64,000 nucleotides of DNA from Candidatus Aminicenantota bacterium (lineage in GTDB: Bacteria; Acidobacteriota; Aminicenantia; S016-38). Under the pieces are notes generated by a model, which ran no database searches, was not told where the DNA came from, and saw only the letters and a list, made by a program, of their open reading frames with translations. Each line of letters starts with the position of its first letter. The stretch's first letter is position 1. Location of the stretch: NCBI GenBank assembly GCA_027068075.1, contig JAMOUJ010000002.1, positions 62,001 through 126,000 of the forward strand, written 5' to 3'. A program made the position numbers and the translations under genes. Shown one piece after another: positions 1-64,000 of this stretch.

Positions 1-1292
1 CTCACGGTGGGGTGAACATGAACGCTCTCAGCCAATTGAGATACCTTCAAGCCCTCCTTTATGGCCAGGGATGCCTCGTTTACGATCTCCGAGGCCCCGG
101 GTCCAAGGATCTGAACCCCCAGAAGTTTCCCGTCCTCCCCGGCCAGCACCTTCACCATACCGGATCCTTCTCCCACGGAAACCGCCCTGCCGTTGGCCCC
201 CATGGGGAATTTTGCCTTTTTGAAGGCCAACCCGCGACGCCTGGCCTCGGTTTCGGTAAGGCCCACGGAGGAAAACTCAGGATGGGAGAAAACCGCCATG
301 GGAATTACCTCCGGCCGGGAGACTTCCCTTCCCGCCAGGGATTCCACCACGAAAACCCCTTCGTGATGGGCCTTGTGGGCCAGGAGCGGCGGACCGGCCA
401 GGTCCCCTATGGCAAAAACCCCCTCCAGGGAAGTCCCAAGGCGGTGGTCTGTAAGTACAAAGCCCCTGGGATCAAGGTCCACCCTGCCCTGAAGTTCCCT
501 TGAATTGGGCTTTCTGCCCACCGCCACCAGAACATATTCCCCCTCCAGGGTTCTATCCCCCTTCAACCAGAGCCTTACCCCATCCCTTCCCACCTCTGCC
601 CTTTCCACCGGCGATGAAGTAAGGACCTCCACCCCTATGTCCTTCATGGCCCTGATGAGGAAGGAGGCCATGTCCCTGTCCATGGCTCCGCCCAAGGGAG
701 TGGTCAGGGCTTCCACCACCGTAACTTCAGAGCCCAGAAGGGAAAAGGCCGTGGCCATTTCCAGACCTATGGCCCCTGCCCCCACCACTAAAAGCCTCCG
801 GGGAATCTTCTGGAAGAAAAGAAGTTGGGAGGAAGAAAGGACCCTATCGCCGAAGGGAAGCACGGGGAGTTCTGCGGGATGGGCCCCCGTGGCAAGAATA
901 ACCCACCTGCCCTCCAGAATTCTGCCTTCCACCTCCACCTTCCCGGAACTCACCAGGCTTCCTTCCCCTTTTACCACCTCCACGCCGCTGCGCTCCAGCA
1001 AATACTCCACACCTCCCACCAGTTTTTCCACGGCTCCCCTCACATGGCCCTGGATTTTCTCCCAATCCACCCCGAAATTTCCCACCACCAGGCCAAGATC
1101 CTCTCCCCTCTTGAGGGTAAGAATCCCCTCGGCGGCATGAAGAAGGGCCTTGGTGGGAATACACCCTTCGTTGAGACAAACCCCTCCCACCCTTTTTCTC
1201 TCCACCAGGGTAACTTCCATTCCCAGTTGAGTTGCCCGCAGGGCTGCGGAGTAACCCCCGGGACCTCCGCCCAGAATTACGAGGTCTTTCAT
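1..1292 (-). CDS. lpdA: Dihydrolipoamide dehydrogenase (3' end cut by window edge)
   Basis: FAD-dependent oxidoreductase that reoxidises lipoyl groups of 2-oxoacid dehydrogenase or glycine cleavage complexes, passing electrons to NAD+. The ATG at 1292 opens with a Rossmann FAD motif (VILGGGPGGYSA). The redox-active disulfide motif GGVCLNEGCIPTK follows about 40 residues in. Near the window edge the catalytic-base motif HVHPTV is readable (family HxHPTxxE). About 430 codons are present and roughly 25-40 C-terminal residues are missing. Its start overlaps the stop of the upstream AmmeMemoRadiSam gene (ATGA), so the two are probably translationally coupled. No lipoyl-complex gene lies next to it here, so which complex it serves is unknown. 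Confidence 0.93.
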   Translation of the reverse strand, partial: MKDLVILGGGPGGYSAALRATQLGMEVTLVERKRVGGVCLNEGCIPTKALLHAAEGILTLKRGEDLGLVVGNFGVDWEKIQGHVRGAVEKLVGGVEYLLERSGVEVVKGEGSLVSSGKVEVEGRILEGRWVILATGAHPAELPVLPFGDRVLSSSQLLFFQKIPRRLLVVGAGAIGLEMATAFSLLGSEVTVVEALTTPLGGAMDRDMASFLIRAMKDIGVEVLTSSPVERAEVGRDGVRLWLKGDRTLEGEYVLVAVGRKPNSRELQGRVDLDPRGFVLTDHRLGTSLEGVFAIGDLAGPPLLAHKAHHEGVFVVESLAGREVSRPEVIPMAVFSHPEFSSVGLTETEARRRGLAFKKAKFPMGANGRAVSVGEGSGMVKVLAGEDGKLLGVQILGPGASEIVNEASLAIKEGLKVSQLAESVHVHPTV

Positions 1293-2722
1293 TCGTCCTC
1301 CTTGAAAACTATGGCCCTGAAGGAATACAGCCTGGCCCCCTTCCTCCAGCAATCCCTTTCCACTCCCGCCTTGAGGCAAACCGCCGAGAGAAAGGTTATA
1401 CGATCCCAGCCCTCCTCCACCGGAACCTGGGGAAGGAGAACGCCCTGGGCTCCCCGGTAATTGACTATCAAACCGTCCCTTCCCACCACCACCTGGGAGG
1501 GTTTCACGGGCTCCGGCGGAGTTAGAACGGAAATCTCTATTTTTACCCGGGGAAACTCTTTTTTGGTCAACGGGGGAAACCTGGGGTCCCTGAAGGCAGC
1601 GGCCCGGGCCACTTCGGCGGTGGCCCTATAAAGGGGCTTGACGGGTAAAATGTATCCGATGCACCCCCTAAGTTTTCCCTTTATTTTCAGGGTGACAAAG
1701 ACCCCCCGGGGCTCCTTCAAAGCCTCCCAGGGAGGAGGCGGTGGTTCGTAGGTTTTTCCCTCCAGGGCCGTTTTAATGGCCTCCCGGGCCAATTTTATAA
1801 GGTAGTTCTTTTGTTCCTTCGTAAGGGAAAATCCGGTGGAGGGCCTTTCGCCCCTGCTGGCCTTCAGAAAGGCCACCGAAGAGTATCCCACCACCCTCCG
1901 GGTGCCGGCTCCAGCATCGGCGGAGGTTCCGTGCTTCAGAAGCACTGCACTGTTCACCCCCAATTTGAGCAGGATCTCTTCCCCCAGGGCTATGGCCGAG
2001 GCTCCACAGGCTTCGTATTCCCCCCTGAGGGCTCCCCAGAGGAAGGACGCCGGTTTGAGGGAAAGGAGAGCCTTCAGGGTCCTTTTATCCCTGGCGTTGC
2101 ACTCCTCAAGGGAATGGTAATGGGAAAGGTCCGAGGAGATAACCAGAAGAAAATTCCTCTTCCTGAGGAGGTCGGCGAATTTTTCCGCCGAGGGAAGAAG
2201 GCTTTGGGGATAATAGGGCCCTATGACGATGGGCACAATTCTAAACCCTGGCTTTAAAACCCTTTGAAGGAAGGGGAGTTCCACCTCCAGGGAATGCTCC
2301 CTCTGATGATATTTTTCCGAAAAGAAATACCCTATTTTCTTCTTCACCAATTTTCTGGCGAACTCCCTGTCCAGGGGAACCTTTCCCAGGGGAGTTTCCC
2401 AGAACTCCGCCGGGGAGACTGCTCCGCCCCGGAAGGGATAAAAATGGGAAGGGCCCAGCAGGATAACCAGGTCGTAGTCCTTTCCCTTCACCGTCTTGAA
2501 GCCGTAGGCGGCCACCTCCCCGGAATAAACATAACCCGCATGGGGAACCTGAATTCCCAGGACCTCCCCTTCCAAGTTGAGGGCTGGAACCCGCTCCAGA
2601 AAGGAATCCACCGCCCGTCGGAGTTGGGAAGTTGTGGCAGGATAAAAACTCCCCGCCACATAGGGGGGTCTGGTGGAGGCAACCGCCAGGGAGAAAAAGA
2701 GGAGAAGAAACAGTCTCCTCAT
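1289..2722 (-). CDS. AmmeMemoRadiSam system protein B-A fusion, exported
   Basis: A 477-residue two-domain protein. Residues about 20-290 are a MEMO1-type domain (VAGSFYP, PHAGYVYSG at 60-68, GPSH at 90-93). Residues about 300-470 are an AMMECR1 domain with KLRGCIGY and FRDPRFPPL. MEMO1-like, AMMECR1-like and a radical SAM protein form the widespread but functionally unresolved AmmeMemoRadiSam set; the radical SAM partner is not in this window. Unusually, the protein begins with a hydrophobic segment (MRRLFLLLFFSLAVAS) ahead of the canonical MEMO start and has no downstream Met that would remove it, so it looks exported. It starts one base after the upstream barrel gene and its stop overlaps lpdA. 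B-A fusions are known; the export signal is the odd part. Confidence 0.88.
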   Translation of the reverse strand: MRRLFLLLFFSLAVASTRPPYVAGSFYPATTSQLRRAVDSFLERVPALNLEGEVLGIQVPHAGYVYSGEVAAYGFKTVKGKDYDLVILLGPSHFYPFRGGAVSPAEFWETPLGKVPLDREFARKLVKKKIGYFFSEKYHQREHSLEVELPFLQRVLKPGFRIVPIVIGPYYPQSLLPSAEKFADLLRKRNFLLVISSDLSHYHSLEECNARDKRTLKALLSLKPASFLWGALRGEYEACGASAIALGEEILLKLGVNSAVLLKHGTSADAGAGTRRVVGYSSVAFLKASRGERPSTGFSLTKEQKNYLIKLAREAIKTALEGKTYEPPPPPWEALKEPRGVFVTLKIKGKLRGCIGYILPVKPLYRATAEVARAAAFRDPRFPPLTKKEFPRVKIEISVLTPPEPVKPSQVVVGRDGLIVNYRGAQGVLLPQVPVEEGWDRITFLSAVCLKAGVERDCWRKGARLYSFRAIVFKEDE

Positions 2723-2723
2723 C

Positions 2724-3674
2724 TTAGAAACTATAGCCTGCGCTCAGGGAAAAATACGGCCCGTGGAATACGGGGGAAAAACCTCCCAGGTCCTTCGCCC
2801 CATCGCCCAGGTCATCCCGGTAATTGGATGGGAAGCGATAGGTGACCTTTCCCCACCAGGTATCTACACTTACCTCCTTGATGAACCACTCCCCGGACCA
2901 GGCTTGGCTGTCCTGATTGCTGTATCCGGAAGAATCACTCACCGAAGAATTGAGGGAGGAATCCCCCTTGACGGAAAAAACCTTCAAAAAGAAGTATCCA
3001 GCCCTAAGGTTAAGGCTGAACCTCCCCTTGCTCAGCACGGGGATCTCCAGGCCGGAGTATCCGTACATGCCCGGGCCCTTTCCATCCATGGAGAAATCGT
3101 CCTTTACCTCAAGCCAATAGGTACCCAGGCTCATCCTCCCGGTAAGTTTATTCAGATAAGAAAGATTAACATAGGCGAATCCCAGGGAAGCCTCCAGGTT
3201 CATCCGAAGCCTTCCCCTGGCGAAAACCTGCTTGACGGCGCCAAAGCCCAACCCCACCAGGGAAGCCTTGAGTTCAAAGGGAGAGTAATTATAATCCACC
3301 GTGGAGGTGGATCCGTCGGAAAACTTGAGATGATAGGAATAGGAGGTGGAAGTTCTGGCTGATGCGGAAAAATAGGAAACCTCCCCAAAAACATCAAATG
3401 AGCCCATCCTGCGGGAGACCCTGAGGGCCACGGGAAGGGTGAATTTAAGTTCCTTAAAGTTTCCCTTCTGAGCGGAATAGGAGGATAGAAATCCGGAGGT
3501 CTTTTGAAACTCCGCCCAGGTCTCGTTGTTGAACTTCAACCACTCTTCCTCGTAGGAAACGAAGGAATTGAGGTCCCCGTAATTCCCCAAGAATCCCCCC
3601 AGGGAAAGTTTTACCTTCCATCCGGAGGCAAAGGAAAGGGAAATTATCATCAAACTTAAAGCAAGTTTTCTCAT
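2724..3674 (-). CDS. Outer-membrane beta-barrel protein, function unknown
   Basis: About 316 residues. A signal peptide (MRKLALSLMIISLSFASG) is followed by alternating aromatic/polar strands typical of an outer-membrane barrel, ending in the C-terminal aromatic signature (SLSAGYSF). I chose the ATG at 3674 over an in-frame ATG at 3710 because it starts a clean signal peptide and lies 7 bases after a promoter -10 element. With no Shine-Dalgarno sequence, the mRNA is probably leaderless. First gene of a three-gene operon with the AmmeMemoRadiSam fusion and lpdA. Substrate or role cannot be inferred. Confidence 0.75.
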   Translation of the reverse strand: MRKLALSLMIISLSFASGWKVKLSLGGFLGNYGDLNSFVSYEEEWLKFNNETWAEFQKTSGFLSSYSAQKGNFKELKFTLPVALRVSRRMGSFDVFGEVSYFSASARTSTSYSYHLKFSDGSTSTVDYNYSPFELKASLVGLGFGAVKQVFARGRLRMNLEASLGFAYVNLSYLNKLTGRMSLGTYWLEVKDDFSMDGKGPGMYGYSGLEIPVLSKGRFSLNLRAGYFFLKVFSVKGDSSLNSSVSDSSGYSNQDSQAWSGEWFIKEVSVDTWWGKVTYRFPSNYRDDLGDGAKDLGGFSPVFHGPYFSLSAGYSF

Positions 3675-3681
3675 GGGAAAA

Positions 3682-3710
3682 ATTTTATTACATAGGCCCT
3701 CATTTGACAA
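3682..3710 (-). promoter_or_regulatory. Promoter for barrel gene, leaderless type
   Basis: On the minus strand the -35 is TTGTCA (3705-3710), the spacer is 17 bp and the -10 is TAAAAT (3682-3687). Seven bases separate the -10 from the ATG at 3674, and there is no ribosome site. It overlaps the oppositely oriented promoter at 3704-3732, so the two directions may compete for RNA polymerase. Confidence 0.6.
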
Positions 3711-3732
3711 GTTAAAATAAAGTTTCTATTAT
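3704..3732 (+). promoter_or_regulatory. Consensus sigma-70 promoter for the pseudo-receiver operon
   Basis: TTGACA (3704-3709), a 17-bp spacer and TATTAT (3727-3732). The ribosome site AGGAGG lies at 3740-3745 and the ATG at 3752. Near-perfect -35 and spacing predict strong constitutive transcription of the 3752 gene, and possibly of valS and genes beyond. Confidence 0.75.
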
Positions 3733-3751
3733 TATTGAAAGGAGGCTTTAA

Positions 3752-4732
3752 ATGAGTGTGAAGATTATCTTAGGAGACACCAGTCCCATTACCAAGAAGG
3801 TCTTTAGTTTGTCCCTGGATTCTCCAGACTACCTTTTAATTTTCGCCGAGGATGAGGAAAGCCTGAAAGAGGTGGTCGTTAAGGAAAACCCACAGGTGGT
3901 CGTCCTTTCGTCCAACATCACTCCCCAGTTAAACCACCTGGTCCAGGAAATCTCCCGGATCAACCCCTCCATAAATGTCCTCGTTTTAAAAAGCCCCTTT
4001 GAAAAAATGGAGGTGGAGGAGGGAGAAAATGTCAAGATTTTCATAAAGCCCGTGCCCAGCAGCAAGATAAAACAATACATGGAATCGCTGAAGGCCCAAC
4101 TGCCGGACCAGGAAACACCCCAGCCCGAGGAGGAAGAAGAGACCATATACGAAGAGGAAGGCCTCCCCGAAGAGGACGAACTCAGCGAGGAGGAACTTCA
4201 GGCCACCACCTGGGAGAGCCACACCTCTGAAGAAGCCTTTTCTGACGAAGACATCTTCCCCGAAGAGGAAGAACTGGAACAGGAAGAGGTCTTTGAAGAA
4301 CCCACCGAGGAAACCCTGATCCACGAAGAACTCGTCCAGGAAGAGGAGGAACGGGAAGAGATTCTGGAGGAGGTAGCCGAACCGGCGGTGGAAAGGAAGT
4401 TCGTCGAGGAAGGTGAAGCCGCGGTGAAGGAGACCGTCTCCGAAGTTAAGGAAAAGGTGAAAGAGGTTCTCGCCAGGGCGGAAGGAGCCCACAGCCTCCT
4501 GGAAAAAGGCGCAGAACCCGAAGAACCCACCCTGAAGGCGGAAGCCCAGGAACCTCAACCCACCCGGGAAACCCCCGTGGAGGTGAAAACCGCCGAGGAA
4601 AACCCCCCGGTTTCCGCAGAAATCCCCAGGGAGGTAATAGAGAAAATAGCCTGGGAGGTCATTCCTCCCCTGGCGGAGAAGATTCTCCGGGAAGAAATAC
4701 AGAAACTCGTCAAAAAACTGGAAGAAAGTTAA
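3752..4732 (+). CDS. Pseudo-receiver protein with Glu-rich linker and conserved C-terminal helix
   Basis: Residues 1-117 read as a CheY-like fold, but the usual phospho-accepting Asp after beta-3 is replaced by Ser (VVVLSSN, residues 50-55). The conserved Lys-Pro pair is kept (IFIKPV, K99), so phosphorylation is unlikely. Residues about 120-285 are very rich in Glu and Pro and probably disordered. The C-terminal 40 residues form an amphipathic helix with the pattern EVIEKIAWEVIPPLAEKI, which I recall from the tails of response-regulator-like polarity and motility proteins of deltaproteobacteria and acidobacteria. A scaffold or polarity adaptor is an inference. It is led by a strong promoter and followed 22 bp later by valS. 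Confidence 0.7.
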   Translation: MSVKIILGDTSPITKKVFSLSLDSPDYLLIFAEDEESLKEVVVKENPQVVVLSSNITPQLNHLVQEISRINPSINVLVLKSPFEKMEVEEGENVKIFIKPVPSSKIKQYMESLKAQLPDQETPQPEEEEETIYEEEGLPEEDELSEEELQATTWESHTSEEAFSDEDIFPEEEELEQEEVFEEPTEETLIHEELVQEEEEREEILEEVAEPAVERKFVEEGEAAVKETVSEVKEKVKEVLARAEGAHSLLEKGAEPEEPTLKAEAQEPQPTRETPVEVKTAEENPPVSAEIPREVIEKIAWEVIPPLAEKILREEIQKLVKKLEES

Positions 4733-4754
4733 TCCACACCCTGCGGAGGGATTA

Positions 4755-7343
4755 ATGGAAAAATCCTTCAACCCCAAGGACTTTGAAGAGAAATGGTACA
4801 GATTCTGGAAGGAAAACGGATTCTTTGAGGCGGATCCCACCTCCTCCAGGCCAAAGTTTTCCATGGTCATCCCTCCCCCCAATGTCACCGGGGTTCTCCA
4901 CATGGGTCACGCCCTGGTCTTCACCCTTTACGACATAATCGCCCGCTGGAAGAGAATGCAGGGTTACGATACCCTCTGGCTTCCGGGCACGGACCACGCC
5001 GGAATAGCCACCCAGGTGGTGGTGGAGAGAAAATTAAAGGAAGAGGGAAAGACCAAGGAAGATCTGGGAAGGGAAGAATTTCTCAAAAAAGTCTGGGAGT
5101 GGGTGGAAAAATCCGCCAAAACCATAAATTACCAGATGGAAAAACTGGGATGCTCCGTGGATTGGTCCAGATATAAATTCACCCTTTCGGAAGAACTTTC
5201 CAGGGCGGTGAAACACGCCTTCGTTACACTCTACAAGGAGGGGTTAATTTACAGGGACTACTACATGGTCAACTGGTGCCCCCGATGCCACACCGCCCTT
5301 TCCGACCTGGAGGTGGAACATCGGGAGGAGAAGGGAAAACTCTACTACATAAGGTATCCCTTCAAGGACGACCCGAAGCAGGGAATAGTGGTGGCCACCA
5401 CCAGGCCCGAGACCATGCTGGGGGACACGGCGGTTGCCGTTCATCCGGAAGACGAAAGATACAGGGATGCGGTGGGGAAAACCCTCGTTCTTCCCCTGGT
5501 GGGAAGGAAGATCCCGGTGATAGCCGACGAGGAGGTGGACCCGGAATTCGGCACCGGGGCCGTGAAGGTAACCCCGGCCCACGACCCCGCGGACTTTGAG
5601 ATGGGCAGGAGGCACGGGCTCCCCATGGTCATAGTAATTGACGACCTGGGAAGGATAACCCAGGAGGGAGGAGACGAGTTCAAGGGCCTGGACCGCTACG
5701 AAGCCCGGGAGAAAATAGTGGAGAGATTGAGGGAAGAGGGACTTTTGCTTAAAATAGAAGACCATGTTCACAATGTGGGCCACTGTTATCGCTGCGGAAC
5801 GGTTATAGAGCCTTATCCCTCCTGGCAGTGGTTCGTCAGAACTAAACCCCTGGCAAAACCAGCCATAAAGGCCGTGGAGGAGGGAAAAACGAGATTCGTC
5901 CCCGAAAACTGGACAAAACTTTATTTCCACTGGATGCGCAACATAAGGGATTGGTGCATATCCCGCCAGATATGGTGGGGGCACAGGATCCCCGCCTGGC
6001 ATTGCCGGGACTGCGGCCACATCACCGTTTCCGAAGAAGAAGTCAAGGTCTGTGAAAAATGCGGAAGTTCCAATGTTCATCAGGACGAGGATGTCCTGGA
6101 CACCTGGTTCAGTTCCGCCCTCTGGCCCTTTTCCACCCTGGGCTGGCCGGAAAAAACCCGGGACCTGGAAAGATATTACCCCACGGACCTCCTCATCACC
6201 GGCTTTGACATAATCTTCTTCTGGGTGGCCCGAATGATGATGATGGGCCTTCACTTCATGAAGGATGTTCCCTTCTACGAAGTCTTCATAAACGGTCTTA
6301 TCCGGGACGAACACGGCAAGAAGATGAGCAAAATGGCGGGGAATGTGGTGGATCCCCTGGAGATGATAGACAAATACGGCGCCGATGCCCTCAGGTTCAC
6401 CCTGGCCGTCCAGACCGTCCCGGGCATGGATGTTTCCTTCTCCGAAGGACGCCTGGCCGGATACAAGGCCTTCGCCAACAAGATATGGAACGCCTCCAGG
6501 TTCGTGGTAATGAACTACGGAGGAGAATCCACCGAAATAGACCCGTCCAGGCTCAGCCCCTTTGACAGATGGATACTCCACAGAATATCCCGGGTGGCGA
6601 AGCAAACCAACGACTCCCTGAAGGAATACAAGTTCTACGAAGCCGCCGAAAGGCTTTACCACTTCGTTTGGCACGAATTCTGCGACTGGTACATTGAAAT
6701 CTCCAAATTACAGATGGGGGAAAACCGGGAAAACACCCTGGCAGTCCTGGTGAACGCCCTGGAAACCATCCTCCGCCTCCTTCACCCCTTCATGCCCTTC
6801 ATAACGGAGGAAATATGGCAGAAACTACCTCACCGGGGGAAAAGCATAGCGGTGGCCCCCTACCCCGGCGGAGACGAGTGGAACTTCCCGGAGGTGGTGG
6901 AAGATGTGGACCTCTTCAGGGAAGTGGTCTCGGAAATCAGGAGGATCCGCTCCGAGAACAGGATAAACCCCAGGGATAAAATCCGCGTTTCCATAAACCT
7001 CAACAACGCCTTCCTGGAAAAACACATAAAGGAAATCTCCGCCCTGGTGGGAGCCAGCGAGGTGGTCCTGGGTTCCTCCTTCGGCAGGGGTTTCAAGGGG
7101 GTGGTGAAGGGAGGCGAGGTCTTCGTTCTTCCGGGCCAGGAGGTAAACATTGAAGCGGAGAAACAGAGGGTGGAAAAGGAACTGAAAAAACTGGAGAAGG
7201 AGATAGAGAAACTCTCTAAAAGGCTGTCCATGCCGGGATTCCGGGAAAAGGCGCCGGAAGCCGTGGTGCGGAAAACCGAAGAAGCCCTCCGGGAGGCCCA
7301 GGAGAAAAGGGCAAAACTGGAGGAATACTACAGGGACCTATGA
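4755..7343 (+). CDS. valS: Valyl-tRNA synthetase
   Basis: Charges tRNA-Val in the cytoplasm. The class I signatures are visible: HMGH at residues 49-52 (HIGH) and a KMSKS-type loop near residue 522, written KMSKMAGN here. The editing domain (TTRPETMLGDTAVAVHP), zinc-binding Cys pairs (CRDCGH, CEKCGSS), anticodon-binding domain and the C-terminal coiled-coil arm are all present. At 862 residues it is family length. A GGAGGG ribosome site precedes the ATG. Its stop overlaps birA (ATGA). Confidence 0.98.
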   Translation: MEKSFNPKDFEEKWYRFWKENGFFEADPTSSRPKFSMVIPPPNVTGVLHMGHALVFTLYDIIARWKRMQGYDTLWLPGTDHAGIATQVVVERKLKEEGKTKEDLGREEFLKKVWEWVEKSAKTINYQMEKLGCSVDWSRYKFTLSEELSRAVKHAFVTLYKEGLIYRDYYMVNWCPRCHTALSDLEVEHREEKGKLYYIRYPFKDDPKQGIVVATTRPETMLGDTAVAVHPEDERYRDAVGKTLVLPLVGRKIPVIADEEVDPEFGTGAVKVTPAHDPADFEMGRRHGLPMVIVIDDLGRITQEGGDEFKGLDRYEAREKIVERLREEGLLLKIEDHVHNVGHCYRCGTVIEPYPSWQWFVRTKPLAKPAIKAVEEGKTRFVPENWTKLYFHWMRNIRDWCISRQIWWGHRIPAWHCRDCGHITVSEEEVKVCEKCGSSNVHQDEDVLDTWFSSALWPFSTLGWPEKTRDLERYYPTDLLITGFDIIFFWVARMMMMGLHFMKDVPFYEVFINGLIRDEHGKKMSKMAGNVVDPLEMIDKYGADALRFTLAVQTVPGMDVSFSEGRLAGYKAFANKIWNASRFVVMNYGGESTEIDPSRLSPFDRWILHRISRVAKQTNDSLKEYKFYEAAERLYHFVWHEFCDWYIEISKLQMGENRENTLAVLVNALETILRLLHPFMPFITEEIWQKLPHRGKSIAVAPYPGGDEWNFPEVVEDVDLFREVVSEIRRIRSENRINPRDKIRVSINLNNAFLEKHIKEISALVGASEVVLGSSFGRGFKGVVKGGEVFVLPGQEVNIEAEKQRVEKELKKLEKEIEKLSKRLSMPGFREKAPEAVVRKTEEALREAQEKRAKLEEYYRDL

Positions 7344-7855
7344 ACATCTTCTATCTTCACCGCTGCATCTCCACCCAGAGGTGGGCCAGGGAAACCAACC
7401 AAAGCGGAATCTTCGCCTGCGGAGCCCAAACCCGGGGCGTGGGAAAGGAGGGGCGTCCCTGGTTTTCCGAAAAGGGCCTGGGCCTCTACTTCAGCATATC
7501 CACATGGCTTCCCCCGGGAATAGATCCCCTGTCCCTTCCCATCCGCGTGGCCCGGGGTGTGCAGGACTGGTTAGCCTCCCACTTCTCCCTCCGGGCGGAA
7601 ATCAAGGAGCCCAACGACCTGCTGGTAAAGGGCAAAAAGATCTGCGGCATACTGGTTGAAAAAAGGAGGAACAGGATAATAGCCGGGGTAGGAATAAACC
7701 TGAACCATCGCCGGGAAGAATTTCCCCACTACCTCCAGGAAAGGGCCACCTCCGTATGGATGGAAACCGGACAAAGGCTTCATCCCCTCAGCGTCCTCCC
7801 CGGGGTGGTGGAAAAAATTTCCGCCCACTTCCCATTGACCGGAGGCCAAGGATGA
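7340..7855 (+). CDS. birA: Biotin-protein ligase, catalytic domain only
   Basis: Activates biotin to biotinyl-AMP and attaches it to the biotin carrier domain of carboxylases. The 171-residue protein lacks the N-terminal winged helix of repressor-type BirA, so it should not regulate transcription. The nucleotide loop reads QTRGVGKEGRPW, a divergent form of the usual GRGRRGR loop. The ligase motif EPNDLL...KICGILVE is present, with Glu where most members have Trp (KWPND). The final SH3-like domain is minimal or absent. The start overlaps the valS stop and the stop overlaps the next small gene. Confidence 0.88.
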   Translation: MNIFYLHRCISTQRWARETNQSGIFACGAQTRGVGKEGRPWFSEKGLGLYFSISTWLPPGIDPLSLPIRVARGVQDWLASHFSLRAEIKEPNDLLVKGKKICGILVEKRRNRIIAGVGINLNHRREEFPHYLQERATSVWMETGQRLHPLSVLPGVVEKISAHFPLTGGQG

Positions 7856-8055
7856 GTTATCCTCTTAATATGGACATAAAAATTCTTTTGGTATTGCTGG
7901 CCCTGGGGCTCGCAGGGATAATTTTTTATTTTCTCTTGAGGAAACTCAGGAAAAAGGAATTCCCCTACCTCTCTGAAAAAGTCCCCACCCCCAGGGATGT
8001 CTATTTGAAAATCTATCAAAAAAAGAGGAAAAATGGCCAAAATTCTCACATTTAG
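7852..8055 (+). CDS. Small single-pass membrane protein, unknown
   Basis: A 67-residue protein with one strong transmembrane segment (residues about 7-27, ILLVLLALGLAGIIFYFLL) followed by a basic cytoplasmic tail. The ATG at 7852 overlaps the birA stop (ATGA), and the 3' end overlaps the NERD gene by 23 bases. These overlaps and the clear membrane segment make it likely to be real. It may anchor or assist the nuclease-like protein that follows; that is inference from position only. Confidence 0.55.
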   Translation: MSYPLNMDIKILLVLLALGLAGIIFYFLLRKLRKKEFPYLSEKVPTPRDVYLKIYQKKRKNGQNSHI

Positions 8056-9151
8056 AGGAAAGAAAACACCGGAAAATAAAGGAGAAGTCAACTTCGCCAG
8101 GTTCGCCAAGAAGTATCTGCCCGACGACTATGTTCTGGTGACCAACCCGGAGATAAACAATGTGGAGGTGGATTACCTCCTCTTCGGACCGGATAAATTC
8201 CTGGTAATTGAAATAAAATACTGGATGGGCGTCATCGTTGAAAACCCCTTCGGCAAGTGGAAAATAATCTACGGAAAGAGGGAAAAGAGCGAATACGATC
8301 CCTTTTACCAGGCCCAGAGGGAAAGAAAGGCAGTAAACAAGTTCATCTACGACAAATTTGGGATAAAATTTCAGAGCAAATGCCTCATCCTGAACATGGC
8401 CCAGGGGGCGGAGTTCAATGTTTCCAAGAGGCAAAAAAACTTCATCCTCTTTCAGTACAAAAGCGACGAATCCCTGAGAAAACTCCTGGTGGAAGGGAAC
8501 TTCGGAAAGGTGGGAAGGGACCTGGCCACAAAACTCCGCAAAAACTTCCTCTCTTACTGGGGAGCAAAACTGGAGCCCTCGGACCCCAACCTGTGGTCCT
8601 GGGACTGCTTCTCTAACAACAAAATCTTCATCTGTCTCCATCCCAAGGAAAACCGGGATGTATCGGAACAGAACAACGACGCCATACTGAGTTTCATAAG
8701 AGGATACTCCATGGAGGCCATAGCCCTCTGGGAAAGGCTGCTTTACTCGGAAACCGTCTCCCCCCTGGAAAAAAGTTTCATCATAACGAACCTGGCCTAC
8801 GCCTACTACAGAACCGAACAGTTCCAGGAACTGGCCAAATTCCTCTACACCCACAGTTTCAAGGAGGAGGCCCCGGAATTCAAGGAATACCTGGACTATC
8901 TTCTGGCCCTGGCCTACTTCAAAATGGGAGGAAGGGACAACTACGAAAAGGCCCTCAACCTTGCCCTTTCCATCCCGGACAAGGGCTTAGTGTCCAGGGA
9001 AGAGAAGAAAAAACTCCTCTTTAACATATACGCCGCACTCCACCGATGGGAAGAGGCCGGCAAAATATTGAAGGAACTGGCCAGAAAGGGCGATGGGGCC
9101 ATAAAACAGCGCCTGAAACTGGTGGAGGAAAAAATTTCCCGCAATAAATAA
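8033..9151 (+). CDS. NERD-domain nuclease-like protein with helical repeat tail
   Basis: Residues about 15-110 match the nuclease-related domain (NERD), a PD-(D/E)XK-like fold: GEVNFARFAKKYLPDDYV, then EVDYLLFGPDKFLVIEIKYW. The conserved Asp and Glu-x-Lys of the active site are present. From about residue 225 the protein is helical, with TPR-like pairs (FIITNLAYAYYRTEQF, LALAYFKMGG). NERD proteins are linked to DNA processing or defence, but this member sits among housekeeping genes. The start was chosen at 8033 because of a GAGG ribosome site. The TPR tail suggests a protein partner. Confidence 0.72.
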   Translation: MAKILTFRGKKTPENKGEVNFARFAKKYLPDDYVLVTNPEINNVEVDYLLFGPDKFLVIEIKYWMGVIVENPFGKWKIIYGKREKSEYDPFYQAQRERKAVNKFIYDKFGIKFQSKCLILNMAQGAEFNVSKRQKNFILFQYKSDESLRKLLVEGNFGKVGRDLATKLRKNFLSYWGAKLEPSDPNLWSWDCFSNNKIFICLHPKENRDVSEQNNDAILSFIRGYSMEAIALWERLLYSETVSPLEKSFIITNLAYAYYRTEQFQELAKFLYTHSFKEEAPEFKEYLDYLLALAYFKMGGRDNYEKALNLALSIPDKGLVSREEKKKLLFNIYAALHRWEEAGKILKELARKGDGAIKQRLKLVEEKISRNK

Positions 9152-9160
9152 GGAGGGACC

Positions 9161-10336
9161 ATGGGAAAACTTGATTTTTTAACCCAAGAAATTGAAGAAC
9201 TAAAAAAGGCAGGTCTCTACAACACCATAAGGGTAATAGGCTCAGCCCAGGATGCCTGGACGGAGGTGGACGGGAAAAAGGTCCTCAACATGTGTTCCAA
9301 CAATTACCTGGGATTTGCCAACCACCCTGAACTCAAAAAGAAGGCCATGGAGGCCATAGAACTCTACGGTGTGGGTCCGGCGGCGGTGAGGAGCATAGCG
9401 GGAACCATGCACCTCCACAACATCCTGGAGGACAAACTGGCCAGGTTCAAAAAGGAGGAAGCGGCCCTCTCCTTCCAGGGAGGTTTTATAACCAACCTGG
9501 CGGTGATCCCCGCCATCATCCCCTCCCCGGAGGATGTGGTCTTCTCCGACGAACTCAACCACGCCAGCATAATAGACGGAATAAGGCTTTCCAAGGCTAA
9601 AAGGGTGATCTACAAACACCTGGACATGAACCACCTGGAGGATCAACTGAAGGCCAACGACGGGCGCAGGAAACTCATCGTCTCCGACGGGGTCTTCTCC
9701 ATGGACGGGGACATAGCCCCCCTTCCGGAACTGGTGGAACTCTCGGAGAAATACGACGCCCTCCTCATGATAGACGATGCCCACGGCGAGGGGGTCCTGG
9801 GAAGCCACGGCCGAGGAATAAGCGACCACTTCGGTCTCCACGGCAAGGTCCACATTGAGGTGGGAACGCTTAGCAAAGCCTTCGGCGTTGTGGGAGGATT
9901 CGTGGCGGGCAGCAAGGCCCTGGTGGAATTTCTCAAACAGAAGGCCAGGCCCTTCCTCTTCTCATCTGCCACCACCCCGGCGGATGTGGCGGCGGTGATA
10001 GCGGCGGTGGACATCTTAGAAAACGACGACTCCCTGGTCAAGAAACTCTGGGACAACGCCAAGTACTTCAAAGGAAAAATGAGGGATCTGGGCTTTGACA
10101 CCGGACAGAGCCAGACCCCCATCACCCCGGTTATGCTGGGGGAAGCAAAACTGGCCCAGGAGTTCTCCCGCCGGCTGTTTGAGGAGGGAATTTTTGCCCA
10201 GGCCATCGGTTATCCCACGGTTCCCAAGGGCAAGGCCAGGATAAGGGTGATGATTTCGGCGGCCCATTCCAAGGAGGACCTGGACTTCGCCCTGGAGAAA
10301 TTTGAGAAGGTAGGAAAGGAACTGGGAGTCATTTGA
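9161..10336 (+). CDS. kbl: Glycine C-acetyltransferase (2-amino-3-ketobutyrate CoA ligase)
   Basis: PLP-dependent alpha-oxoamine synthase. It interconverts glycine plus acetyl-CoA and 2-amino-3-oxobutyrate, usually in threonine breakdown. It is 391 residues long. The PLP-binding lysine is K239 in GTLSKAFG, with [10 protein letters not shown] and [10 protein letters not shown] motifs upstream. The overall pattern ([24 protein letters not shown]) fits Kbl better than BioF, although the two are close and a BioF role is the main alternative. A strong AGGAGG site precedes the ATG. No threonine dehydrogenase is adjacent, but a threonine aldolase is encoded at 55377. The stop overlaps the TTG start of the antiporter gene. 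Confidence 0.85.
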
Positions 10337-12123
10337 AAAAACTCCTTCTGGCCCTGGCCTTAGTTCTGCCGGTCTTCTCTGCGGAAGTCTCCATACCGTC
10401 CTTTTCTATCCTGAACAAACCCCTCAAAATAAAGGGGCTTAAACCCGGGGATCAGGTAAAAATAGACGGAAGGGAATCGCCGGTGCCCTCCTCCTGGGGA
10501 TTTCACCGGGTGGAGGTTCTTCGCCAGGGCAAAAGGATAAAGGAAGGGAAGTTTCTGGCCCTCCCGGGGCTTTTCACCCTCCTGCCCCCGGCCATAGCCA
10601 TACTCTTAGCCCTTCTAACCCGGGATGTTTTTCTCAGCCTATTCCTGGGCATATTCACATCCTCTCTCCTTCTGAACTTTCTCAACCCGGTAAAGGCCTT
10701 CCTCCGCTCCCTGGATCGCTATGTGATAAAGGCCCTCCTTTCCCCGGAAAAACTATCCATAGTACTGTTCACGCTGCTGCTGGGGGCCATGGTGGGGGTT
10801 ATGAGCAAAAGCGGAGGAATAGAGGGAATAGTCCAGGCCCTGGCCCGACGGGTCCGCTCCCCCAAAACCACTCAACTTTACACCTGGCTCCTGGGCATCT
10901 TCATATTCTTTGACGATTACACCAACACCCTCATCGTGGGAAACACCATGAGGCCCCTGGCGGACAGGTGGAAGGTATCCAGGGAAAAACTGGCCTACAT
11001 CGTGGACTCCACCGCCGCCCCCGTGGCCTCCGTGGCCCTGATTTCCACATGGATAGGTTTTGAAGTATCCCTTATAGGGGAGGGTTTCCGCCATGTGGGC
11101 CTATCCATGGATCCCTACATGGTATTTCTCCGCACTCTTCCCATAAGGTTCTATGTAATCTTCGCCCTTTTCTTCGGCTTTCTCATCATAATTACCGGAA
11201 GGGAATTCGGCCCCATGCTCAGGGCGGAGCGGCGGGCCAGACAGGGAAAACTGCTCCGGGACGGGGCCATCCCCCTGGCGGAATTTGAAATAGGTCCCCT
11301 GCTTCCCCCGCCACACATCCCCAAGAGGTGGATAAACGGGCTTATTCCAATTCTTGCGGTCATCGCCGTTACCTTCTCAGGAATCTACATAACCGGCATG
11401 AACTCCGCCGGCCAGATTCCCCCGGGACCCCTCCTGAAAAAAATAGGTCTCATTTTCTCCAGCGGGGATTCCTTCCGGTCCCTGCTCTGGGGTTCCCTGT
11501 CCGGATTTGCCGTGGCCCTGGCCATGGCGGTGGGCCAGAAACTTCTAAGGATCAGGGAAGCGATGAAGGCCGGGGTGGACGGAATGAAGGCCATGCTCAC
11601 CGCCGTCATCATCCTATCCCTGGCCTGGGCCCTCTCCGAAACCCTCATGGAACTCCGCACAGGGGACTACCTGGCTTCCTCCCTTTCCGGCAGACTGGAT
11701 CCCCGTCTCCTACCGGCGGCGGTTTTTCTGATATCCGCCCTGATTTCCTTTTCCACCGGAACCTCCTGGGGAACCATGAGCATAGTTTATCCCCTGGTGA
11801 TTCCCCTGGCCTATTCCCTGGCCCGGGGAACCCCCCACTTTGAAAAGGTCCTGGTAGCGGTGGTGGCTTCGGTCCTCAGCGGCGCGGTCTTCGGGGACCA
11901 CTGCTCTCCCATTTCCGACACCACCATCATGAGTTCCATGGCCAGTTCCTGCGACCATGTGGACCATGTTAAAACCCAGATCCCCTACGCCATCACCGTG
12001 GCCGTTTTCTCCCTTCTCTTCGGGGTAATTCCCTACAGTTTTTCCCTGCCGTATTTTCTCACCATATCCCTTGAGGCCCTGGCTTTAACGGTCTTCCTTA
12101 TGGCCGTGGGGAAAAAGGTATAG
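10333..12123 (+). CDS. NhaC-family Na+/H+ (or Na+/organic anion) antiporter with exported N-terminal domain
   Basis: 596-residue inner-membrane transporter of the NhaC superfamily. Hallmarks are [42 protein letters not shown] and [16 protein letters not shown] in the central and C-terminal helices. Members exchange Na+ for H+ or for organic acids or amino acids; the substrate cannot be read from sequence. Unusually, residues 1-17 look like a signal peptide and residues about 18-75 form a small exported beta-rich domain before the first transporter helix. It starts at TTG (10333), overlapping the kbl stop as TTGA. Confidence 0.82.
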
Positions 12124-12140
12124 CCACCCTCCAAGAAAAA

Positions 12141-12170
12141 TTAACTATTAACCTAAACTTCAAATATAAT
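12141..12170 (+). promoter_or_regulatory. Promoter of phosphate-uptake operon with TTAAC repeats
   Basis: A perfect TATAAT (12165-12170) precedes the porin gene. The -35 is weak (TTAACT, 12141-12146, 18-bp spacing) and lies in short repeats TTAAC (12141-12145), TTAACC (12148-12153) and TAAAC (12154-12158). A poor -35 covered by direct repeats is what an activator site such as a PhoB/PhoP box looks like. That reading is inference supported by the pst genes downstream. Confidence 0.5.
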
Positions 12171-12209
12171 TAAAACGAGAGTTTCAGGATGGAAAAGGAG
12201 GTCCAGCGC

Positions 12210-13226
12210 ATGGGACGGAAAGGCAAGACAAGGGCTCTGGCCCTTTTAATGTTCCTGGGACCCTTCCTGCTCCCGGGGGGAAACGGGAAGATATCCGGAA
12301 AGGTTTACGCCGATTATTACTACATGTTCGGAAACCACGACCCTCACCTGGAGGGTATGAACGGCTTCTGGTTCCGCCGGATCTACTTCACCTACGACCA
12401 CCGCTTCACCCCCACCACCAAAATAAGGGTAAGATTTGAGGCCAACAGCCAGGGGGATTTTCTGGGCAGCGATAAAATCTCCCCCTATGTGAAGGACCTT
12501 TATCTGGAATGGAAAAGGGGAAGTAAAACCCTCATAGTGGGAATTTCCCCTGCTCCCACCTTCAACAAAATAGAGGAAATTTGGGGATACCGCTCCGTGG
12601 AAAAAACTCCCCTGGACCTTTATAAACTGGGGCATTCCCGGGGAACCGGCATAGCCCTCCTGGGAGACTTTGCCCGGGGAAAAATATATTACCACCTGAT
12701 GTTCTCCAACGGTGAGGGGAATAAGTCCGAATACAATCCAGGAAAAAAACTTATGGCCGCCCTGGGCTTTTCCCCCTCCGGCAATTTTTACTTTGAAATC
12801 TACGGGGACTACGAAGGGAACTCCGGCCCCACTCCCCACGCCTACACCCTTCAGGGCTTTGCTTCCGCCACCCGGGGAAAATTCACCGCAGGAATCCAGT
12901 ACAGCGAAAAGACCTACGAGAGCGGAGAGGAAATTAAACTCAGGGTTGCCTCGGCCTTTCTCAAATTTGGCCTCAGTCCAAAGGTGATCCTGCTGGGAAG
13001 GGTGGACCGCATGATGGACCCCAACCCCTACGCCCAGAAAATTCCCTACCTTCCCATGGACCCCACCTCCCCCTTCACCCTTTTCCTTCTGGGGTTGGAC
13101 TACAGGCTCTCTCCCCACATAAGCCTCATACCCAACATAGAAGTGGTGAACTACGACTCTGGCCTTCCCGGGGACCTCATGGGTAAAATAACCCTGTATT
13201 ACAGGTGGAAAGGAGGCAAAAATTGA
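12210..13226 (+). CDS. Outer-membrane porin, probably phosphate-related (OprP/OprO-like)
   Basis: About 338 residues with a signal peptide and a beta-barrel of the phosphate-selective porin type (KVYADYYYM, FWFRRIYFTYDHRFTP, LYLEWKR). Repeated aromatic strands run to a short C-terminal LYYRWKGG. I chose the ATG at 12210 because GGAGGT sits 7 bases upstream of it; an upstream in-frame ATG at 12189 lacks a ribosome site. It leads directly into pstS with a TTGA overlap, so it probably supplies phosphate to the periplasm under phosphate limitation. Ion selectivity is inferred from context. Confidence 0.75.
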   Translation: MGRKGKTRALALLMFLGPFLLPGGNGKISGKVYADYYYMFGNHDPHLEGMNGFWFRRIYFTYDHRFTPTTKIRVRFEANSQGDFLGSDKISPYVKDLYLEWKRGSKTLIVGISPAPTFNKIEEIWGYRSVEKTPLDLYKLGHSRGTGIALLGDFARGKIYYHLMFSNGEGNKSEYNPGKKLMAALGFSPSGNFYFEIYGDYEGNSGPTPHAYTLQGFASATRGKFTAGIQYSEKTYESGEEIKLRVASAFLKFGLSPKVILLGRVDRMMDPNPYAQKIPYLPMDPTSPFTLFLLGLDYRLSPHISLIPNIEVVNYDSGLPGDLMGKITLYYRWKGGKN

Positions 13227-14275
13227 AATACAAACTCTGGTCAATCGTGTACACGGCCTCTCTCCTGCTGTTTTTAGGGACGCTGTCCGCCGGGGGCGAA
13301 AGGGAACTCACCGGAGCCGGAGCCACCTTTCCCTATCCCCTTTATTCCAAGTGGTTTGACATTTACCACACCGAAACCGGGGTGAAGGTCAACTACCAGG
13401 CCATAGGCTCAGGGGGCGGCATAAGGCAACTCCTCAACAAAACCATTGATTTCGGGGGAACCGACGCCTTCATGAGCGACAGGGAAATGGCAAAATCCCC
13501 GGATAACCCCATACTTCACATCCCTACATGCCTGGGGGCGGTGGTGATAACCTACAACCTTCCCGGAAATCCAGAATTGAAACTCTCGCCGGAGGCCCTG
13601 GCAGGAATTTTTCTTGGGAAAATAATCCGGTGGAACGACCCCGCCATCCAGAAGACCAACCCGGAGATCAAACTTCCCTCCTGGAAAATAGCGGTTATTC
13701 ACCGAAGCGACGGCAGCGGAACCACCTTCGTCTTCAGCGATTACCTCAGCAAGATAAGCCGTGATTGGATGCTCAAGGTTGGGAAGGGAAAGGCCCTCCG
13801 ATGGCCCGTGGGCATCGGAGGAAAGGGGAATCCCGGGGTGGCAGCCCTCATCAGGCAGATAAGGGGCTCCATAGGCTATGTGGAACTGGCCTATGCGGAG
13901 CAGAACGGACTTCCCTACGCCTCCATCAAGAACAAAAGCGGTAAATTCATAAAGCCCACCCTCCAGAGCATCTCCGCCGCCGGAAATGTGGACCTGCCCG
14001 ACGATACCAGAACTTCCATAACCGACACGCCGGCTCCGGAAGGATATCCCATCTCCAGTTTCTCTTGGATCATCTTCTACAGGGAACAGAACTACTCCGG
14101 TAGAGACCCGGCCACGGCCAGGGAACTGGTGAACCTCTTATGGTGGACGATACACCAGGGACAGCAATACAACGAAGACCTCCTCTACGCCAAACTCCCA
14201 CCCGGAGCCGTGAAAAAGGCGGAGAGGATTATCAAATCGGTAACCTACAACGGAAAACCCGTTTTGAAAAAATAA
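13223..14275 (+). CDS. pstS: Phosphate-binding protein PstS
   Basis: Periplasmic phosphate receptor for the PstCAB importer, about 350 residues. A signal peptide precedes the PstS opening LTGAGATFPYPLYSKWF. Phosphate-binding motifs follow: AIGSGGGIRQL, DFGGTDAFMS and HRSDGSGTTFVFSDYL. I prefer the TTG at 13223, 6 bases after AGGAGG and overlapping the porin stop (TTGA), over an in-frame GTG at 13205 that lies upstream of the ribosome site. First of four clustered pst genes. Confidence 0.96.
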   Translation: MKYKLWSIVYTASLLLFLGTLSAGGERELTGAGATFPYPLYSKWFDIYHTETGVKVNYQAIGSGGGIRQLLNKTIDFGGTDAFMSDREMAKSPDNPILHIPTCLGAVVITYNLPGNPELKLSPEALAGIFLGKIIRWNDPAIQKTNPEIKLPSWKIAVIHRSDGSGTTFVFSDYLSKISRDWMLKVGKGKALRWPVGIGGKGNPGVAALIRQIRGSIGYVELAYAEQNGLPYASIKNKSGKFIKPTLQSISAAGNVDLPDDTRTSITDTPAPEGYPISSFSWIIFYREQNYSGRDPATARELVNLLWWTIHQGQQYNEDLLYAKLPPGAVKKAERIIKSVTYNGKPVLKK

Positions 14276-14277
14276 CC

Positions 14278-15153
14278 ATGGGCAGAAAAAGCCCCTTTAA
14301 AATCACCCTTTTGCTGGCAGCGGCGGGGGTAACGGTGGTGGCCCTGGCCACCATGTTGAGCCTCCTCTGGGGGTCCACGCCTGCCCTGAAGGCCTTTGGA
14401 TGGAAGTTCTTTTTCCAGAAGGAATGGAACCCGGCCATGGACAGGTTCGGAGCCCTTCCCTTTTTGATAGGAACCCTCCTGACATCCTTCCTGGCCCTCC
14501 TCCTTTCTCTTCCCCTATCCCTTTCCATCTCCCTCCTTCTGGGGGAATATCTGAAGGGTGGGAAACTCTCCTCCTTCATCCGCAGCATGGTGGACCTGAT
14601 TGCCGCAGTTCCCTCGGTGATCTACGGTTTCTGGGGGCTGGAAGTCCTGGTCCCCGCCGTAAGGGAAATGGAAATGAAGATGGACATCGTTCCCTACGGG
14701 GTGGGAATTTTCACCGCCTCCCTCATCCTTTCCGTAATGATAATCCCCAATACCGCATCCCTGGCCCGGGAAGTTATTCAGTTGGTTCCCAGGGACCTCA
14801 AGGAGGCGGCCTATTCCCTGGGGGCCACCCGATACGAAGTCATAAAAAAAGTGGTGGTTCCCTACGCCAGGTCTGGAATTATCGCTGGAATCCTCCTTTC
14901 CCTGGGCAGGGCCCTGGGGGAAACCATGGCGGTAACCATGGTCATAGGAAACAGCAGCGAAATCCCCAAAAGCCTTTTCTCCCCGGCCAACACCATGGCC
15001 AGCGTCATCGCCAACGAGTTCACCGAAGCCACCGGAGACCTGTACTATTCCTCCCTCATAGCCGTGGGACTCCTACTTTTCGTAATAACCACATTGTTCG
15101 GTATACTGGGCCGGTATGTGATTAAGAAAACATCCATAGAGGGAGGGAAATGA
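14278..15153 (+). CDS. pstC: Phosphate ABC transporter permease PstC
   Basis: Inner-membrane half of the Pst importer, about 291 residues. Six membrane helices are visible. The ABC-permease coupling loop reads LKEAAYSLGATRYEVIKKVVVPYARSGI (EAA-type motif), and the PstC-typical GTLLTSFLALLLSLPLS opens the core. The ATG at 14278 follows the pstS stop by two bases. The stop overlaps pstA (ATGA). Confidence 0.96.
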   Translation: MGRKSPFKITLLLAAAGVTVVALATMLSLLWGSTPALKAFGWKFFFQKEWNPAMDRFGALPFLIGTLLTSFLALLLSLPLSLSISLLLGEYLKGGKLSSFIRSMVDLIAAVPSVIYGFWGLEVLVPAVREMEMKMDIVPYGVGIFTASLILSVMIIPNTASLAREVIQLVPRDLKEAAYSLGATRYEVIKKVVVPYARSGIIAGILLSLGRALGETMAVTMVIGNSSEIPKSLFSPANTMASVIANEFTEATGDLYYSSLIAVGLLLFVITTLFGILGRYVIKKTSIEGGK

Positions 15154-15992
15154 AGGGGATAAAACTCAGGATTTTCAAGGACCGGCTTTTCAGGTCCGCC
15201 GTTTACGCCCTTTCTCTCTTATCCCTGACCCCTCTCTTCCTCATCCTCCTCTACATCTTCAAGAGGGGATTAAGGGTAATCAACTGGGAGTTCTTAACCC
15301 GCCTTCCCAGGCCCGTGGGGGTGGAAAACGGAGGAATAGCCAACGCCATCGTGGGAACGCTCATACTGGTTTTCCTGGCCTCCTTGCTTTCCATTCCCCC
15401 GGGGATATGGGCGGGGATTTACCTGGCGGAAAACAAGAACTCAAAACTGGCGGAGGCTGGAAGAACGGCGGTGGATGTCCTTCAGGGAACTCCCTCCATA
15501 GTGGTGGGAATAATAGCCTACCTATGGATAGTCAAGCCCATGGGGAGGTTTTCCGCCCTGGCAGGAGGGGTGGCCCTGGCGATAATGATGCTCCCGGTGG
15601 TGGTGAGGAGCACCGAAGAGGTGGTAAAACTGATTCCCCCTTACCTGAAGGAGGCGGCCTTTGCCCTGGGAGCCTCCTATCCCAAAACCATTTTGAGGGT
15701 GGTGCTTCCCGCCGCCCTTCCTGGAATAGTCTCCGGGGTTCTTTTGGCCGTCTCAAGGGTGGCCGGCGAAACGGCTCCCCTCCTTTTCACGGCCTTTGGA
15801 AACCAGTTCATGAACTACAACATCCTTAAACCCGTAAACGCCCTGCCCCTGGTCATATTCAACTACGCCATGAGTCCCTACGAGGAGTGGAAACGGCTGG
15901 CCTGGGGGGCCTCGGTGGTTCTCATCCTGCTGGTTCTGGCGGGGAACCTAATTTCAAGAACGGTGGTGAAAAAATGGAAAGTGCGATTTTAA
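15150..15992 (+). CDS. pstA: Phosphate ABC transporter permease PstA
   Basis: The second permease of the Pst importer, 280 residues. About six helices, the PstA pattern [21 protein letters not shown] and an EAA loop ([22 protein letters not shown]) are present. It is followed by [13 protein letters not shown], a PstA hallmark. Its start overlaps the pstC stop, and its 3' end overlaps pstB by 19 bases. Confidence 0.96.
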
Positions 15993-16732
15993 AAACGGAA
16001 AACCTGAGCGCCTATTACGGCAACAACCGGGTGGTCAAATCCGTAACCCTTCCCTTCTACGAAAGGAAAATTACCGTGGTAATGGGGCCTTCTGGATGCG
16101 GAAAGAGCACCTTCATAAGGTGCCTCAACAGAATGCACGAACTCGTGCCCGGCGCCCGGGTGGAGGGAAGGGTTTACCTGAGAAACGAAGATGTTTACGC
16201 CATGGACCCCACCATCGTCCGAAGGAAAATCGGCATGGTCTTTCAGAAGCCCAATCCCTTCCCCACCATGAGCATTTATGATAATGTTATAGCGGGCTAT
16301 AAATTGACCGGGATAAAACTGAAAAAAAGCGAAGCCGACCGAATCGTAGAGACCTCCCTGCGGCAGGCCGCCCTGTGGGACGAAGTTAAGGACTTCCTTC
16401 ACAAGCGCGGCACCTTCCTCTCCGGAGGACAGCAACAGAGGTTGTGTATAGCCAGGGCCCTGGCCATGGAGCCGGAGGTCCTCCTGCTGGACGAGCCCAC
16501 CTCCGCCCTGGACCCCGTAGCCACGGCAAGGATAGAAGAACTCATGGAGGAACTCAGCAAAACCGTCACCATCGTCCTGGTGACCCACAACATAGCCCAG
16601 GCCAGCAGAATCTCCCATTACACCGCCTTTTTCTACATGGGGGAACTGGTGGAATTCGGTCCCACGGAAAGGGTGTTCACCGTGCCCAGGGACAGGAGGA
16701 CCGAGGAATACCTGGTGGGAAAATTCGGATAA
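15974..16732 (+). CDS. pstB: Phosphate ABC transporter ATPase PstB
   Basis: Cytoplasmic ATPase of the Pst importer, 252 residues. Walker A is [11 protein letters not shown]. The PstB-specific segment [17 protein letters not shown] follows. The signature is [16 protein letters not shown], Walker B is [13 protein letters not shown] and the switch His is in VLVTHN. The ATG at 15974 gives a family-length protein; longer in-frame starts would run through pstA without similarity. Confidence 0.97.
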
Positions 16733-16742
16733 GGGGGATAAA

Positions 16743-17405
16743 ATGCTCAGGGATAAATTAAACCAACTCAAAGAAAGGGTGCTGGAGATGGCAGTCCTGG
16801 CGGAGAAGATGCTGGAAGAAAGCAAAATCGGCCTCCTGGAAAAAAGAAAGGACCTTCTGAACGACATACTTGAAAACAAAGAACCCAGGGCCAACCGTCT
16901 GGAGGTGGAAATAGAAAAATTCTGCACGGAACTCATTGCCCTTTATCAACCCAAGGCCGGGGACCTAAGGTTTATACTAACGGCCCTGAAAATGAACAAC
17001 GATCTGGAAAGAATCGCAGACCACGCCGTAAACATCGCCGAAAGCGCCCTTCGCCTCATAGACAAACCCCAGGTGAAACCCCTCATTGACATACCCCGCA
17101 TGGCCGACGAAGCCATCTCCATGGTGAAGGACAGCATTAAAGCCTTCATGGAGAGGGATGTTCATCTGGCCGAAGGGGTTCTGAAAAGGGACGACATCGT
17201 GGATCGCCTCAGGGAGCAGGTGATCCGGGAACTCATAACCTACATGATTTCGGACCCCTCCACCATTGAAAGGTCCCTGGAGTTGATCAGAATCGCCCAC
17301 AACCTTGAAAGGGCAGCCGACCTGGCCACCAACCTATCGGAGGATGTCATCTTCATGGTGGAGGGCAAAATCGTAAAACACCGCCTGGATCAGGAGGAAG
17401 GATAA
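16743..17405 (+). CDS. phoU: Phosphate transport regulator PhoU
   Basis: Two-repeat helical-bundle protein, 220 residues, that couples Pst activity to phosphate signalling and prevents over-uptake. Both PhoU repeats carry the metal-site pattern (DLERIADHAVNIAE and NLERAADLATNLSEDV). A GGGGGAT ribosome site precedes the ATG, 10 bases after pstB. No PhoR/PhoB pair lies in the window. The 3' end overlaps the convergent gene by 16 bases. Confidence 0.95.
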   Translation: MLRDKLNQLKERVLEMAVLAEKMLEESKIGLLEKRKDLLNDILENKEPRANRLEVEIEKFCTELIALYQPKAGDLRFILTALKMNNDLERIADHAVNIAESALRLIDKPQVKPLIDIPRMADEAISMVKDSIKAFMERDVHLAEGVLKRDDIVDRLREQVIRELITYMISDPSTIERSLELIRIAHNLERAADLATNLSEDVIFMVEGKIVKHRLDQEEG

Positions 17406-17857
17406 TCTCCTTGAGGGGCTGGCCCCTGTTCGGTCCCGCAGTTCTCCCGCCTTTCCCTTTCGTAGGACTCCCGGTCCGGGAAGGGCTTAAGGGCCCACTC
17501 CTTCAGAATCTTCCCCAGGGCCCTGAAGGATTGAAAATGTAGTATAAACCTGCCCAGGGCGTAAAAATAGGGAATGTTGGGCCCAGGAATAGGAGTCAGG
17601 GGAAGGGTTATGGGAATTAACAGGCCGAAGCCCACCATCCAGAGAAGCCTTTTTCGCCTCTCCCTTTTCAATAACCGCCTCACCTCCTTCTCCCGCATGC
17701 CCGGAGGATAGTAAAAAACCCTGCCCCGGGGTTTGAAAAGGGAGGCCTCGGTGAGCCAGAGGTCCCTTCTGAGCATGGAGACGGTCCGGAGGGGTTTTTC
17801 GTATTTTTTCGCCCAGCCCTGAACTTCCCCCCTTACGACGATCCTGCCGCCGCACAA
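17390..17857 (-). CDS. Small membrane protein resembling the mitochondrial K+/H+ exchange-related family
   Basis: About 155 residues with a basic middle (RRLLKRERRKR) and a hydrophobic pair (residues about 67-100) containing PLTPIPGPNIPYFYALGRFILH. The pattern PGPNxxxFYxxxRxxxH is what I recall from the Mit_KHE1 domain (mitochondrial K+-H+ exchange-related); the match is by memory only. The N-terminus is uncertain: I give a TTG at 17857 just past the DUF4416 stop, while an ATG at 17947 would overlap that gene by 82 bases with unnatural composition. It converges on phoU. Confidence 0.5.
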   Translation of the reverse strand: MCGGRIVVRGEVQGWAKKYEKPLRTVSMLRRDLWLTEASLFKPRGRVFYYPPGMREKEVRRLLKRERRKRLLWMVGFGLLIPITLPLTPIPGPNIPYFYALGRFILHFQSFRALGKILKEWALKPFPDRESYERERRENCGTEQGPAPQGDYPSS

Positions 17858-17865
17858 AAAGAGTT

Positions 17866-18381
17866 TCAGGCCCTGGCTCTGTGGATTTTCCACGCCTCCT
17901 CCAGAAAGCCGTCGTATTTTCCCGATGCGAAATCCGGATAAGTCCATGGAAGGGGCCGGGGCTTTCCCCTGGAGAATAGCATTTCCAGGTGGGCATAAAC
18001 TCCCTTTCTCAGGGGAATTCTATGGGAATAGGGCTTGAAGGTTGCCACCACCAGGGAAGGGGTATAAATAAGGGCAGGGTCTATGTTAATTCCCCTCCTC
18101 CCCTCCCTGGAAGAGTAAACTTCAAATCCATAGGCCCACAGTTTCATCTCCACCAGTTTTTCCGGAGAAACCAGGCCCTCCAGAAGGTAAAATCTCCGCC
18201 TCAGTCCCTTTCCCAGTTCCCTTTCGTAGTAATCCACCGGAAAGGGATAATCCTCGGACCTTAAGTTTATTTTTCCCCACCGGTGCCTGATCTCCACCTC
18301 CAGGGGGATGAGAAACTCCCCCCGGGAGAAGATCACCGAGAAAAGGGGAGAAGCCTTCTCAAACTCAGCGGGATGGCTCAT
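17866..18381 (-). CDS. DUF4416 family protein
   Basis: 171 residues matching the DUF4416 pattern: an early FSVIFSRGE stretch, the core DYYERELGKGLRRRFYLLEGLVSPEKLVEMKL split by a short loop, then GRRGINIDPALIY, SHRIPLRKGVYA and the C-terminal PWTYPDFASGKY. The family is sometimes labelled GTP-binding without evidence; its function is unknown. The start overlaps the miaB 3' end by 17 bases in the tsaD-miaB operon, so expression is tied to tRNA-modification genes. Confidence 0.88.
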   Translation of the reverse strand: MSHPAEFEKASPLFSVIFSRGEFLIPLEVEIRHRWGKINLRSEDYPFPVDYYERELGKGLRRRFYLLEGLVSPEKLVEMKLWAYGFEVYSSREGRRGINIDPALIYTPSLVVATFKPYSHRIPLRKGVYAHLEMLFSRGKPRPLPWTYPDFASGKYDGFLEEAWKIHRARA

Positions 18382-19669
18382 GGACCACCTTTCCCTTTAA
18401 ACTGTGGGGGCCAGCCTCCTCTATTTCCACCTGAAGAATCCGTCCCAGGGGATCCCTCCGGCACTGGAAATTTACCACCCTGTAAGTGAGATCCCTGCCC
18501 ATGAAGGCCTCCGGGTCCCTGGCGCTTCTCCCGGTGGCCAGAACTTCAACGGTTTTTCCCACGAAGGAGGCGTTCTTCCTCCGTTGAATTTCCGCCTGAA
18601 GGGCCTGAAGTTCCAGGAGCCTTCTCCTCTTAATTTCCCGGGGAACATTGTCGGGCAAATTCCTTCCGGCGTAGGAAAAGGGCCGGGGGCTGTAGTGAAA
18701 GGAATACATGTTGTCAAACTCCGCCCACCTAACCACCTCCAGGGTCCGCTGAAAATCCTCCTCCTCTTCGTAGGGAAAACCCACGATTATGTCCGTTCCA
18801 ATGGAAGAGTTGGGCACCCGCTCCCTTATCATGGCCACCTTTTCCACGAACTCTTCCCGGGTGTATCCCCTTTTCATCAGCCGCAGAATTTTGTCCGAGC
18901 CGGCCTGAAGCGGAAGGTGAACATAGGGGGTTATGGGCTCCCCCTCCGCCATGACCTCCGCTATTTCCCGGGTAAAATCCCGGGGATGGGAGGTTATGAA
19001 CCTCAACCACTTCAGCCCTGGCACCTTCCTAACCTCATCCAGGAGATGCCAGAATCGGTATTCTTCCCACCTCCAGGAATCCACATTCTGCCCCAGGAGT
19101 TGAATCTCCCGGTACCCCTGGTCCACCGCCCTTTTCACCTCGTCCAGGATCCAGGGAAGGGGTCTGTATCTTTCCCTTCCCCGGGTAAAGGGAACCACGC
19201 AGTAGGTGCAGAATTTGTCGCAACCTTCCATTATGTTGATGTAGGCCACGGCAGGTTTCTGCCTCAGGGCACCTCCGGTTTCCCACCACTTTCCCTCCCA
19301 GCGGGCCGCCACCACCCTTTCACCCTTAAGGATTCTCTCAAGAAGGGACTCCAGGGAAGGGTAAGATCCGGGCCCCACCACGAATCGGAGGTGGGGAAAA
19401 TGTCGGATAAGTTTTTCCCTCTCCAGTTGAGCCACGCAACCCACCACCCCCACCACCGTGCCCTTGGCCGCCCAGTCCCTGGTTCTTCCCAGGAGGGCGT
19501 ACAGTTTCTGGACCGATTTTTCCCGAACGGCACAAGAATTGATTATAAAAAGATCCGGGCGGCCCTCTTGTCCGGGAACCAAGCCCCTTTCCCTGAGGAG
19601 GAAGGCTATTTTTTCGGAGTCGTGCTCGTTCATCTGGCACCCGAAGGTGTGTATTTTAAAGGTCTTCAT
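18365..19669 (-). CDS. miaB: tRNA-2-methylthio-N6-dimethylallyladenosine synthase MiaB
   Basis: Radical SAM methylthiotransferase acting on i6A37 of tRNAs, 434 residues. The N-terminal UPF0004 domain carries the auxiliary-cluster cysteines C11, C46 and C78. The SAM cluster motif is CDKFCTYC (C150, C154, C157), and a TRAM-like C-terminus follows. The QLLGQNVDSW segment is typical of MiaB rather than MtaB or RimO. The start overlaps the tsaD stop (ATGA). Confidence 0.95.
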   Translation of the reverse strand: MKTFKIHTFGCQMNEHDSEKIAFLLRERGLVPGQEGRPDLFIINSCAVREKSVQKLYALLGRTRDWAAKGTVVGVVGCVAQLEREKLIRHFPHLRFVVGPGSYPSLESLLERILKGERVVAARWEGKWWETGGALRQKPAVAYINIMEGCDKFCTYCVVPFTRGRERYRPLPWILDEVKRAVDQGYREIQLLGQNVDSWRWEEYRFWHLLDEVRKVPGLKWLRFITSHPRDFTREIAEVMAEGEPITPYVHLPLQAGSDKILRLMKRGYTREEFVEKVAMIRERVPNSSIGTDIIVGFPYEEEEDFQRTLEVVRWAEFDNMYSFHYSPRPFSYAGRNLPDNVPREIKRRRLLELQALQAEIQRRKNASFVGKTVEVLATGRSARDPEAFMGRDLTYRVVNFQCRRDPLGRILQVEIEEAGPHSLKGKVVHEPSR

Positions 19670-20679
19670 CCCGCTGAAAACTGCTTCGTGCCCTTGGAAG
19701 CCTCGGTTCTGGGGAAGGGAGTGGAAAAGAGGTCCTCCCGGTGGCCCGCCTTCAGGAGTTTCTCCCCCAGGTATCCCACCATGGCGGCGTTGTCCCCGCA
19801 GTACTTCTTCTCAGGAAGGTAAAGGTTCAGTTTCTTAGACTCTGCGAAACGGGAAACCCTTTCCCTCAAGTGGGAGTTTACGGAAACCCCCCCGGTAACC
19901 GCCAAGGCCACGGGTTTGTAAATCTCCACCAGAGCCTGAAGGCGGTCTATTATCTGATCCACCACAGCCCTCTGGAAGGAAGCGAGAAAATCTTTCAGCC
20001 TTTTCCCCTCAAGTTTTTCCCTTTCAATTATCCTTATAGCCTGGGACTTCAAACCGCTGTAACTGAAATCCAAACTCCCGTCCTTGAGCCTTACCGCCGG
20101 AAAATCAAAGGCATAAGGATCGCCCCCCACGGCTATTTTCTCCACTATGGGACCTCCGGGATAACCGAGGCCCAGTTTCTTCGCCACCTTGTCCAGGGCT
20201 TCGCCGGCGGCATCGTCCCTGGTCCGGGCCACCACCTTGAACTCAAGGCCCTCCACCATGTAGGCGGCGGTGTGCCCCCCGGAAACCACCACCCCCAAGA
20301 GGGGAAATTCAAACTTCCTGCCTATTTCCGCAGAGTAAACATGGCTGTGGAGGTGGTCCACCCCCACTAAGGGAACGGAAAGACCGTAGGCTAAGGCCTT
20401 GGCGTAGGAATAACCCACAAGGAGAGAACCGATGAGCCCAGGCTTCTTGGTGGCCGCTATACCCGCAAGTTCCCCTACCCCGACCCCGGCCCTGGAAAGG
20501 GCCTCCTCTACAATTATCTGGATAAGTTCCAGATGCCTTCGGGAGGAGATTTCCGGAACTATTCCCCCAAACTCCCGGAAAAGATCCACCTGGGACCTCA
20601 CCACCGAGGAGAGAACCTTTCCTTCACGAATCACCGCCGCGGCGGTCTCGTCGCACGAAGTTTCAATGCCCAGTATCAT
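19666..20679 (-). CDS. tsaD: tRNA threonylcarbamoyladenosine transferase TsaD
   Basis: Catalytic subunit for t6A37 formation in tRNAs that read ANN codons, about 337 residues. The ASKHA fold opens with ILGIETSCDETAAAVI. The metal-site HxxxH is in DHLHSHVYSAE, and the KPGLIGSLLVG and LDFSYSGLKSQ motifs are family hallmarks. I chose the ATG at 20679; a TTG directly upstream (20682) is possible. There is no Shine-Dalgarno, and an extended -10 lies 7 bases upstream, suggesting a leaderless start. Confidence 0.97.
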   Translation of the reverse strand: MILGIETSCDETAAAVIREGKVLSSVVRSQVDLFREFGGIVPEISSRRHLELIQIIVEEALSRAGVGVGELAGIAATKKPGLIGSLLVGYSYAKALAYGLSVPLVGVDHLHSHVYSAEIGRKFEFPLLGVVVSGGHTAAYMVEGLEFKVVARTRDDAAGEALDKVAKKLGLGYPGGPIVEKIAVGGDPYAFDFPAVRLKDGSLDFSYSGLKSQAIRIIEREKLEGKRLKDFLASFQRAVVDQIIDRLQALVEIYKPVALAVTGGVSVNSHLRERVSRFAESKKLNLYLPEKKYCGDNAAMVGYLGEKLLKAGHREDLFSTPFPRTEASKGTKQFSAG

Positions 20680-20686
20680 CAAGATG

Positions 20687-20695
20687 AGTATATCA
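20687..20695 (-). promoter_or_regulatory. Extended -10 promoter for tsaD, leaderless type
   Basis: On the minus strand TGA-TATACT forms an extended -10 (20687-20695), with no good -35 at normal spacing. Seven bases separate it from the ATG at 20679. It overlaps the end of ftcD by position only (ftcD ends at 20704), so tsaD may also be read from the ftcD transcript. Confidence 0.45.
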
Positions 20696-20703
20696 CAGGG
20701 AAA

Positions 20704-22383
20704 TTAAACTTCTCCCTCCAGTTTCTCCCTCACCTTTTCCACTAACTCTCCAGCCTTCTCCTTGAGTTTCTTCAGGAGTTGCCGGGCTTCCTCCTGGACC
20801 CTTTCTTTAAACTCCTCGTCCTCCAGGGATGGAAGGTTTATAAGAACATTCAGGTAGGCTTCCTCTCCTGCGGCCAGGGCCATAACGGCTACCCCGGCGG
20901 AATCCGATATGGAATTGGGATTCCCCTTCTCCACCGCCACCGAGGCCAGGTCCAGGAGTTTTTCCGAAGCCCTGAGGGTCTCCAGGGGAACCATGGTGGC
21001 CTCCCGCACGGCCTCCTGGATTTTCTGTTCCCTCTCCGGATCCTTTTTGGATGTTTTAAACGCCGCCATCACCCGATTGAAGGCCTCAGTATCCCTGTCC
21101 ATGAGGGAGAGAAACTGATCCTTGAGGCCCTGGGCCTCCACCCCCATCTTTTCAATCTCCTCCCTTACATCCTCAAAGCCCTTCTTCAGGAAGGTCAGGT
21201 TGGAAACCATGGCGGCCAGGGCGGCGGAAAGAGCCCCGCTGAGGGCGGCGGCGGAACCTCCTCCAGGAGCCGGAGACTGGGAGGAAAGTTCGTTTACGAA
21301 GTCCCGCACGCTCATCTTCCAGAGCCTCTTGCGGTCCCTTTCCAGGCGCAGTTCAATGATCTTTTCTTCGGGCTTGAAGGGGGAAAGTTGAGAAAGTCCC
21401 AGGGAAAGGTCTGCCATGTGGACGAGTTCCTCCTCGGGAACCGCCGTGGACCTTCCCTGTTTCTTAAGAAAGTACTGACCTGCCTGAAGGATGGCTTCCT
21501 TGGGAACCAAACCCACTATTTCAGAACCGGTGACCCTGAGCCCCAGTTTCCGGGCCTCCTCCACGCAGGCCTCAAAGACCTGATGAAGGGGGGTTATTTT
21601 GTAATTAACCAGGTTTATGGAAACCTGGGCCTGACCGTATTCGTCAATATACCAGCCTATGGCCCTCACCGCCTTAAGTTTTCCGGGAATCCTAACCTTG
21701 TTGCCATTCTCGTCCCTGACTATCTTCCCGTTGGCGTCCCTCTTGTATCTTCCCTTCTCCCTGATGTTCAGGGCTATTTCGTGGGCCAGTTTTTTGTCTC
21801 TGGTGTTGAGATTTACATTGTAGGCTATCAAAAATTCCCTGGCCCCGATGACCGTGGCCCCGGTTTTCGCTACCCTTTCGTTGAACTCCGCCGGGCCGAA
21901 ATCGGGCCTCCACCTGGGATCCTGTAGTTTCCTGGGAAGGGCCTCGTACTCCCCCTCCCTTATGTTAGCCAGACTGCGGCGTTCCTCGCTGCGGGCGGCG
22001 TATTCGTAAAGGTAAACGGGAATTCCCAACTCCTCCCCCACCCTTTTTCCCAGTTCCTCAGCCAGGCGGACGCATTCCTCCATGGTAACCCCGCTTACGG
22101 GAACGAAGGGAACCACATCCGCCGCCCCCATCCTGGGGTGTTCTCCCTGATGCTGCCTCATATCTATGAGTTCGGCGGCGGTCTTTATGGCCCGGAAGGC
22201 CGCCTCCTTTACCGCCTCCGGTTCTCCCACGAAGGTATAAACCGTGCGGTTAGTGGCCTGTCCAGGGTCCACATCCAGAAGGACCACCCCTTCCACGCTC
22301 CTTATGGCGTCGGCGATTTTGTTTATCACTTCCTGGTTCCTTCCCTCGCTGAAATTGGGGACGCATTCAACTATTTTCTCCAT
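20704..22383 (-). CDS. ftcD: Bifunctional glutamate formimidoyltransferase / formimidoyl-THF cyclodeaminase
   Basis: 559-residue fusion. Residues about 1-300 are the formiminotransferase, which moves the formimino group from formiminoglutamate to tetrahydrofolate; catalytic H82 lies in HQGEHPRMGAADVVPFVP. Residues about 350-559 are the cyclodeaminase, with the glycine-rich APGGGSAAALSGALSAALAAMV motif, producing 5,10-methenyl-THF and ammonia. It is a step of histidine degradation and one-carbon supply. No hut genes are adjacent. Transcription appears controlled by a promoter embedded in a palindrome (22407-22431). An AGGAGG site precedes the ATG. Confidence 0.95.
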   Translation of the reverse strand: MEKIVECVPNFSEGRNQEVINKIADAIRSVEGVVLLDVDPGQATNRTVYTFVGEPEAVKEAAFRAIKTAAELIDMRQHQGEHPRMGAADVVPFVPVSGVTMEECVRLAEELGKRVGEELGIPVYLYEYAARSEERRSLANIREGEYEALPRKLQDPRWRPDFGPAEFNERVAKTGATVIGAREFLIAYNVNLNTRDKKLAHEIALNIREKGRYKRDANGKIVRDENGNKVRIPGKLKAVRAIGWYIDEYGQAQVSINLVNYKITPLHQVFEACVEEARKLGLRVTGSEIVGLVPKEAILQAGQYFLKKQGRSTAVPEEELVHMADLSLGLSQLSPFKPEEKIIELRLERDRKRLWKMSVRDFVNELSSQSPAPGGGSAAALSGALSAALAAMVSNLTFLKKGFEDVREEIEKMGVEAQGLKDQFLSLMDRDTEAFNRVMAAFKTSKKDPEREQKIQEAVREATMVPLETLRASEKLLDLASVAVEKGNPNSISDSAGVAVMALAAGEEAYLNVLINLPSLEDEEFKERVQEEARQLLKKLKEKAGELVEKVREKLEGEV

Positions 22384-22406
22384 TTGTCAACCTCCTTGGG
22401 AATTCA

Positions 22407-22431
22407 GGGGGTATTTTAGCATACTACCCCC
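22407..22431. promoter_or_regulatory. Palindromic operator over the ftcD promoter
   Basis: Inverted repeat with 7-bp perfect arms GGGGGTA / TACCCCC around an 11-bp centre. It covers the -10 and part of the spacer of the ftcD promoter. No U-tract follows on either strand, so it is more likely a repressor site than a terminator, although it could also stall transcription of the upstream gene ending at 22461. Confidence 0.5.
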
Positions 22432-22441
22432 TCAAGACCAA
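22413..22441 (-). promoter_or_regulatory. Promoter of ftcD
   Basis: On the minus strand: -35 TTGGTC (22436-22441), 17-bp spacer, -10 TAAAAT (22413-22418). The leader is about 23 bases and includes an AGGAGG ribosome site before the ATG at 22383. Confidence 0.6.
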
Positions 22442-22460
22442 CGGACAAATCCGGGGAATT

Positions 22461-23024
22461 TTACCGGACTTCAAAATAATAGGTTTTCACCGCGAAGGTT
22501 CTCTTTATGTTGTCGTTTATGGTAATTTCAAACTTGTATCTGCCCGGAGGGATCCCGGTCAATTTGTTCTGGAAATAAAGGGGAATGTTGGGGGAGGGAA
22601 ACCCTTTCCTCACCACGGTCCAATTCTTTCTCTGAAACATTGCCTGGCCCTTTTCGTTCACCAGTCTCACATCTTCGCTTACATTAATGTAGTATTCACC
22701 GTATCTCTCCTTTACTCCAAAATTGTCCACCTCAAAATAGAGAAGGAGAGGCTCTCCCCTCCTGAGGGTGCTCCCGGGTCTGGGAAGAAAATCCCTGAAT
22801 CCGTTTATCCTGTAACAGAGGCGAACATTTTTTATAACCAGGGGGGAATTGTTCTTGATCTCCATCAGAGCCAGATTCAGATACTCCACAGCCTTTTGGG
22901 AATTTCCCCTTTGAAGGGAAACCCTGGCCATGTAAATGTAATTGAGAGCCTTAGAAAAATAACCAGAGATCGCCGAAAAAACCAGAGATAAAAATACGAC
23001 TCCCACCAAAAACCTTTTTTTCAT
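22461..23024 (-). CDS. Exported protein with beta-sandwich C-terminus, unknown
   Basis: About 187 residues. A signal anchor (MKKRFLVGVVFLSLVFSAISG) is followed by one TPR-like helix pair (YIYMARVSLQRGNSQKAVEYL) and a beta-rich domain of about 120 residues ending YKFEITINDNIKRTF. The C-terminal part reads like an immunoglobulin-like or intermediate-filament-tail-like sandwich seen in secreted accessory proteins. The ATG at 23024 was chosen because GGAGGT sits 5 bases upstream. No function can be assigned. Confidence 0.65.
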   Translation of the reverse strand: MKKRFLVGVVFLSLVFSAISGYFSKALNYIYMARVSLQRGNSQKAVEYLNLALMEIKNNSPLVIKNVRLCYRINGFRDFLPRPGSTLRRGEPLLLYFEVDNFGVKERYGEYYINVSEDVRLVNEKGQAMFQRKNWTVVRKGFPSPNIPLYFQNKLTGIPPGRYKFEITINDNIKRTFAVKTYYFEVR

Positions 23025-23050
23025 CCTGACCTCCTTCAGTTCTTCATTTG

Positions 23051-23080
23051 AATATACTACCTTTAAAAGCCCTATGTCAA
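23051..23080 (-). promoter_or_regulatory. Promoter for the exported protein gene
   Basis: TTGACA (23075-23080 on the minus strand), 18-bp spacer, TATATT (23051-23056). The leader carries GGAGGTCAGG before the ATG at 23024. It is back-to-back with the hslV promoter. Confidence 0.6.
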
Positions 23081-23094
23081 AAATTAAAGTCCCT

Positions 23095-23123
23095 TTGACG
23101 GTGAAGGAACCTTCTGTTAAACT
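23095..23123 (+). promoter_or_regulatory. Promoter for hslVU, leaderless type
   Basis: TTGACG (23095-23100), 17-bp spacer, TAAACT (23118-23123). The hslV ATG at 23131 follows after 7 bases with no ribosome site, so translation probably starts on a leaderless mRNA. Confidence 0.55.
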
Positions 23124-23130
23124 TTCCATT

Positions 23131-23664
23131 ATGAAATCCACCACCATCATATGTGTGAAAAGAAACGGCAGGGTGACCCTGGCCGGCGACGGTCAGGTTA
23201 CCCTGGGAGAAGTTTCCATAAAGCACGGAGCGAGGAAAATACGGAGCCTTTACGGGGGAAAAGTCCTGGTGGGATTTGCAGGGGCGGTCTCCGACGCCCT
23301 CTCCCTTCTTCAGCGCCTGGAGGCCAAACTGGAAGAATACAGCGGCAATCTCTTCCGGGCCTCGGTGGAACTGGCAAAACTCTGGAGAACGGACAAGGTT
23401 CTGAGGCTTCTCCAGGCTCAAATAATAGCCACCGACGGGGACCTCTGTCTTCTGATTTCAGGCACGGGCGACCTGCTGGAACCCGACGACGGCATCCTGG
23501 CCATAGGGTCCGGTTCCCCCTACGCCCTGGCCGCCGCCCGGGCCCTCTTGCGGGAAACATCTCTCCCTTCGGAGGAAATCGCCAGGAAAAGCCTGGAAAT
23601 TGCCTCGGAAATATGCATTTACACCAACGATAAGATCACCGTGGAAACCATAGAAAAGAGGTGA
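23131..23664 (+). CDS. hslV: HslV, proteolytic subunit of HslUV protease
   Basis: ATP-dependent protease peptidase subunit, 177 residues, forming a double hexameric ring capped by HslU. The start MKSTTIICV places the catalytic N-terminal Thr after a three-residue propeptide, as in the family. Conserved [21 protein letters not shown] and [12 protein letters not shown] follow. An upstream in-frame ATG (23074) would bury the active site behind 19 extra residues, so I reject it. It is followed immediately by hslU. Confidence 0.96.
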
Positions 23665-23666
23665 GC

Positions 23667-25028
23667 ATGAAAAGGGTAAAGGACGACCTGACTCCTGCGG
23701 AGATAGTGGAACAACTTGACAAGTACATAATCGGGCAGAAGGAGGCCAAAAAGGCCGTGGCCATAGCCCTGAGGAACAGGTACCGCCGGAGAAAACTTCC
23801 GCCAGAACTGGCCCAGGAAATAGCCCCCAAAAACATCATCATGATCGGCCCCACCGGCGTGGGAAAGACGGAAATAGCCCGGAGACTTTCCAGGCTCACC
23901 GCCTCTCCCTTCGTAAAGGTGGAGGCCACCAAGTTCACTGAACGGGGATATGTGGGCAGGGATGTCTCCTCCATGGTAAGGGAACTGGTGGACCTGGCCA
24001 TTGACATGGTGAAACAGGAACAGATGGAAGAGGTGAAAAAGAAGGCCATGGAGAGGGTGGAGGAAGAGATACTGGACAGGCTGGTTCCCATGCCCAAAAC
24101 CCAGCACACCGATTACGAGGAGTGGGAGGAAAGACGCAAGAGTTGGGAAAGGACCAGGGAAAAATTCCGGGAAAAACTGAGGAAGGGGGAACTGGACGAC
24201 AGGATCATAGAACTGGAACTGGAGGAAAAGACCTACCCTCCTTCCCTGGAGATATTCTCCCAGGCAGGAATAGAGGAAATAGGGATAAGCATCCAGGAAC
24301 TCATACCGGGATTCCAACCCATTAAGCGAAAAAAGAGAAAGATGAAAATAGGGGAAGCAAGGCAGGTCCTCCTGGAGGAAGAGCAGAAGAAAATGGTGGA
24401 CATGGACGAGGTTATAAACGAAGCCAAAAAAAGGGTGGAACAGGCAGGAATAATCTTCATAGACGAGATAGACAAAATAGCGGGAAGAGAAGGAGGGGGT
24501 GGGCCGGATGTCAGCCGGGAGGGAGTTCAGCGGGACCTTCTTCCCATAGTGGAGGGCACCAATGTGGCCACGAAATACGGCCTGATAAACACCGAGCACA
24601 TCCTTTTTATAGCCGCCGGGGCCTTTCATGTGGCTAAGCCATCGGACCTCATTCCGGAACTCCAGGGAAGATTCCCCATAAGGGTGGAACTTCACCCGCT
24701 CACCAGGGAGGACTTCAAAAGGATCCTGGTGGAACCTAAGAATTCTTTGATAAAACAATACAAAGCCCTGCTGGCCACGGAAAATGTGGAGGTGGAGTTC
24801 ACCGAAGACGCCATTGACGAGATAGCCTCCGTGGCGGAACAGGTGAACGACGAAATGGAAAACATCGGCGCAAGAAGGCTCCACACCATCCTGGAAAAGG
24901 TTATGGAGGACCTATCCTTCCACGCACCGGATCTCAAGGGCCAGAAGGTGGTAATAAACAGGGAATATGTCCGGGAGAAAATCCAGGGAATTCTCCAGAA
25001 GGAAGACCTCAAGAAATACATACTTTGA
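23667..25028 (+). CDS. hslU: HslU, ATPase subunit of HslUV protease
   Basis: AAA+ unfoldase, about 453 residues. Walker A is [14 protein letters not shown] and Walker B is [11 protein letters not shown]. The I-domain (residues about 110-235) is Glu/Lys rich. The C-terminal tail ends KKYIL, close to the family's conserved C-terminus that docks into HslV. A GTG at 23661 overlapping the hslV stop is an alternative start, but the ATG at 23667 has a better ribosome site. Confidence 0.97.
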
Positions 25029-25951
25029 TGAGGAAGTCCCTTATCGCAATTCTTCCCTTGATCCTTATCTTCTGTGGCGTAAGGGGAAACCCTACCCCTC
25101 CCAAGAGGCTTGAAATCCCCAAACCCCACCTGAAGTTCTGGCAGATGGGAAAAAACCTCGTAATAATTCCAGGTCTTGCGGAGGTGACCCCCGAGGGAGA
25201 AAAAATCATCTACCGGGAGATTAGAATATGGATGGCCAGCAAAAGAACCAAAATGCTCCTGTGGAAGGGGGTACCCTCCGGAAAACTTTCGGTCAGAATC
25301 CCCCCAAACTTCATGGAACAACGGGTCCGACTGGTGGTGGAGATAAAGGCCAGAAAGGCAAAAAAAACCATCGTAAAAACGAAATTCTTCGTTCCCACTC
25401 CGCCTCCCCTTCCCCCCACCGGCCTTCAATACAAGGTTCAGGAGGAGGGAATCTTCCTTTCCTGGACCCCCAGGGAAGAGGACGAAAGGGGGAGGAAGGT
25501 GGTTCCCGTGGCCTACATAGTCTTTAAAAACGGCAGAATGGGCAAACCCATCTTCACCCCCTTCTACCTTGATTCCAGGGTGAAGGACGGGGTGGAATAC
25601 CGCTACCGGGTCTCCTCTCTGCTGAGCACATCCCCTCCCCTGATCATGAGCGAAAAATCCGAAGAACTGAGGGTGAAATACCGGGATACCATCCCCCCCT
25701 CACCTCCCTCAAAACTGGAGGCCCTGGCCTCCGGAGGAGATGTTTTTCTCCAGTGGGAGGAAAGCCCCTCCCCGGATGTAAAGGGATACATCGTTTTAAG
25801 GGATGGGAAGAAAATATCCCCCCTCCTGGAAAAAACCAATTATTGGGACAGGGGGGTTGAAAAGGGAAGGCACAGGTATACGGTGGTGGCTGTGGACAGG
25901 GCGGGCAACAGAAGCCTCCCATCTCCGCCGGCGGAGGTGGTGGTTCAATGA
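25028..25951 (+). CDS. Exported protein with two fibronectin type III-like domains
   Basis: About 307 residues. A signal sequence ends LILIFCGVRG; the Cys could be a lipid-attachment site, but Phe at -1 is atypical. An N-terminal beta domain is followed by two FN3-like modules beginning near PTPPPLPPTGLQYKV and TIPPSPPSKLEALAS, each with GxxYRYRV/GRHRYTVVAVDRAGN closing strands. Such proteins usually act at the cell surface. The start overlaps the hslU stop by one base, and the stop overlaps the next gene (ATGA). Confidence 0.75.
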   Translation: MRKSLIAILPLILIFCGVRGNPTPPKRLEIPKPHLKFWQMGKNLVIIPGLAEVTPEGEKIIYREIRIWMASKRTKMLLWKGVPSGKLSVRIPPNFMEQRVRLVVEIKARKAKKTIVKTKFFVPTPPPLPPTGLQYKVQEEGIFLSWTPREEDERGRKVVPVAYIVFKNGRMGKPIFTPFYLDSRVKDGVEYRYRVSSLLSTSPPLIMSEKSEELRVKYRDTIPPSPPSKLEALASGGDVFLQWEESPSPDVKGYIVLRDGKKISPLLEKTNYWDRGVEKGRHRYTVVAVDRAGNRSLPSPPAEVVVQ

Positions 25952-26727
25952 AGATTTTCCGCTTCAAACTCCGGGATGAGATTTTATACGGGGCTCTAGA
26001 GGGAAAACTCCTACGGGAACTGGAGGGAAATCCCCTGGAAAACCCCAGGCCCGGGAAAAACACATATTCCCTGGCGGAGGTGAAGGTTCTCCCACCCGTC
26101 CTCCCATCCAAAATAATATGTTTGGCCTACAATTTTCCGTCCCTGGCCGCGGAAAGGGGGGTAAAACTTCCCCGGGAGCCGATTTTCTTCTTTAAACCGC
26201 CTTCCTCCATGGTATCTCACCTGGAACCGGTGATGCTCCCCTCCGGGGCCAGGGCCCTGGTGTTCCAGGGGGAGGTGGGCATGGTGGTGGGAAAAAGAGC
26301 CCGAAAAATCTCTCTGGAGGAGGCGGAAAAATTCATCTTCGGCTTCACGGCGGTAAACGACATAACCGCCGTATTTTCCACCCCCACTTATTACCAGGGC
26401 GGAAAACCCAAGGCCTACGACACCTTCACCCCCACAGGTCCATGCGTGCTCAGAACCCAAGGTGAGGTGAACTTCAAAATAAAAACCTTCGTAAACGCCA
26501 AGATCCGCCAGGCGGCCAGCACTTCCGGCATGAGGTTTACACCCTCCAGGGTTCTCTGGTATCTTTCAAGGGTGATGACCCTGGAGCCCGGGGACCTGGT
26601 GTGTCTGGGGACCCCGGCGGGGGCAGGGAATCTGCGTCCAGGGGACAGGGTGGATGTTCAGATAGACGGAATAGGAACCTTATCAAATCAAATAATAAAG
26701 GAGGAGGACCATGAAGATTTTTCTTGA
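25948..26727 (+). CDS. Fumarylacetoacetate hydrolase (FAH) family enzyme
   Basis: 259 residues of the FAHD1/2-hydroxyhepta-2,4-diene-dioate isomerase fold. ICLAYNF aligns with the family CVGLNY start, ITAVNDITA with the NDxTAR metal loop, and [11 protein letters not shown] with the KSFDTFxPxGP motif. [11 protein letters not shown] closes the active site. Members hydrolyse C-C bonds or decarboxylate oxaloacetate. The metal-binding E-x-E pair appears as QGE ([10 protein letters not shown]), so the first Glu ligand may be Gln here, and activity should not be assumed. It overlaps both neighbours. Confidence 0.82.
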
Positions 26728-27355
26728 TACCGCCAACATTGAAAAAATAAAGGAAGCGGCCAGTTGGGGAATTCTGGACGGGGTAACCACCAACCCCACC
26801 CTGGTCTCCAGGGAGGGCAAGGATTTTGAAACCGTGGTGAGGGAAATCCTGGATGTGGTCAAGGGCCCGGTCTCCCTGGAGGTGGTCTCCACCCAGTGGA
26901 GGGAAATGGTGGAGGAAGCCAAGAAACTCCGCCGCTACGGGGACAATGTGGTAATCAAAATACCCATCACCGAAGACGGCCTCAAGGCCACCAGGACCCT
27001 CTCGGAAATGAACATCCCGGTGAATGTTACCCTGATATTCTCCCCGGCCCAGGCCCTGCTGGCCGCCAAGGCTGGAGCCAGATATCTGAGCCCCTTCATA
27101 GGACGCCTGGACGATATAAGTTCCTACGGAATGCGTCTGGTGGAAGACATCCTAATCATGGTGGAAAACTACGACTTCAACGCGGAGGTTATAGTGGCCT
27201 CGGTCCGTCATCCCATGCATGTGCTGGAGGCGGCCCTCCTGGGAGCCCACATAGCAACAGTTCCCTACGAAGTCCTCAAAAAAATGATAAAACATCCCCT
27301 GACGGACATCGGCCTTGAGAGATTTCTGAAGGACTGGGAGAAGATGAAAAAATGA
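26711..27355 (+). CDS. Transaldolase-like / fructose-6-phosphate aldolase (TalC-FSA type)
   Basis: 214-residue short-form transaldolase, a decameric TIM barrel. It starts [15 protein letters not shown]. The Schiff-base lysine is K83 in VVIKIPIT, with GVTTNPTLV and [10 protein letters not shown] as active-site motifs. Short proteins of this type catalyse either transaldolase transfer in the pentose phosphate pathway or direct aldol cleavage of fructose 6-phosphate; sequence alone does not separate these. AGGAGG precedes the ATG. The stop overlaps tamB (ATGA). Confidence 0.9.
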
Positions 27356-30300
27356 AAAAACTCCTGGGGGCCCTTTTCTTTCTCCTGACGCTTTTCCTCA
27401 TCCTTCTGGGGATAAAGCACCTGATTTTCCTGGAAATCACCAGGGCCCTCAGCAGAAACGGAAGTTTTGCCTACGCCGAAGAGGGATTCTCCCGCATAAG
27501 GGTTTTTGATTACAGGGGAAAGAATTTCAGAATACGGGAACTCAACTTCCTGCTGATCCCCGATTTTCCCCGTCTTTTCATCGGGGTGGCCGGAAGGGAC
27601 GGAGAAGTGAGCATCAGGCCCGGGGAAGGGTCTTCCTCCTCCCTTAACCTCCCCTCCCTCATCAAATATGCGGAATTCCAAAAAATGAAAATACGGGTGG
27701 AAAAGGGGGATTTCATCGCCTCCGCCGAAGATGCCACCGTTTTATACTCCGACGGAACGATAGAAGTCCGCTCAGAAAACACCAGGATTGAATGGAAGGA
27801 AATTAAAGTCTCCGGAAGTTTCGCCTCCCGTATTACCAGTGAAGGAGAACTTCTGGAGGCAGAGTTCACAGGGGACTACCTCAAGTTAAGGGCCCGAAGT
27901 TCGGAGGACTTTCTGGTGTTCAGTTTTTCGGCGGAGGGAGGAAAAAACCTGCCCTGGAAGGAAGGAAAAATCCTCGGCCAGGGAAAAATGGGGAAGGACC
28001 TCCTGGAGGTTTCCGGCCGGGGGGAAAACCTATTCCTCTACCGGGGAAGGCTGAGGGAAATAACCTTTCAACTGAAGAAAAGGGGGGAGGTTTCCTGGAA
28101 AGTCCAAACCCGGGAGGGGGATACGGTGATAGGGAGGGGGACCAGGTTCAGGATCCCGCTCCTTCGGTGGAGGACGGTGGCAGAAATTGCCGGATTTCCC
28201 CTGAAGCCGGATGTCCTATTTCGTGGCCAGGGAAGGTGGAACCGGGGAAGGCTGGAACTGGAATTAACCCAGAAAGAAGGGGGAAAACTTAATCTCTCCT
28301 ACGGGAAAAGAGCCCTTTCCCTGGTGGCCAGAAATCTTTCCTTTGAGCGGCATCTTTTAAACTTCCAATACGACCAGGCAGGGAACGACGCCAGTTTGAA
28401 ACTTACCGCTTCCACCCGGGATGCCTCCTCCTTCGTAAAGGAGGCCGGGGATGTTTACAGGTACTTCTCTGGGGAAGAATTATTCCAGCCCCTGGTGGAA
28501 GGGACGGGTTTCGTAAACCTGAACTACAGGTTCTCAGTTCTGGGCAATGACTACAGCGGAGAAGGGGGCCTTTTCCTTCAGGAAGGGAAGGTCTACAACT
28601 ATTACCTTAAGAACCTACGGGTTTCCTGGAAGGACAGCAACCGGAACTTCTCCGTCACCGGAGGCTTCCGATGGGAACGGGGGGAGGGAAAATTTGAAGG
28701 AGAAGGCCCCAGGGAAGACCTGAAAATAAATTTCTCCGGATGGGCAATGATGGAAGACCTCCTCAAGGCGGCGGAGGTGGATACGGAGGTCACCGGAAAA
28801 CTGAGCACGAAGGGAACCCTGAGTTTAAAGGGGGAGATACCGGTGATAGAGGGAGAAGCGGAATTGCCCCAGGGCATGGTTTTCAACCTCTTTCCCTTCT
28901 CTGGAAAGGGAAATTACATCCAGAAGGGAGAAGACTTCAGCACCGATTTTTACGGGAAAATTTACCGGGGGATTTTCAGGGGAAGCCTGAGGGCCCATCC
29001 GGGGAATTCCCGGCTGAGAATATCCGTGGAGGGTTTTCAGGTCCAGGCCATGAGCGATAGCCTCACCGGAACGGGCTTCGCCAGCATAATCACCCGGACC
29101 CGGGGGGAGGAGGTAATCACCACCCTTTCCATGAGGGTGGAAAATTTCGGTTATCCAGATGACGAAAAGGGAAACCTCACCCTGACGGGGAACTACTACA
29201 TCTCCGGAGAAGGGGACCAGAGGGTGTTCACCACCGCCAATCTCCAGGGAAAGGCCCTTTGTAAGGTGATAATGAAGGGAGAGGGAAGAGAAACGGTAAG
29301 GGGAACCATTGAGGGAAACTGCCCCAGGGCCGGAGGTCTCCTCCCCTGGCCCGGAACCAGGATGAAACTCCGTTTAAACGGAGATTTTGCATGGAAGGAA
29401 AAGGACTTCCAGTACCGCCTTAAAATCAACGGCAGGGGCCCGGTCCTTACCCTGCTTTCCTATCCTCAGCCGGTGGAAAACTTCGCCCTCACCGCCGAAG
29501 CCCGGGGAAGGAGGCTTGAGTTCAAAATTCTGGACGGAACCCTGGGGGGCGGAAAGGTGAAGGGGGAGGGAAGGCTGGAGTTCGCATCGCCCCTGAAGAT
29601 AGATTCCTCCTTCACCCTCAAAAACTGCGAATTTTACCCCTTCAGAGGCGTGGAGGCCAGGGGTTCCGCCAGGGTCTATGTGAGAAACAAGGGAGAAAGG
29701 ATAAACATAGAAGGCGAACTGGTGCTGGATTCCGGAAAATGGGAGAGGGAATTTGAACAATCGCTGGAATTCTCCTCCCGTCCGGCGGGTCCCATGCCCC
29801 CCTGGATTAACCGCATTTTCCTGCGGTTGAACATCACTTCCAGGGAAGGGATAAGGCTGAAGAACTCCTGGGGGAACCTTTTGATCTTCCCCGACATAAC
29901 CCTGGTGGGGCCGGTCATGGAACCCATGATGAGCGGAATAGTAAACCTAACGGATGGGTTTATCTGGGTAAGCGAACGCAGGTTCACCGTAAAACAGGGA
30001 AGAATTTACCTGAGCCCAGGGCTGGAATTTGACCCCTACATAGATGTGGAAGCCGAGGCCCTCATAAAACACTACAGGGTTAACATGAAAATTCAGGGCC
30101 TGCTATCCCACATGCATGTATCCCTCTCCAGTTTTCCTCCCCTGCCCACCCACGAACTCTTCAGCCTCCTGGCCCTGGGGGAAAGGTTCCGTCGGGGAAT
30201 TTCCCAGGGCTCCTCCTCCCAGATAACCTCCTCTTCCTTAATATCCCAGGTGCTTTCTACAAGGATAGGCAAAAAGGCCCGCTCGTTCCTGGGGCTTTCC

Positions 30301-30537
30301 CGCCTGTCCATCAGTCCTAACCTGGTAAGGGGAACTACCCTTGCCTCCGCCCGCCTCACCGCCGAAAAACAGGTGGGGGAGAAACTAACGGTGGTTTACT
30401 CCACTGACCTTTCCGGCGCCAAAAAGGGAATTATAATTCTTGAATACAAAATAAATCCCAGCGTATCGCTGGTTCTGACCAAGGATGAGACGGATAATTA
30501 CATACTTGACATTATTTACTATCCTTCTATCCGCTGA
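27352..30537 (+). CDS. tamB: TamB-like envelope transport protein
   Basis: 1061 residues with a single N-terminal membrane anchor ([18 protein letters not shown]) and a long periplasmic series of beta strands. The C-terminal TamB (DUF490) domain is recognisable: [60 protein letters not shown]. AsmA/TamB proteins bridge inner and outer membranes and move phospholipids or help barrel assembly. The 3' end overlaps the downstream Omp85 gene by 53 bases, the classic tamA/tamB pairing in reversed order. Confidence 0.9.
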
Positions 30538-33028
30538 GAGGGTAGAAAGGCTAAAGGCCCCGGAGGGACTCAGGCCCTTCCTCCTCATCAAGGAAGGGGA
30601 AGTCTACTCCCCATGGAAGGTCTATCTTTCGGTGAAGAGGGCCTACGCCACCGGGATATTCCGGAACATAGAGGTTGAGAAAACCGCCGGAGAAAACGGA
30701 ATAATCCTGGAGTTTAAAACCATCCCCAAGATAATCCTGAAAAAAATCGCCGTGGTAAACCCTCAAAAATACCACTACCCCTCCTTTCTTTACATAAGGA
30801 AGGGGGATTATCTGGAACCCGAGGACATACTGAAGGAAATAAAGAGACAGGAAAAATTCCTTAAGGAAAACGGCTACTTCAGGGCCAGGGTGGACTACAG
30901 TATAAAGGGCTCATCCCTGACCCTTTTCTTCAAACCAGGGCCCAGGTTCAAGATAAAATCCATCTTCGTAAACTCAAAACCCACCGAAGATTTTTACGGA
31001 CTTTCCCAAGGGGAATTTTATTCCAGGGCGAGGATCCGCAGGGCCCTGGAAAAAGCCAGGGACGCCCTCAAAAACATGGGCTTTCTCAGAGCCACCATCA
31101 CTCACCGGGAGAAAATCCTCAAGGATGGGGTGGCGATAATGATTACCGTGAGGAGGGGAAAGAAATTTTCCATAAAAATAAAGGGAGGCCCCGTGCCCAC
31201 GAAGATCCTCCTCCCCTACTGGTCCAAGAATTACTCCAGGGAATGGTCCCTCTACGAGGGGAAAACCGCCATAAAGGAATATCTGCTCAGAAAGGGCATG
31301 TATGTGGGGAAAATCCTGGCGGAGGTGAACGACTACCCGGACCAGGTGGAGGTGATTTACACTCTGAAGAAGGTGGGCAAACTTCAGGGAAAAAAGATCC
31401 TGGTGGAGGGCAACCGCCACTTTTCCACCGAAGAGATTTTAAAAACCCTTCAGGGCAAGCCCATTCTCTTCCGGGGAATAAACCTGGAAAAACTCAGGGA
31501 AAGCCTCCTGGACCTCAGGGAAAAATACCTCATGGAGGGGTTCAGGGATGTAACCGTAAAATGGGAAGTTCACCGGGAGGGGGTTCTTATCAAAATAAAC
31601 GAGGGAGAGCGTTTCTTCATCGGGAACATCTCCTTTCAGGGGAACGAAAAAATAAGTATAAACGAGATACTTCAGGCCTGCGGTCTGAAGCCGCAAATGC
31701 CCTATTACAACCTCTATGTATACCAGGCTGCCCAGAGGATAAGAAACCTTTACCTTCAAAGGGGGTTCAGAAAATTTGAAGTTACCTACAAGACCGTTTT
31801 CCGGGGCAACCTGGCGGACATCCGCTTCACCATAAGGGAAGGGATAAAACCCGCCCTCTCCCTTTTCGTGGTGATGGGCTCAGCCTCCCCCAGGGCGAAG
31901 AGGTTGATAAGAAAATACCTTCCTTTCCAGGAAGGAAAACCCGTGGACGGCCTTCTGGAAGACGAAGGGAAACTCAAACTTGAGGTCACGGGGCTTTTCA
32001 CCCTCCTGGAGGTCAAGGAAAACATATGGGACTCAAAGCACATGGACATCATAGTCAGGGCGGAACAACTTCCCTCCTACCTCTACTCCTTCGGCGTGGG
32101 ATGGGAAACCAGGGGAGGCCCCAGGTTATCCCTGGAAGTCTCCGGCAGGAACTTTATCCTACCCCCCATGTTCGTCAACACCAGCATCCTCCTGGGTGGA
32201 AGTCAGCAGGTGGTGGGAATAACCTCGGAAACCCCCAGGCTCTTTTCCGACTGGGACTTCCGCTCCTCCGCCGTCTACGAAAAGGGCAACATGACGAGTT
32301 ACAGTTACGAAACCTCTTCCCTGTTCCTCTCCCTTTTCCGGGAAAGGTCCATGGGGTGGGATCAGGTTTCCGTGAGGATAAGCAGGGTTGAACTCTTTGA
32401 CCTCCTGATTCCCCCTTCAGAGGTGGACAGGGAGTTCTTCCCTTCCTACATAACATCCCTCACCTATTCCTACGCCCTGGACAAAAGGGACGATCCCATA
32501 AATCCATCCCGGGGCTGGTTCTTTTCCGCCTCCCTGGAAAAGTATTTTTCCGTACTGGGAACCAGCGTGGACGGGGCCAAAACCTACTTCCACCTCCAGG
32601 TGTTCAAACCCATGGGAGAAAATGTTTTCGGCGCCGGGGCAAAACTGGGACTGGCCAAGGGAAACCTTCCCATAAGCGAAAGGTTTTTCGCCGGAGGACC
32701 CATGAGTTTCAGAGGAGAAAGCCTGGACAGGCTCTCCCCCACCAGCCAGGCCACGGGCATGCCCCTGGGCGGAATGGGATTGGTCATAGTCAACATGGAG
32801 TACAGGATAAAGGTTTTCTCTGAATTCTCCGTGGTTTTATTCTACGACGGCGGAGAGGTTACCAGATACATGCACGAAATTTCGGTGGGAAGATGGGAAA
32901 ACGCCGTGGGCGTCGGTCTAAGATACTCCACCCCCTTTGGCCCCATAAGGGTGGAGGCGGGATATAATCCCAGGCCCTCCTACGGAGGAAAAATAAAATT
33001 CTTCGTTTCGCTGGGAGAAATACTATGA
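30485..33028 (+). CDS. Omp85-family outer-membrane assembly protein (BamA/TamA) with many POTRA domains
   Basis: 847 residues. A signal peptide ([17 protein letters not shown]) is followed by six or seven POTRA-like beta-alpha-alpha-beta-beta units spanning residues about 20-535 by my count, then a 16-strand barrel. Barrel hallmarks are RFFAGGPMSFRG (the L6 RGF/RGY-type loop) and TPFGPIRVEAGYNP. BamA usually has five POTRAs and TamA three, so the count is unusual; seven is reported for some deltaproteobacterial Omp85 proteins. Pairing with tamB favours a TamA-like role, while length favours BamA. No other Omp85 is in the window. Confidence 0.92.
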   Translation: MRRIITYLTLFTILLSAERVERLKAPEGLRPFLLIKEGEVYSPWKVYLSVKRAYATGIFRNIEVEKTAGENGIILEFKTIPKIILKKIAVVNPQKYHYPSFLYIRKGDYLEPEDILKEIKRQEKFLKENGYFRARVDYSIKGSSLTLFFKPGPRFKIKSIFVNSKPTEDFYGLSQGEFYSRARIRRALEKARDALKNMGFLRATITHREKILKDGVAIMITVRRGKKFSIKIKGGPVPTKILLPYWSKNYSREWSLYEGKTAIKEYLLRKGMYVGKILAEVNDYPDQVEVIYTLKKVGKLQGKKILVEGNRHFSTEEILKTLQGKPILFRGINLEKLRESLLDLREKYLMEGFRDVTVKWEVHREGVLIKINEGERFFIGNISFQGNEKISINEILQACGLKPQMPYYNLYVYQAAQRIRNLYLQRGFRKFEVTYKTVFRGNLADIRFTIREGIKPALSLFVVMGSASPRAKRLIRKYLPFQEGKPVDGLLEDEGKLKLEVTGLFTLLEVKENIWDSKHMDIIVRAEQLPSYLYSFGVGWETRGGPRLSLEVSGRNFILPPMFVNTSILLGGSQQVVGITSETPRLFSDWDFRSSAVYEKGNMTSYSYETSSLFLSLFRERSMGWDQVSVRISRVELFDLLIPPSEVDREFFPSYITSLTYSYALDKRDDPINPSRGWFFSASLEKYFSVLGTSVDGAKTYFHLQVFKPMGENVFGAGAKLGLAKGNLPISERFFAGGPMSFRGESLDRLSPTSQATGMPLGGMGLVIVNMEYRIKVFSEFSVVLFYDGGEVTRYMHEISVGRWENAVGVGLRYSTPFGPIRVEAGYNPRPSYGGKIKFFVSLGEIL

Positions 33029-33477
33029 AAATCTTGAGTCTCGTTCTCTTCATCCTGGAAGAAACCATAATAGCAACCTCGTCCCTGGGTCCCGTAACCC
33101 TTCTGGAAGTAAAATGGGCCAGGGAAATGGGACTCCTGTCCAGTAAAACCTCCCTGGAGGAGGCCGCCCGCCAGATTACGGCCTCAAGGCTGGTGGTGAG
33201 AAGGTATGGGGTTCTGGTGAAAATTCCGCCGGAAATAAAAGACGAAGCCAGGAGACTGGGAATAGATCCCGGGTTTGCCAGGGACCTGGCGGAAAAACTC
33301 CTGAGCCTTAAGAAATTCGTCCGGGACCGCTTCGGAAGCGAAGGGGAAAATTACGAAAAATGGAGGGATCGGGAACTGGAAAGGGAGGAATTCCGCTTCC
33401 TCTTCAGGACCAGTCCCCCTTCAAAATCCCCCACTTGTGGAGAAGAATGTAGTAGGTCCTCGGGTGCAGGAAGATAG
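33025..33477 (+). CDS. Short exported helical protein, possibly SurA-N-like
   Basis: 150 residues beginning with a short hydrophobic stretch. A helical segment (GPVTLLEVKWAREMGLLSS...ITASRLVVRRYG) resembles the N-terminal chaperone region of SurA-type isomerases without a PPIase domain. Position directly after the Omp85 gene (ATGA overlap) fits a periplasmic chaperone role; this is inference. The last 25 residues are Ser/Cys/Gly rich and unlike the rest. They overlap the convergent glycosyltransferase gene by 74 bases, so the original stop may have been lost. Confidence 0.55.
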   Translation: MKILSLVLFILEETIIATSSLGPVTLLEVKWAREMGLLSSKTSLEEAARQITASRLVVRRYGVLVKIPPEIKDEARRLGIDPGFARDLAEKLLSLKKFVRDRFGSEGENYEKWRDRELEREEFRFLFRTSPPSKSPTCGEECSRSSGAGR

Positions 33478-34246
33478 GAAGTCGCAATCCCCTTCTTTCT
33501 ATTTTCCAGCCCAGCCTTTTTATCCTATCCTCCATCACCGGGGGATGGCTTCCCCGGAATTTCCTTAGAACCGGAAGGTTGGGAAACTCGTATCTAAGCC
33601 TCTCCCTGTATTTCTTCTCCACATAGGCATCGTCGTGGTAAAGTTTTTCAAATTCCCTTCTCTTTTCCAGCATGACTTCAGGGCTTTTAACCCATCCATA
33701 GTGGTAAATGTGAGCCCTGGACTTCAGGGTCCTGGGCCTGGACCCATCCTTTTTTCTGAAGGTGGCCGCATCCCCCCACGAGACAATTCCTCTGCCGAGT
33801 TTTATGGCCCTTATTTCTCGCCGGTACCTGAAGGGATTGTAAAGTTCGTAGGTGGCCTCAAAATGGATGTAACGGAAGGAAACCGCCTCCTTCCCGCCCT
33901 CCTCCGCCCTCTTCAGGTCGGAAAGAATAACCCCGTATTCCTCCGGATGCAGGACCTCGTCCGCCTGGAGGTAAAACCCCCAATCCCCATCGCACCTCTC
34001 CAGGGCCTTGTTGGTCTCAAAGGAGAGAAGTCTTCCACCCTTCCTCATACTCAGGTCCCACTCCCTTTCAATTATTTCCATCTTGGGGTCCCCTATGCTC
34101 TTTAACACCTCCAGGGTGTTGTCCTCGCCCTTGCCGTAATTTATCACCAGTTTATCCACTATGGGGAGAAGGGATTTTATGGATTCCACGAAGGGATAAT
34201 CAAACTTGACCCCGTTTCTGATTATGGTAAAACCGCAGATCTTCAC
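33404..34246 (-). CDS. Glycosyltransferase family 2-like protein
   Basis: About 280 residues with a GT-A fold start (VKICGFTIIRNGVKFDYPFVES) and the nucleotide-sugar region ending DWGFYLQADEVLHPEEY, where QADE replaces the usual DxD. Such proteins add sugars to lipids or surface polysaccharides. I chose the GTG at 34246, which overlaps the trmH stop (GTGA) and has AGGAGG 7 bases upstream, over a GTG at 34252. It is last in the nptA operon, an odd place for a sugar transferase. Confidence 0.8.
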   Translation of the reverse strand: MKICGFTIIRNGVKFDYPFVESIKSLLPIVDKLVINYGKGEDNTLEVLKSIGDPKMEIIEREWDLSMRKGGRLLSFETNKALERCDGDWGFYLQADEVLHPEEYGVILSDLKRAEEGGKEAVSFRYIHFEATYELYNPFRYRREIRAIKLGRGIVSWGDAATFRKKDGSRPRTLKSRAHIYHYGWVKSPEVMLEKRREFEKLYHDDAYVEKKYRERLRYEFPNLPVLRKFRGSHPPVMEDRIKRLGWKIERRGLRLPIFLHPRTYYILLHKWGILKGDWS

Positions 34247-34800
34247 TTCCACCTCCTTAGCAACTCCTTCACCTCCTCCTCGGGCAGAGGGTCCTTCAGT
34301 CCTGCCTCCAGACGCTGCCTCACCGCTTCAAAGAGGATGATTCCCCCCGAAACCGAAACATTTAGGCTCTGAACCATCCCCCTCATGGGAATTACAATCC
34401 TGTCGTCGGCCATCTCCAGGGTGTGCTTCCTTACCCCCCTCTTTTCGTTGCCCAAAACCACCGCCACCCGCCGGGTAAAATCGTAGTCGTAAATGGGGGT
34501 GGGATCTCCTTCCAGGGTCGTGGCGGCTATGCGAAAACCCCGGCTCCTCAGGGCTTCAAAACAGAGTTTTGCCGAGTAAAACCTTTCTATGCTCAGCCAT
34601 TTTTCGGCCCCGGTGGAAATGGCCTCGTTTACATTGAAACCGTCCCCCAGGGGATCAATTATGCAAACATGCTGAACCCCGGCGGCGTCCGCCGTTCGCA
34701 GGAGGGCGGATATGTTGTGGGGATTTTTGACCTCCTCCACCACCAGAACGAGGCCTCCCCATCTCCTCCTCAGAACATCCTCAATCTTGGAGGCTCTCAC
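34243..34800 (-). CDS. trmH: SpoU-family tRNA/rRNA 2'-O-methyltransferase (TrmH-like)
   Basis: 185-residue SPOUT methyltransferase. The three SpoU motifs are clear: NPHNISALLRTADAAG, VVLGNEKRGV and IPMRGMVQSLNVSVSGGIILFEAVRQ, which form the SAM-binding knot. Size and motif wording fit TrmH, which methylates G18 of tRNA, better than RlmB. The start is GTG overlapping the upstream PhoU-like gene's stop. Confidence 0.88.
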   Translation of the reverse strand: MRASKIEDVLRRRWGGLVLVVEEVKNPHNISALLRTADAAGVQHVCIIDPLGDGFNVNEAISTGAEKWLSIERFYSAKLCFEALRSRGFRIAATTLEGDPTPIYDYDFTRRVAVVLGNEKRGVRKHTLEMADDRIVIPMRGMVQSLNVSVSGGIILFEAVRQRLEAGLKDPLPEEEVKELLRRWK

Positions 34801-35465
34801 TCCTGGGAGGTATCCTCCTTGAAGAAGTCTATGAGGTCAAAGGGCTGCCACACGGAGGTGAGGATGTCCATGGTGTGGGCGGTAACCCTCTTCAGATATC
34901 TGAAGAAAAGGGAGAAGATTATGGCGTTCTTTACGGTGATGTCGGTCTCCTCCATGATTTCGTCAATGTTCCTGTCAAATTCCCGCTTGAGGTCGTTGAG
35001 TTCCTCTATGAGCAACTTGGCCTCCCCGGCCCCTCCCTCCCGGTAAACATCCACGGCCCTCTTGCATGTGGGGATCAACTTCCTGGCGAGGACCTCCGAG
35101 CGGTTGTAGTATTTACAATCGGTGGTGTAGTTTTTCTTGGAGGCCAGTTCGTATATGTTCTTGGAATAATCCCCTATCCTCTCCATGTGGACTATAACGG
35201 TGGTGAGGACCAGCGCCCCCACTATGTCCTGACGGGGATTTATGGAAAGGTGCTCCAGGATTTTCCGCCTAACCCCCCTCTCCATGTTGTTGAGTTTTCT
35301 ATCCTCCCGATAGACATCAAACCCCTCGGGATACTCATTGCCGAAGAAACCCTCGGTAACCACCTCAAAGAGGCGGACGCTCTCCTCAAACATTTTATAG
35401 GAGTCTTCCAGGGCCTGGGTCATCAGGTCCCCCTTCCTCAGCATTTCCAGAAACTTTCTGAACAT
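34797..35465 (-). CDS. PhoU-domain protein paired with Na/Pi transporter
   Basis: 222-residue helical protein with one clear PhoU metal-site repeat (VIVHMERIGDYSKNIYELA) and a diverged second repeat (FRYLKRVTAHTMDIL). It lies 9 bases downstream of the Na/Pi cotransporter gene, so it probably regulates that transporter rather than Pst. It is distinct from the PhoU at 16743. AAGGAGGG precedes the ATG. Confidence 0.85.
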   Translation of the reverse strand: MFRKFLEMLRKGDLMTQALEDSYKMFEESVRLFEVVTEGFFGNEYPEGFDVYREDRKLNNMERGVRRKILEHLSINPRQDIVGALVLTTVIVHMERIGDYSKNIYELASKKNYTTDCKYYNRSEVLARKLIPTCKRAVDVYREGGAGEAKLLIEELNDLKREFDRNIDEIMEETDITVKNAIIFSLFFRYLKRVTAHTMDILTSVWQPFDLIDFFKEDTSQE

Positions 35466-35474
35466 AAGCCCTCC

Positions 35475-36578
35475 TTAGAGAAATATTATACCAAGGGGTA
35501 TCAGAAAGAAGACAACGATGACATAAATCAACGCAATCCACCGATTCCTGTAGGCCACATCCGCCAGGAGCCTGGCCATCCCAATGGGGATTTTCTTAAG
35601 GGGAAGGAATATGGCGGTACCGGCCAGGTTGAAGAGAAGGTGGGAAAAGGCCACGGTGATGGCCGCCGGGTTGTGGGTGGCAAAGGCCGCCATGATGGCG
35701 GTGAATGTGGTTCCAATGTTGGCCCCCAGGGTGAAAGGAAAGGCCGCCTCCAGGGTCACTATTCCTCCGGCTATCAGGGGAACCAGCAGGGATGTGGTCA
35801 TGGAACTGGACTGGACTATGGCCGTTATAAAAAATCCCCAGAAAAGGGCAAGACCGGTATTCCTGAAGATGTAAGAATCAAAGAAACCCTCTATTTTGTG
35901 GAGAAAGATTCCCTTCAGTATGTCCACCATAAATTTGAGGGAAATTATAAGGGCAGCCAGGGCGAAAACCTCCACCAGAGCAAAGGTAAGCCCTTTGGAA
36001 AGGTGAAGGCCCTTAAGGACCTCCATCAAAAACTCCACCGCAGGCTTTACGATGGCCTTCAGCGGGCTTATGGCTTTCATTCCCCCTATGCCCTTGAAGC
36101 CCTCGGTGAGCAAAATTGCTCCCTTCTCCAAGGGATGGAACATAACCTCCAGGGGAAGAAGGACGGAAACCGAAAGCAGGTTGAAGAAGTCGTGCATGGT
36201 GGCACCGGCGAAGGCCTTGCGGAACTCCTCCCTCCTGGTAATGTGCGCTAAGGAGACTATGGTGTTGGTTATTGTGGTTCCAATGTTGGCCCCCATTATT
36301 ATGGGAATGGCGTGGCGTATGTTCAAAACGCCTCCTGCCACCATTCCCACCACCGTGGAAGTGGTGGTGGATGAACTCTGAACTACGGAGGTGGAGAGAA
36401 TTCCGATGACCAGGCCCACCAGGGGATTGGAGGTTACCCGAAAAAGGCTTTTAGCAAAGCCCTTACCCAGAAATTTGAAGCCCTCTCCTATGAGTTCAAC
36501 GGAAACGAAGAAAAGGTAAAGGAAACCCAGAAGAAGGAGGAGGTTGAGGATCCACCCGTAATTCCTTTCCTTTTCCAT
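35475..36578 (-). CDS. Na+/phosphate cotransporter (NptA / SLC34 type)
   Basis: 367-residue inner-membrane symporter with the inverted QSSS repeats that define the family: VVQSSSTTTSTVVGMVAGG in the first half and IVQSSSMTTSLLVPLIAGG in the second. Each is followed by a GANIGTT motif. It imports phosphate with sodium. The C-terminal PhoU domain found in many bacterial NptA proteins is here a separate downstream gene. A promoter ends 8 bases before the ATG with no ribosome site. Confidence 0.92.
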   Translation of the reverse strand: MEKERNYGWILNLLLLLGFLYLFFVSVELIGEGFKFLGKGFAKSLFRVTSNPLVGLVIGILSTSVVQSSSTTTSTVVGMVAGGVLNIRHAIPIIMGANIGTTITNTIVSLAHITRREEFRKAFAGATMHDFFNLLSVSVLLPLEVMFHPLEKGAILLTEGFKGIGGMKAISPLKAIVKPAVEFLMEVLKGLHLSKGLTFALVEVFALAALIISLKFMVDILKGIFLHKIEGFFDSYIFRNTGLALFWGFFITAIVQSSSMTTSLLVPLIAGGIVTLEAAFPFTLGANIGTTFTAIMAAFATHNPAAITVAFSHLLFNLAGTAIFLPLKKIPIGMARLLADVAYRNRWIALIYVIVVFFLIPLGIIFL

Positions 36579-36586
36579 GAGGGGAA

Positions 36587-36615
36587 AATTTACCCCAAAA
36601 TTCCCTGAAAGTCAA
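36587..36615 (-). promoter_or_regulatory. Promoter for Na/Pi transporter operon, leaderless type
   Basis: TTGACT (36610-36615, minus strand), 17-bp spacer, TAAATT (36587-36592), then 8 bases to the ATG at 36578. No Shine-Dalgarno sequence is present. Confidence 0.6.
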
Positions 36616-36622
36616 ACCGCCG

Positions 36623-37618
36623 TTACAACCGGGCCAGGGACTTTGCTCTGGCCACCAACTCTTTAACCCGGCCCAGGTTTCTGCCTCCCGGGCAATCATC
36701 CAGTTCCAGGTCCAAGGACCTTCCCTGGATCCCTGCCAGTTGAAGGGCCCAGCAGTCTGCATAATGGGGATAGACGAAGCCTCCTCCCCCCACCAGGGCC
36801 ATGGGTATGTCGTATTTGTAGCGGATCTCACCCAGGGCCTCCCCCAGCCTTAAATACCCCCTTTTGCTAATAGAAAGGTTCGCCACATAGCAGGAACAGT
36901 GGCCGTCCACTCCCATCTCCACTATGAGAAAATCGGGCCTGTGCTTTTCTAAGAGGGGGGGAACCAGGTGAGAAAAGGCGTAGAGGACCTCCTCAGCCCC
37001 GGAAAGGGGCGGAAGGGGGAGGTTCAAATTGGTTTCGTGGGTTTCCTCCAAAAACCCTGTGAGATAAGGGTAAAGGGTGGACGGGTCCTGATGAAAGGAA
37101 ACGGTGATAACCTGAGGGTCGCTTCCGTAAGCCCTCTGGATACCGTCTCCGTGGTGGGCGTCGTAATCCACTATCATAACCTTGAGGCCCTTCTTTTTTA
37201 GTTTGGCTATGGCCACACCGGTGTCGGAAAATATGCAGAAACCCCTGCCCGTTTCCGGGAAGGCATGATGCCATCCCCCGGCCAGATTGACCCCTATTCC
37301 CTCCTGCTCCGCCAGTTCCAGGGCCTTGAGGGTAGCCCCCACTGACCAGGAAGCCGCCTCAAAGACACCCTTAAAACCCGGGGTATCCGGGGATATGTCC
37401 GGCCAGCCTCTTTCGCTTATTTCCTTCACCCTCTCCACATATTCCCGGGTATGGAAAAGGAGAAGGTCCTCTTCGGACGCCATGGAAAAATTCTCTAACT
37501 CAAACTCAAGGCCCAGTTCTCTGAACCTTCTTACAGCCCTTTGATACCTGTCGCCCCTCATGGGGTGGTCGTCGCCCAGGTGAAGAAGGGAAAGTTTTTC
37601 GTCATAGGCGATCTTCAT
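36623..37618 (-). CDS. Histone deacetylase superfamily protein (AcuC-like)
   Basis: 331-residue zinc amidohydrolase of the arginase/deacetylase fold. Catalytic motifs are GGWHHAFP (His pair), DYDAHHGDGIQ (zinc-binding Asp and His) and MGVDGH; GGGGFVYP replaces the usual GGGY near the C-terminus. Bacterial members remove acetyl groups from acetyl-CoA synthetase or from polyamines. It is transcribed alone, divergent from the NifX-type gene, with a GGAGG site before the ATG. Confidence 0.9.
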   Translation of the reverse strand: MKIAYDEKLSLLHLGDDHPMRGDRYQRAVRRFRELGLEFELENFSMASEEDLLLFHTREYVERVKEISERGWPDISPDTPGFKGVFEAASWSVGATLKALELAEQEGIGVNLAGGWHHAFPETGRGFCIFSDTGVAIAKLKKKGLKVMIVDYDAHHGDGIQRAYGSDPQVITVSFHQDPSTLYPYLTGFLEETHETNLNLPLPPLSGAEEVLYAFSHLVPPLLEKHRPDFLIVEMGVDGHCSCYVANLSISKRGYLRLGEALGEIRYKYDIPMALVGGGGFVYPHYADCWALQLAGIQGRSLDLELDDCPGGRNLGRVKELVARAKSLARL

Positions 37619-37631
37619 CTTAACCTCCGTG

Positions 37632-37643
37632 ATAAAATTTTAT
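37632..37643. promoter_or_regulatory. Shared palindromic -10 region for divergent genes
   Basis: The perfect 12-bp palindrome ATAAAATTTTAT supplies a TAAAAT -10 on both strands (plus 37633-37638, minus 37637-37642). On the plus strand it is preceded by TG, giving an extended -10. Both flanking genes (37618 minus, 37660 plus) have GGAGG ribosome sites just downstream. Confidence 0.5.
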
Positions 37644-37659
37644 TTCAAAAGGAGGTAAA

Positions 37660-38067
37660 ATGAACAGTCTTACCCTGGTCATAGGGAGCAACGACGGCAA
37701 AACCGTTTTTCCTGGCCACCTGGGGGATTCGCAGAGGTTCCACATCTATCGGCTCTGGGAAGACGGCCGCTGGGACCTCCTCAGAACGGTGGAAAACACC
37801 TCCCCGGAGGAAAAACACCACGGAGGAGAGGAGAAGATGAAGGCCATACTTTCCCTTCTGGGGGAAGTGGACCTCCTGGTTTCCAGGAAAAACAGCCCCA
37901 ATTTCCGGAAAATAGCAGCATCCAGGCCCATTCAACCGGTGAGGGTAAGGACAGAAACCGTGGAGGAGACCCTGAAGACCCTGGGAGAGAACTTTACCCT
38001 TCTGGCAGAAATGGTGGGGCGAAGGAGGGCCGGGGAGAGGTTTCCGGAGATTCCCAGGCTGGATTAG
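37660..38067 (+). CDS. NifX/NifB-type iron-molybdenum cluster-binding domain protein
   Basis: 135 residues of the dinitrogenase iron-molybdenum cofactor family: an RNase-H-like fold with GHLGDSQRFHIYRLWED, then HHGGEEKMKAILSLLGEVDLLV and a closing SRKNSPNF segment. Stand-alone members occur in non-fixing bacteria and probably carry metal-sulfur clusters. No nif gene is nearby. A strong AGGAGG site precedes the ATG. Confidence 0.8.
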   Translation: MNSLTLVIGSNDGKTVFPGHLGDSQRFHIYRLWEDGRWDLLRTVENTSPEEKHHGGEEKMKAILSLLGEVDLLVSRKNSPNFRKIAASRPIQPVRVRTETVEETLKTLGENFTLLAEMVGRRRAGERFPEIPRLD

Positions 38068-38096
38068 TTGCCCGCCCCCTGGTTTTGGAATAAAAT
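38068..38096 (+). promoter_or_regulatory. Promoter for yggS operon, leaderless type
   Basis: TTGCCC (38068-38073), 17-bp spacer, TAAAAT (38091-38096), then 6 bases to the GTG at 38103. No ribosome site is present. Confidence 0.55.
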
Positions 38097-38102
38097 TTAA
38101 GT

Positions 38103-38777
38103 GTGGGAATAAGGGAAAACATACAGAAAATAAGGGAGAGGATAGAAAGGGCGGCCCTCCGGGCAGGGAGAGATCCAGGCGAAATAAAGATTATGGGGGC
38201 CACCAAAACCGTTCCCCCGGGAAAAATAAGGGAGGCCTACCAGGCGGGTCTTCGTCTCTTCGGGGAAAACAGGGTCCAGGAGGGCCTGAAGAAAATTCAG
38301 GAACTCAAGGACCTTCCCCTGGAGTTCCACTTCATAGGCGTTCTTCAGTCCAACAAAGTCAGGAAAGCCGTGGAAAACTTCTCCGCCATTCACTCCGTGG
38401 CATCCCTGAAACTGGCGAAAAAAATAAATTCTGTGGCCCTGGAAAAGGGCATGTCCTATCCGGTGTTCTTTGAAATCAATCTGGGGGCCGAAGAATCCAA
38501 GTCCGGGTTTCCTCCGGAAGTTTTTTTCTCCTCACTGGAGGAACTCTACTCCCTTCCGGGCTTGAAGCCCTTAGGCCTCATGACCATCCCACCCCTGGGG
38601 GAAAATCCCAGACCTTACTTCGTTAAATTGAGGGAAATACTGGAGGAGGTGAGGGAAACCTTCGGCCCGGAATTCAAGGAGTTGTCCATGGGAATGAGCG
38701 ACGACTACGAAGTAGCCGTGGAGGAGGGAGCCACCTTTCTTCGGATAGGAAGGGCCATCTTCGGAGAAAGGACATGA
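38103..38777 (+). CDS. yggS: YggS/PROSC-family PLP homeostasis protein
   Basis: 224-residue alanine-racemase-fold protein that binds PLP and buffers its level; it has no known catalytic turnover. The PLP lysine is in IKIMGATKTVPP. GENRVQEGLKK, FHFIGVLQSNK and SMGMSDDYEVAVEEGATFLRIG split over two strands are family motifs. It starts at GTG 6 bases after a -10 element. First gene of a yggS-yggT-divIVA-DUF167 cluster typical of division loci. Confidence 0.94.
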   Translation: MGIRENIQKIRERIERAALRAGRDPGEIKIMGATKTVPPGKIREAYQAGLRLFGENRVQEGLKKIQELKDLPLEFHFIGVLQSNKVRKAVENFSAIHSVASLKLAKKINSVALEKGMSYPVFFEINLGAEESKSGFPPEVFFSSLEELYSLPGLKPLGLMTIPPLGENPRPYFVKLREILEEVRETFGPEFKELSMGMSDDYEVAVEEGATFLRIGRAIFGERT

Positions 38778-39082
38778 CTCTGACGAACGCCGTTCTCCTG
38801 GGGCTCCTCAGGGTAGCAGATGCCCTGGTGGAAATAGAAACCCTGGCCATAATACTAAGGGCCCTCCTTTCCTGGTTCCCTTCCCTTCGCCTGCCCTGGC
38901 TATCCCGACTTCTCTGGGTTTTGACTGAACCCATCCTGAGACCCCTTCGGAGAATTCTTCCACCGTGGAAAACGGGTGGACTTGACATAAGCCCCCTGGT
39001 GGCCGTGTTTCTCCTGTGGGCCATCAGGGTGGTGGTGATAAATCCTTTAAAAATATCTTTGATTTACGGAGGTGCACCGTGA
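38774..39082 (+). CDS. yggT: YggT family integral membrane protein
   Basis: 102 residues with two hydrophobic spans (residues about 18-35 and 73-90) separated by the conserved amphipathic LTEPILRPLRRILPP. This conserved segment defines YggT, linked genetically to cell division, ion balance and PLP-protein clusters. ATGA overlap with yggS and GTGA overlap with divIVA. Confidence 0.9.
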   Translation: MTLTNAVLLGLLRVADALVEIETLAIILRALLSWFPSLRLPWLSRLLWVLTEPILRPLRRILPPWKTGGLDISPLVAVFLLWAIRVVVINPLKISLIYGGAP

Positions 39083-39582
39083 GAATAACCCCTTCCGACA
39101 TAGAAAAACAGGAGTTCACCGTCAAAATGAGGGGATACGACAAGGAGGAGGTCAGAAATTTCCTCCTCTTCATCGCCCAGGAACTTTCTAACCTTCTTCT
39201 GGAGATGGACGAGTTGAAGAAAAGATACCTGCAGGCGGAAGAAAGGATAAAGGAAATGGAATCCAGGGAGAAGATTCTGAAGGAAACCCTTATAGCCGCC
39301 CAAAGGTTTTCGGAAGAACTCAAGGCCAACGCCAAAAAGGAAGCCGAAATCACCATAAAGGAAGCGGAACTTAAGGCGGATCAAATTTTATCCAAGGCCA
39401 TGGAAAGACTCCGGGATGTAAACACAGCCATCAGCAAGATGAAGGCGGAAAAACAGCACATCGTAAACGAAATAAGGGCCTTCGTGATATCCCTTCAGGA
39501 ACTGATTGCCAGGGAGGAATCGGATGAAAATAGCGGTAAAGGTGCATCCAGGAGCAAGGCAAGAAAGGGTGCAAAAGGGTGA
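39079..39582 (+). CDS. divIVA: DivIVA-domain protein
   Basis: About 167 residues. The N-terminal membrane-curvature-sensing motif RITPSDIEKQEFTVKMRGYD is followed by EEVRNFLLFIAQEL and a long coiled coil (residues about 30-145). DivIVA marks poles or division sites by oligomerising on curved membranes. I chose the GTG at 39079, which has GGAGGTG upstream and overlaps the yggT stop. Its presence in a diderm is compatible with other deeply branching phyla. Confidence 0.9.
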   Translation: MRITPSDIEKQEFTVKMRGYDKEEVRNFLLFIAQELSNLLLEMDELKKRYLQAEERIKEMESREKILKETLIAAQRFSEELKANAKKEAEITIKEAELKADQILSKAMERLRDVNTAISKMKAEKQHIVNEIRAFVISLQELIAREESDENSGKGASRSKARKGAKG

Positions 39583-39742
39583 AGTCTGGGAGGTATGGGT
39601 AAGGGAAAAACCGGAAAAGGGGAGGGCTAACCGGAGGGTGATGGAACTGGTGGCGGAGGAACTGGGGGTTTCCCGGAGAAAAGTCAGGATTATAAAGGGG
39701 AAAACTTCAAGGAGTAAAATCCTGGAGGTGGAGGATGCTTGA
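39524..39742 (+). CDS. DUF167 (YggU) family protein
   Basis: 72 residues with the family pattern VKVHPGARQERVQ, EKGRANRRVMELVAEELG and KGKTSRSKIL. Small alpha/beta protein of unknown function that commonly sits next to yggT and divIVA. Its ATG lies inside divIVA (59-base overlap), and its 3' end overlaps the permease gene by 8 bases. Confidence 0.9.
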   Translation: MKIAVKVHPGARQERVQKGEVWEVWVREKPEKGRANRRVMELVAEELGVSRRKVRIIKGKTSRSKILEVEDA

Positions 39743-41051
39743 AAGATTATTTTCCCTCAGCGAAAGGGGAACCACCGTCAGGGCGGAACTGCGGGCCGGC
39801 ACCGTAACCTTCCTATCCATGGCCTACATAATCGCCATCCAACCTATAATCCTTTCCCAGGCCGGAATGGATCCCGGAGCCGTCATGGTGGGAACCTGTA
39901 TCGCCTCGGCCATAGCCACGCTAATAATGGGTTTGTACGCCAATTATCCCATTGGGCTGGCCCCGGGCATGGGAGAAAACTTCTACTTCTCCTACACCCT
40001 GGTCCGGGGAAAGGGAATACCCTGGAGAACCGCCCTGGGAATAGTGTTTCTATCGGGAGCCGCCTTCCTGGGGGTTTCCCTCCTCAGGGTGAGGGAGAAG
40101 ATAATAAACGCCATACCCCGAAGCCTCAAAAACGCCATAGCCGTGGGAATAGGGTTCTTCATAGCCATGCTGGGGCTGAAGGATGCGGGGTTCATAGTTC
40201 TTCAAAAGGGGGCCCTTTCCCTGGGAAACCTCCGCCATCCCGGCACGGTCCTGGCCGGCGCAGGGCTGGTCATTATAGCCGTCCTCATGGCCCGAAGGGT
40301 TCGGGGGGCCATTTTCATAGGAATGCTGGCCACCTTCCTCCTGGGACTTCCCCTGGGCATCGTGAAGTTTCACGGAATAATATCAAAACCCCCTTCCCTC
40401 TCCCCGGTTCTCTTCAAAATGGACATAAAGGCGGCCCTGTCTTTGTCCTTCTTGGTGCCCATCCTGGCCTTCTTCATAATGGACATGTTTGACACCATCG
40501 GAACCCTTATAGGAATTGCGGAGCAGGCAGGATTCATTGACCAGGAGGGCCGCTTGCCCGGCATGAAGAGGGCCCTGGTGGCGGATTCCGCCGGGACCTT
40601 AATTGGAACCGCCATGGGAAACTCCACCGTGACCTCCTACATAGAATCCGCCACGGGGGTGGCCGAAGGGGGAAGAACCGGCCTTACGGCCGTCTTCGTT
40701 TCCCTTTACTTCTTCCTGGCCATATTCTTCTACCCCTTCATAAAAAGCCTCATCGGGGGCTACCGGTGGGGAGGCTCCGTGGTATATCCCGTGACCTCCC
40801 CGGTTCTAATAATAGTGGGCGCCATGATGTTTGCCAATGTAAGAAAAATGAACCTGGAGGACCCCACGGAGTACATACCCTCCCTCCTCACCGTCCTGGG
40901 AATGCCCCTCACCATGAGCATCTCCGACGGGCTGGGCTTCGGGTTCATAAGTTATACCCTGCTTAAACTCCTCTCCGGAAGGGCCAGGGAAGTGAGTTTA
41001 ACCCTCTACATATTGGCCCTGGTCTTTGTTTTAAAATTCGCTTTCTTGTAA
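39735..41051 (+). CDS. NCS2-family purine permease (AzgA type)
   Basis: 438-residue proton-coupled importer for adenine, guanine or hypoxanthine with about 14 helices. AzgA hallmarks are TFLSMAYIIAIQPIIL, GLAPGMGENFYFSY, FIMDMFDTIGTLIGIAEQAG and GNSTVTSYIESATGVAEGGRTG split by small changes. The transport-site Glu/Asp (MGEN, DMFDT) are present. It ends the yggS operon. Confidence 0.93.
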   Translation: MLERLFSLSERGTTVRAELRAGTVTFLSMAYIIAIQPIILSQAGMDPGAVMVGTCIASAIATLIMGLYANYPIGLAPGMGENFYFSYTLVRGKGIPWRTALGIVFLSGAAFLGVSLLRVREKIINAIPRSLKNAIAVGIGFFIAMLGLKDAGFIVLQKGALSLGNLRHPGTVLAGAGLVIIAVLMARRVRGAIFIGMLATFLLGLPLGIVKFHGIISKPPSLSPVLFKMDIKAALSLSFLVPILAFFIMDMFDTIGTLIGIAEQAGFIDQEGRLPGMKRALVADSAGTLIGTAMGNSTVTSYIESATGVAEGGRTGLTAVFVSLYFFLAIFFYPFIKSLIGGYRWGGSVVYPVTSPVLIIVGAMMFANVRKMNLEDPTEYIPSLLTVLGMPLTMSISDGLGFGFISYTLLKLLSGRAREVSLTLYILALVFVLKFAFL

Positions 41052-41054
41052 AAT
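41026..41054 (+). promoter_or_regulatory. Promoter for ABC exporter operon, leaderless type
   Basis: TTGTTT (41026-41031), 17-bp spacer, TAAAAT (41049-41054), then 6 bases to the ATG at 41061. The promoter lies inside the end of the permease gene. No ribosome site is present. Confidence 0.55.
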
Positions 41055-41060
41055 TGTCCT

Positions 41061-41948
41061 ATGGAAATTCTTCAGGTAAAGGAACTCAGGAAAACCTACC
41101 GGACCGGTTTTCTGCTGAGACCCAAGGAGGTTCTCCACGGGGTTTCCTTTTCGGTGGAGAAGGGTTCGGTGGTGGGTCTTCTGGGACCAAACGGCGCAGG
41201 AAAAACCACCACCATCAAAACCATCCTTGGAATAACCCGGGCTGACTCCGGAGAAGTCCTGGTATTCGGGGAAAAACTCACGAAGAAAACCAAGGGAAGG
41301 ATAGGTTATCTTCCGGAAAATCCCTTCTTTTACGATTACCTCACCGGAAGGGAACTCCTCCGGGACTTTTCTGGTTTTTACGGAGGGGTAAGGGAGGAGG
41401 AGATAAACAGGGTTTTGGAGGAGGTGGGCCTGGCTTCCGCCGCCAACAGGAGAATAAGGACATATTCCAAGGGAATGCTCCAGAGACTGGGTCTCGCCCA
41501 GGCCATAGTCCACCAGCCGGAACTCATAATCTTAGACGAACCCATGAGCGGTCTGGACCCCCTGGGAAGAAGGGAATTCAGGGAAATCATAAGCCGCCTG
41601 CGGGAGGCAGGAAAAACGATTCTGTTCTCCTCCCACATACTTCAGGATGTGGAGATGATATGCGACCATGTCCTTCTACTCTACCAGGGGCGGGTGATAA
41701 AGGAAGGGGTCCTGGAGGAAATGCTGGAAAGCGAAATAAAGTTCTTTGAGGTCACCGTGGAGGGCGTGGAAATAGAAGGCATGGAACCCCTCCGCCGCTC
41801 GGGAAACCGGGTTCTTTACCGGGCGGAAAATGTGGATGCGGTTCAGCGTCTGGTAGAAGAAACCATCAGGAAGGGGGGAAAGGTGATAGCGATTATGCCC
41901 AGAACCCTCACCCTGGAGGAAATATTCATAAGGGAGGTCCAGCGGTGA
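41061..41948 (+). CDS. ABC-2 type transporter ATPase
   Basis: 295 residues. Walker A is LLGPNGAGKTTTIKTILG, the Q-loop region LPENPFFYDYLTG, the signature YSKGMLQRLGLAQAI, Walker B LIILDEPMSGLDPLG and the switch His in LFSSHILQDVE. The C-terminal 80 residues are the small regulatory domain of DrrA/NatA-type exporters. It pairs with the permease at 41945. Substrate unknown; linkage to the TPR protein and prepilin peptidase hints at envelope or secretion work. Confidence 0.92.
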   Translation: MEILQVKELRKTYRTGFLLRPKEVLHGVSFSVEKGSVVGLLGPNGAGKTTTIKTILGITRADSGEVLVFGEKLTKKTKGRIGYLPENPFFYDYLTGRELLRDFSGFYGGVREEEINRVLEEVGLASAANRRIRTYSKGMLQRLGLAQAIVHQPELIILDEPMSGLDPLGRREFREIISRLREAGKTILFSSHILQDVEMICDHVLLLYQGRVIKEGVLEEMLESEIKFFEVTVEGVEIEGMEPLRRSGNRVLYRAENVDAVQRLVEETIRKGGKVIAIMPRTLTLEEIFIREVQR

Positions 41949-42706
41949 GATCACTGTGGACCGTGGCAAAAATAACCCTGAAGGAGGGCTTCAGGGACAA
42001 GGTTTACCTGAGTTTCCTCTTCTTTGCCGTGGTGCTCCTTTTGTTCTCCATATTCCTGGGAATGCTGGTGGTGGGGGACCCGGCCAAGGTAATAGCGGAC
42101 TTCGGACTGGCCACCATAAGCCTGTTTTCGCTCCTCATGGTAATCTTCGTGGGCGGCGGGAGTTTGATGAAGGAGATCCAGAAGAAAACCGTCCTGGTGG
42201 TTCTGTCCAAACCGATTACCCGGGGGGAGTTTATCCTGGGCAAAATCTTAGGGATCTGGATAGAGGTGGTTTTAAACATTTTCGCCATGAGTCTTTTCCT
42301 GTTTCTCCTGGTGGCCTCCCGGGGCTCCACCATGTGGGGCATCTTCGTCCAGGCCGGCCTGCTTTCCCTGGAGATGGGAGTCATGGCGGCCATATGCATC
42401 CTCTTTTACACCTTCCCCACTTATTTCCTCTCCATGCTGTTCACCCTAAGTTTTTACATCGTGGGTCACCTGGCCCCCACCATTGAAAAGGCCTCCCGCA
42501 CCATCAACCAACCCTGGCTCAGGGACCTGACCCGCTGGGTATCCTACCTCATCCCCAACCTGGAATACTTCAACCTGAAAAACCAGGTGGTCTACGGGCT
42601 CCATGTCCCCTCCTCCTTCTACCTGAAGGCCCTGGCCTACTTCCTTCTTCTCTTCTTCATCTTCGCATCCCTGGCCGTGTTCTCCTTTGAGAAGAGGGAG
42701 GTATGA
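41945..42706 (+). CDS. ABC-2 type transporter permease
   Basis: 253 residues with about six membrane helices and the ABC-2 permease pattern TLKEGFRDKVYLS, then KTVLVVLSKPITRGEFILGKILG before helix 3. It forms the membrane partner of the ATPase at 41061. Starts at GTG overlapping the ATPase stop (GTGA). The stop overlaps the TPR gene (ATGA). Confidence 0.88.
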   Translation: MRSLWTVAKITLKEGFRDKVYLSFLFFAVVLLLFSIFLGMLVVGDPAKVIADFGLATISLFSLLMVIFVGGGSLMKEIQKKTVLVVLSKPITRGEFILGKILGIWIEVVLNIFAMSLFLFLLVASRGSTMWGIFVQAGLLSLEMGVMAAICILFYTFPTYFLSMLFTLSFYIVGHLAPTIEKASRTINQPWLRDLTRWVSYLIPNLEYFNLKNQVVYGLHVPSSFYLKALAYFLLLFFIFASLAVFSFEKREV

Positions 42707-43539
42707 AGAAGGTAGTATGGATTTTTGCCCTGATTCTTTCCTACGCCATGGTGGTCAGGATGAATTTACATTACAAAAACCTTAAAATCCCCTATTCCTA
42801 CGAAGCCTGGGTGGTGAAAATTCCCACAAAAAACCTCAAGGATTTTGCCCTGGGATATCAAAACCTTCTGGCGGACCTCACCTACATCTGGGCCATCCAA
42901 TATTTCGCCACCCCGGAAATACCCGAGGAGGTGAGGAGAAAAAACCTCAGGAAATTCTTTGAGGCCATTTGGTCCCTGGACCCCAGGTATCTGGAGACCT
43001 ATTCCATAGCGGCCCTCATCGCCGACATAGACTTCCACGACCCGGACACCGCCATAGAATTCCTACTGGAGGGTTTCAAAAGAAACCCCCGGGCCGTGGA
43101 ACTCCTGGAAGAAGCGGCCTTCTACGCCTTTTCCAGGAAGAAGGACTACGACCTGGCCCACAAACTCTACATGGAGGCCTACCGCATAAACAAGGACCCC
43201 AAAACCCTCAGGCTGGCCGCCGCCATGCTGGAGAAAAAACAGGATGTGAGCCTGGCCTGGAATTACTGGATGCAGGTATACAAAAAGGCCGACTCGGAAT
43301 ACCTCAAAAAGATCGCCTGGTTACATCTTTACAAGATAAAGGCTAAAATGGACCTGAACCTTCTGAAGAACAGAATTCAGGAATTCCGCAAAAAGTTTGG
43401 GAGGAACCCCATGTCCCTGGAGGAACTGGTTAGCACCGGACTGCTCAAGGAGGTCCCCAGGGACCTGGACGGTCATCCTTACCAATACGACCCCGCCACC
43501 GGGGAAGTAAAACCGGCCAAGGAGAAACTTTGGAAGTAA
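42703..43539 (+). CDS. Membrane-anchored TPR protein
   Basis: 278 residues. An N-terminal anchor (VVWIFALILSYAMVV) is followed by TPR-like helices (residues about 75-210) and a C-terminal module GRNPMSLEELVSTGLL plus LDGHPYQYDPATGEV. The latter resembles the end of type II secretion and pilin-like proteins, where it follows a globular head. Its position between an ABC exporter and the prepilin peptidase suggests a secretion or pilus accessory role; this is inference. Confidence 0.7.
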   Translation: MKKVVWIFALILSYAMVVRMNLHYKNLKIPYSYEAWVVKIPTKNLKDFALGYQNLLADLTYIWAIQYFATPEIPEEVRRKNLRKFFEAIWSLDPRYLETYSIAALIADIDFHDPDTAIEFLLEGFKRNPRAVELLEEAAFYAFSRKKDYDLAHKLYMEAYRINKDPKTLRLAAAMLEKKQDVSLAWNYWMQVYKKADSEYLKKIAWLHLYKIKAKMDLNLLKNRIQEFRKKFGRNPMSLEELVSTGLLKEVPRDLDGHPYQYDPATGEVKPAKEKLWK

Positions 43540-44297
43540 TAGTCAAAATCTTCGTATTCCTCTTCGGACTGGTCTGGGGGAGTTTCCTCAATGTGGTGAT
43601 TTACAGGGTTCCGGAGGGAATTTCCCTGTTAAAGCCCAGGTCCTTCTGTCCGGTCTGCGGGCATAAGATCAAATGGTACGACAACATCCCCCTTTTCAGT
43701 TACCTCGTTTTGAGGGGAAAGTGTAGGTATTGCGGAGCAAAAATCCCCCTGAGGTATCCCCTGGTGGAACTCTGGACCGGCCTGACCTTCCTCCTTTTGT
43801 GGACCAATTTCCACCCTCAACCCCTGGAAATGTTCAGGGGTTTCGTCTTCACCTCCCTACTGATAATCCTGGCAGGGATTGACGCCTCCAAAATGCTCCT
43901 CCCCGACATCTTCACCATCCCAGGAACCCTGTCGGGGATAATTTTTTCCCTGTTTCTGCCCCCGGGGCTCAAGTCCTCGCTGCTGGGGGCCGCAGTGGGC
44001 TACGCTTCCCTCTGGATTTTTTACAAAGGTTTTCTGCTGATTACCGGAAAGGAGGGAATGGGCTTCGGAGACTTTAAAATGTTCGCCATGGTGGGGGCCT
44101 TCATGGGAATCCAGCACCTCCTTCCCGTCCTACTGCTGGCCTCCGTGGCCGGGGTCTTCGTGGGAATAGGGATTATGGTGATCAAGAGGAAAAAGGACCT
44201 GGTTCTGCCCTTCGGCACCTTTCTTGCCCTGGCCTCCTGGGCGATATATGTTTTCAAACTGGACCTCATCCGCCTCTCCTTGAAGTTTACGCTATGA
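43530..44297 (+). CDS. Prepilin peptidase / N-methyltransferase (PilD type)
   Basis: 255-residue inner-membrane aspartyl protease that cleaves and N-methylates type IV prepilins or pseudopilins. The N-terminal methylase zinc site has C40, C43, C65 and C68. The protease aspartates lie in GIDASKMLLPD and GMGFGDFKM. No pilin gene is in the window. Starts at TTG (43530), 6 bases after AGGAG and inside the end of the TPR gene. Confidence 0.93.
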   Translation: MEVIVKIFVFLFGLVWGSFLNVVIYRVPEGISLLKPRSFCPVCGHKIKWYDNIPLFSYLVLRGKCRYCGAKIPLRYPLVELWTGLTFLLLWTNFHPQPLEMFRGFVFTSLLIILAGIDASKMLLPDIFTIPGTLSGIIFSLFLPPGLKSSLLGAAVGYASLWIFYKGFLLITGKEGMGFGDFKMFAMVGAFMGIQHLLPVLLLASVAGVFVGIGIMVIKRKKDLVLPFGTFLALASWAIYVFKLDLIRLSLKFTL

Positions 44298-45364
44298 GGA
44301 AAACCGCCCTGCTCCTCATATTGGTTGTAGTGTTCTTCTGGGCCCTGGCCAGTTACGGCCTCCTGGTAAATCTATCTCCAACCATGGGCATTGAGAAATA
44401 CCACCGCCTGAAGCAAATGTGGGGAGGCGTTACGGTTTTCTCGGTACTCCTCATCCTCCTCCTGGTGGTGTGGGCCTCCCTATCCCCGTCCCGGGTCAAA
44501 ACCCCCTCCGTTTCCCCGGAGATTCTTCAGGTTCTTTCCCAGAGGGGAGCCCTGATGAACAAAATCCTTCAGGAAATCATAGACAGGCTGGAAAGCCCTG
44601 CCTTCGTTCTGGTGGGGGAAAAGGTGCTTTTCAAAAACAAAGCCGCCAAAAAACTCCCCACCCTTTCCATCCCTGCCCTATCCCGCCGGTTTGAGATAGA
44701 AAAGGTGGAACTGAGCATGGGGGATTCCATAGCCACCCTGTACATCCTCAAGGACACGGAAAGGATTAAGGAAAAGGTAAAGCGGGAGGAGGAACGGAAA
44801 AGGCTGGTTTCCCTGGGAGAACTGGCCTCCTTCCTCTCCCACGAGGTAAAAAACGCCCTTTCGGTGATCCTCGCCCTGCTGAAAACGGGAAGGACCGAGG
44901 AAATAAAGGCGGAGGTGGAAAAACTCTCCGGCATGGTGGACCGCTTTCTGAAGGAAGCAAGACCCGTCAATCCAGTCCTTCAGAATTTCACCCTGGACGA
45001 AAACTTCTTTTCCCGCTGGGGGTTGGAGGTTAGCGGAGGGGCCCGGGTGAAAGCGGATCCCTACTTGTTTCAACTCATCACGGAGAACCTGGTTAAAAAC
45101 TCCCGCCAGGCCGGGGCCAGCAAAATAAGCGTGAGGATAAAGGAAGAGGGGAATTTCGCCCTGCTGGAGTATTCCGACGACGGTGAAGGAATACCCCGGG
45201 GGGAGGAGGAGAACATATTTCTCCCCTTCTATTCCGGCAAAAAGGGGGGCACGGGTCTGGGCCTCTCCTTTGCCAAAAAGGCCCTCTTAGCCATGGGAGG
45301 GGACATATGGGCAGAACCCGCAGAAGGAGGTGCTAAATTCCTGATAAAAATTCCCCTTTCGTGA
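44294..45364 (+). CDS. Sensor histidine kinase, orphan
   Basis: 356 residues. Two membrane helices (about 5-26 and 45-62) flank a very short periplasmic loop; a small PAS-like segment (100-155) follows. The phospho-acceptor is H183 in LSHEVKNALS. The ATPase N-box is LITENLVKNSRQAG, then YSDDGEGIP and GGTGLGLSFAKKAL. No response regulator gene adjoins it, so its target is unknown. Overlaps both neighbours. Confidence 0.9.
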   Translation: MRKTALLLILVVVFFWALASYGLLVNLSPTMGIEKYHRLKQMWGGVTVFSVLLILLLVVWASLSPSRVKTPSVSPEILQVLSQRGALMNKILQEIIDRLESPAFVLVGEKVLFKNKAAKKLPTLSIPALSRRFEIEKVELSMGDSIATLYILKDTERIKEKVKREEERKRLVSLGELASFLSHEVKNALSVILALLKTGRTEEIKAEVEKLSGMVDRFLKEARPVNPVLQNFTLDENFFSRWGLEVSGGARVKADPYLFQLITENLVKNSRQAGASKISVRIKEEGNFALLEYSDDGEGIPRGEEENIFLPFYSGKKGGTGLGLSFAKKALLAMGGDIWAEPAEGGAKFLIKIPLS

Positions 45365-45960
45365 TCTGTCTATGCGGAGGAATAGCCACGGGAAAAAGCA
45401 CCGTGGCGGAAGTGTGGAAAAAAATGGGGCTACAGGTAATACGGGCTGATAAAGTGGGCCACAGGGTCCTGGAACTGCCCCACATCAAAAGGGCCCTGGA
45501 GAAAAGGTTCGGCCCGGAGATCTTTGAAAGGGGAATGGTAAACCGCAAAGCCCTGGGGGAAAAGGTTTTTTCCAATCCCAGGGACCTCCTCTTCCTGAAC
45601 CGCCTTACCCACCCTGAAATCAAAAGGCTGGTGGAGGAGGAGATAAGGGGGAAGGAAGGGCCTGTGGTCCTGGAGGCTGCCCTTCTCTTTGAGATAGGAC
45701 TTGATTCCCTGTGTGACCTTATAGTATGCACCTACTGCTCCAGGGAAACCCAGATAGAAAGGCTCGTGGCCAAGGGATTCTCCCTACGGGAAGCCCGGGC
45801 GAGGACCGCCTCCCAGAGGCCTCCCGAGGACTACGCCGCCAGGGCTGACCTGGTGATAAACACGGAGGTTCCCCTGGAGAAGGTCAGAGAACAGGCAGAG
45901 GAAATAGTTCGTAGACTAAAGGAGGGAAAATGGGTTCTCCAAGAAGCAAAGTGGAAGTGA
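45361..45960 (+). CDS. coaE: Dephospho-CoA kinase
   Basis: 199-residue P-loop kinase for the last step of coenzyme A synthesis. The Walker A motif GGIATGKST is at residues 6-14. RADKVGHRVLE and the LTHPEIKRLVEEEI segment are family hallmarks, as is LLFEIGLDSLCDLIV. Starts at GTG overlapping the kinase stop (GTGA). Confidence 0.94.
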   Translation: MICLCGGIATGKSTVAEVWKKMGLQVIRADKVGHRVLELPHIKRALEKRFGPEIFERGMVNRKALGEKVFSNPRDLLFLNRLTHPEIKRLVEEEIRGKEGPVVLEAALLFEIGLDSLCDLIVCTYCSRETQIERLVAKGFSLREARARTASQRPPEDYAARADLVINTEVPLEKVREQAEEIVRRLKEGKWVLQEAKWK

Positions 45961-46574
45961 AGGGCTTTGAGGCCCGATATTACGACCTTCTCATGGGAAT
46001 TTTAACCTTAGGACAGTACGGACGATGGCTGAAAAGGGCCGTGAGGGACACCGGGGTGGGTCCGGGATGGAAGGTGGTGGAACTGGGTTCGGGCACGGGA
46101 ATAGCCGCCTGCGAATTTTCCAGAATCATCGGGGACGAGGGAAAATACCTGGGGCTGGACATAGGCAAGGAGATGATGGCCAAGGCAGAAAAAAGGTGTA
46201 GAAAAAGAAAAAATGTTGAATTTCTTTTCCAGAGGATAGAGGAACCCTTTAACACACCCTTTCCGGCGGACCTTTTTTTCGTGTCCTTCGTCATGCACGG
46301 TCTGGAAAATCCTGACAAGGAAAAGGTCCTCGCCAATGTGAGGAACAACTTGAGACCAGGAGGGCGTTTTGCGGTGCTGGACTATTCCCAGATGGAGGTT
46401 GAAAAATCATGGTTTCTCCCCAGGATTCTCATCGGGAAACTTGAATGCCCCCTGGCCCGGGAATTTGCAGAGATGAATTTTCCCGCCTTCGTTGAAAAAA
46501 GAGGTTTCAAATTGGCCGCCCTGAAAAAATACTTTCTTTCCGTGTTTTCCCTCTACATTTTCGTCAGGGAATAA
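45930..46574 (+). CDS. Class I SAM-dependent methyltransferase (UbiE-like)
   Basis: 214 residues. SAM motif I is VVELGSGTGIAA, motif II region LGLDIGKEMMAKA, and post-I motif FVSFVMHGLENPDK with LRPGGRFAVLDYS. These resemble UbiE/MenG-type methylases, but substrate is not clear. GGAGGG lies upstream of the ATG. It overlaps coaE by 31 bases and ends 2 bases before the convergent HAD gene. Confidence 0.82.
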   Translation: MGSPRSKVEVKGFEARYYDLLMGILTLGQYGRWLKRAVRDTGVGPGWKVVELGSGTGIAACEFSRIIGDEGKYLGLDIGKEMMAKAEKRCRKRKNVEFLFQRIEEPFNTPFPADLFFVSFVMHGLENPDKEKVLANVRNNLRPGGRFAVLDYSQMEVEKSWFLPRILIGKLECPLAREFAEMNFPAFVEKRGFKLAALKKYFLSVFSLYIFVRE

Positions 46575-46576
46575 TC

Positions 46577-47200
46577 CTATCTCCAGCGGACCAACGGCCA
46601 TCCCCTTTCCCGGGCGTATTTCTCCAGTTTTCGGGAGGGATTAACCGCCACCGGATGCCCCACCGCTTCCAGGAAGAATCTATCCCCATAGCCGTTGCCG
46701 TAGCCATAACTTTCTTCCAGATTTAATCCCATACTCCGGGAGAGTTCCCCCAGAATCTCCCTCTTTCTTTTCCCGGGGGGATAGTCCAGGAGTTCTCCGG
46801 TGAGAATCCCATCCCTGGCCTCCACCTTGCTTCCCACCACCTTTTCAAAGCCCAGGGGCCTGAACCTATCCGCCAGGAACTGGGGAGCCCCGGTGAGGAG
46901 GATCAGTTGAAAACCCTCCTTCCTCCTTTTTTCCATCTCAGCCAGGGCGTCCCTGAAAACCATTTTCCTGACCCTCTCCGGCGAGAAAAAGGCGGCGGCC
47001 ATTTCCTCCACCCTGTCCACGGGGATTCCCCGATAGTAGAGTTTTGAAGAGAAAAAATCCCCGTCCTTCAAACTCCTCCAAACATAGGGAAAAAATCGGG
47101 CGGGACAGAGCCTCAAGGTTGAAACCGCCCAGGGAAGAAATCTCCTCTCCGCCGAATACTTTATAAGGGTCCCGTCCAGGTCAAAGATCGCTGCCTTCAT
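46577..47200 (-). CDS. HAD-IB family phosphatase
   Basis: 207-residue haloacid-dehalogenase phosphatase of the SerB-like IB group. The nucleophile and acid are D7 and D9 in FDLDGTLIKYS. The motif II Thr is in LILLTGAP, and motif III/IV includes GYGNGYGDRFFLEAVGHPVAVNP, which has GYGD in place of the usual NSxxD. It follows a CDP-alcohol phosphotransferase, so it may dephosphorylate the phospholipid precursor made there (for example a phosphatidylglycerophosphate-like product). That pairing is inference. Confidence 0.85.
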   Translation of the reverse strand: MKAAIFDLDGTLIKYSAERRFLPWAVSTLRLCPARFFPYVWRSLKDGDFFSSKLYYRGIPVDRVEEMAAAFFSPERVRKMVFRDALAEMEKRRKEGFQLILLTGAPQFLADRFRPLGFEKVVGSKVEARDGILTGELLDYPPGKRKREILGELSRSMGLNLEESYGYGNGYGDRFFLEAVGHPVAVNPSRKLEKYARERGWPLVRWR

Positions 47201-47805
47201 TATTTTATGTAATCCCTGGTGTCAATTATCACGGGAAGCCCTCTCAAAATGCACACGAGAACGGTGAGAAAGGCGAGGACGGAGGTCAGAGTGGATATCT
47301 GAGGAAGATAAGCAAAATCTGGAACCTTCTTCCTGAGGAAGAGTTCCAGGCCCATCGTGGAAAAGGCCACGGCCTTCAGAACCGCGTAGGAAGTTCTCAT
47401 GAAGGGCGAGGTCACCAGAAACCTGCTCAGTCGGTTTTTGTGTATCTGATAGGGAGTTTTTCCCTTCTTGTAGGCGGTGGCCCTGAGGGTGTTTACGATC
47501 TCCCCCCGGGCTATCACCAGGATGGCGTACCAGAAACTGGTTATGTGAACCACGGAGAAGTATATCCAGTAAATGTACTCCACTATCCGATCCCCGGTTA
47601 TGTCGTAAAGGGCGCCGAATTCCGTCTGAAGACCCAGTTTTCTCGCCACGAAACCGTCCAGAAAATCAAGAAAGACCACGAAGATTATCAGAAAAATGGC
47701 CGCTATCAGGGTGTAGTAGTTCTCTATGCTCAGCAAGGCCACGGTTACGAAGGCGAGGATTATCCGGGCCGTGGTGATGAGGTTAGGAAGGTTCAGCCTT
47801 TTCAT
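47200..47805 (-). CDS. CDP-alcohol phosphatidyltransferase
   Basis: 201-residue integral membrane enzyme. The full family signature DGx2ARx8Gx3Dx3D is present from D50 to D72 (DGFVARKLGLQ...ALYDITGD). It transfers a phosphatidyl group from CDP-diacylglycerol to an alcohol such as glycerol phosphate or inositol phosphate. With the next HAD phosphatase gene it could form a two-step headgroup pathway, and PgsA-like function is the simplest guess. About five helices are visible. Confidence 0.9.
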   Translation of the reverse strand: MKRLNLPNLITTARIILAFVTVALLSIENYYTLIAAIFLIIFVVFLDFLDGFVARKLGLQTEFGALYDITGDRIVEYIYWIYFSVVHITSFWYAILVIARGEIVNTLRATAYKKGKTPYQIHKNRLSRFLVTSPFMRTSYAVLKAVAFSTMGLELFLRKKVPDFAYLPQISTLTSVLAFLTVLVCILRGLPVIIDTRDYIK

Positions 47806-48715
47806 CTTTCATCACACAGTAAAGAATTTTCAACGCCTCCTCAAAAATTTCCTCCGCTCTCCTCTCGTCCGTAAAAAACCCAGAATTCCTGGATGTCCTC
47901 TGCCTTATTATTATAACATCCACCTCCCTTCCCTTCTGAAATTCCACCGTCAGGTCCCTGTCCTCCACCCCGCATGCCTTCTTCAGATCGGAAAACGCCC
48001 TTCTGGTGGAAAGTAGGGCGGAATAGCCAAACCTCTCCCTGAGGGTCCCGGGCTTGAGTACGATAACGGCGTAAAAATAAGGATATGGCCGGGATTGAAC
48101 CCTGTTGATGGCCACCTGAAACTGAATACCTATCAACCAGGGAGGGGCTTCCTCCGGAACGGCGAAAATCCTGGCGTCCACGGGGACCTTTTTTCCGCTT
48201 CTCACTTCCCCCACCAGAAGTTGAGGGAAAACCTCAAAACCTCCCCTCTTCTCCAGTTTCTCCAGGAGCCCACAGAGGACCCTGGCCTTCACATCCAGGT
48301 TTCCCGGAGTCCACAGGGAAACCCGCCCGGAAAACAGAACCACCAGAAGGAGAAAACCGACATCCAGTATTCCCCAGAGCACGAATTTGTTCCTCACCGT
48401 GGTAATTAGTATCTGCCCTGCCACGGGAAGGAGGAAGAAAAGGAAAAAGGGAAGGATTTTCTTCAAATTCCTTCCCCGGGAAAACTTCTCCGCCACCTCC
48501 GCCTTCTTCTTCAACAGGTCAAATTCCCTGGGGGTGACCGCATCCCACTCCTTATTCCTCACCTGTCGGGGTTTGCCCACGGTGGTCCATGGAACCCACA
48601 GAAGAAAACCAGCCCCCAGGAGAAGGGGAACCCACAGAAACCACGGCCCGGAAGATGTCTGGAGATGATAAGCCACCAGGGCCAGAATCACCGCCAATAT
48701 CTGCTTAAAACTCAA
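47783..48715 (-). CDS. Membrane protein of unknown function in the CHSA/radical SAM operon
   Basis: 310 residues. Two N-terminal helices (about 5-20 and 23-42) and a second pair (about 80-100 and 112-130) frame a basic cytoplasmic loop. A soluble C-terminal domain of about 180 residues follows (residues 135-310), with alternating beta strands and helices: VPVDARIFAVPEEAPP, YPYFYAVIVLKPGT, DVIIIRQRTSRNSGF. I do not recognise the family. The start overlaps the radical SAM gene by 11 bases, so it is probably part of the same system. Confidence 0.72.
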   Translation of the reverse strand: MSFKQILAVILALVAYHLQTSSGPWFLWVPLLLGAGFLLWVPWTTVGKPRQVRNKEWDAVTPREFDLLKKKAEVAEKFSRGRNLKKILPFFLFFLLPVAGQILITTVRNKFVLWGILDVGFLLLVVLFSGRVSLWTPGNLDVKARVLCGLLEKLEKRGGFEVFPQLLVGEVRSGKKVPVDARIFAVPEEAPPWLIGIQFQVAINRVQSRPYPYFYAVIVLKPGTLRERFGYSALLSTRRAFSDLKKACGVEDRDLTVEFQKGREVDVIIIRQRTSRNSGFFTDERRAEEIFEEALKILYCVMKDEKAEPS

Positions 48716-50018
48716 CGGACTTCTCCTTTCCAGGTTTGTTTTCTATTTCCTCGGCTCCCCGGGCCCTCCAGTAGAGGGGACAGGCTCCCCCACAGGCCTG
48801 CTTAAGGTGGCAGGACCGACAGGGCCGGGGCAGGTATTCCATGTTTCTAAAGTAAAGGGCCCCCGGGGAAAACCAGAGTTTTTCAAAGCCTTCCTCCAAA
48901 AGGTTCCCTATCCTCTCCGGATAACTGGAGCAGGGAAGAAGGAAGCCCTGGGGGTCCACGGCCAGAAGCCCGTGGCAGGCGGCGCAGGACTTAGCCCCCA
49001 ACCCCCGGGCCACAGGGTTGTAGATGCAGTACGGAAGCGGTGAATACCACACGAATTCTACCCCTTCCTCTTCTGCCCGTTTTTTAAGTTTCTCCAGGTA
49101 ATACCCCACCCGGGAATAACTCATCCAGAGTTCCCGGTGCTTCATACCTTCGCCCACGGGGATTATCAGGTTGGCGGAGAATTTTCTGAGCCCCAGGGAC
49201 CGGAGAAACCGGGGATAATCCAGCATGCTTTCTGCGTTTTCCGCGTTGATGGTGGTATTGGTGTGGAGGTAAATGCCCTGCCCCATGAGGTTTTTTATCC
49301 CCTCCACCGTGGCCTTCCAACTCCCCACGACCCCGGTAAGAGCGTCGTGGACCTCCGCCGAAGGGGATTCCAGACTAACCTGGGCTGAACCCAGTCCGGC
49401 CTCCCTGAGTTTTCTGGCCACCCTTTCCGTAACGAGGGTGGCGTTGGAGATCAGGTTGACCTTCAGGCCTATGGAACGGGCGAATTTTATCAGGGCGAAG
49501 AGGTCCTCCCTAAGAAGGGGCTCCCCCCCGGTAAAACTTACAAAGGGAACCTCTGCGTCCTCCTTTATTATCCTTATGACTTCCTGGGCCTGGCGGGTGG
49601 TGAGTTCAGGGCTCTCCTTCCAGGTTCTGTAGCAGAAACGGCAATCCAGGTTGCACCGCCAGGTTACGCTGAACTCGGAAAGGACCGGATATGTGTAAAA
49701 ATTTTTCCGGTAGGGAACGAAATCCGTGGCAAAGGCCCCGTCCTCCTTGAAATCTCCCTCCACCAGGGCCTTCAGGTCCCGAAGAAAGTCCAGGGCGTCC
49801 TTTAAAGCCCTTTCTCCCCCTGCCCTCGCCACCTCCTCCAGGCTTCCCCCCTTCATTAAAAAGGACAGGAGGCGAAATCCCGTGGCATTCATGGAAAAGA
49901 CCTGATTGGGGGGGATTATAAGAACCATATCCTTCTGTCGTATAAAGACCAGGTCCTTCAATTTCTTCGCAAATTCCTCTGCCCAGGGAGGAATCAATGT
50001 GCCCCTCCTGAGACGCAT
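48705..50018 (-). CDS. Radical SAM/SPASM peptide-modifying enzyme with PqqD-like N-terminus
   Basis: 437 residues. Residues about 20-90 match the PqqD-like RiPP recognition element (MVLIIPPNQVFSMNATGFRLL, then EEVARAGGERALKDALDFLRDL). The radical SAM cluster is C122, C126 and C129 (CNLDCRFC) with GGEP at 164-167. The SPASM domain has cysteines C345, C348, C363, C400, C403, C409 and C413, enough for two auxiliary clusters. This architecture is that of enzymes that form thioether, C-C or epimer modifications in RiPP precursors. I chose the ATG at 50018, inside the Cys-His-Ser-Ala repeat of the upstream gene; there is no ribosome site, so coupling is likely. The partner tail is the obvious substrate candidate. 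Confidence 0.9.
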   Translation of the reverse strand: MRLRRGTLIPPWAEEFAKKLKDLVFIRQKDMVLIIPPNQVFSMNATGFRLLSFLMKGGSLEEVARAGGERALKDALDFLRDLKALVEGDFKEDGAFATDFVPYRKNFYTYPVLSEFSVTWRCNLDCRFCYRTWKESPELTTRQAQEVIRIIKEDAEVPFVSFTGGEPLLREDLFALIKFARSIGLKVNLISNATLVTERVARKLREAGLGSAQVSLESPSAEVHDALTGVVGSWKATVEGIKNLMGQGIYLHTNTTINAENAESMLDYPRFLRSLGLRKFSANLIIPVGEGMKHRELWMSYSRVGYYLEKLKKRAEEEGVEFVWYSPLPYCIYNPVARGLGAKSCAACHGLLAVDPQGFLLPCSSYPERIGNLLEEGFEKLWFSPGALYFRNMEYLPRPCRSCHLKQACGGACPLYWRARGAEEIENKPGKEKSVEF

Positions 50019-51487
50019 GCGGAATGACAGGCACTGTGACAGGCGCTGTGGCAGGCACTGTGGCAAGCGCTATGGCAGGCGGAATGGCAGGCGCTGTGGC
50101 AGGCGTCGTGGGCAAAGCACGCAGAATGACATGCCTCGGAGGCCATGAAGGACTGGAAGTCCGTGGAGGTTTCAAACTCCTGGAAATTGCTCTGCCAGAA
50201 TACGAAGTGAGGCTGTGAACGGTACCTGGAGTTCAGGAATTCCTGGGGCTCTCCCAGGAGTTTTCGGTAATGCCTTTTGGTGGCTTCAAGGTCACAATCC
50301 CAGGTTTTTTCGGAAATTTTATCGGTGAGAACCCTCAGAAGAGCCTCCACACCCCGGGCCTCAACCCTCCCATCGGGCCCCAGGGCCGCCAGGAAGGCCT
50401 CCTCGTAGTATTTAAGGTCTCCCCTGGCCTGGGGAGCCGGAACCACCCTGGGTGGGTCCTTGGAAAGAACTTCTATGGCCCCCTTTTCCTGAAGCCCCAT
50501 GGCGATGGCCGTGAGAATGGTGTTCACAGAAGCCCCCAGGAGAAACATGGCCTCCACTTCGTCAAGTTTGGCTACCTTTCCTTTCCTGCGGAAACTGTGG
50601 GCCTGTATTCTCGGGGGAACCCAATCGTCCCGGACCCAACTCAGTTCTTCCTCCCGGGCCAGGGCAAGCCTTCTGCGGCGGCTTTTGCGGGAGGCCAGAA
50701 GGGCCGCCATCAAAACCACGGCCATGAAGATCAAATAATAGGGAAGACGGTGTAAGAATCCACCCCGGCCCGGACTTTTCACCCTTCCCTGCCGGGAAAG
50801 GGAGAAGTATTTAGCCGGAAGGTAAACCTGAATCTCCATTTTCTCCCGGGGCAAAAGGCGCTCCCGGTGGAAAAGAACGGAAAAATAGAATTTCCCCCTG
50901 AAGGCCTGACCGAAATAATGAATTCTATACCTCTGGTTCATCCATTTTTCCGTCGTAAACCCAATCCTCAACACATCATCCCACCTCACCTCCTTCCCAC
51001 TTACCTCCACCGGCAGGTGAAGGTATACGGTTTCGTGCTCCAGGGGAGAATCCCACTGGGCGGGGGCCCAGTGAAAGAAGACCAGGCGTCCCCTTTCCGG
51101 GCTTTCGGTGTATCCCATAAACCCTTCCTTCACCAGGTCCAGGGCAAAATTGACCACGAAGTAGTATTCCCCGGGAGGAACTCCCTCTCCGTAAAAGACA
51201 TCGTATCTGGTGGAGGAAATCCTCTTCACTGAAAGAGGATAGGTTCTTCCGGATTCGTCTTTTACGAAACATCCCCCAGGATTAAAATGGGGTTCCCGGC
51301 CTATTCCTTCCAGATAGAAGCCGTGCATGGTCCCGGAACTCACCTTCCAGAAGGTTATGTAGGTAAGGTCTGCCTTCCCGGTAACGGTGGGGGATACATG
51401 GACCTCCACCCATTTGAGGTGGGCCTCCAGGGCCATGAGGGGAAAAATCAGCAATGCCCCCCAGAGGAAGGCCAGAAGTCTCCTCAT
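49994..51487 (-). CDS. Membrane protein with C-terminal Cys-His-Ser-Ala repeat tail (candidate modified substrate)
   Basis: 497 residues. Signal peptide (1-20), extracytoplasmic beta-rich domain (about 22-235, reminiscent of DUF2207), one membrane helix (249-266) and a basic stop RKSRRRR. A cytoplasmic helical domain (about 275-420) follows, with a MFLLGASVNTILTAIA segment typical of DUF2207-like proteins. The last 46 residues carry seven exact Cys-His-Ser-Ala units plus a closing Cys (463-491), two outlying Cys (453, 457) and a final SGGAH. Cys residues are spaced every four positions. The positive-inside rule puts the tail in the cytoplasm, beside the radical SAM enzyme encoded next. AAGGGGG precedes the ATG. 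Function unknown. Confidence 0.88.
   Translation of the reverse strand: MRRLLAFLWGALLIFPLMALEAHLKWVEVHVSPTVTGKADLTYITFWKVSSGTMHGFYLEGIGREPHFNPGGCFVKDESGRTYPLSVKRISSTRYDVFYGEGVPPGEYYFVVNFALDLVKEGFMGYTESPERGRLVFFHWAPAQWDSPLEHETVYLHLPVEVSGKEVRWDDVLRIGFTTEKWMNQRYRIHYFGQAFRGKFYFSVLFHRERLLPREKMEIQVYLPAKYFSLSRQGRVKSPGRGGFLHRLPYYLIFMAVVLMAALLASRKSRRRRLALAREEELSWVRDDWVPPRIQAHSFRRKGKVAKLDEVEAMFLLGASVNTILTAIAMGLQEKGAIEVLSKDPPRVVPAPQARGDLKYYEEAFLAALGPDGRVEARGVEALLRVLTDKISEKTWDCDLEATKRHYRKLLGEPQEFLNSRYRSQPHFVFWQSNFQEFETSTDFQSFMASEACHSACFAHDACHSACHSACHSACHSACHSACHSACHSACVSGGAH
50015..50101 (-). repeat. Twelve-base coding repeat (Cys-His-Ser-Ala)
   Basis: Seven 12-bp units plus one terminal Cys codon, read on the minus strand. 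Codons vary between units: Ser uses AGC, AGT and TCC, Cys TGC/TGT, His CAC/CAT and Ala GCC/GCT/GCA, while the protein stays constant. That points to selection on the peptide, not to a simple DNA repeat. Confidence 0.9.
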
Positions 51488-51505
51488 TCTACCCCCTTAG
51501 GGTTT

Positions 51506-54007
51506 CTATTTGGTTATCCTTAATCCAAGTATGACCTGTCTGGGGGGATAATACCATCGGGGAGACAGAAATTCGGGCTGAAGGACATTCTCCCATTCCT
51601 CGGCGGGAATCCGGGTGTTGAAGAGGTTCAGGGCCCGAAGGAAGACCGCCGCCCGGAATCCGCCCAGGGAAAATTCCCTCTGGAGATAGGCATCCACCCT
51701 CCACCAGGTGGGAAGTTTGAATTCCCCCAGGGGGGCTGCAAGCCCCCGGGGATGGTCGTAAAGACCAGGCCTAAGCGTTTCCGTATCCACATAGTTGACG
51801 GGGATCATGTAACCGTCCCTGGCCCTGAAAACTCCACCCAGGGTCCACCCGCCGCCGCTCCAGGCCATGTTGAAGAGGACTGACCAGCGGGAATTTAGAA
51901 TGGGACTGTGGTAAAATCCGTTGGGCGACGGTCCCCAGGAACGGGAAAGGAGAAAGTTAAGGTTCCCAGGATCCAGGGGATAAAGGTTTTGATTTATGGT
52001 GAAATAATTGGACCTGAGGTTGAACTGAAAAAGGAAAGAAAGGGTTCCAGATTTTTTAAGCCTGAACCGCATCTCCTTCCAGGACCTTTCCACGCTGATT
52101 AGGTTTAGGGTTTGATAATAACCGTTGAAAAACACCCCTTCCCTGAGACCGAACCACTTCTGCCCCCCGAATTCCATGGGAAAATTGCCGCCTTCCTCCC
52201 AATCCCCCCAACTTACCAGTTTCCATTCTTCGTCCTTCCACACCAGAGGAATGTCCACATAGGGCAAAGTATTCTTTATGTAAAAAAGGTCCAGATCCAC
52301 GGAAAGGCCCAGGGGAAGGTCGGAACTCACCCCGGCGCCGATTCTGTAAAAACGGGAGGCTCCCAGCCCCGGCGGATAAAGGGATATGTCCTTCTGGCTC
52401 GCCTGGGCCGTGTAGCGATAAAGTGAGGTAAATTCACCCTCCTGGGGAAGCATGTCCCCATCGTCGTTCCACAGAAATTTCTCGTAGGACAGGGCGGAAG
52501 AAGCCCTGTAAAGGAGGCTTTCTGGAAGGGGAATCCCACGGTAGGAACCGTAAATCCTTATAACTAAAAATCCGTTTCTGAAGGGATCGTAGGAAAGACC
52601 ACCCCGGAGTCCCAGAATTCCTATAATCTTTGAGGAAAAGGATGGAACCGAGGTCCCCTCCAGGGAAAGTCCGAAAATTTCCGAGTTCCGGGATGAGGAA
52701 GGATATACTTTAAACCACTGGAGGTCGTATCCCGTGGAAAAAAAGAGGTTAACATTGCCGGCGGCGATGGTGTCGCTCAGCCAGACTCCGGCAGTATTAA
52801 GCCTGTAGTGAAAGGCATCTGAGGTTCTGAGGTAGGCGAAGCCGGCTTCACCGGCGAAACTCACCAACTCCAGGGGCCAATCCCTTTCTCCCTGGACTTC
52901 CCTGCTCAACACCTCCACCCCCACGGCGAAAATATTGTTCAACCCCAGGAAGGAAGAGGAATGGAAGGTCATGGAGGAGTTTAAGGAGAAAAGTTCCTCC
53001 TTCAGGTCCTCCCGGTAATTGCCTCCGTCCTTAATAAGATTCACATCGTCAAAGAGGAAATAGGGAGAAGGGGAAACGGGATCAAGATTCCTCTTCCGGG
53101 AAAACTCCGCCACCGTCAGGGAAAAGCCCCCGGCGTTCAAACTCCCCCCGAAACCCCTCTCTCGAACCTGACCGTTCCAGGAGGAGGAAGGCGAATAATA
53201 GGGTCTTTCCCTCAAATTTTCGTAATCTTCGCCCCGGCTCAGGAAAAATCCCCTGACCCCCCCGGCGAAAAGGGAAAGGTAGAAGGAGTGTTTCCTTACG
53301 CTCTGTTCTTCAGGTAAGGCGAAATCCCTGTTCTCCAGAAGACCTGAGAAGAATCCCCCAAATCCCCCCTTCCTGTAGCCTACCTCCCCTTCCAGATAGG
53401 GGGACATGGAGTAAGACTCCGCCCTGTCCTCCCGGGAGGTTCCCATAAGGAAGGTGGTCAGGCGAAAACCCGGGGAAAGGGCCGGACGCTCCCATATCCT
53501 GACCCTGGCCCGGGGGTATCCCACGGAAACCTCCGCCCTTTCCACAGCGGGATAGGGTATGGCGCCGGAAAGGGAAGATGCGGAGGAGAGCATGTATTCC
53601 GTCCGGGAAAGTGCCTGAAAAAACAGGGTCCCCCGATAAAAGGACAGGTCAGGGCTGAGGAAAAGGGCCTCCTCCAGGGAAGGAGCATCCTTCTCCAGTT
53701 CCGCCCCGGGAGATTCAGGGAAATTCCGGGTGATGTAAAAGGTCTCCTCAACCCCGTCCACCCAGAGTATGAGGAAATCCCCCTTAACCCGAAGCGTGCC
53801 GAAGTTCCTGCCCTCCACCATCAGGGAATAGGCTCCCTCCTTCACTCCGCTAACGAAAAAGAAACCTCCCTTTTCGGTTTTAAAGGAGACCTTTCCCAGG
53901 CTCAATTTCACCCCCTCCGGCTTTCTTCCCTCCGGAGGCAGGTAAATCCCGGTAATGGTGGTGGCAAAAATTCCCGCGGCAATTACGAAGAAGGCCAGTC
54001 TTCTCAT
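51506..54007 (-). CDS. Outer-membrane TonB-receptor-like (Oar-type) barrel protein
   Basis: 833 residues. A signal peptide and a short carboxypeptidase-regulatory-like domain (residues about 20-95) are followed by a region that is weak as a TonB plug (about 100-165). A large barrel runs from about 165 to the end, closing YYPPRQVILGLRITK. The Oar/OmpA-like family in acidobacteria and myxobacteria looks similar. A clear TonB box is not visible, and the plug appears short, so active transport is uncertain. Its start overlaps pepA (ATGA). Confidence 0.75.
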   Translation of the reverse strand: MRRLAFFVIAAGIFATTITGIYLPPEGRKPEGVKLSLGKVSFKTEKGGFFFVSGVKEGAYSLMVEGRNFGTLRVKGDFLILWVDGVEETFYITRNFPESPGAELEKDAPSLEEALFLSPDLSFYRGTLFFQALSRTEYMLSSASSLSGAIPYPAVERAEVSVGYPRARVRIWERPALSPGFRLTTFLMGTSREDRAESYSMSPYLEGEVGYRKGGFGGFFSGLLENRDFALPEEQSVRKHSFYLSLFAGGVRGFFLSRGEDYENLRERPYYSPSSSWNGQVRERGFGGSLNAGGFSLTVAEFSRKRNLDPVSPSPYFLFDDVNLIKDGGNYREDLKEELFSLNSSMTFHSSSFLGLNNIFAVGVEVLSREVQGERDWPLELVSFAGEAGFAYLRTSDAFHYRLNTAGVWLSDTIAAGNVNLFFSTGYDLQWFKVYPSSSRNSEIFGLSLEGTSVPSFSSKIIGILGLRGGLSYDPFRNGFLVIRIYGSYRGIPLPESLLYRASSALSYEKFLWNDDGDMLPQEGEFTSLYRYTAQASQKDISLYPPGLGASRFYRIGAGVSSDLPLGLSVDLDLFYIKNTLPYVDIPLVWKDEEWKLVSWGDWEEGGNFPMEFGGQKWFGLREGVFFNGYYQTLNLISVERSWKEMRFRLKKSGTLSFLFQFNLRSNYFTINQNLYPLDPGNLNFLLSRSWGPSPNGFYHSPILNSRWSVLFNMAWSGGGWTLGGVFRARDGYMIPVNYVDTETLRPGLYDHPRGLAAPLGEFKLPTWWRVDAYLQREFSLGGFRAAVFLRALNLFNTRIPAEEWENVLQPEFLSPRWYYPPRQVILGLRITK

Positions 54008-55287
54008 CTCTTACTCCTGAGGTATTCTATTAGAAGCCTAACCCCGAATCCCGTAGCCCCGGCGGGCATGTAGAAAAAGGGCTTGTCAATCATGGCCGGC
54101 CCTGCAATGTCCAGGTGAACCCACCGGGCTTCGGAAACGAATTCCCTCAGAAACAGGGCGGCCATTATGGAGCCTCCGCTCCTTCCGTAGCCGGCGTTTT
54201 TTATGTCTGCCCTTCTGGACTCCAGTTCCTTGCGATAGTCGTCCAGAAGGGGCATCCTCCAGAGCATCTCCCCGCTTTCAGAAGAGGCCTCCATGAAGGC
54301 CCGGGCCTCGTCCTCGTCGGTGGAATAAAGGGCGGCTACCAGTTCCCCCAGGGCCACCACCGCCGCCCCGGTAAGGGTGGCCAGGTCCACCACCGCATCG
54401 GCTCCCTGCCTCTCCGCATACACGATGGCATCGGCCAGGGCCAGGCGTCCCTCGGCATCGGTGTTGTCCACCTCCACCCTCTTTCCGTTGGCCATCTCAA
54501 TTATGTCCCCGGGCTTGTAGGAACTTCCCGAAGGCAAGTTTTCCGCCAGGGGCATAATCCCCAGGACTTCGCAGTTGGGCTCCAGGGCCGGAAGAACCCT
54601 CATGGCCCCCAGCACCGCCCCGGCTCCGGCCATGTCCATGTGCATTCCCTTTATGGCCTTGGAAGGCTTAAGATTCAAACCTCCGCTGTCAAAGGTTATT
54701 CCCTTACCCACCAGGGCCAGCCTTCCCCGGGGATGGGAGGGTCTGTATCTAACGATGACGACCCTGGGGGGAACAGCGGAGCCCCTACCCACCGCCAGGG
54801 TGCCGAAAAATCCGTTTTCCTCAAGCCAGGAGCCCTCCCCCACCTCCACTTCAAGCCCGATCTCCTCAAGTTGCCTGGCCCTGAGGGCGAATTCCTCCGG
54901 ATTCATAACCGAGGGGGCTTCGTTTATTATGTCCCTGGCGAAGAAAACCGCATCCTTCACCTGAAGGACCTCCTCCAGCCAGGGGGCCTCCTCCACCCAC
55001 AGGGTTTTCTCGTCGTCCTCTCCCTTCCTCCTCCTGGAAAAATCGTAGTCGGCCAGAAGGACTCCCTCCACGAAATCCATGGAAAATTCCCCCAGGGACG
55101 AGGTGGAAGCGTAGGACTCCTTTATCTTCAGTTTATCCATGATGGCCACCGCCTCGGCTCCCCTTCTGCGGGCCTCCTCCCTGGTCTCCGGCCTTTTCAG
55201 GTAGAAAACTCCATCCCGATATCCTTCCTTCTCTTCGTCAAAACCGAAGGTAAACAGTTCTTTTTTGATTCCCGTTTCTATTTTCAT
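54004..55287 (-). CDS. pepA: Leucyl aminopeptidase (M17 family)
   Basis: About 427 residues. The two-zinc site is complete: GKGITFDSGGLNLKP, MHMDMAGAGAVLG and the signature NTDAEGRLALADA. It removes N-terminal amino acids in the cytoplasm. I chose the ATG at 55287, which lies 7 bases after a good -10 element; an upstream ATG (55323) would run through the promoter. It heads the operon that carries the Cys-His-Ser-Ala protein and radical SAM enzyme. Confidence 0.94.
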   Translation of the reverse strand: MKIETGIKKELFTFGFDEEKEGYRDGVFYLKRPETREEARRRGAEAVAIMDKLKIKESYASTSSLGEFSMDFVEGVLLADYDFSRRRKGEDDEKTLWVEEAPWLEEVLQVKDAVFFARDIINEAPSVMNPEEFALRARQLEEIGLEVEVGEGSWLEENGFFGTLAVGRGSAVPPRVVIVRYRPSHPRGRLALVGKGITFDSGGLNLKPSKAIKGMHMDMAGAGAVLGAMRVLPALEPNCEVLGIMPLAENLPSGSSYKPGDIIEMANGKRVEVDNTDAEGRLALADAIVYAERQGADAVVDLATLTGAAVVALGELVAALYSTDEDEARAFMEASSESGEMLWRMPLLDDYRKELESRRADIKNAGYGRSGGSIMAALFLREFVSEARWVHLDIAGPAMIDKPFFYMPAGATGFGVRLLIEYLRSKR

Positions 55288-55294
55288 ACTGGAA

Positions 55295-55323
55295 ATATTA
55301 ACATCCTCCCCTGAAGTTATCAA
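55295..55323 (-). promoter_or_regulatory. Promoter for the pepA-CHSA operon, leaderless type
   Basis: TTGATA (55318-55323, minus strand), 17-bp spacer, TAATAT (55295-55300), then 7 bases to the ATG at 55287. No ribosome site. This is the only strong promoter seen upstream of the seven-gene operon. Confidence 0.6.
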
Positions 55324-55330
55324 ATAAGCG

Positions 55331-55359
55331 TTGAGGAAAAAAGGCCCAGAAGATAAAAT
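55331..55359 (+). promoter_or_regulatory. Promoter for threonine aldolase
   Basis: TTGAGG (55331-55336), 17-bp spacer, TAAAAT (55354-55359). AGGAGG at 55367-55372 precedes the ATG at 55377. It is back-to-back with the pepA promoter; the two -35 elements are 7 bases apart. Confidence 0.6.
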
Positions 55360-55376
55360 GGAAGCAGGAGGATAAA

Positions 55377-56414
55377 ATGGGTTACCGTGGAATATTCGAT
55401 TTCAGAAGCGATACGGTCACCAGGCCCACGGAGGAGATGAGGAGGGCCATGTATCAGGCCGAGGTGGGGGACGATGTTCTGAGAGACGATCCCACCGTCC
55501 TCAGGCTGGAAGAACTGGCCGCAGAAAAACTCGGTAAGGAAGCGGCCCTCTTCGTCCCCTCGGGGACCATGGGTAACACCATAGCCCTGAAGGTGGCGGT
55601 GGGGGAAGGAAACGAGATCCTTCTGGAGGAAAAATCCCACATTTACAATTTTGAAAGCGGAAATGTTTCCCGAATAGTGGGGGCCCTTCCCAGACCACTC
55701 CCCTCAAAAAGGGGAACTGTCCCCCTGGAGGTTCTCAGGGAAAACATCCACGGGGGAGACAGGTTGCACATCCCCCCCACCGTGGCCCTCTCCCTGGAAA
55801 ACACTCATAATTACTGGGGAGGGGCCGTTTTAAAACCCACCTATCTTGAGGAGGTGGGGAAGTTCTCCAGGGAAATGGGCCTCCACTTTCACATGGACGG
55901 TGCCCGCATCTTCAATGCGGCGGTGGCCCTGGGAATCCCTGCCGGGGAACTGGCATCCCATGCCCACTCGGTTATGTTCTGCGTCTCCAAGGGGCTTTCT
56001 GCCCCGGTGGGCTCCCTGCTGGTGGGGAACAGGGAGTTGGTAGAGAGGGCCCTCCGGGTAAGAAAATTCCTGGGAGGGGCCATGAGGCAGGCGGGAATTT
56101 TAGCGGCGGCGGGGATCGTGGCCCTCACTAAGATGGTGGACCGCCTGGCCGAAGACCACGCCAGGGCAAGGAAATTGGCCCTGGGGCTTTCCGCCATGGA
56201 TGGCATAGAAATTGACCCCGCGGAAGTGGAAACCAACATAGTGATCTTCCGCCTGCGGAAAATGGAAGTCCCGGTCTTCCTGGAAAACCTCAAAAAGGAG
56301 GGCATCCTGGCCCTGGGATTTGGGAAATCCAGGGTCAGGATGGTTCTTCACAAGGACCTGGACGACCGGGATGTGGAGAAAGCCCTCCGGGCCATCTCCA
56401 GGATGATGTCCTGA
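55377..56414 (+). CDS. ltaE: Low-specificity L-threonine aldolase
   Basis: 345-residue PLP enzyme that cleaves threonine or allo-threonine to glycine and acetaldehyde. The start FDFRSDTVTRPTEEMR and the GDDVLRDDPTV segment are typical. The PLP lysine lies in CVSKGLSAPVGS, and HMDGARIFNA holds the PLP-binding Asp. With Kbl (9161) it could feed or drain the glycine pool. It ends 12 bases before the convergent CsgG-like gene. Confidence 0.93.
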   Translation: MGYRGIFDFRSDTVTRPTEEMRRAMYQAEVGDDVLRDDPTVLRLEELAAEKLGKEAALFVPSGTMGNTIALKVAVGEGNEILLEEKSHIYNFESGNVSRIVGALPRPLPSKRGTVPLEVLRENIHGGDRLHIPPTVALSLENTHNYWGGAVLKPTYLEEVGKFSREMGLHFHMDGARIFNAAVALGIPAGELASHAHSVMFCVSKGLSAPVGSLLVGNRELVERALRVRKFLGGAMRQAGILAAAGIVALTKMVDRLAEDHARARKLALGLSAMDGIEIDPAEVETNIVIFRLRKMEVPVFLENLKKEGILALGFGKSRVRMVLHKDLDDRDVEKALRAISRMMS

Positions 56415-56426
56415 AACCGACTGGAC

Positions 56427-57074
56427 TTATATTATTCCCAGCCCCCGGGCCTTTTTGATCATCTTGTCCACCAACTTCTTGACGGCCTTTTCCGAGGCCT
56501 TGGAGATGGAACTCTCGCCCCCAACAAGTCCTCCGCCGGCGCTGGTTATTGCGCCCACCAGAATGCCGGTGCTCTTGTCCTCGGCCTTCACGGAGAAAAG
56601 GATCTCCCCGGTTTCAACATCTATCAACTGAGCGGTAAGGCCAACCTTGGCCTGGGCCAGTTTCACACCTCCGCCTCCGATGCCCAGTTTGTTTCCCACG
56701 AGACCCAGGGCTCCGCCCTTCTTTTTCTGCTCAAACTTGTAAACTGTTCCCACCACTATGTATTTCACTCCGGCAAGTTTCCCTATCTTCACGGCGGTGG
56801 AAGCATCGGCCCTGTCCGAATGCTGGAAGTCCTGCTCGTTGAGTATGGAGTTGAGGTATTTTCTGGAATAGATCCTGAAAACCATCCTGTCCAGGAGTTC
56901 GTTCTCCACCAGGGCCTGAATCCCTTCCCCGATGTCGTAGGAGCCCCACCACTGGTTCCTTATGGGCGAAAAATCAAACTTGAGAACGGCCACCTTGGGC
57001 CTCTGGGTCTGAGCCAGCAGAGGAAGAACCATGACGATGCCCAGGACAAAAACTAAGGCTTTTTTCAGTTTCAT
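56427..57074 (-). CDS. Exported CsgG/HfaB-like protein
   Basis: 215 residues. A signal peptide (ALVFVLGIVMVLPLLAQ) is followed by the CsgG-type fold: KVAVLKFDFSP, LVENELLDRMVFRIYSRKYLNSILNE, and AGVKYIVVGTVYKFE with AQLIDVETGEILFSVKAE. Gly-rich stretches (GGGGVK, SAGGGLVGGESS) interrupt it. No lipobox Cys is present, unlike CsgG. CsgG-like proteins form outer-membrane pores or periplasmic sensors. A GGAGGG site precedes the ATG, with a 71-base gap from the M24 gene. Confidence 0.78.
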   Translation of the reverse strand: MKLKKALVFVLGIVMVLPLLAQTQRPKVAVLKFDFSPIRNQWWGSYDIGEGIQALVENELLDRMVFRIYSRKYLNSILNEQDFQHSDRADASTAVKIGKLAGVKYIVVGTVYKFEQKKKGGALGLVGNKLGIGGGGVKLAQAKVGLTAQLIDVETGEILFSVKAEDKSTGILVGAITSAGGGLVGGESSISKASEKAVKKLVDKMIKKARGLGII

Positions 57075-57145
57075 TGAACCCTCCTTTGTTGTTATAGGTT
57101 ACGGAAAGTTTAAACTCTTTTAAGGAAAATCTCAAATAAAAGGGG

Positions 57146-58327
57146 TTATCCTATCACCCAGAGGTCTTCCTGGAGGGTGGAGATGAATTCGGCTCCCCCG
57201 GACCTGAGAACCACCATTTCCTCCAGGCTCACCACCCCGTAATCCGGCAGGTTTATCCTGGGCTCCAGGGTGAACACCATGCCCTCTTCCAGGGGAAGAT
57301 AGGGAAGGGAGCCGTATCTTTCCCACCGGGGCGCCAGAAGGGCCGCTCCATCGTGGGCATCCCTTCCCACCTGGTGGCCCAGGGCGTGGGGATATTCCTC
57401 GTAACCCCTGGAGGTTATGTAGTCCCTGGCTATCTGGTCCACCTCCCATCCCTTCATCCCGGGCTTCATGGCCCGGGCCGATTCCCTGATGGCATCCCTG
57501 ATGGTTTCAAAGGCCCTCTGAACCTCCCCCGGAGGTGAAGATTCCCCCTCCCGTGGAAAATACCACATCCTCTGAAGGTCCGAGCAGTAGCCGTCCAGTT
57601 TTATCCCAAAATCTATGTTTAAGAGGTACCCTTCCTCTATTTTTCTGTCCGTGGGGGAGGAATGGGCTCCGAATTCCTGGGGACCGGCGAAAACCGCAGG
57701 ACAGGAAGATGGCTCCCAGGCAGGCTCAGCCCCTAATTCCTCCATCCACTTCACCAGGTAGGCGGCCACTTCCTTTTCGCTCATCCCCACCCTCAGGACC
57801 CCACTTAGCCGCTCAAACATTTTCTCCGTCTCCTCCACGGCCCTTCGGATTCTCCTGAGTTCCTCCGGAGTTTTTCTGCTGCGGAGGGCCTGCACCACCT
57901 CCTCGGCGGAGACCAGTTTTGAAAGGAAGGGGGTCCCCTCCAGGTGTTCCTGGAGGAGAAGAAACATCCCGTGGGTCAGCCCATCGCTGGTGGGATCAAA
58001 AAGGGAATAGTTTATCCCGATGGAGGCGGGCTTCTTTTCCCGGAGAACCTCCAGAAGGACCTCCTTTATGCCTCCCCGGTAGGTCAAAACCCTGTGGAAT
58101 ATCCCGCTCCTCCTGGCCTGCTCTCCGTCCAATTCCCCCACTATGGCCACCGCCTCCCCATGGGCAAAGAACATGAGAGCCGACTGCCAGGTAAGGTTGT
58201 GGGGATAGAGGTACTGGAGGGCGGGGTCGGGATTCATCCTGCTCTCCCTTACGAAGAACATCCAGAGGTCTATTTTCTTCTCTTTGAGGATGGAGAAGGC
58301 CTGTTCCCTCTTCTCCTTCTCAATCAT
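57146..58327 (-). CDS. M24 family metallopeptidase (Xaa-Pro peptidase-like)
   Basis: 393 residues. N-terminal creatinase-like domain (about 1-160) and C-terminal pita-bread domain. The five metal ligands are visible: IDFGIKL, CSDLQR, ALGHQVG, TLEP and SLEEMV. Members cleave Xaa-Pro peptides, but some act on other substrates. It lies next to an oligopeptide transporter, suggesting use of imported peptides. The start overlaps the OPT stop (ATGA). Confidence 0.9.
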   Translation of the reverse strand: MIEKEKREQAFSILKEKKIDLWMFFVRESRMNPDPALQYLYPHNLTWQSALMFFAHGEAVAIVGELDGEQARRSGIFHRVLTYRGGIKEVLLEVLREKKPASIGINYSLFDPTSDGLTHGMFLLLQEHLEGTPFLSKLVSAEEVVQALRSRKTPEELRRIRRAVEETEKMFERLSGVLRVGMSEKEVAAYLVKWMEELGAEPAWEPSSCPAVFAGPQEFGAHSSPTDRKIEEGYLLNIDFGIKLDGYCSDLQRMWYFPREGESSPPGEVQRAFETIRDAIRESARAMKPGMKGWEVDQIARDYITSRGYEEYPHALGHQVGRDAHDGAALLAPRWERYGSLPYLPLEEGMVFTLEPRINLPDYGVVSLEEMVVLRSGGAEFISTLQEDLWVIG

Positions 58328-60306
58328 TCCTCAACCCTCCGGGCGTAATACCAGAAGAAGAGGAAAAGAAGGGTGTAGGCTATGAGGCTTATGACCTCAC
58401 CCTGTGTGTTCAACCACTGGACTCCCTTCCTCAAGCCGAAGTTTATGCTCTCGGAGAGGTTGAGAAACTTCAGGAAAGCCCCCACAACGCCCATGAGGGC
58501 TCCTCCGGCTATGAACCCGGAGGCTATCAGGGTTCCCCTGTCTCTCCTCTTCTTCGCCAATTCTCCGTCTCCCCTCCCCACCAGATAGGAAAGGAACCCT
58601 CCCACCAGAAGGGGAAGGTTGAGTTCCAGGGGAAGGTACATTCCCAGCGCAAAGGCCAGGGTTGGAACCTTGGACATTTCTATCAGCACCGCCACTATGG
58701 CTCCTACGCCGTAAAGAAGCCAGGGCACAGGTTCCCGGCTCATCATGGATTTTATTATCACCGCCATGAGGTTCGCCTGGGGAGCCTGAAGGCTCTCCTG
58801 TCCCCCTGTAAAACCGTAGGCCTGGTTGAGGACCATTATTACTATTCCTATTAGAAGGGCGGAAACGGCGATCCCAAGGAACTTAAACCTTTCCTGGTTC
58901 CTGGGGGTGGCACCGGTCCAGTAACCTATCTTCAGGTCGGTGATGAATCCACCGGCCACCGAAAGGGCCGTACACACCACCGAACCTATGAGAAGGGCTA
59001 TTATCATCCCCCGGGCTCCGCTGAGACCTGCGTAAACTAGAACCAGGGAGGATATTATCAGGGTCACCAGGGTCATTCCGGAGACGGGATTGGTCCCCAC
59101 TATGGCTATGGCCGTGGCAGCCACCGTGGTAAATAAAAAGGCCAGCAGTATGGCCACCAGAACCCCTATGGTGGCTATCTTGGCGTTGGAGAAGGAAAAG
59201 AAGAAAATCCACATGGCCACGACCACCGCGGCAATTCCCAGGATTATAGTGCTCATTTTAAGGTCCGTGTCGTAGCGGGGTCGGGCCTCGGAGCCTTCAC
59301 GCTTCCGGAATATTTCCTTAAACCCCATGGAGAAGGACCTGTACATTATGGGGAGGCTCTTTATTATCCCTATAAAACCCGCCGTGGCTATGGCCCCTAT
59401 ACCTATTTTTTGAGCGTAGGTTTTAAACAGCAGGGCCTCGTTCATGGAGGAGATGGGAACTGACCCCGGAGGAATTATTCCCAGGGCGTGACGCCCAAAC
59501 TCCCATATTATCGGAACGAGAACGAAGGTGGAAAGAAGGCTTCCTGCCACTATCACCGCGGAATAGCGCAGGCCCACTATGTATCCCAATCCCAGAAGGG
59601 AGGCCACCGCATCCAGTTTCAAAACCATCCTCGCCTTCTCGTTTATGTGCTTCATAAAGGGGATCCATTGGAATTCCAGAAACTCGTCCCAAAGTTTAAC
59701 GGTCCCCGCCAGAAAATCGTACACTCCGCCGATGAGCATGCTCCACACCAGAACCAGGGCTCCCTTTCCCCCGGTCTCTCCGGCAACTAAAATCTCCGTG
59801 GTGGCAGTGGCCTCGGGGAAGGGGAGTTTACCGTGCATCTCCGCCACGAAGTATCTTCTCAGGGGGATCAGGAAGAATACCCCCAGGGCTCCTCCCAGGA
59901 AGGCGGAAATGGCTATGGCCATGAGAAGGGAAAGGGAAGAGGAAAATTGGTTTTGAAGGCCCAAGATGAAAATAGCCGGGGTGGTGAAGATGGCCCCGGC
60001 CACGATTACTCCGGAGGCGGCCCCGATGGATTGGATTATCACATTTTCCAGAAGGGTGGACTTCCTTTTGTAAAGGGCAGATATCCCCACGGCCAGGATG
60101 GCAATGGGTATGGCAGCCTCAAAGACCTGACCCACCTTCAGGCCGAGGTATCCGGCGGCAAAGGTGAAGACGGCGGCCATTACCGTTCCCCAGAAGATGG
60201 ACCTTCCCGTTACTTCGGGGACATCGTCCTGGGGAACCACCGGTATGTATTTTTCCCCTTCCTTAAGGGGGGTGTAGGCGTTGGGCGGAAGACCTTTTCC
60301 CATCAA
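58324..60306 (-). CDS. OPT family oligopeptide transporter
   Basis: 660-residue proton-coupled importer with about 14-16 membrane helices. The family start VTGRSIFWGTVMAAVFTFAAGYLGLKVGQ and the GGALGVFFLIPLRRY loop are present, with PFPEATATTEILVAGE following. OPT members take up di- to pentapeptides or metal chelates. Its start overlaps the ppiD stop, and the peptidase gene follows. Confidence 0.92.
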   Translation of the reverse strand: MMGKGLPPNAYTPLKEGEKYIPVVPQDDVPEVTGRSIFWGTVMAAVFTFAAGYLGLKVGQVFEAAIPIAILAVGISALYKRKSTLLENVIIQSIGAASGVIVAGAIFTTPAIFILGLQNQFSSSLSLLMAIAISAFLGGALGVFFLIPLRRYFVAEMHGKLPFPEATATTEILVAGETGGKGALVLVWSMLIGGVYDFLAGTVKLWDEFLEFQWIPFMKHINEKARMVLKLDAVASLLGLGYIVGLRYSAVIVAGSLLSTFVLVPIIWEFGRHALGIIPPGSVPISSMNEALLFKTYAQKIGIGAIATAGFIGIIKSLPIMYRSFSMGFKEIFRKREGSEARPRYDTDLKMSTIILGIAAVVVAMWIFFFSFSNAKIATIGVLVAILLAFLFTTVAATAIAIVGTNPVSGMTLVTLIISSLVLVYAGLSGARGMIIALLIGSVVCTALSVAGGFITDLKIGYWTGATPRNQERFKFLGIAVSALLIGIVIMVLNQAYGFTGGQESLQAPQANLMAVIIKSMMSREPVPWLLYGVGAIVAVLIEMSKVPTLAFALGMYLPLELNLPLLVGGFLSYLVGRGDGELAKKRRDRGTLIASGFIAGGALMGVVGAFLKFLNLSESINFGLRKGVQWLNTQGEVISLIAYTLLFLFFWYYARRVEE

Positions 60307-62150
60307 TACCCTCCGAGAAGTTCTTTCTTTATTTTCTCAAAGGCAGAACCGTTAAACTTAACCTTCATGCTTTCGGTCTGCCTCTGTAGAAAGGCCCGAT
60401 AGAAATTGTCCTTTTCCCTTTGAAGCATTTGCTGGGCGAACTTGGGAAGTTCCTTTTTGAGTTTTTCCCGGTCCAGTATCCTCTCCTTTATCCTGAAGAC
60501 TAAAGCGCCCCGGGGAAGAAGGATAACCCTGGACCACTTGTTTAGAGGGGCATCCAGAAGGGCCTCCACGGCCCCGGGGTTGAGTTCTATGTTGTCGTCC
60601 CTGAAGGCCCTGGAATAATCCGTGGTGACTTCCTTGTGGAGAACCGCCGGAGGAAGTTTTCCACCCTTCACGGCCTCCTCCAGAACCTTCCTGGCCCTTT
60701 CTTTTTTCTTTTCCATCAAAAGTTCCTCGGTGATCCTCTCCACGAACTCCTCGTATTTGCCGGGCCTGGAGGGTTGAATTTTATCCAGGCGAACCACGAA
60801 GAACCCGGTGTAGCCCCTTATGGGCTGGCTAATTTTTCCTTCCTTTAACTGGAAAAGAACCGCCGAAACCGTGGCGGTGGGATCACCTTCGGTGGGCTCC
60901 CCCAGCCTCAGGAAGTCCGTTTTGTAAAGTTTCAGGCCGTACTTCTTGGCTGCCTGGGCAAGGCCCTTCTTTTTGGCATCCCTGTAAACCTTCTTGGCCA
61001 GATCGGCAGCGAGTTCCCAGGCCTTCTTCAGTTTAAGGGCCTCCTCCACCTGTGGCCTGACCTCGCTGAGTTTCTTGAAGCCCCCGGGAATTTTTCTGAC
61101 GAGTTTCACCACCTCAAACCCATCCTTCACCTTGAGGGGCGGGGATATTTCATCAATTCTGGCCTGGGAAAGCCAGGTCCTCTCTGCGGGGGAGATGGCG
61201 TTGACCGGCAACCTCTCCACCTTCTCCACCTTGCCGAATTTCTTCCCGGCCACCTCCAGGGCGGTCCCCTTTTTCAACTGGGCCACCAGGGCATTCAGGT
61301 CCTTTTCGGTTTTGACCTTTACCCTGATGAAATCGTACAGGTCAGGTTTGGCGAACATGTCTTTGTTTTCGTCGTAGTATTCCTTTAACTCCCTGGGGAG
61401 TATGCTGACCTTCTCCTTCATCTTTATGGCAGATATGAAAACGAATTCCCCCTTTCTCCTTTCAGGAACCATAAATTTATCCCTGTGCTTCTGGAAATAG
61501 GCTTTCCTTTCCTCTTCGGTGGGTTTTTCAACCTCCACATCGGCGTAGGGGTAATAGAGTATTTCCGCCACGAACTTCTCGTTGTTGAAACGATAGGCCC
61601 TTTCCAGTTCCGCAGGATTAAGCCTCACGCCGGCGGTAATCACCTCCCGGAGTTTCCTCTCCAGAAGGTATAGTCTCATCTGCTGTTCAAATCTGGGGAC
61701 GGACATGCGATAAAGGGTCATAACTCTTCTCTTGTATTCCTGGGGTCCCACAAATACTCCGTTGACCTGAAAGGCCGGCATGCTTTCTATAAACTGGGCC
61801 AATTCCTTATCCCCTACGGTGATGTGGAATTTAGAGGCGATCTTTTTCAGGATTATTCTGTACTCCAGAGTTTGAAGCACCCGCTCCGCCAGACCCATCC
61901 TTTCTATAAGCCCCTTGGTTATCGGCCTGTCCCCCAGGCGATCCCTGAGGCTCTCAATTTGGGCGTAAAACTCCTGGCGGAATGTGTCCCGGTCTATCTT
62001 TTCCCCCGCCACCTGGGCTATTACATTGGGTCCTCCCCCAGAGATCCTTCCGGAACCCCAGGCCACGAAAACGAAGAGGATGAAGACCCCTATAACCGCC
62101 CAGAGGATTATATTTTTCATCACCTTGCTTTTTCTGAATTTCCTCAGCAT
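60303..62150 (-). CDS. ppiD: PpiD/SurA-like peptidyl-prolyl isomerase, membrane anchored
   Basis: 615 residues. Single N-terminal membrane helix (about 13-32), then a SurA-N chaperone domain (VAGEKIDRDTFRQEF, MPAFQVNGVFVGPQEYKRRVM), parvulin-like PPIase region (about 240-360) and a helical C-terminus. PpiD helps periplasmic folding of exported proteins. The PPIase core is diverged, so catalysis is uncertain. Start overlaps the upstream propeller gene stop by one base (TAATG). Confidence 0.88.
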   Translation of the reverse strand: MLRKFRKSKVMKNIILWAVIGVFILFVFVAWGSGRISGGGPNVIAQVAGEKIDRDTFRQEFYAQIESLRDRLGDRPITKGLIERMGLAERVLQTLEYRIILKKIASKFHITVGDKELAQFIESMPAFQVNGVFVGPQEYKRRVMTLYRMSVPRFEQQMRLYLLERKLREVITAGVRLNPAELERAYRFNNEKFVAEILYYPYADVEVEKPTEEERKAYFQKHRDKFMVPERRKGEFVFISAIKMKEKVSILPRELKEYYDENKDMFAKPDLYDFIRVKVKTEKDLNALVAQLKKGTALEVAGKKFGKVEKVERLPVNAISPAERTWLSQARIDEISPPLKVKDGFEVVKLVRKIPGGFKKLSEVRPQVEEALKLKKAWELAADLAKKVYRDAKKKGLAQAAKKYGLKLYKTDFLRLGEPTEGDPTATVSAVLFQLKEGKISQPIRGYTGFFVVRLDKIQPSRPGKYEEFVERITEELLMEKKKERARKVLEEAVKGGKLPPAVLHKEVTTDYSRAFRDDNIELNPGAVEALLDAPLNKWSRVILLPRGALVFRIKERILDREKLKKELPKFAQQMLQREKDNFYRAFLQRQTESMKVKFNGSAFEKIKKELLGGY

Positions 62151-64000
62151 TATTTACCTCCTAAGGGAAGTGTTCTGGCGTTGCCGTGACGGTCCACCGC
62201 CCGCAATGCCATTATGTCGTTTTTATTGAAGTTGAACTTTTCCTCCAGACCATCGTATAGGCCATCCTGGGGCCTGGCCAGGACCCAATGTTTTCCATCG
62301 GTGGTGTAGTAGACTCCCTTCACCCCGCTTCCCCGATCCCTTACCACCACCACAAGCCCCTTGGAAGAGGAAGTCACCGAGATTTCAGGGGGGGTGTTGT
62401 CCACCAGAAAACTTTCAGAGGTCCTGCTTACTTCCTGAGCCTCCTGGGAAGGATTGGAGGGAAGGTCCGAAGCCACCACCTCCACCCTGTACTCCCCGTC
62501 GGGTAGAAAGGTAGTGTCCAGGGCGTAGTAGTTATCCTTCCATTCCTTTTCCATGGTGATTTTCGTTTTCTCTCCCTTAACGATTACTGTGTAAACCAGA
62601 CCATCCCCATCGGGGTCCGAGGCTTTCCACATCACCGTCCGGTAACCCCGGCGGTAGGCCCTTTTCACCGCCAGTCCGGAGGTGGAAGGCCTGTCTCCCC
62701 GCTCGTCGGAAAGCCCCCTTATCTTTTCCCGGGAATACTCCTTGAAAACCACATTGGGGGGATATAGTTTTATGGATTCTATCCTGGGGGGAAGGTTCAT
62801 CTTCTTGTAAAAAACCTTGAGGGAGGTTAAAAAACCGTTGGGCGGTATTTTAACTTTCACCTGAAGATAACGGGCCGGGGAAGAAAGGATTTTTTCCCCG
62901 GAGGAAATTCCAGGGGTCCATCCTTCCCAGGTGGAATCCGGGGTGGCCGAGTTTCCGCTCCTGGTGTAAACCTCCACGCCCTGGCCCCGGAAGTAGATTC
63001 TTCCCCATCGGCTCTGACCTCCCCCATCCAGAACATCAGAGAGGTAGTATCCTCCCTCCTTTACGGACTCCATCCTATAAATTCCCGTAGGGGTGGAGGT
63101 GATTATGTAGAGCCTGTCGGCGGGATGGAGCAACCGGACTTCCCTGGCCTCCACCTCTTCCACCAGATCTCCCTTGTAGAAGTCCACCATCTTAAAAACC
63201 CTGGCCCTGTCTCCCCCGGTGGCTGCATAGAGGTCTCCCCTGTAAACGGCCAGGGAGGATACATACTTATGGGGATTTTCCCAGAACACCAGGGCCTTCC
63301 TGGTGGCAGGGTCTATCTGATATACATAACTTCCCCCCTGCCTGAAAATCCGACTCCTCGGTTTTTTACCGGAGGATTTGGGGGTGACGGTTATCTCCAC
63401 GGCAGAGGTGTTAGAGCGCTGCGGAAGTATTATTTTTTCCCTTCCGGATACTCTTCCCTGGGTGGCGGCGTATATCTTTCCCTTCCAGAAGGTTATGGAA
63501 CTCACTTCTTCGTATGGGGATTCCCACAAAAGGGTGGTTCCCTTGCCGTCGTAAAGATAAACCCTGCCTCTGCCGGAGGTGGCAAGGTATATGTTTCCGC
63601 CTTCAAATACGAAATCAAGAATCTGGCTGTCGGGAAGTTCCGCTATTTTCTGCCCGGCCCCCTGGAGGTCTATTTTATACAGGGTGGAGGGTTTCCCCGT
63701 GGCAGCGTACAAAAACCCGTTGTGAAATTTGAGTTTCCATATAAACCTCCCCTCGGGGTCAAAAAACTCCTCCACTTTATCTCCCTTGACCTGATAGATT
63801 TTCCCCCGGGGAGATGTGGCGAAATAAATGTAGCCCCGGGAATCCCTGGCCACGGTGTAGATGTCCAGTTCCGGAGCATCGTAAACCAGGTGAACCTTTC
63901 CGTCGGGGTCTATCCGGTAAAATCGGCCCTCGTGGCCCGTTCCCACCCAGAAGCGGGAACCATCCTGAAGAAAACTCAGGACAAAATCCTCCTTAACATC
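62150..64000 (-). CDS. Beta-propeller plus Ig-like secreted protein (5' end beyond window)
   Basis: About 617 codons present. The frame remains open to the window edge with homologous residues (FLQDGSRFWVGTGHEGRFYRID), so the true start lies outside. Residues to about 350 are propeller blades (YIYFATSPRGKIYQV, NIYLATSGRGRVYLY). Then a RSGNSATPDSTWEGW module, followed by Ig/FN3-like C-terminal domains (ASDPDGDGLVY, PDGEYRVEVVASD). I recall this combination from acidobacterial genomes. Role unknown; probably periplasmic or surface. Stop abuts ppiD. Confidence 0.82.
   Translation of the reverse strand, partial: DVKEDFVLSFLQDGSRFWVGTGHEGRFYRIDPDGKVHLVYDAPELDIYTVARDSRGYIYFATSPRGKIYQVKGDKVEEFFDPEGRFIWKLKFHNGFLYAATGKPSTLYKIDLQGAGQKIAELPDSQILDFVFEGGNIYLATSGRGRVYLYDGKGTTLLWESPYEEVSSITFWKGKIYAATQGRVSGREKIILPQRSNTSAVEITVTPKSSGKKPRSRIFRQGGSYVYQIDPATRKALVFWENPHKYVSSLAVYRGDLYAATGGDRARVFKMVDFYKGDLVEEVEAREVRLLHPADRLYIITSTPTGIYRMESVKEGGYYLSDVLDGGGQSRWGRIYFRGQGVEVYTRSGNSATPDSTWEGWTPGISSGEKILSSPARYLQVKVKIPPNGFLTSLKVFYKKMNLPPRIESIKLYPPNVVFKEYSREKIRGLSDERGDRPSTSGLAVKRAYRRGYRTVMWKASDPDGDGLVYTVIVKGEKTKITMEKEWKDNYYALDTTFLPDGEYRVEVVASDLPSNPSQEAQEVSRTSESFLVDNTPPEISVTSSSKGLVVVVRDRGSGVKGVYYTTDGKHWVLARPQDGLYDGLEEKFNFNKNDIMALRAVDRHGNARTLPLGGK

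Follow-up and report, generated by a model that had tools for sequence, protein, structure and literature searches.

Candidate radical SAM/SPASM modification of the Cys-His tail of an inner-membrane protein in Aminicenantes

Within the 64,000-nucleotide stretch of DNA analyzed here (the window), a genome of the Aminicenantes (uncultured Acidobacteriota) encodes a cassette composed of a tail protein gene, a radical SAM/SPASM gene, and a third gene, all on the minus strand. We consider it likely, on the sequences compared, that in this two-to-three-gene cassette the radical SAM/SPASM enzyme acts on a full-size inner-membrane protein, modifying its Cys-His tail. Across genomes, enzyme and tail are strictly co-inherited, tail type matches enzyme clade, and selection acts on the tail at the protein level; the identity of the substrate, the chemistry, and the role are inferred.

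The tail protein gene (49994..51487, minus strand) specifies 497 amino acids, with features assigned from the open reading frame, hydropathy, hhalign, and a structure model. In order, the protein comprises a signal peptide, an extracytoplasmic beta domain, one transmembrane helix (amino acids 248-266, 50690..50746, minus strand, by hydropathy; helix 244-276 in the model), a cytoplasmic helical (HTH-like) domain, and the Cys-His tail. Because RKSRRRR follows the transmembrane helix, the positive-inside rule predicts a cytoplasmic location for the C-terminal domain and tail, in agreement with the topology proposed in an earlier, sequence-only reading of this DNA. The tail (amino acids 453-497, 49997..50131, minus strand) is CHSACFAHDA(CHSA)7CVSGGAH; the protein thus ends in ...SEACHSACFAHDA(CHSA)x7CVSGGAH, and its last 45 residues hold 10 Cys. 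The earlier description of a 497-residue membrane protein with seven exact CHSA units and further Cys was borne out by the open reading frame, the seven units spanning amino acids 463-490 (50018..50101, minus strand) in a register and number that are fixed in relatives. In the DNA, the array has a 12-bp period with 6.5 copies at 81% identity (Tandem Repeats Finder), and the units encode the same amino acids through differing synonymous codons (AGC/AGT/TCC, CAC/CAT, TGC/TGT). Over its length to residue 411, the protein is homologous to CACA-tailed membrane proteins (hhalign, 99.5%). An AlphaFold model from six input sequences was poor (mean pLDDT of 64, about 30 in the tail), and in this poor model the beta domain bore a weak likeness to M1-aminopeptidase N-domains and ribophorin I (TM of about 0.25 to 0.29).

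No segment of the membrane protein is more conserved than the tail, which, judging from its relatives, is under strong protein-level selection that includes its length. Its 35-residue core, CH[SD]A(CHSA)6-CVSG[GS][AGS]H, has a constant length across six families (17 genomes), and 33 of the last 35 columns are invariant, compared to 38 of 576 elsewhere in the protein. Eleven genomes share an identical tail even though synonymous sites are near saturation (pS of about 0.73 within family f1), and the reversed tail pattern had no matches in 396 genomes; the tail is therefore not a product of chance. Codon-based dN/dS of the tail is inflated through Ser AGY/TCN switches, so amino acid identity was set against synonymous saturation instead. 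Such constancy of length suggests that a defined structure is built from the tail. A conserved TD[FY]xSFxxS[ED]A stretch precedes it. CHSA runs on IMG/VR viral contigs were rejected as relatives, being unstable, variable runs in open reading frames that have no tail-protein context.

The enzyme gene lies at 48705..49997 (minus strand). Translation probably begins at TTG 49997, giving 430 amino acids, with ATG 50018 as the alternative; TTG is preferred because it overlaps the tail-gene stop as TTGA, is preceded by AGGAGG, and agrees with the start in related genomes. This AGGAGG lies within the codons for VSGGAH of the tail gene. The gene overlap claimed earlier is thus confirmed, and the reported C122/C126/C129 of the CX3CX2C motif hold when numbered from ATG 50018, with only the start position revised. 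The motif is invariant in 40 enzyme homologues. Radical_SAM (PF04055; 90.5 bits, cut-off 29.5) and SPASM (PF13186; 29.2 bits, cut-off 21.5) both score above their Pfam cut-offs in the window enzyme, and SPASM was detected in all 10 family members scanned. The SPASM domain (48807..48977, minus strand) follows the pattern CX9GX4C ... CX2CX5CX3C; six of seven canonical Cys are invariant in 40/40 enzymes, the last canonical Cys is absent, and an extra upstream Cys is kept almost without exception in the CHSA and CACA enzyme clades. At the N terminus lies a putative PqqD-like (RRE) domain with approximate limits of 49734..49961 (minus strand). This domain, also noted in the sequence-only reading, falls below the PF05402 cut-off in the window enzyme (14.8 bits versus 23.4) and above it in a sister enzyme (31.9 bits, L132), and a PDB profile search matched the RRE protein TfuB1 (E=0.0013). 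PF05402 is known to overlook fused RREs (PMC7470986). The enzyme also matches the SuiB profile over its full length (residues 31-419), as well as SkfB, PqqE, and CteB, and by these profiles it looks like a RiPP-type maturase. A defense role was rejected, as the PADLOC matches are limited to the generic core that viperins share with radical SAM enzymes at large.

The earlier description as a two-gene pair stands for the pair itself and missed the third gene (47783..48715, minus strand, 310 amino acids), which is kept beside the CHSA-type enzyme in all lineages but G272. Its product has about four transmembrane helices followed by a conserved C-terminal alpha/beta domain. A model from six input sequences (pLDDT of 79) gave no Foldseek match with E < 0.05; Spa15, a type III chaperone-like match, was weak (E of 0.17). 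Two members of the third-protein family match PF20990 weakly (best E of 0.0019), which we note as a lead only. In the loci of relatives, the gene neighbors beyond the cassette vary from lineage to lineage and appear unrelated. An M17 peptidase upstream of the cassette is restricted to family f1 among the loci examined.

A systematic survey of the enzyme/tail pair covered the Acidobacteriota. With enzyme presence defined as E<=1e-75, a CHSA/CACA tail was found in 29 of 396 genomes of the phylum, the enzyme in 29, and both in 27 (genus-level Fisher p of 4e-21, not corrected for phylogeny). The two tail genomes outside the overlap carry an adjacent enzyme that is lower-scoring or cut by a contig end, and the two enzyme genomes outside it have a third type of Cys tail next door. 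In a sample of the class, the CHSA tail occurred in 15 genomes, the CHSA-type enzyme in 15, and both in 14. The tail gene is adjacent to the CHSA-type enzyme in 14 of 18 genomes, elsewhere in the genome in 3, and not found in 1. This single exception in 18 within the CHSA clade, G052, bears on the evidence named in the sequence-only reading as contrary to the pairing, namely enzymes regularly occurring with no CHSA-tailed neighbor; in this fragmented 90% draft, the enzyme and third gene are present and no tail was found. Conversely, a CHSA tail is present and no enzyme was found in a 97% complete draft (G018). In family f2, the two genes lie on separate contigs; both are kept in 3/4 genomes, with the tail unchanged. 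Overall, the earlier reading of enzyme and tail protein as a genuine functional unit that has been conserved is supported.

Tail type and enzyme clade also match. A sister enzyme clade shows equally strict pairing with a homologous membrane protein whose C terminus is CACACACAGCACACAGGGR, a tail with no His, and a third enzyme clade is paired with a third Cys tail, CACACVSCACACACAGGGG. On the enzyme tree, the tail types separate with no more changes than the minimum required, and enzyme and membrane-protein distances are correlated (r of 0.95 to 0.97). These sister clades lack CHSA, but their own fixed Cys tails on neighboring proteins strengthen the reading of the tail as a substrate.

We regard it as highly probable that the tail is the substrate of the enzyme and stays attached. 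In the mechanism that we propose, the membrane protein would be inserted via its signal peptide and single transmembrane helix, so that, as predicted from topology, its C-terminal domain and tail face the cytoplasm. The enzyme, translated from the overlapping start codon, would recognize its substrate through the PqqD-like domain, perhaps at the TD[FY]xSFxxS[ED]A stretch or at the cytoplasmic domain. Repeated action on eight Cys at four-residue spacing would follow, carried out with the SAM cluster and the SPASM clusters. Cys-centered (thioether) cross-linking is the leading candidate for the product, held at somewhat under even confidence; His- or Ser-centered C-C or C-N links, or another oxidation, are the alternatives. 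The modified tail would remain in place as an element of fixed length with a structural, metal-binding, or redox function, a step proposed because no protease is conserved with the cassette. Counted against modification are the tail without a found enzyme in G018 and the enzyme without a found tail in G052, the unlinked genes in f2, the subthreshold PqqD score of the window enzyme, Ala/Ser/His positions that fit no known acceptor motif, and the very low pLDDT of the modeled tail.

Regularly spaced Cys and His could bind metals unaided, and it is conceivable that the tail is a plain, unmodified metal- or cluster-binding array beside an enzyme with another target, such as a tetrapyrrole or other peptide. 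The unlinked f2 genes would fit this explanation, as would the NCBIfam models that the enzyme matches best, NirJ2 and heme b synthase. Those matches score 145 and 142 against cut-offs of 500, however, and a heme or nitrite-reductase role (NirJ2/AhbD likeness) was rejected for this reason; moreover, the enzyme has a PqqD-like N terminus and a full-length SuiB-like match, tail type follows enzyme clade over three types, and co-occurrence holds even where the genes are unlinked. We judge the unmodified array unlikely. Even less room is left for a functionless low-complexity expansion by slippage or as a codon microsatellite. The 12-bp tandem array does exist, but its synonymous sites are scrambled, and the IMG/VR runs, by contrast, are variable and unstable; the fixed unit number in 17 genomes and nearly invariant amino acids refute this explanation, and we give it next to no weight.

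If the tail is modified, the chemistry could instead be of the His-Xaa-Ser/triceptide type, with C-C or C-N links via His and Cys as metal ligand only. Within the CHSA tail, His is spaced as regularly as Cys, and H-S-A recurs in every unit; yet the sister tails have no His, so any chemistry that the clades share would fall on Cys, Ala, or Gly, and the enzyme scores 66.7 bits against the HxsC model (TIGR03977; cut-off 267.9). His chemistry is thus quite doubtful. In RiPPs, a leader followed by a core is the usual order, and the C-terminal position of the modified region would suit a membrane protein that acts as a precursor from which the tail is cleaved and released. No protease or exporter conserved with the cassette was found across the lineages compared, however, and the remainder of the protein is both large and conserved, features that a leader destined to be discarded could do without. 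Release as a RiPP product is very unlikely, and a tail that is modified and retained is the reading we prefer.

Most known cases of radical SAM/SPASM maturation concern small peptides, with a few enzymes besides. The sequence evidence here points to an enzyme family devoted to the fixed tails, dense in Cys, that conserved membrane proteins carry, and because enzyme and tail types match, the substrate hypothesis can be tested directly. We tentatively propose, at less than even confidence, that this family writes enzyme-specific, fixed-length post-translational structures on cytoplasmic tails of full-size membrane proteins, with at least three codes (CHSA7, CACACACAGCACACAGGGR, and CACACVSCACACACAGGGG) matched to three enzyme clades. 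What results would be a cross-linked metal or redox element permanently bound to the protein, not a peptide that is released.

By curated models, the cassette lies outside the CXXX, His-Xaa-Ser, and TIGR04222/MNIO systems. Likeness to the first two had been suggested from the repeat, which pairs Cys-Xaa-Xaa-Xaa spacing, or His and Ser in a short unit, with a radical SAM partner; membership in these systems was not supported, as model scores are far below cut-offs. The CXXX target model TIGR04117 describes a small peptide of 98 model positions, whereas here the protein has 497 amino acids; it did not match the window protein, and one relative reached 23.4 bits (cut-off 50) through the repeat alone. 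A His-Xaa-Ser system would be expected to comprise a pair of enzymes together with the small proteins HxsA/HxsD, and these were not seen here. Ranthipeptide and sactipeptide maturases and SuiB (PDB 5v1q, 5wgg, 6efn) share the radical SAM and SPASM domains, a putative PqqD-like N terminus, and X3-spaced Cys; their substrates, however, are small leader peptides, and the CHSA units lack an acceptor Asp/Glu. PapB forms six Cys-X3-Asp/Glu thioethers (PMC9413430), and the window enzyme scores 76.8 bits against the PapB model (cut-off 340). Nor is the 497-residue membrane protein a short leader-core peptide released by a protease, as a RiPP precursor would be. A literature search on CHSA tails, the CACACAGGGR tail, the CXXX repeat, or DUF2207 with radical SAM returned nothing relevant.

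The closest published idea concerns TIGR04222 membrane proteins, whose Cys-rich low-complexity C-terminal tails were proposed in 2025 as substrates of MNIO enzymes encoded nearby (Antoine et al. 2025, PMC12452194); modification of a full-size membrane protein, called unusual in the sequence-only reading, had accordingly been put forward before. Common to both are a full-size membrane protein, a C-terminal tail as putative substrate, and a modifying enzyme encoded alongside. TIGR04222 tails are Ser/Gly-rich, diverse, often Cys-free, and predicted periplasmic (PMC12452194), and the enzyme there is an MNIO (PF05114), whereas here a radical SAM/SPASM enzyme accompanies one fixed tail predicted to be cytoplasmic. 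PF05114 had no match in the window's own genome and matched two control genomes. TIGR04222 scores 12.1 bits against the window protein (cut-off 43), with weak similarity in the cytoplasmic domain (E of 0.11). DUF2207 (PF20990) is similar in architecture to the sister CACA protein, which scores 19.2 bits (L119; cut-off 33, E of 0.001); it does not match the window protein, and no curated model covers CHSA or CACA tails. The cassette also ties the poorly understood DUF2207/TIGR04222-like membrane proteins to a second, independent kind of putative modifying enzyme in addition to MNIO, and this suggests that Cys-tail modification is general to the group.

The tail protein proposed in the sequence-only reading, a 497-residue open reading frame at 49994-51487 on the minus strand with a Cys-His-Ser-Ala (CHSA) tail, was borne out when the sequence was re-checked. 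Its tail reads CHSACFAHDA(CHSA)7CVSGGAH, 45 residues with 10 Cys. At the DNA level the tandem array has a 12-bp period with 81% matches between copies, which all encode the same protein unit. A single transmembrane (TM) helix at aa 248-266 is followed by RKSRRRR, which would place the C-terminal domain and tail in the cytoplasm, on the same side as the enzyme, as had been proposed. In the model, a second hydrophobic stretch, aa 314-332, falls within the HTH-like domain; charged residues break it up in relatives.

The enzyme gene (48705-49997, minus strand) follows the tail gene. Its best start is TTG at 49997, in a TTGA overlap, preceded by AGGAGG within the VSGGAH codons of the tail gene, and the start position is the same in related genomes. 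Radical_SAM and SPASM both scored above Pfam cut-offs, in agreement with the earlier assignment. PqqD fell below its cut-off in this enzyme; the N-terminal domain profile matched the RRE protein TfuB1 (E 0.0013), and a sister enzyme passed PF05402 (31.9 bits). Against the PDB, the family profile aligned with the peptide maturase SuiB (5v1q) along residues 31-419, and also with SkfB, PqqE, and CteB. CX3CX2C and six SPASM Cys were invariant in 40/40 enzymes. Judged by these features, the enzyme has the anatomy of a RiPP-type maturase; in NCBIfam it reached no equivalog (top model NirJ2, 145 bits against a cut-off of 500), and it fell within no curated maturase family.

Tail protein and enzyme are co-inherited as a pair. 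Among 18 genomes with CHSA-type enzymes, the tail gene was adjacent in 14, on another contig in 3 (G007, G012, G015), and not found in 1 (G052); an enzyme was detectable in 17 of 18 CHSA-tail genomes, the exception being G018. In a survey of 396 evenly chosen Acidobacteriota genomes, the enzyme family profile A1 (E<=1e-75) matched 29 and the tail patterns CHSA and CACACAGCACACAGG occurred in 10 and 19, respectively, with 27 genomes common to both sets. The tail-only genomes G169 and G265 in fact carry an adjacent enzyme, lower-scoring or running off the contig, and in the enzyme-only genomes G008 and G173 the neighbor protein ends ...CACACVSCACACACAGGGGAGC... The genus-level association (Fisher p = 4e-21) is descriptive only, because the genomes are related.

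Across 13 full-length homologues, 33/35 columns at the C-terminal end were invariant, compared to 38/576 elsewhere. The last 35 residues are identical across 11 genomes of families f1 (which includes the window genome) and f2, despite a synonymous-site difference within f1 of pS ~0.73, and the core CH[SD]A(CHSA)6C followed by VSG[GS][AGS]H is constant in 17 genomes of six families. These patterns indicate selection on the tail at the protein level. Repeat slippage, which a tandem array might suggest, is ruled out since unit number is fixed and synonymous codons are scrambled. Nor is VSGGAH kept merely for the embedded ribosome-binding site, as it is unaltered in f2, where the enzyme gene lies elsewhere. 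CHSA and (CNSA) runs were also seen in IMG/VR viral contigs (L144, L145, L146), in an ORF beginning PDGRLSVQSA; these vary in length, the repeat being unstable, and are unrelated to the cassette.

The window genome is 1.9 Mb, with Candidatus Aminicenantes MAGs as close relatives. Gene order in f1 is M17 peptidase, TonB-receptor-like protein, tail protein, enzyme, 310-aa protein, CDP-alcohol phosphotransferase, and HAD hydrolase, constant in every contig of sufficient length except for a small additional gene ahead of the tail gene in genus g2. The 833-aa outer-membrane receptor-like protein, encoded at 51506-54007 with 18 bp between its gene and the downstream tail gene, occurs in f1 loci only; NCBIfam gave no match for it, and Pfam just a CarboxypepD_reg hit below threshold. 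Beyond f1, only tail protein, enzyme, and 310-aa protein stay linked, and the other neighbors vary and are apparently unrelated. The 310-aa gene (47783-48715, minus strand; family A7) adjoins the CHSA-type enzyme in f1, f2, G052, G063, G065, G135, G136, and G145, with two copies so placed in G200; in f2 it does so although the tail gene has moved off. It was not found in G272, a distant genome, or in loci of the sister CACA type. Its product, with roughly four TM helices, carries a conserved RQxT...G[FY]xT motif. Searches turned up no relative that could be assigned with confidence. The protein may assist the enzyme or anchor it at the membrane.

Tail type tracks enzyme clade. In a maximum-likelihood tree of 40 enzymes, whose deep joins are unsure owing to long branches, the tail label changes three times, the minimum, and enzyme distances correlate with those of the membrane protein stripped of its tail (r 0.95 and 0.97). 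CHSA and CACA membrane proteins are homologous along their length (hhalign 99.5%), sharing signal peptide, beta domain, TM helix, RRR, HTH-like domain, and tail. The CACA system, present in 19/396 Acidobacteriota genomes (loci L119-L132, L134, L085-L089; e.g., L119:3037-5954), pairs a DUF2207-like membrane protein bearing the invariant tail CACACACAGCACACAGGGR with a downstream radical SAM/SPASM enzyme, in part of the cases with its own N-terminal TM helices. Directly upstream of the CACA-tailed membrane protein, 13/16 loci encode a conserved 107-aa protein (e.g., L088:7274-7597) with a hydrophobic N-terminus and a zinc-ribbon-like CxxC...CxxC, without a Pfam match. A third tail type, SCACACVSCACACACAGGGGAGC close to the C-terminus, occurs in 317-322 aa proteins directly downstream of the enzyme (L133:6673-7626; L135:3974-4942). 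The G272 tail, (CHSA)6CA(CHSA)2CVSSCAGSF, sits in a 1045-aa open frame (L080:4540-7677) and is possibly intermediate between the CHSA and CACA types.

From these sequence relationships, it is likely that the enzyme modifies the tail, which would remain attached to the membrane protein. By analogy, the bonds may be Cys-centered, a reading we hold at slightly under even confidence, because sister tails retain Cys without His and PapB, a radical SAM peptide maturase, forms thioethers at Cys-X3 spacing (PMC9413430). With its constant length, 8-10 Cys and a similar number of His, the array could bind metals or carry redox equivalents.

No curated model scored above cut-off for either tail or the enzyme type, generic domains excepted, and no mention of them was found in a search of mainly open-access literature, so that an earlier description is possible. 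The idea of a modified Cys tail on a membrane protein already exists in the TIGR04222/MNIO proposal, in which an MNIO enzyme acts on tails predicted to be periplasmic (PMC12452194), whereas the CHSA tail is cytoplasmic by predicted topology. In comparison, the radical SAM version with fixed, enzyme-matched tails appears to be new.
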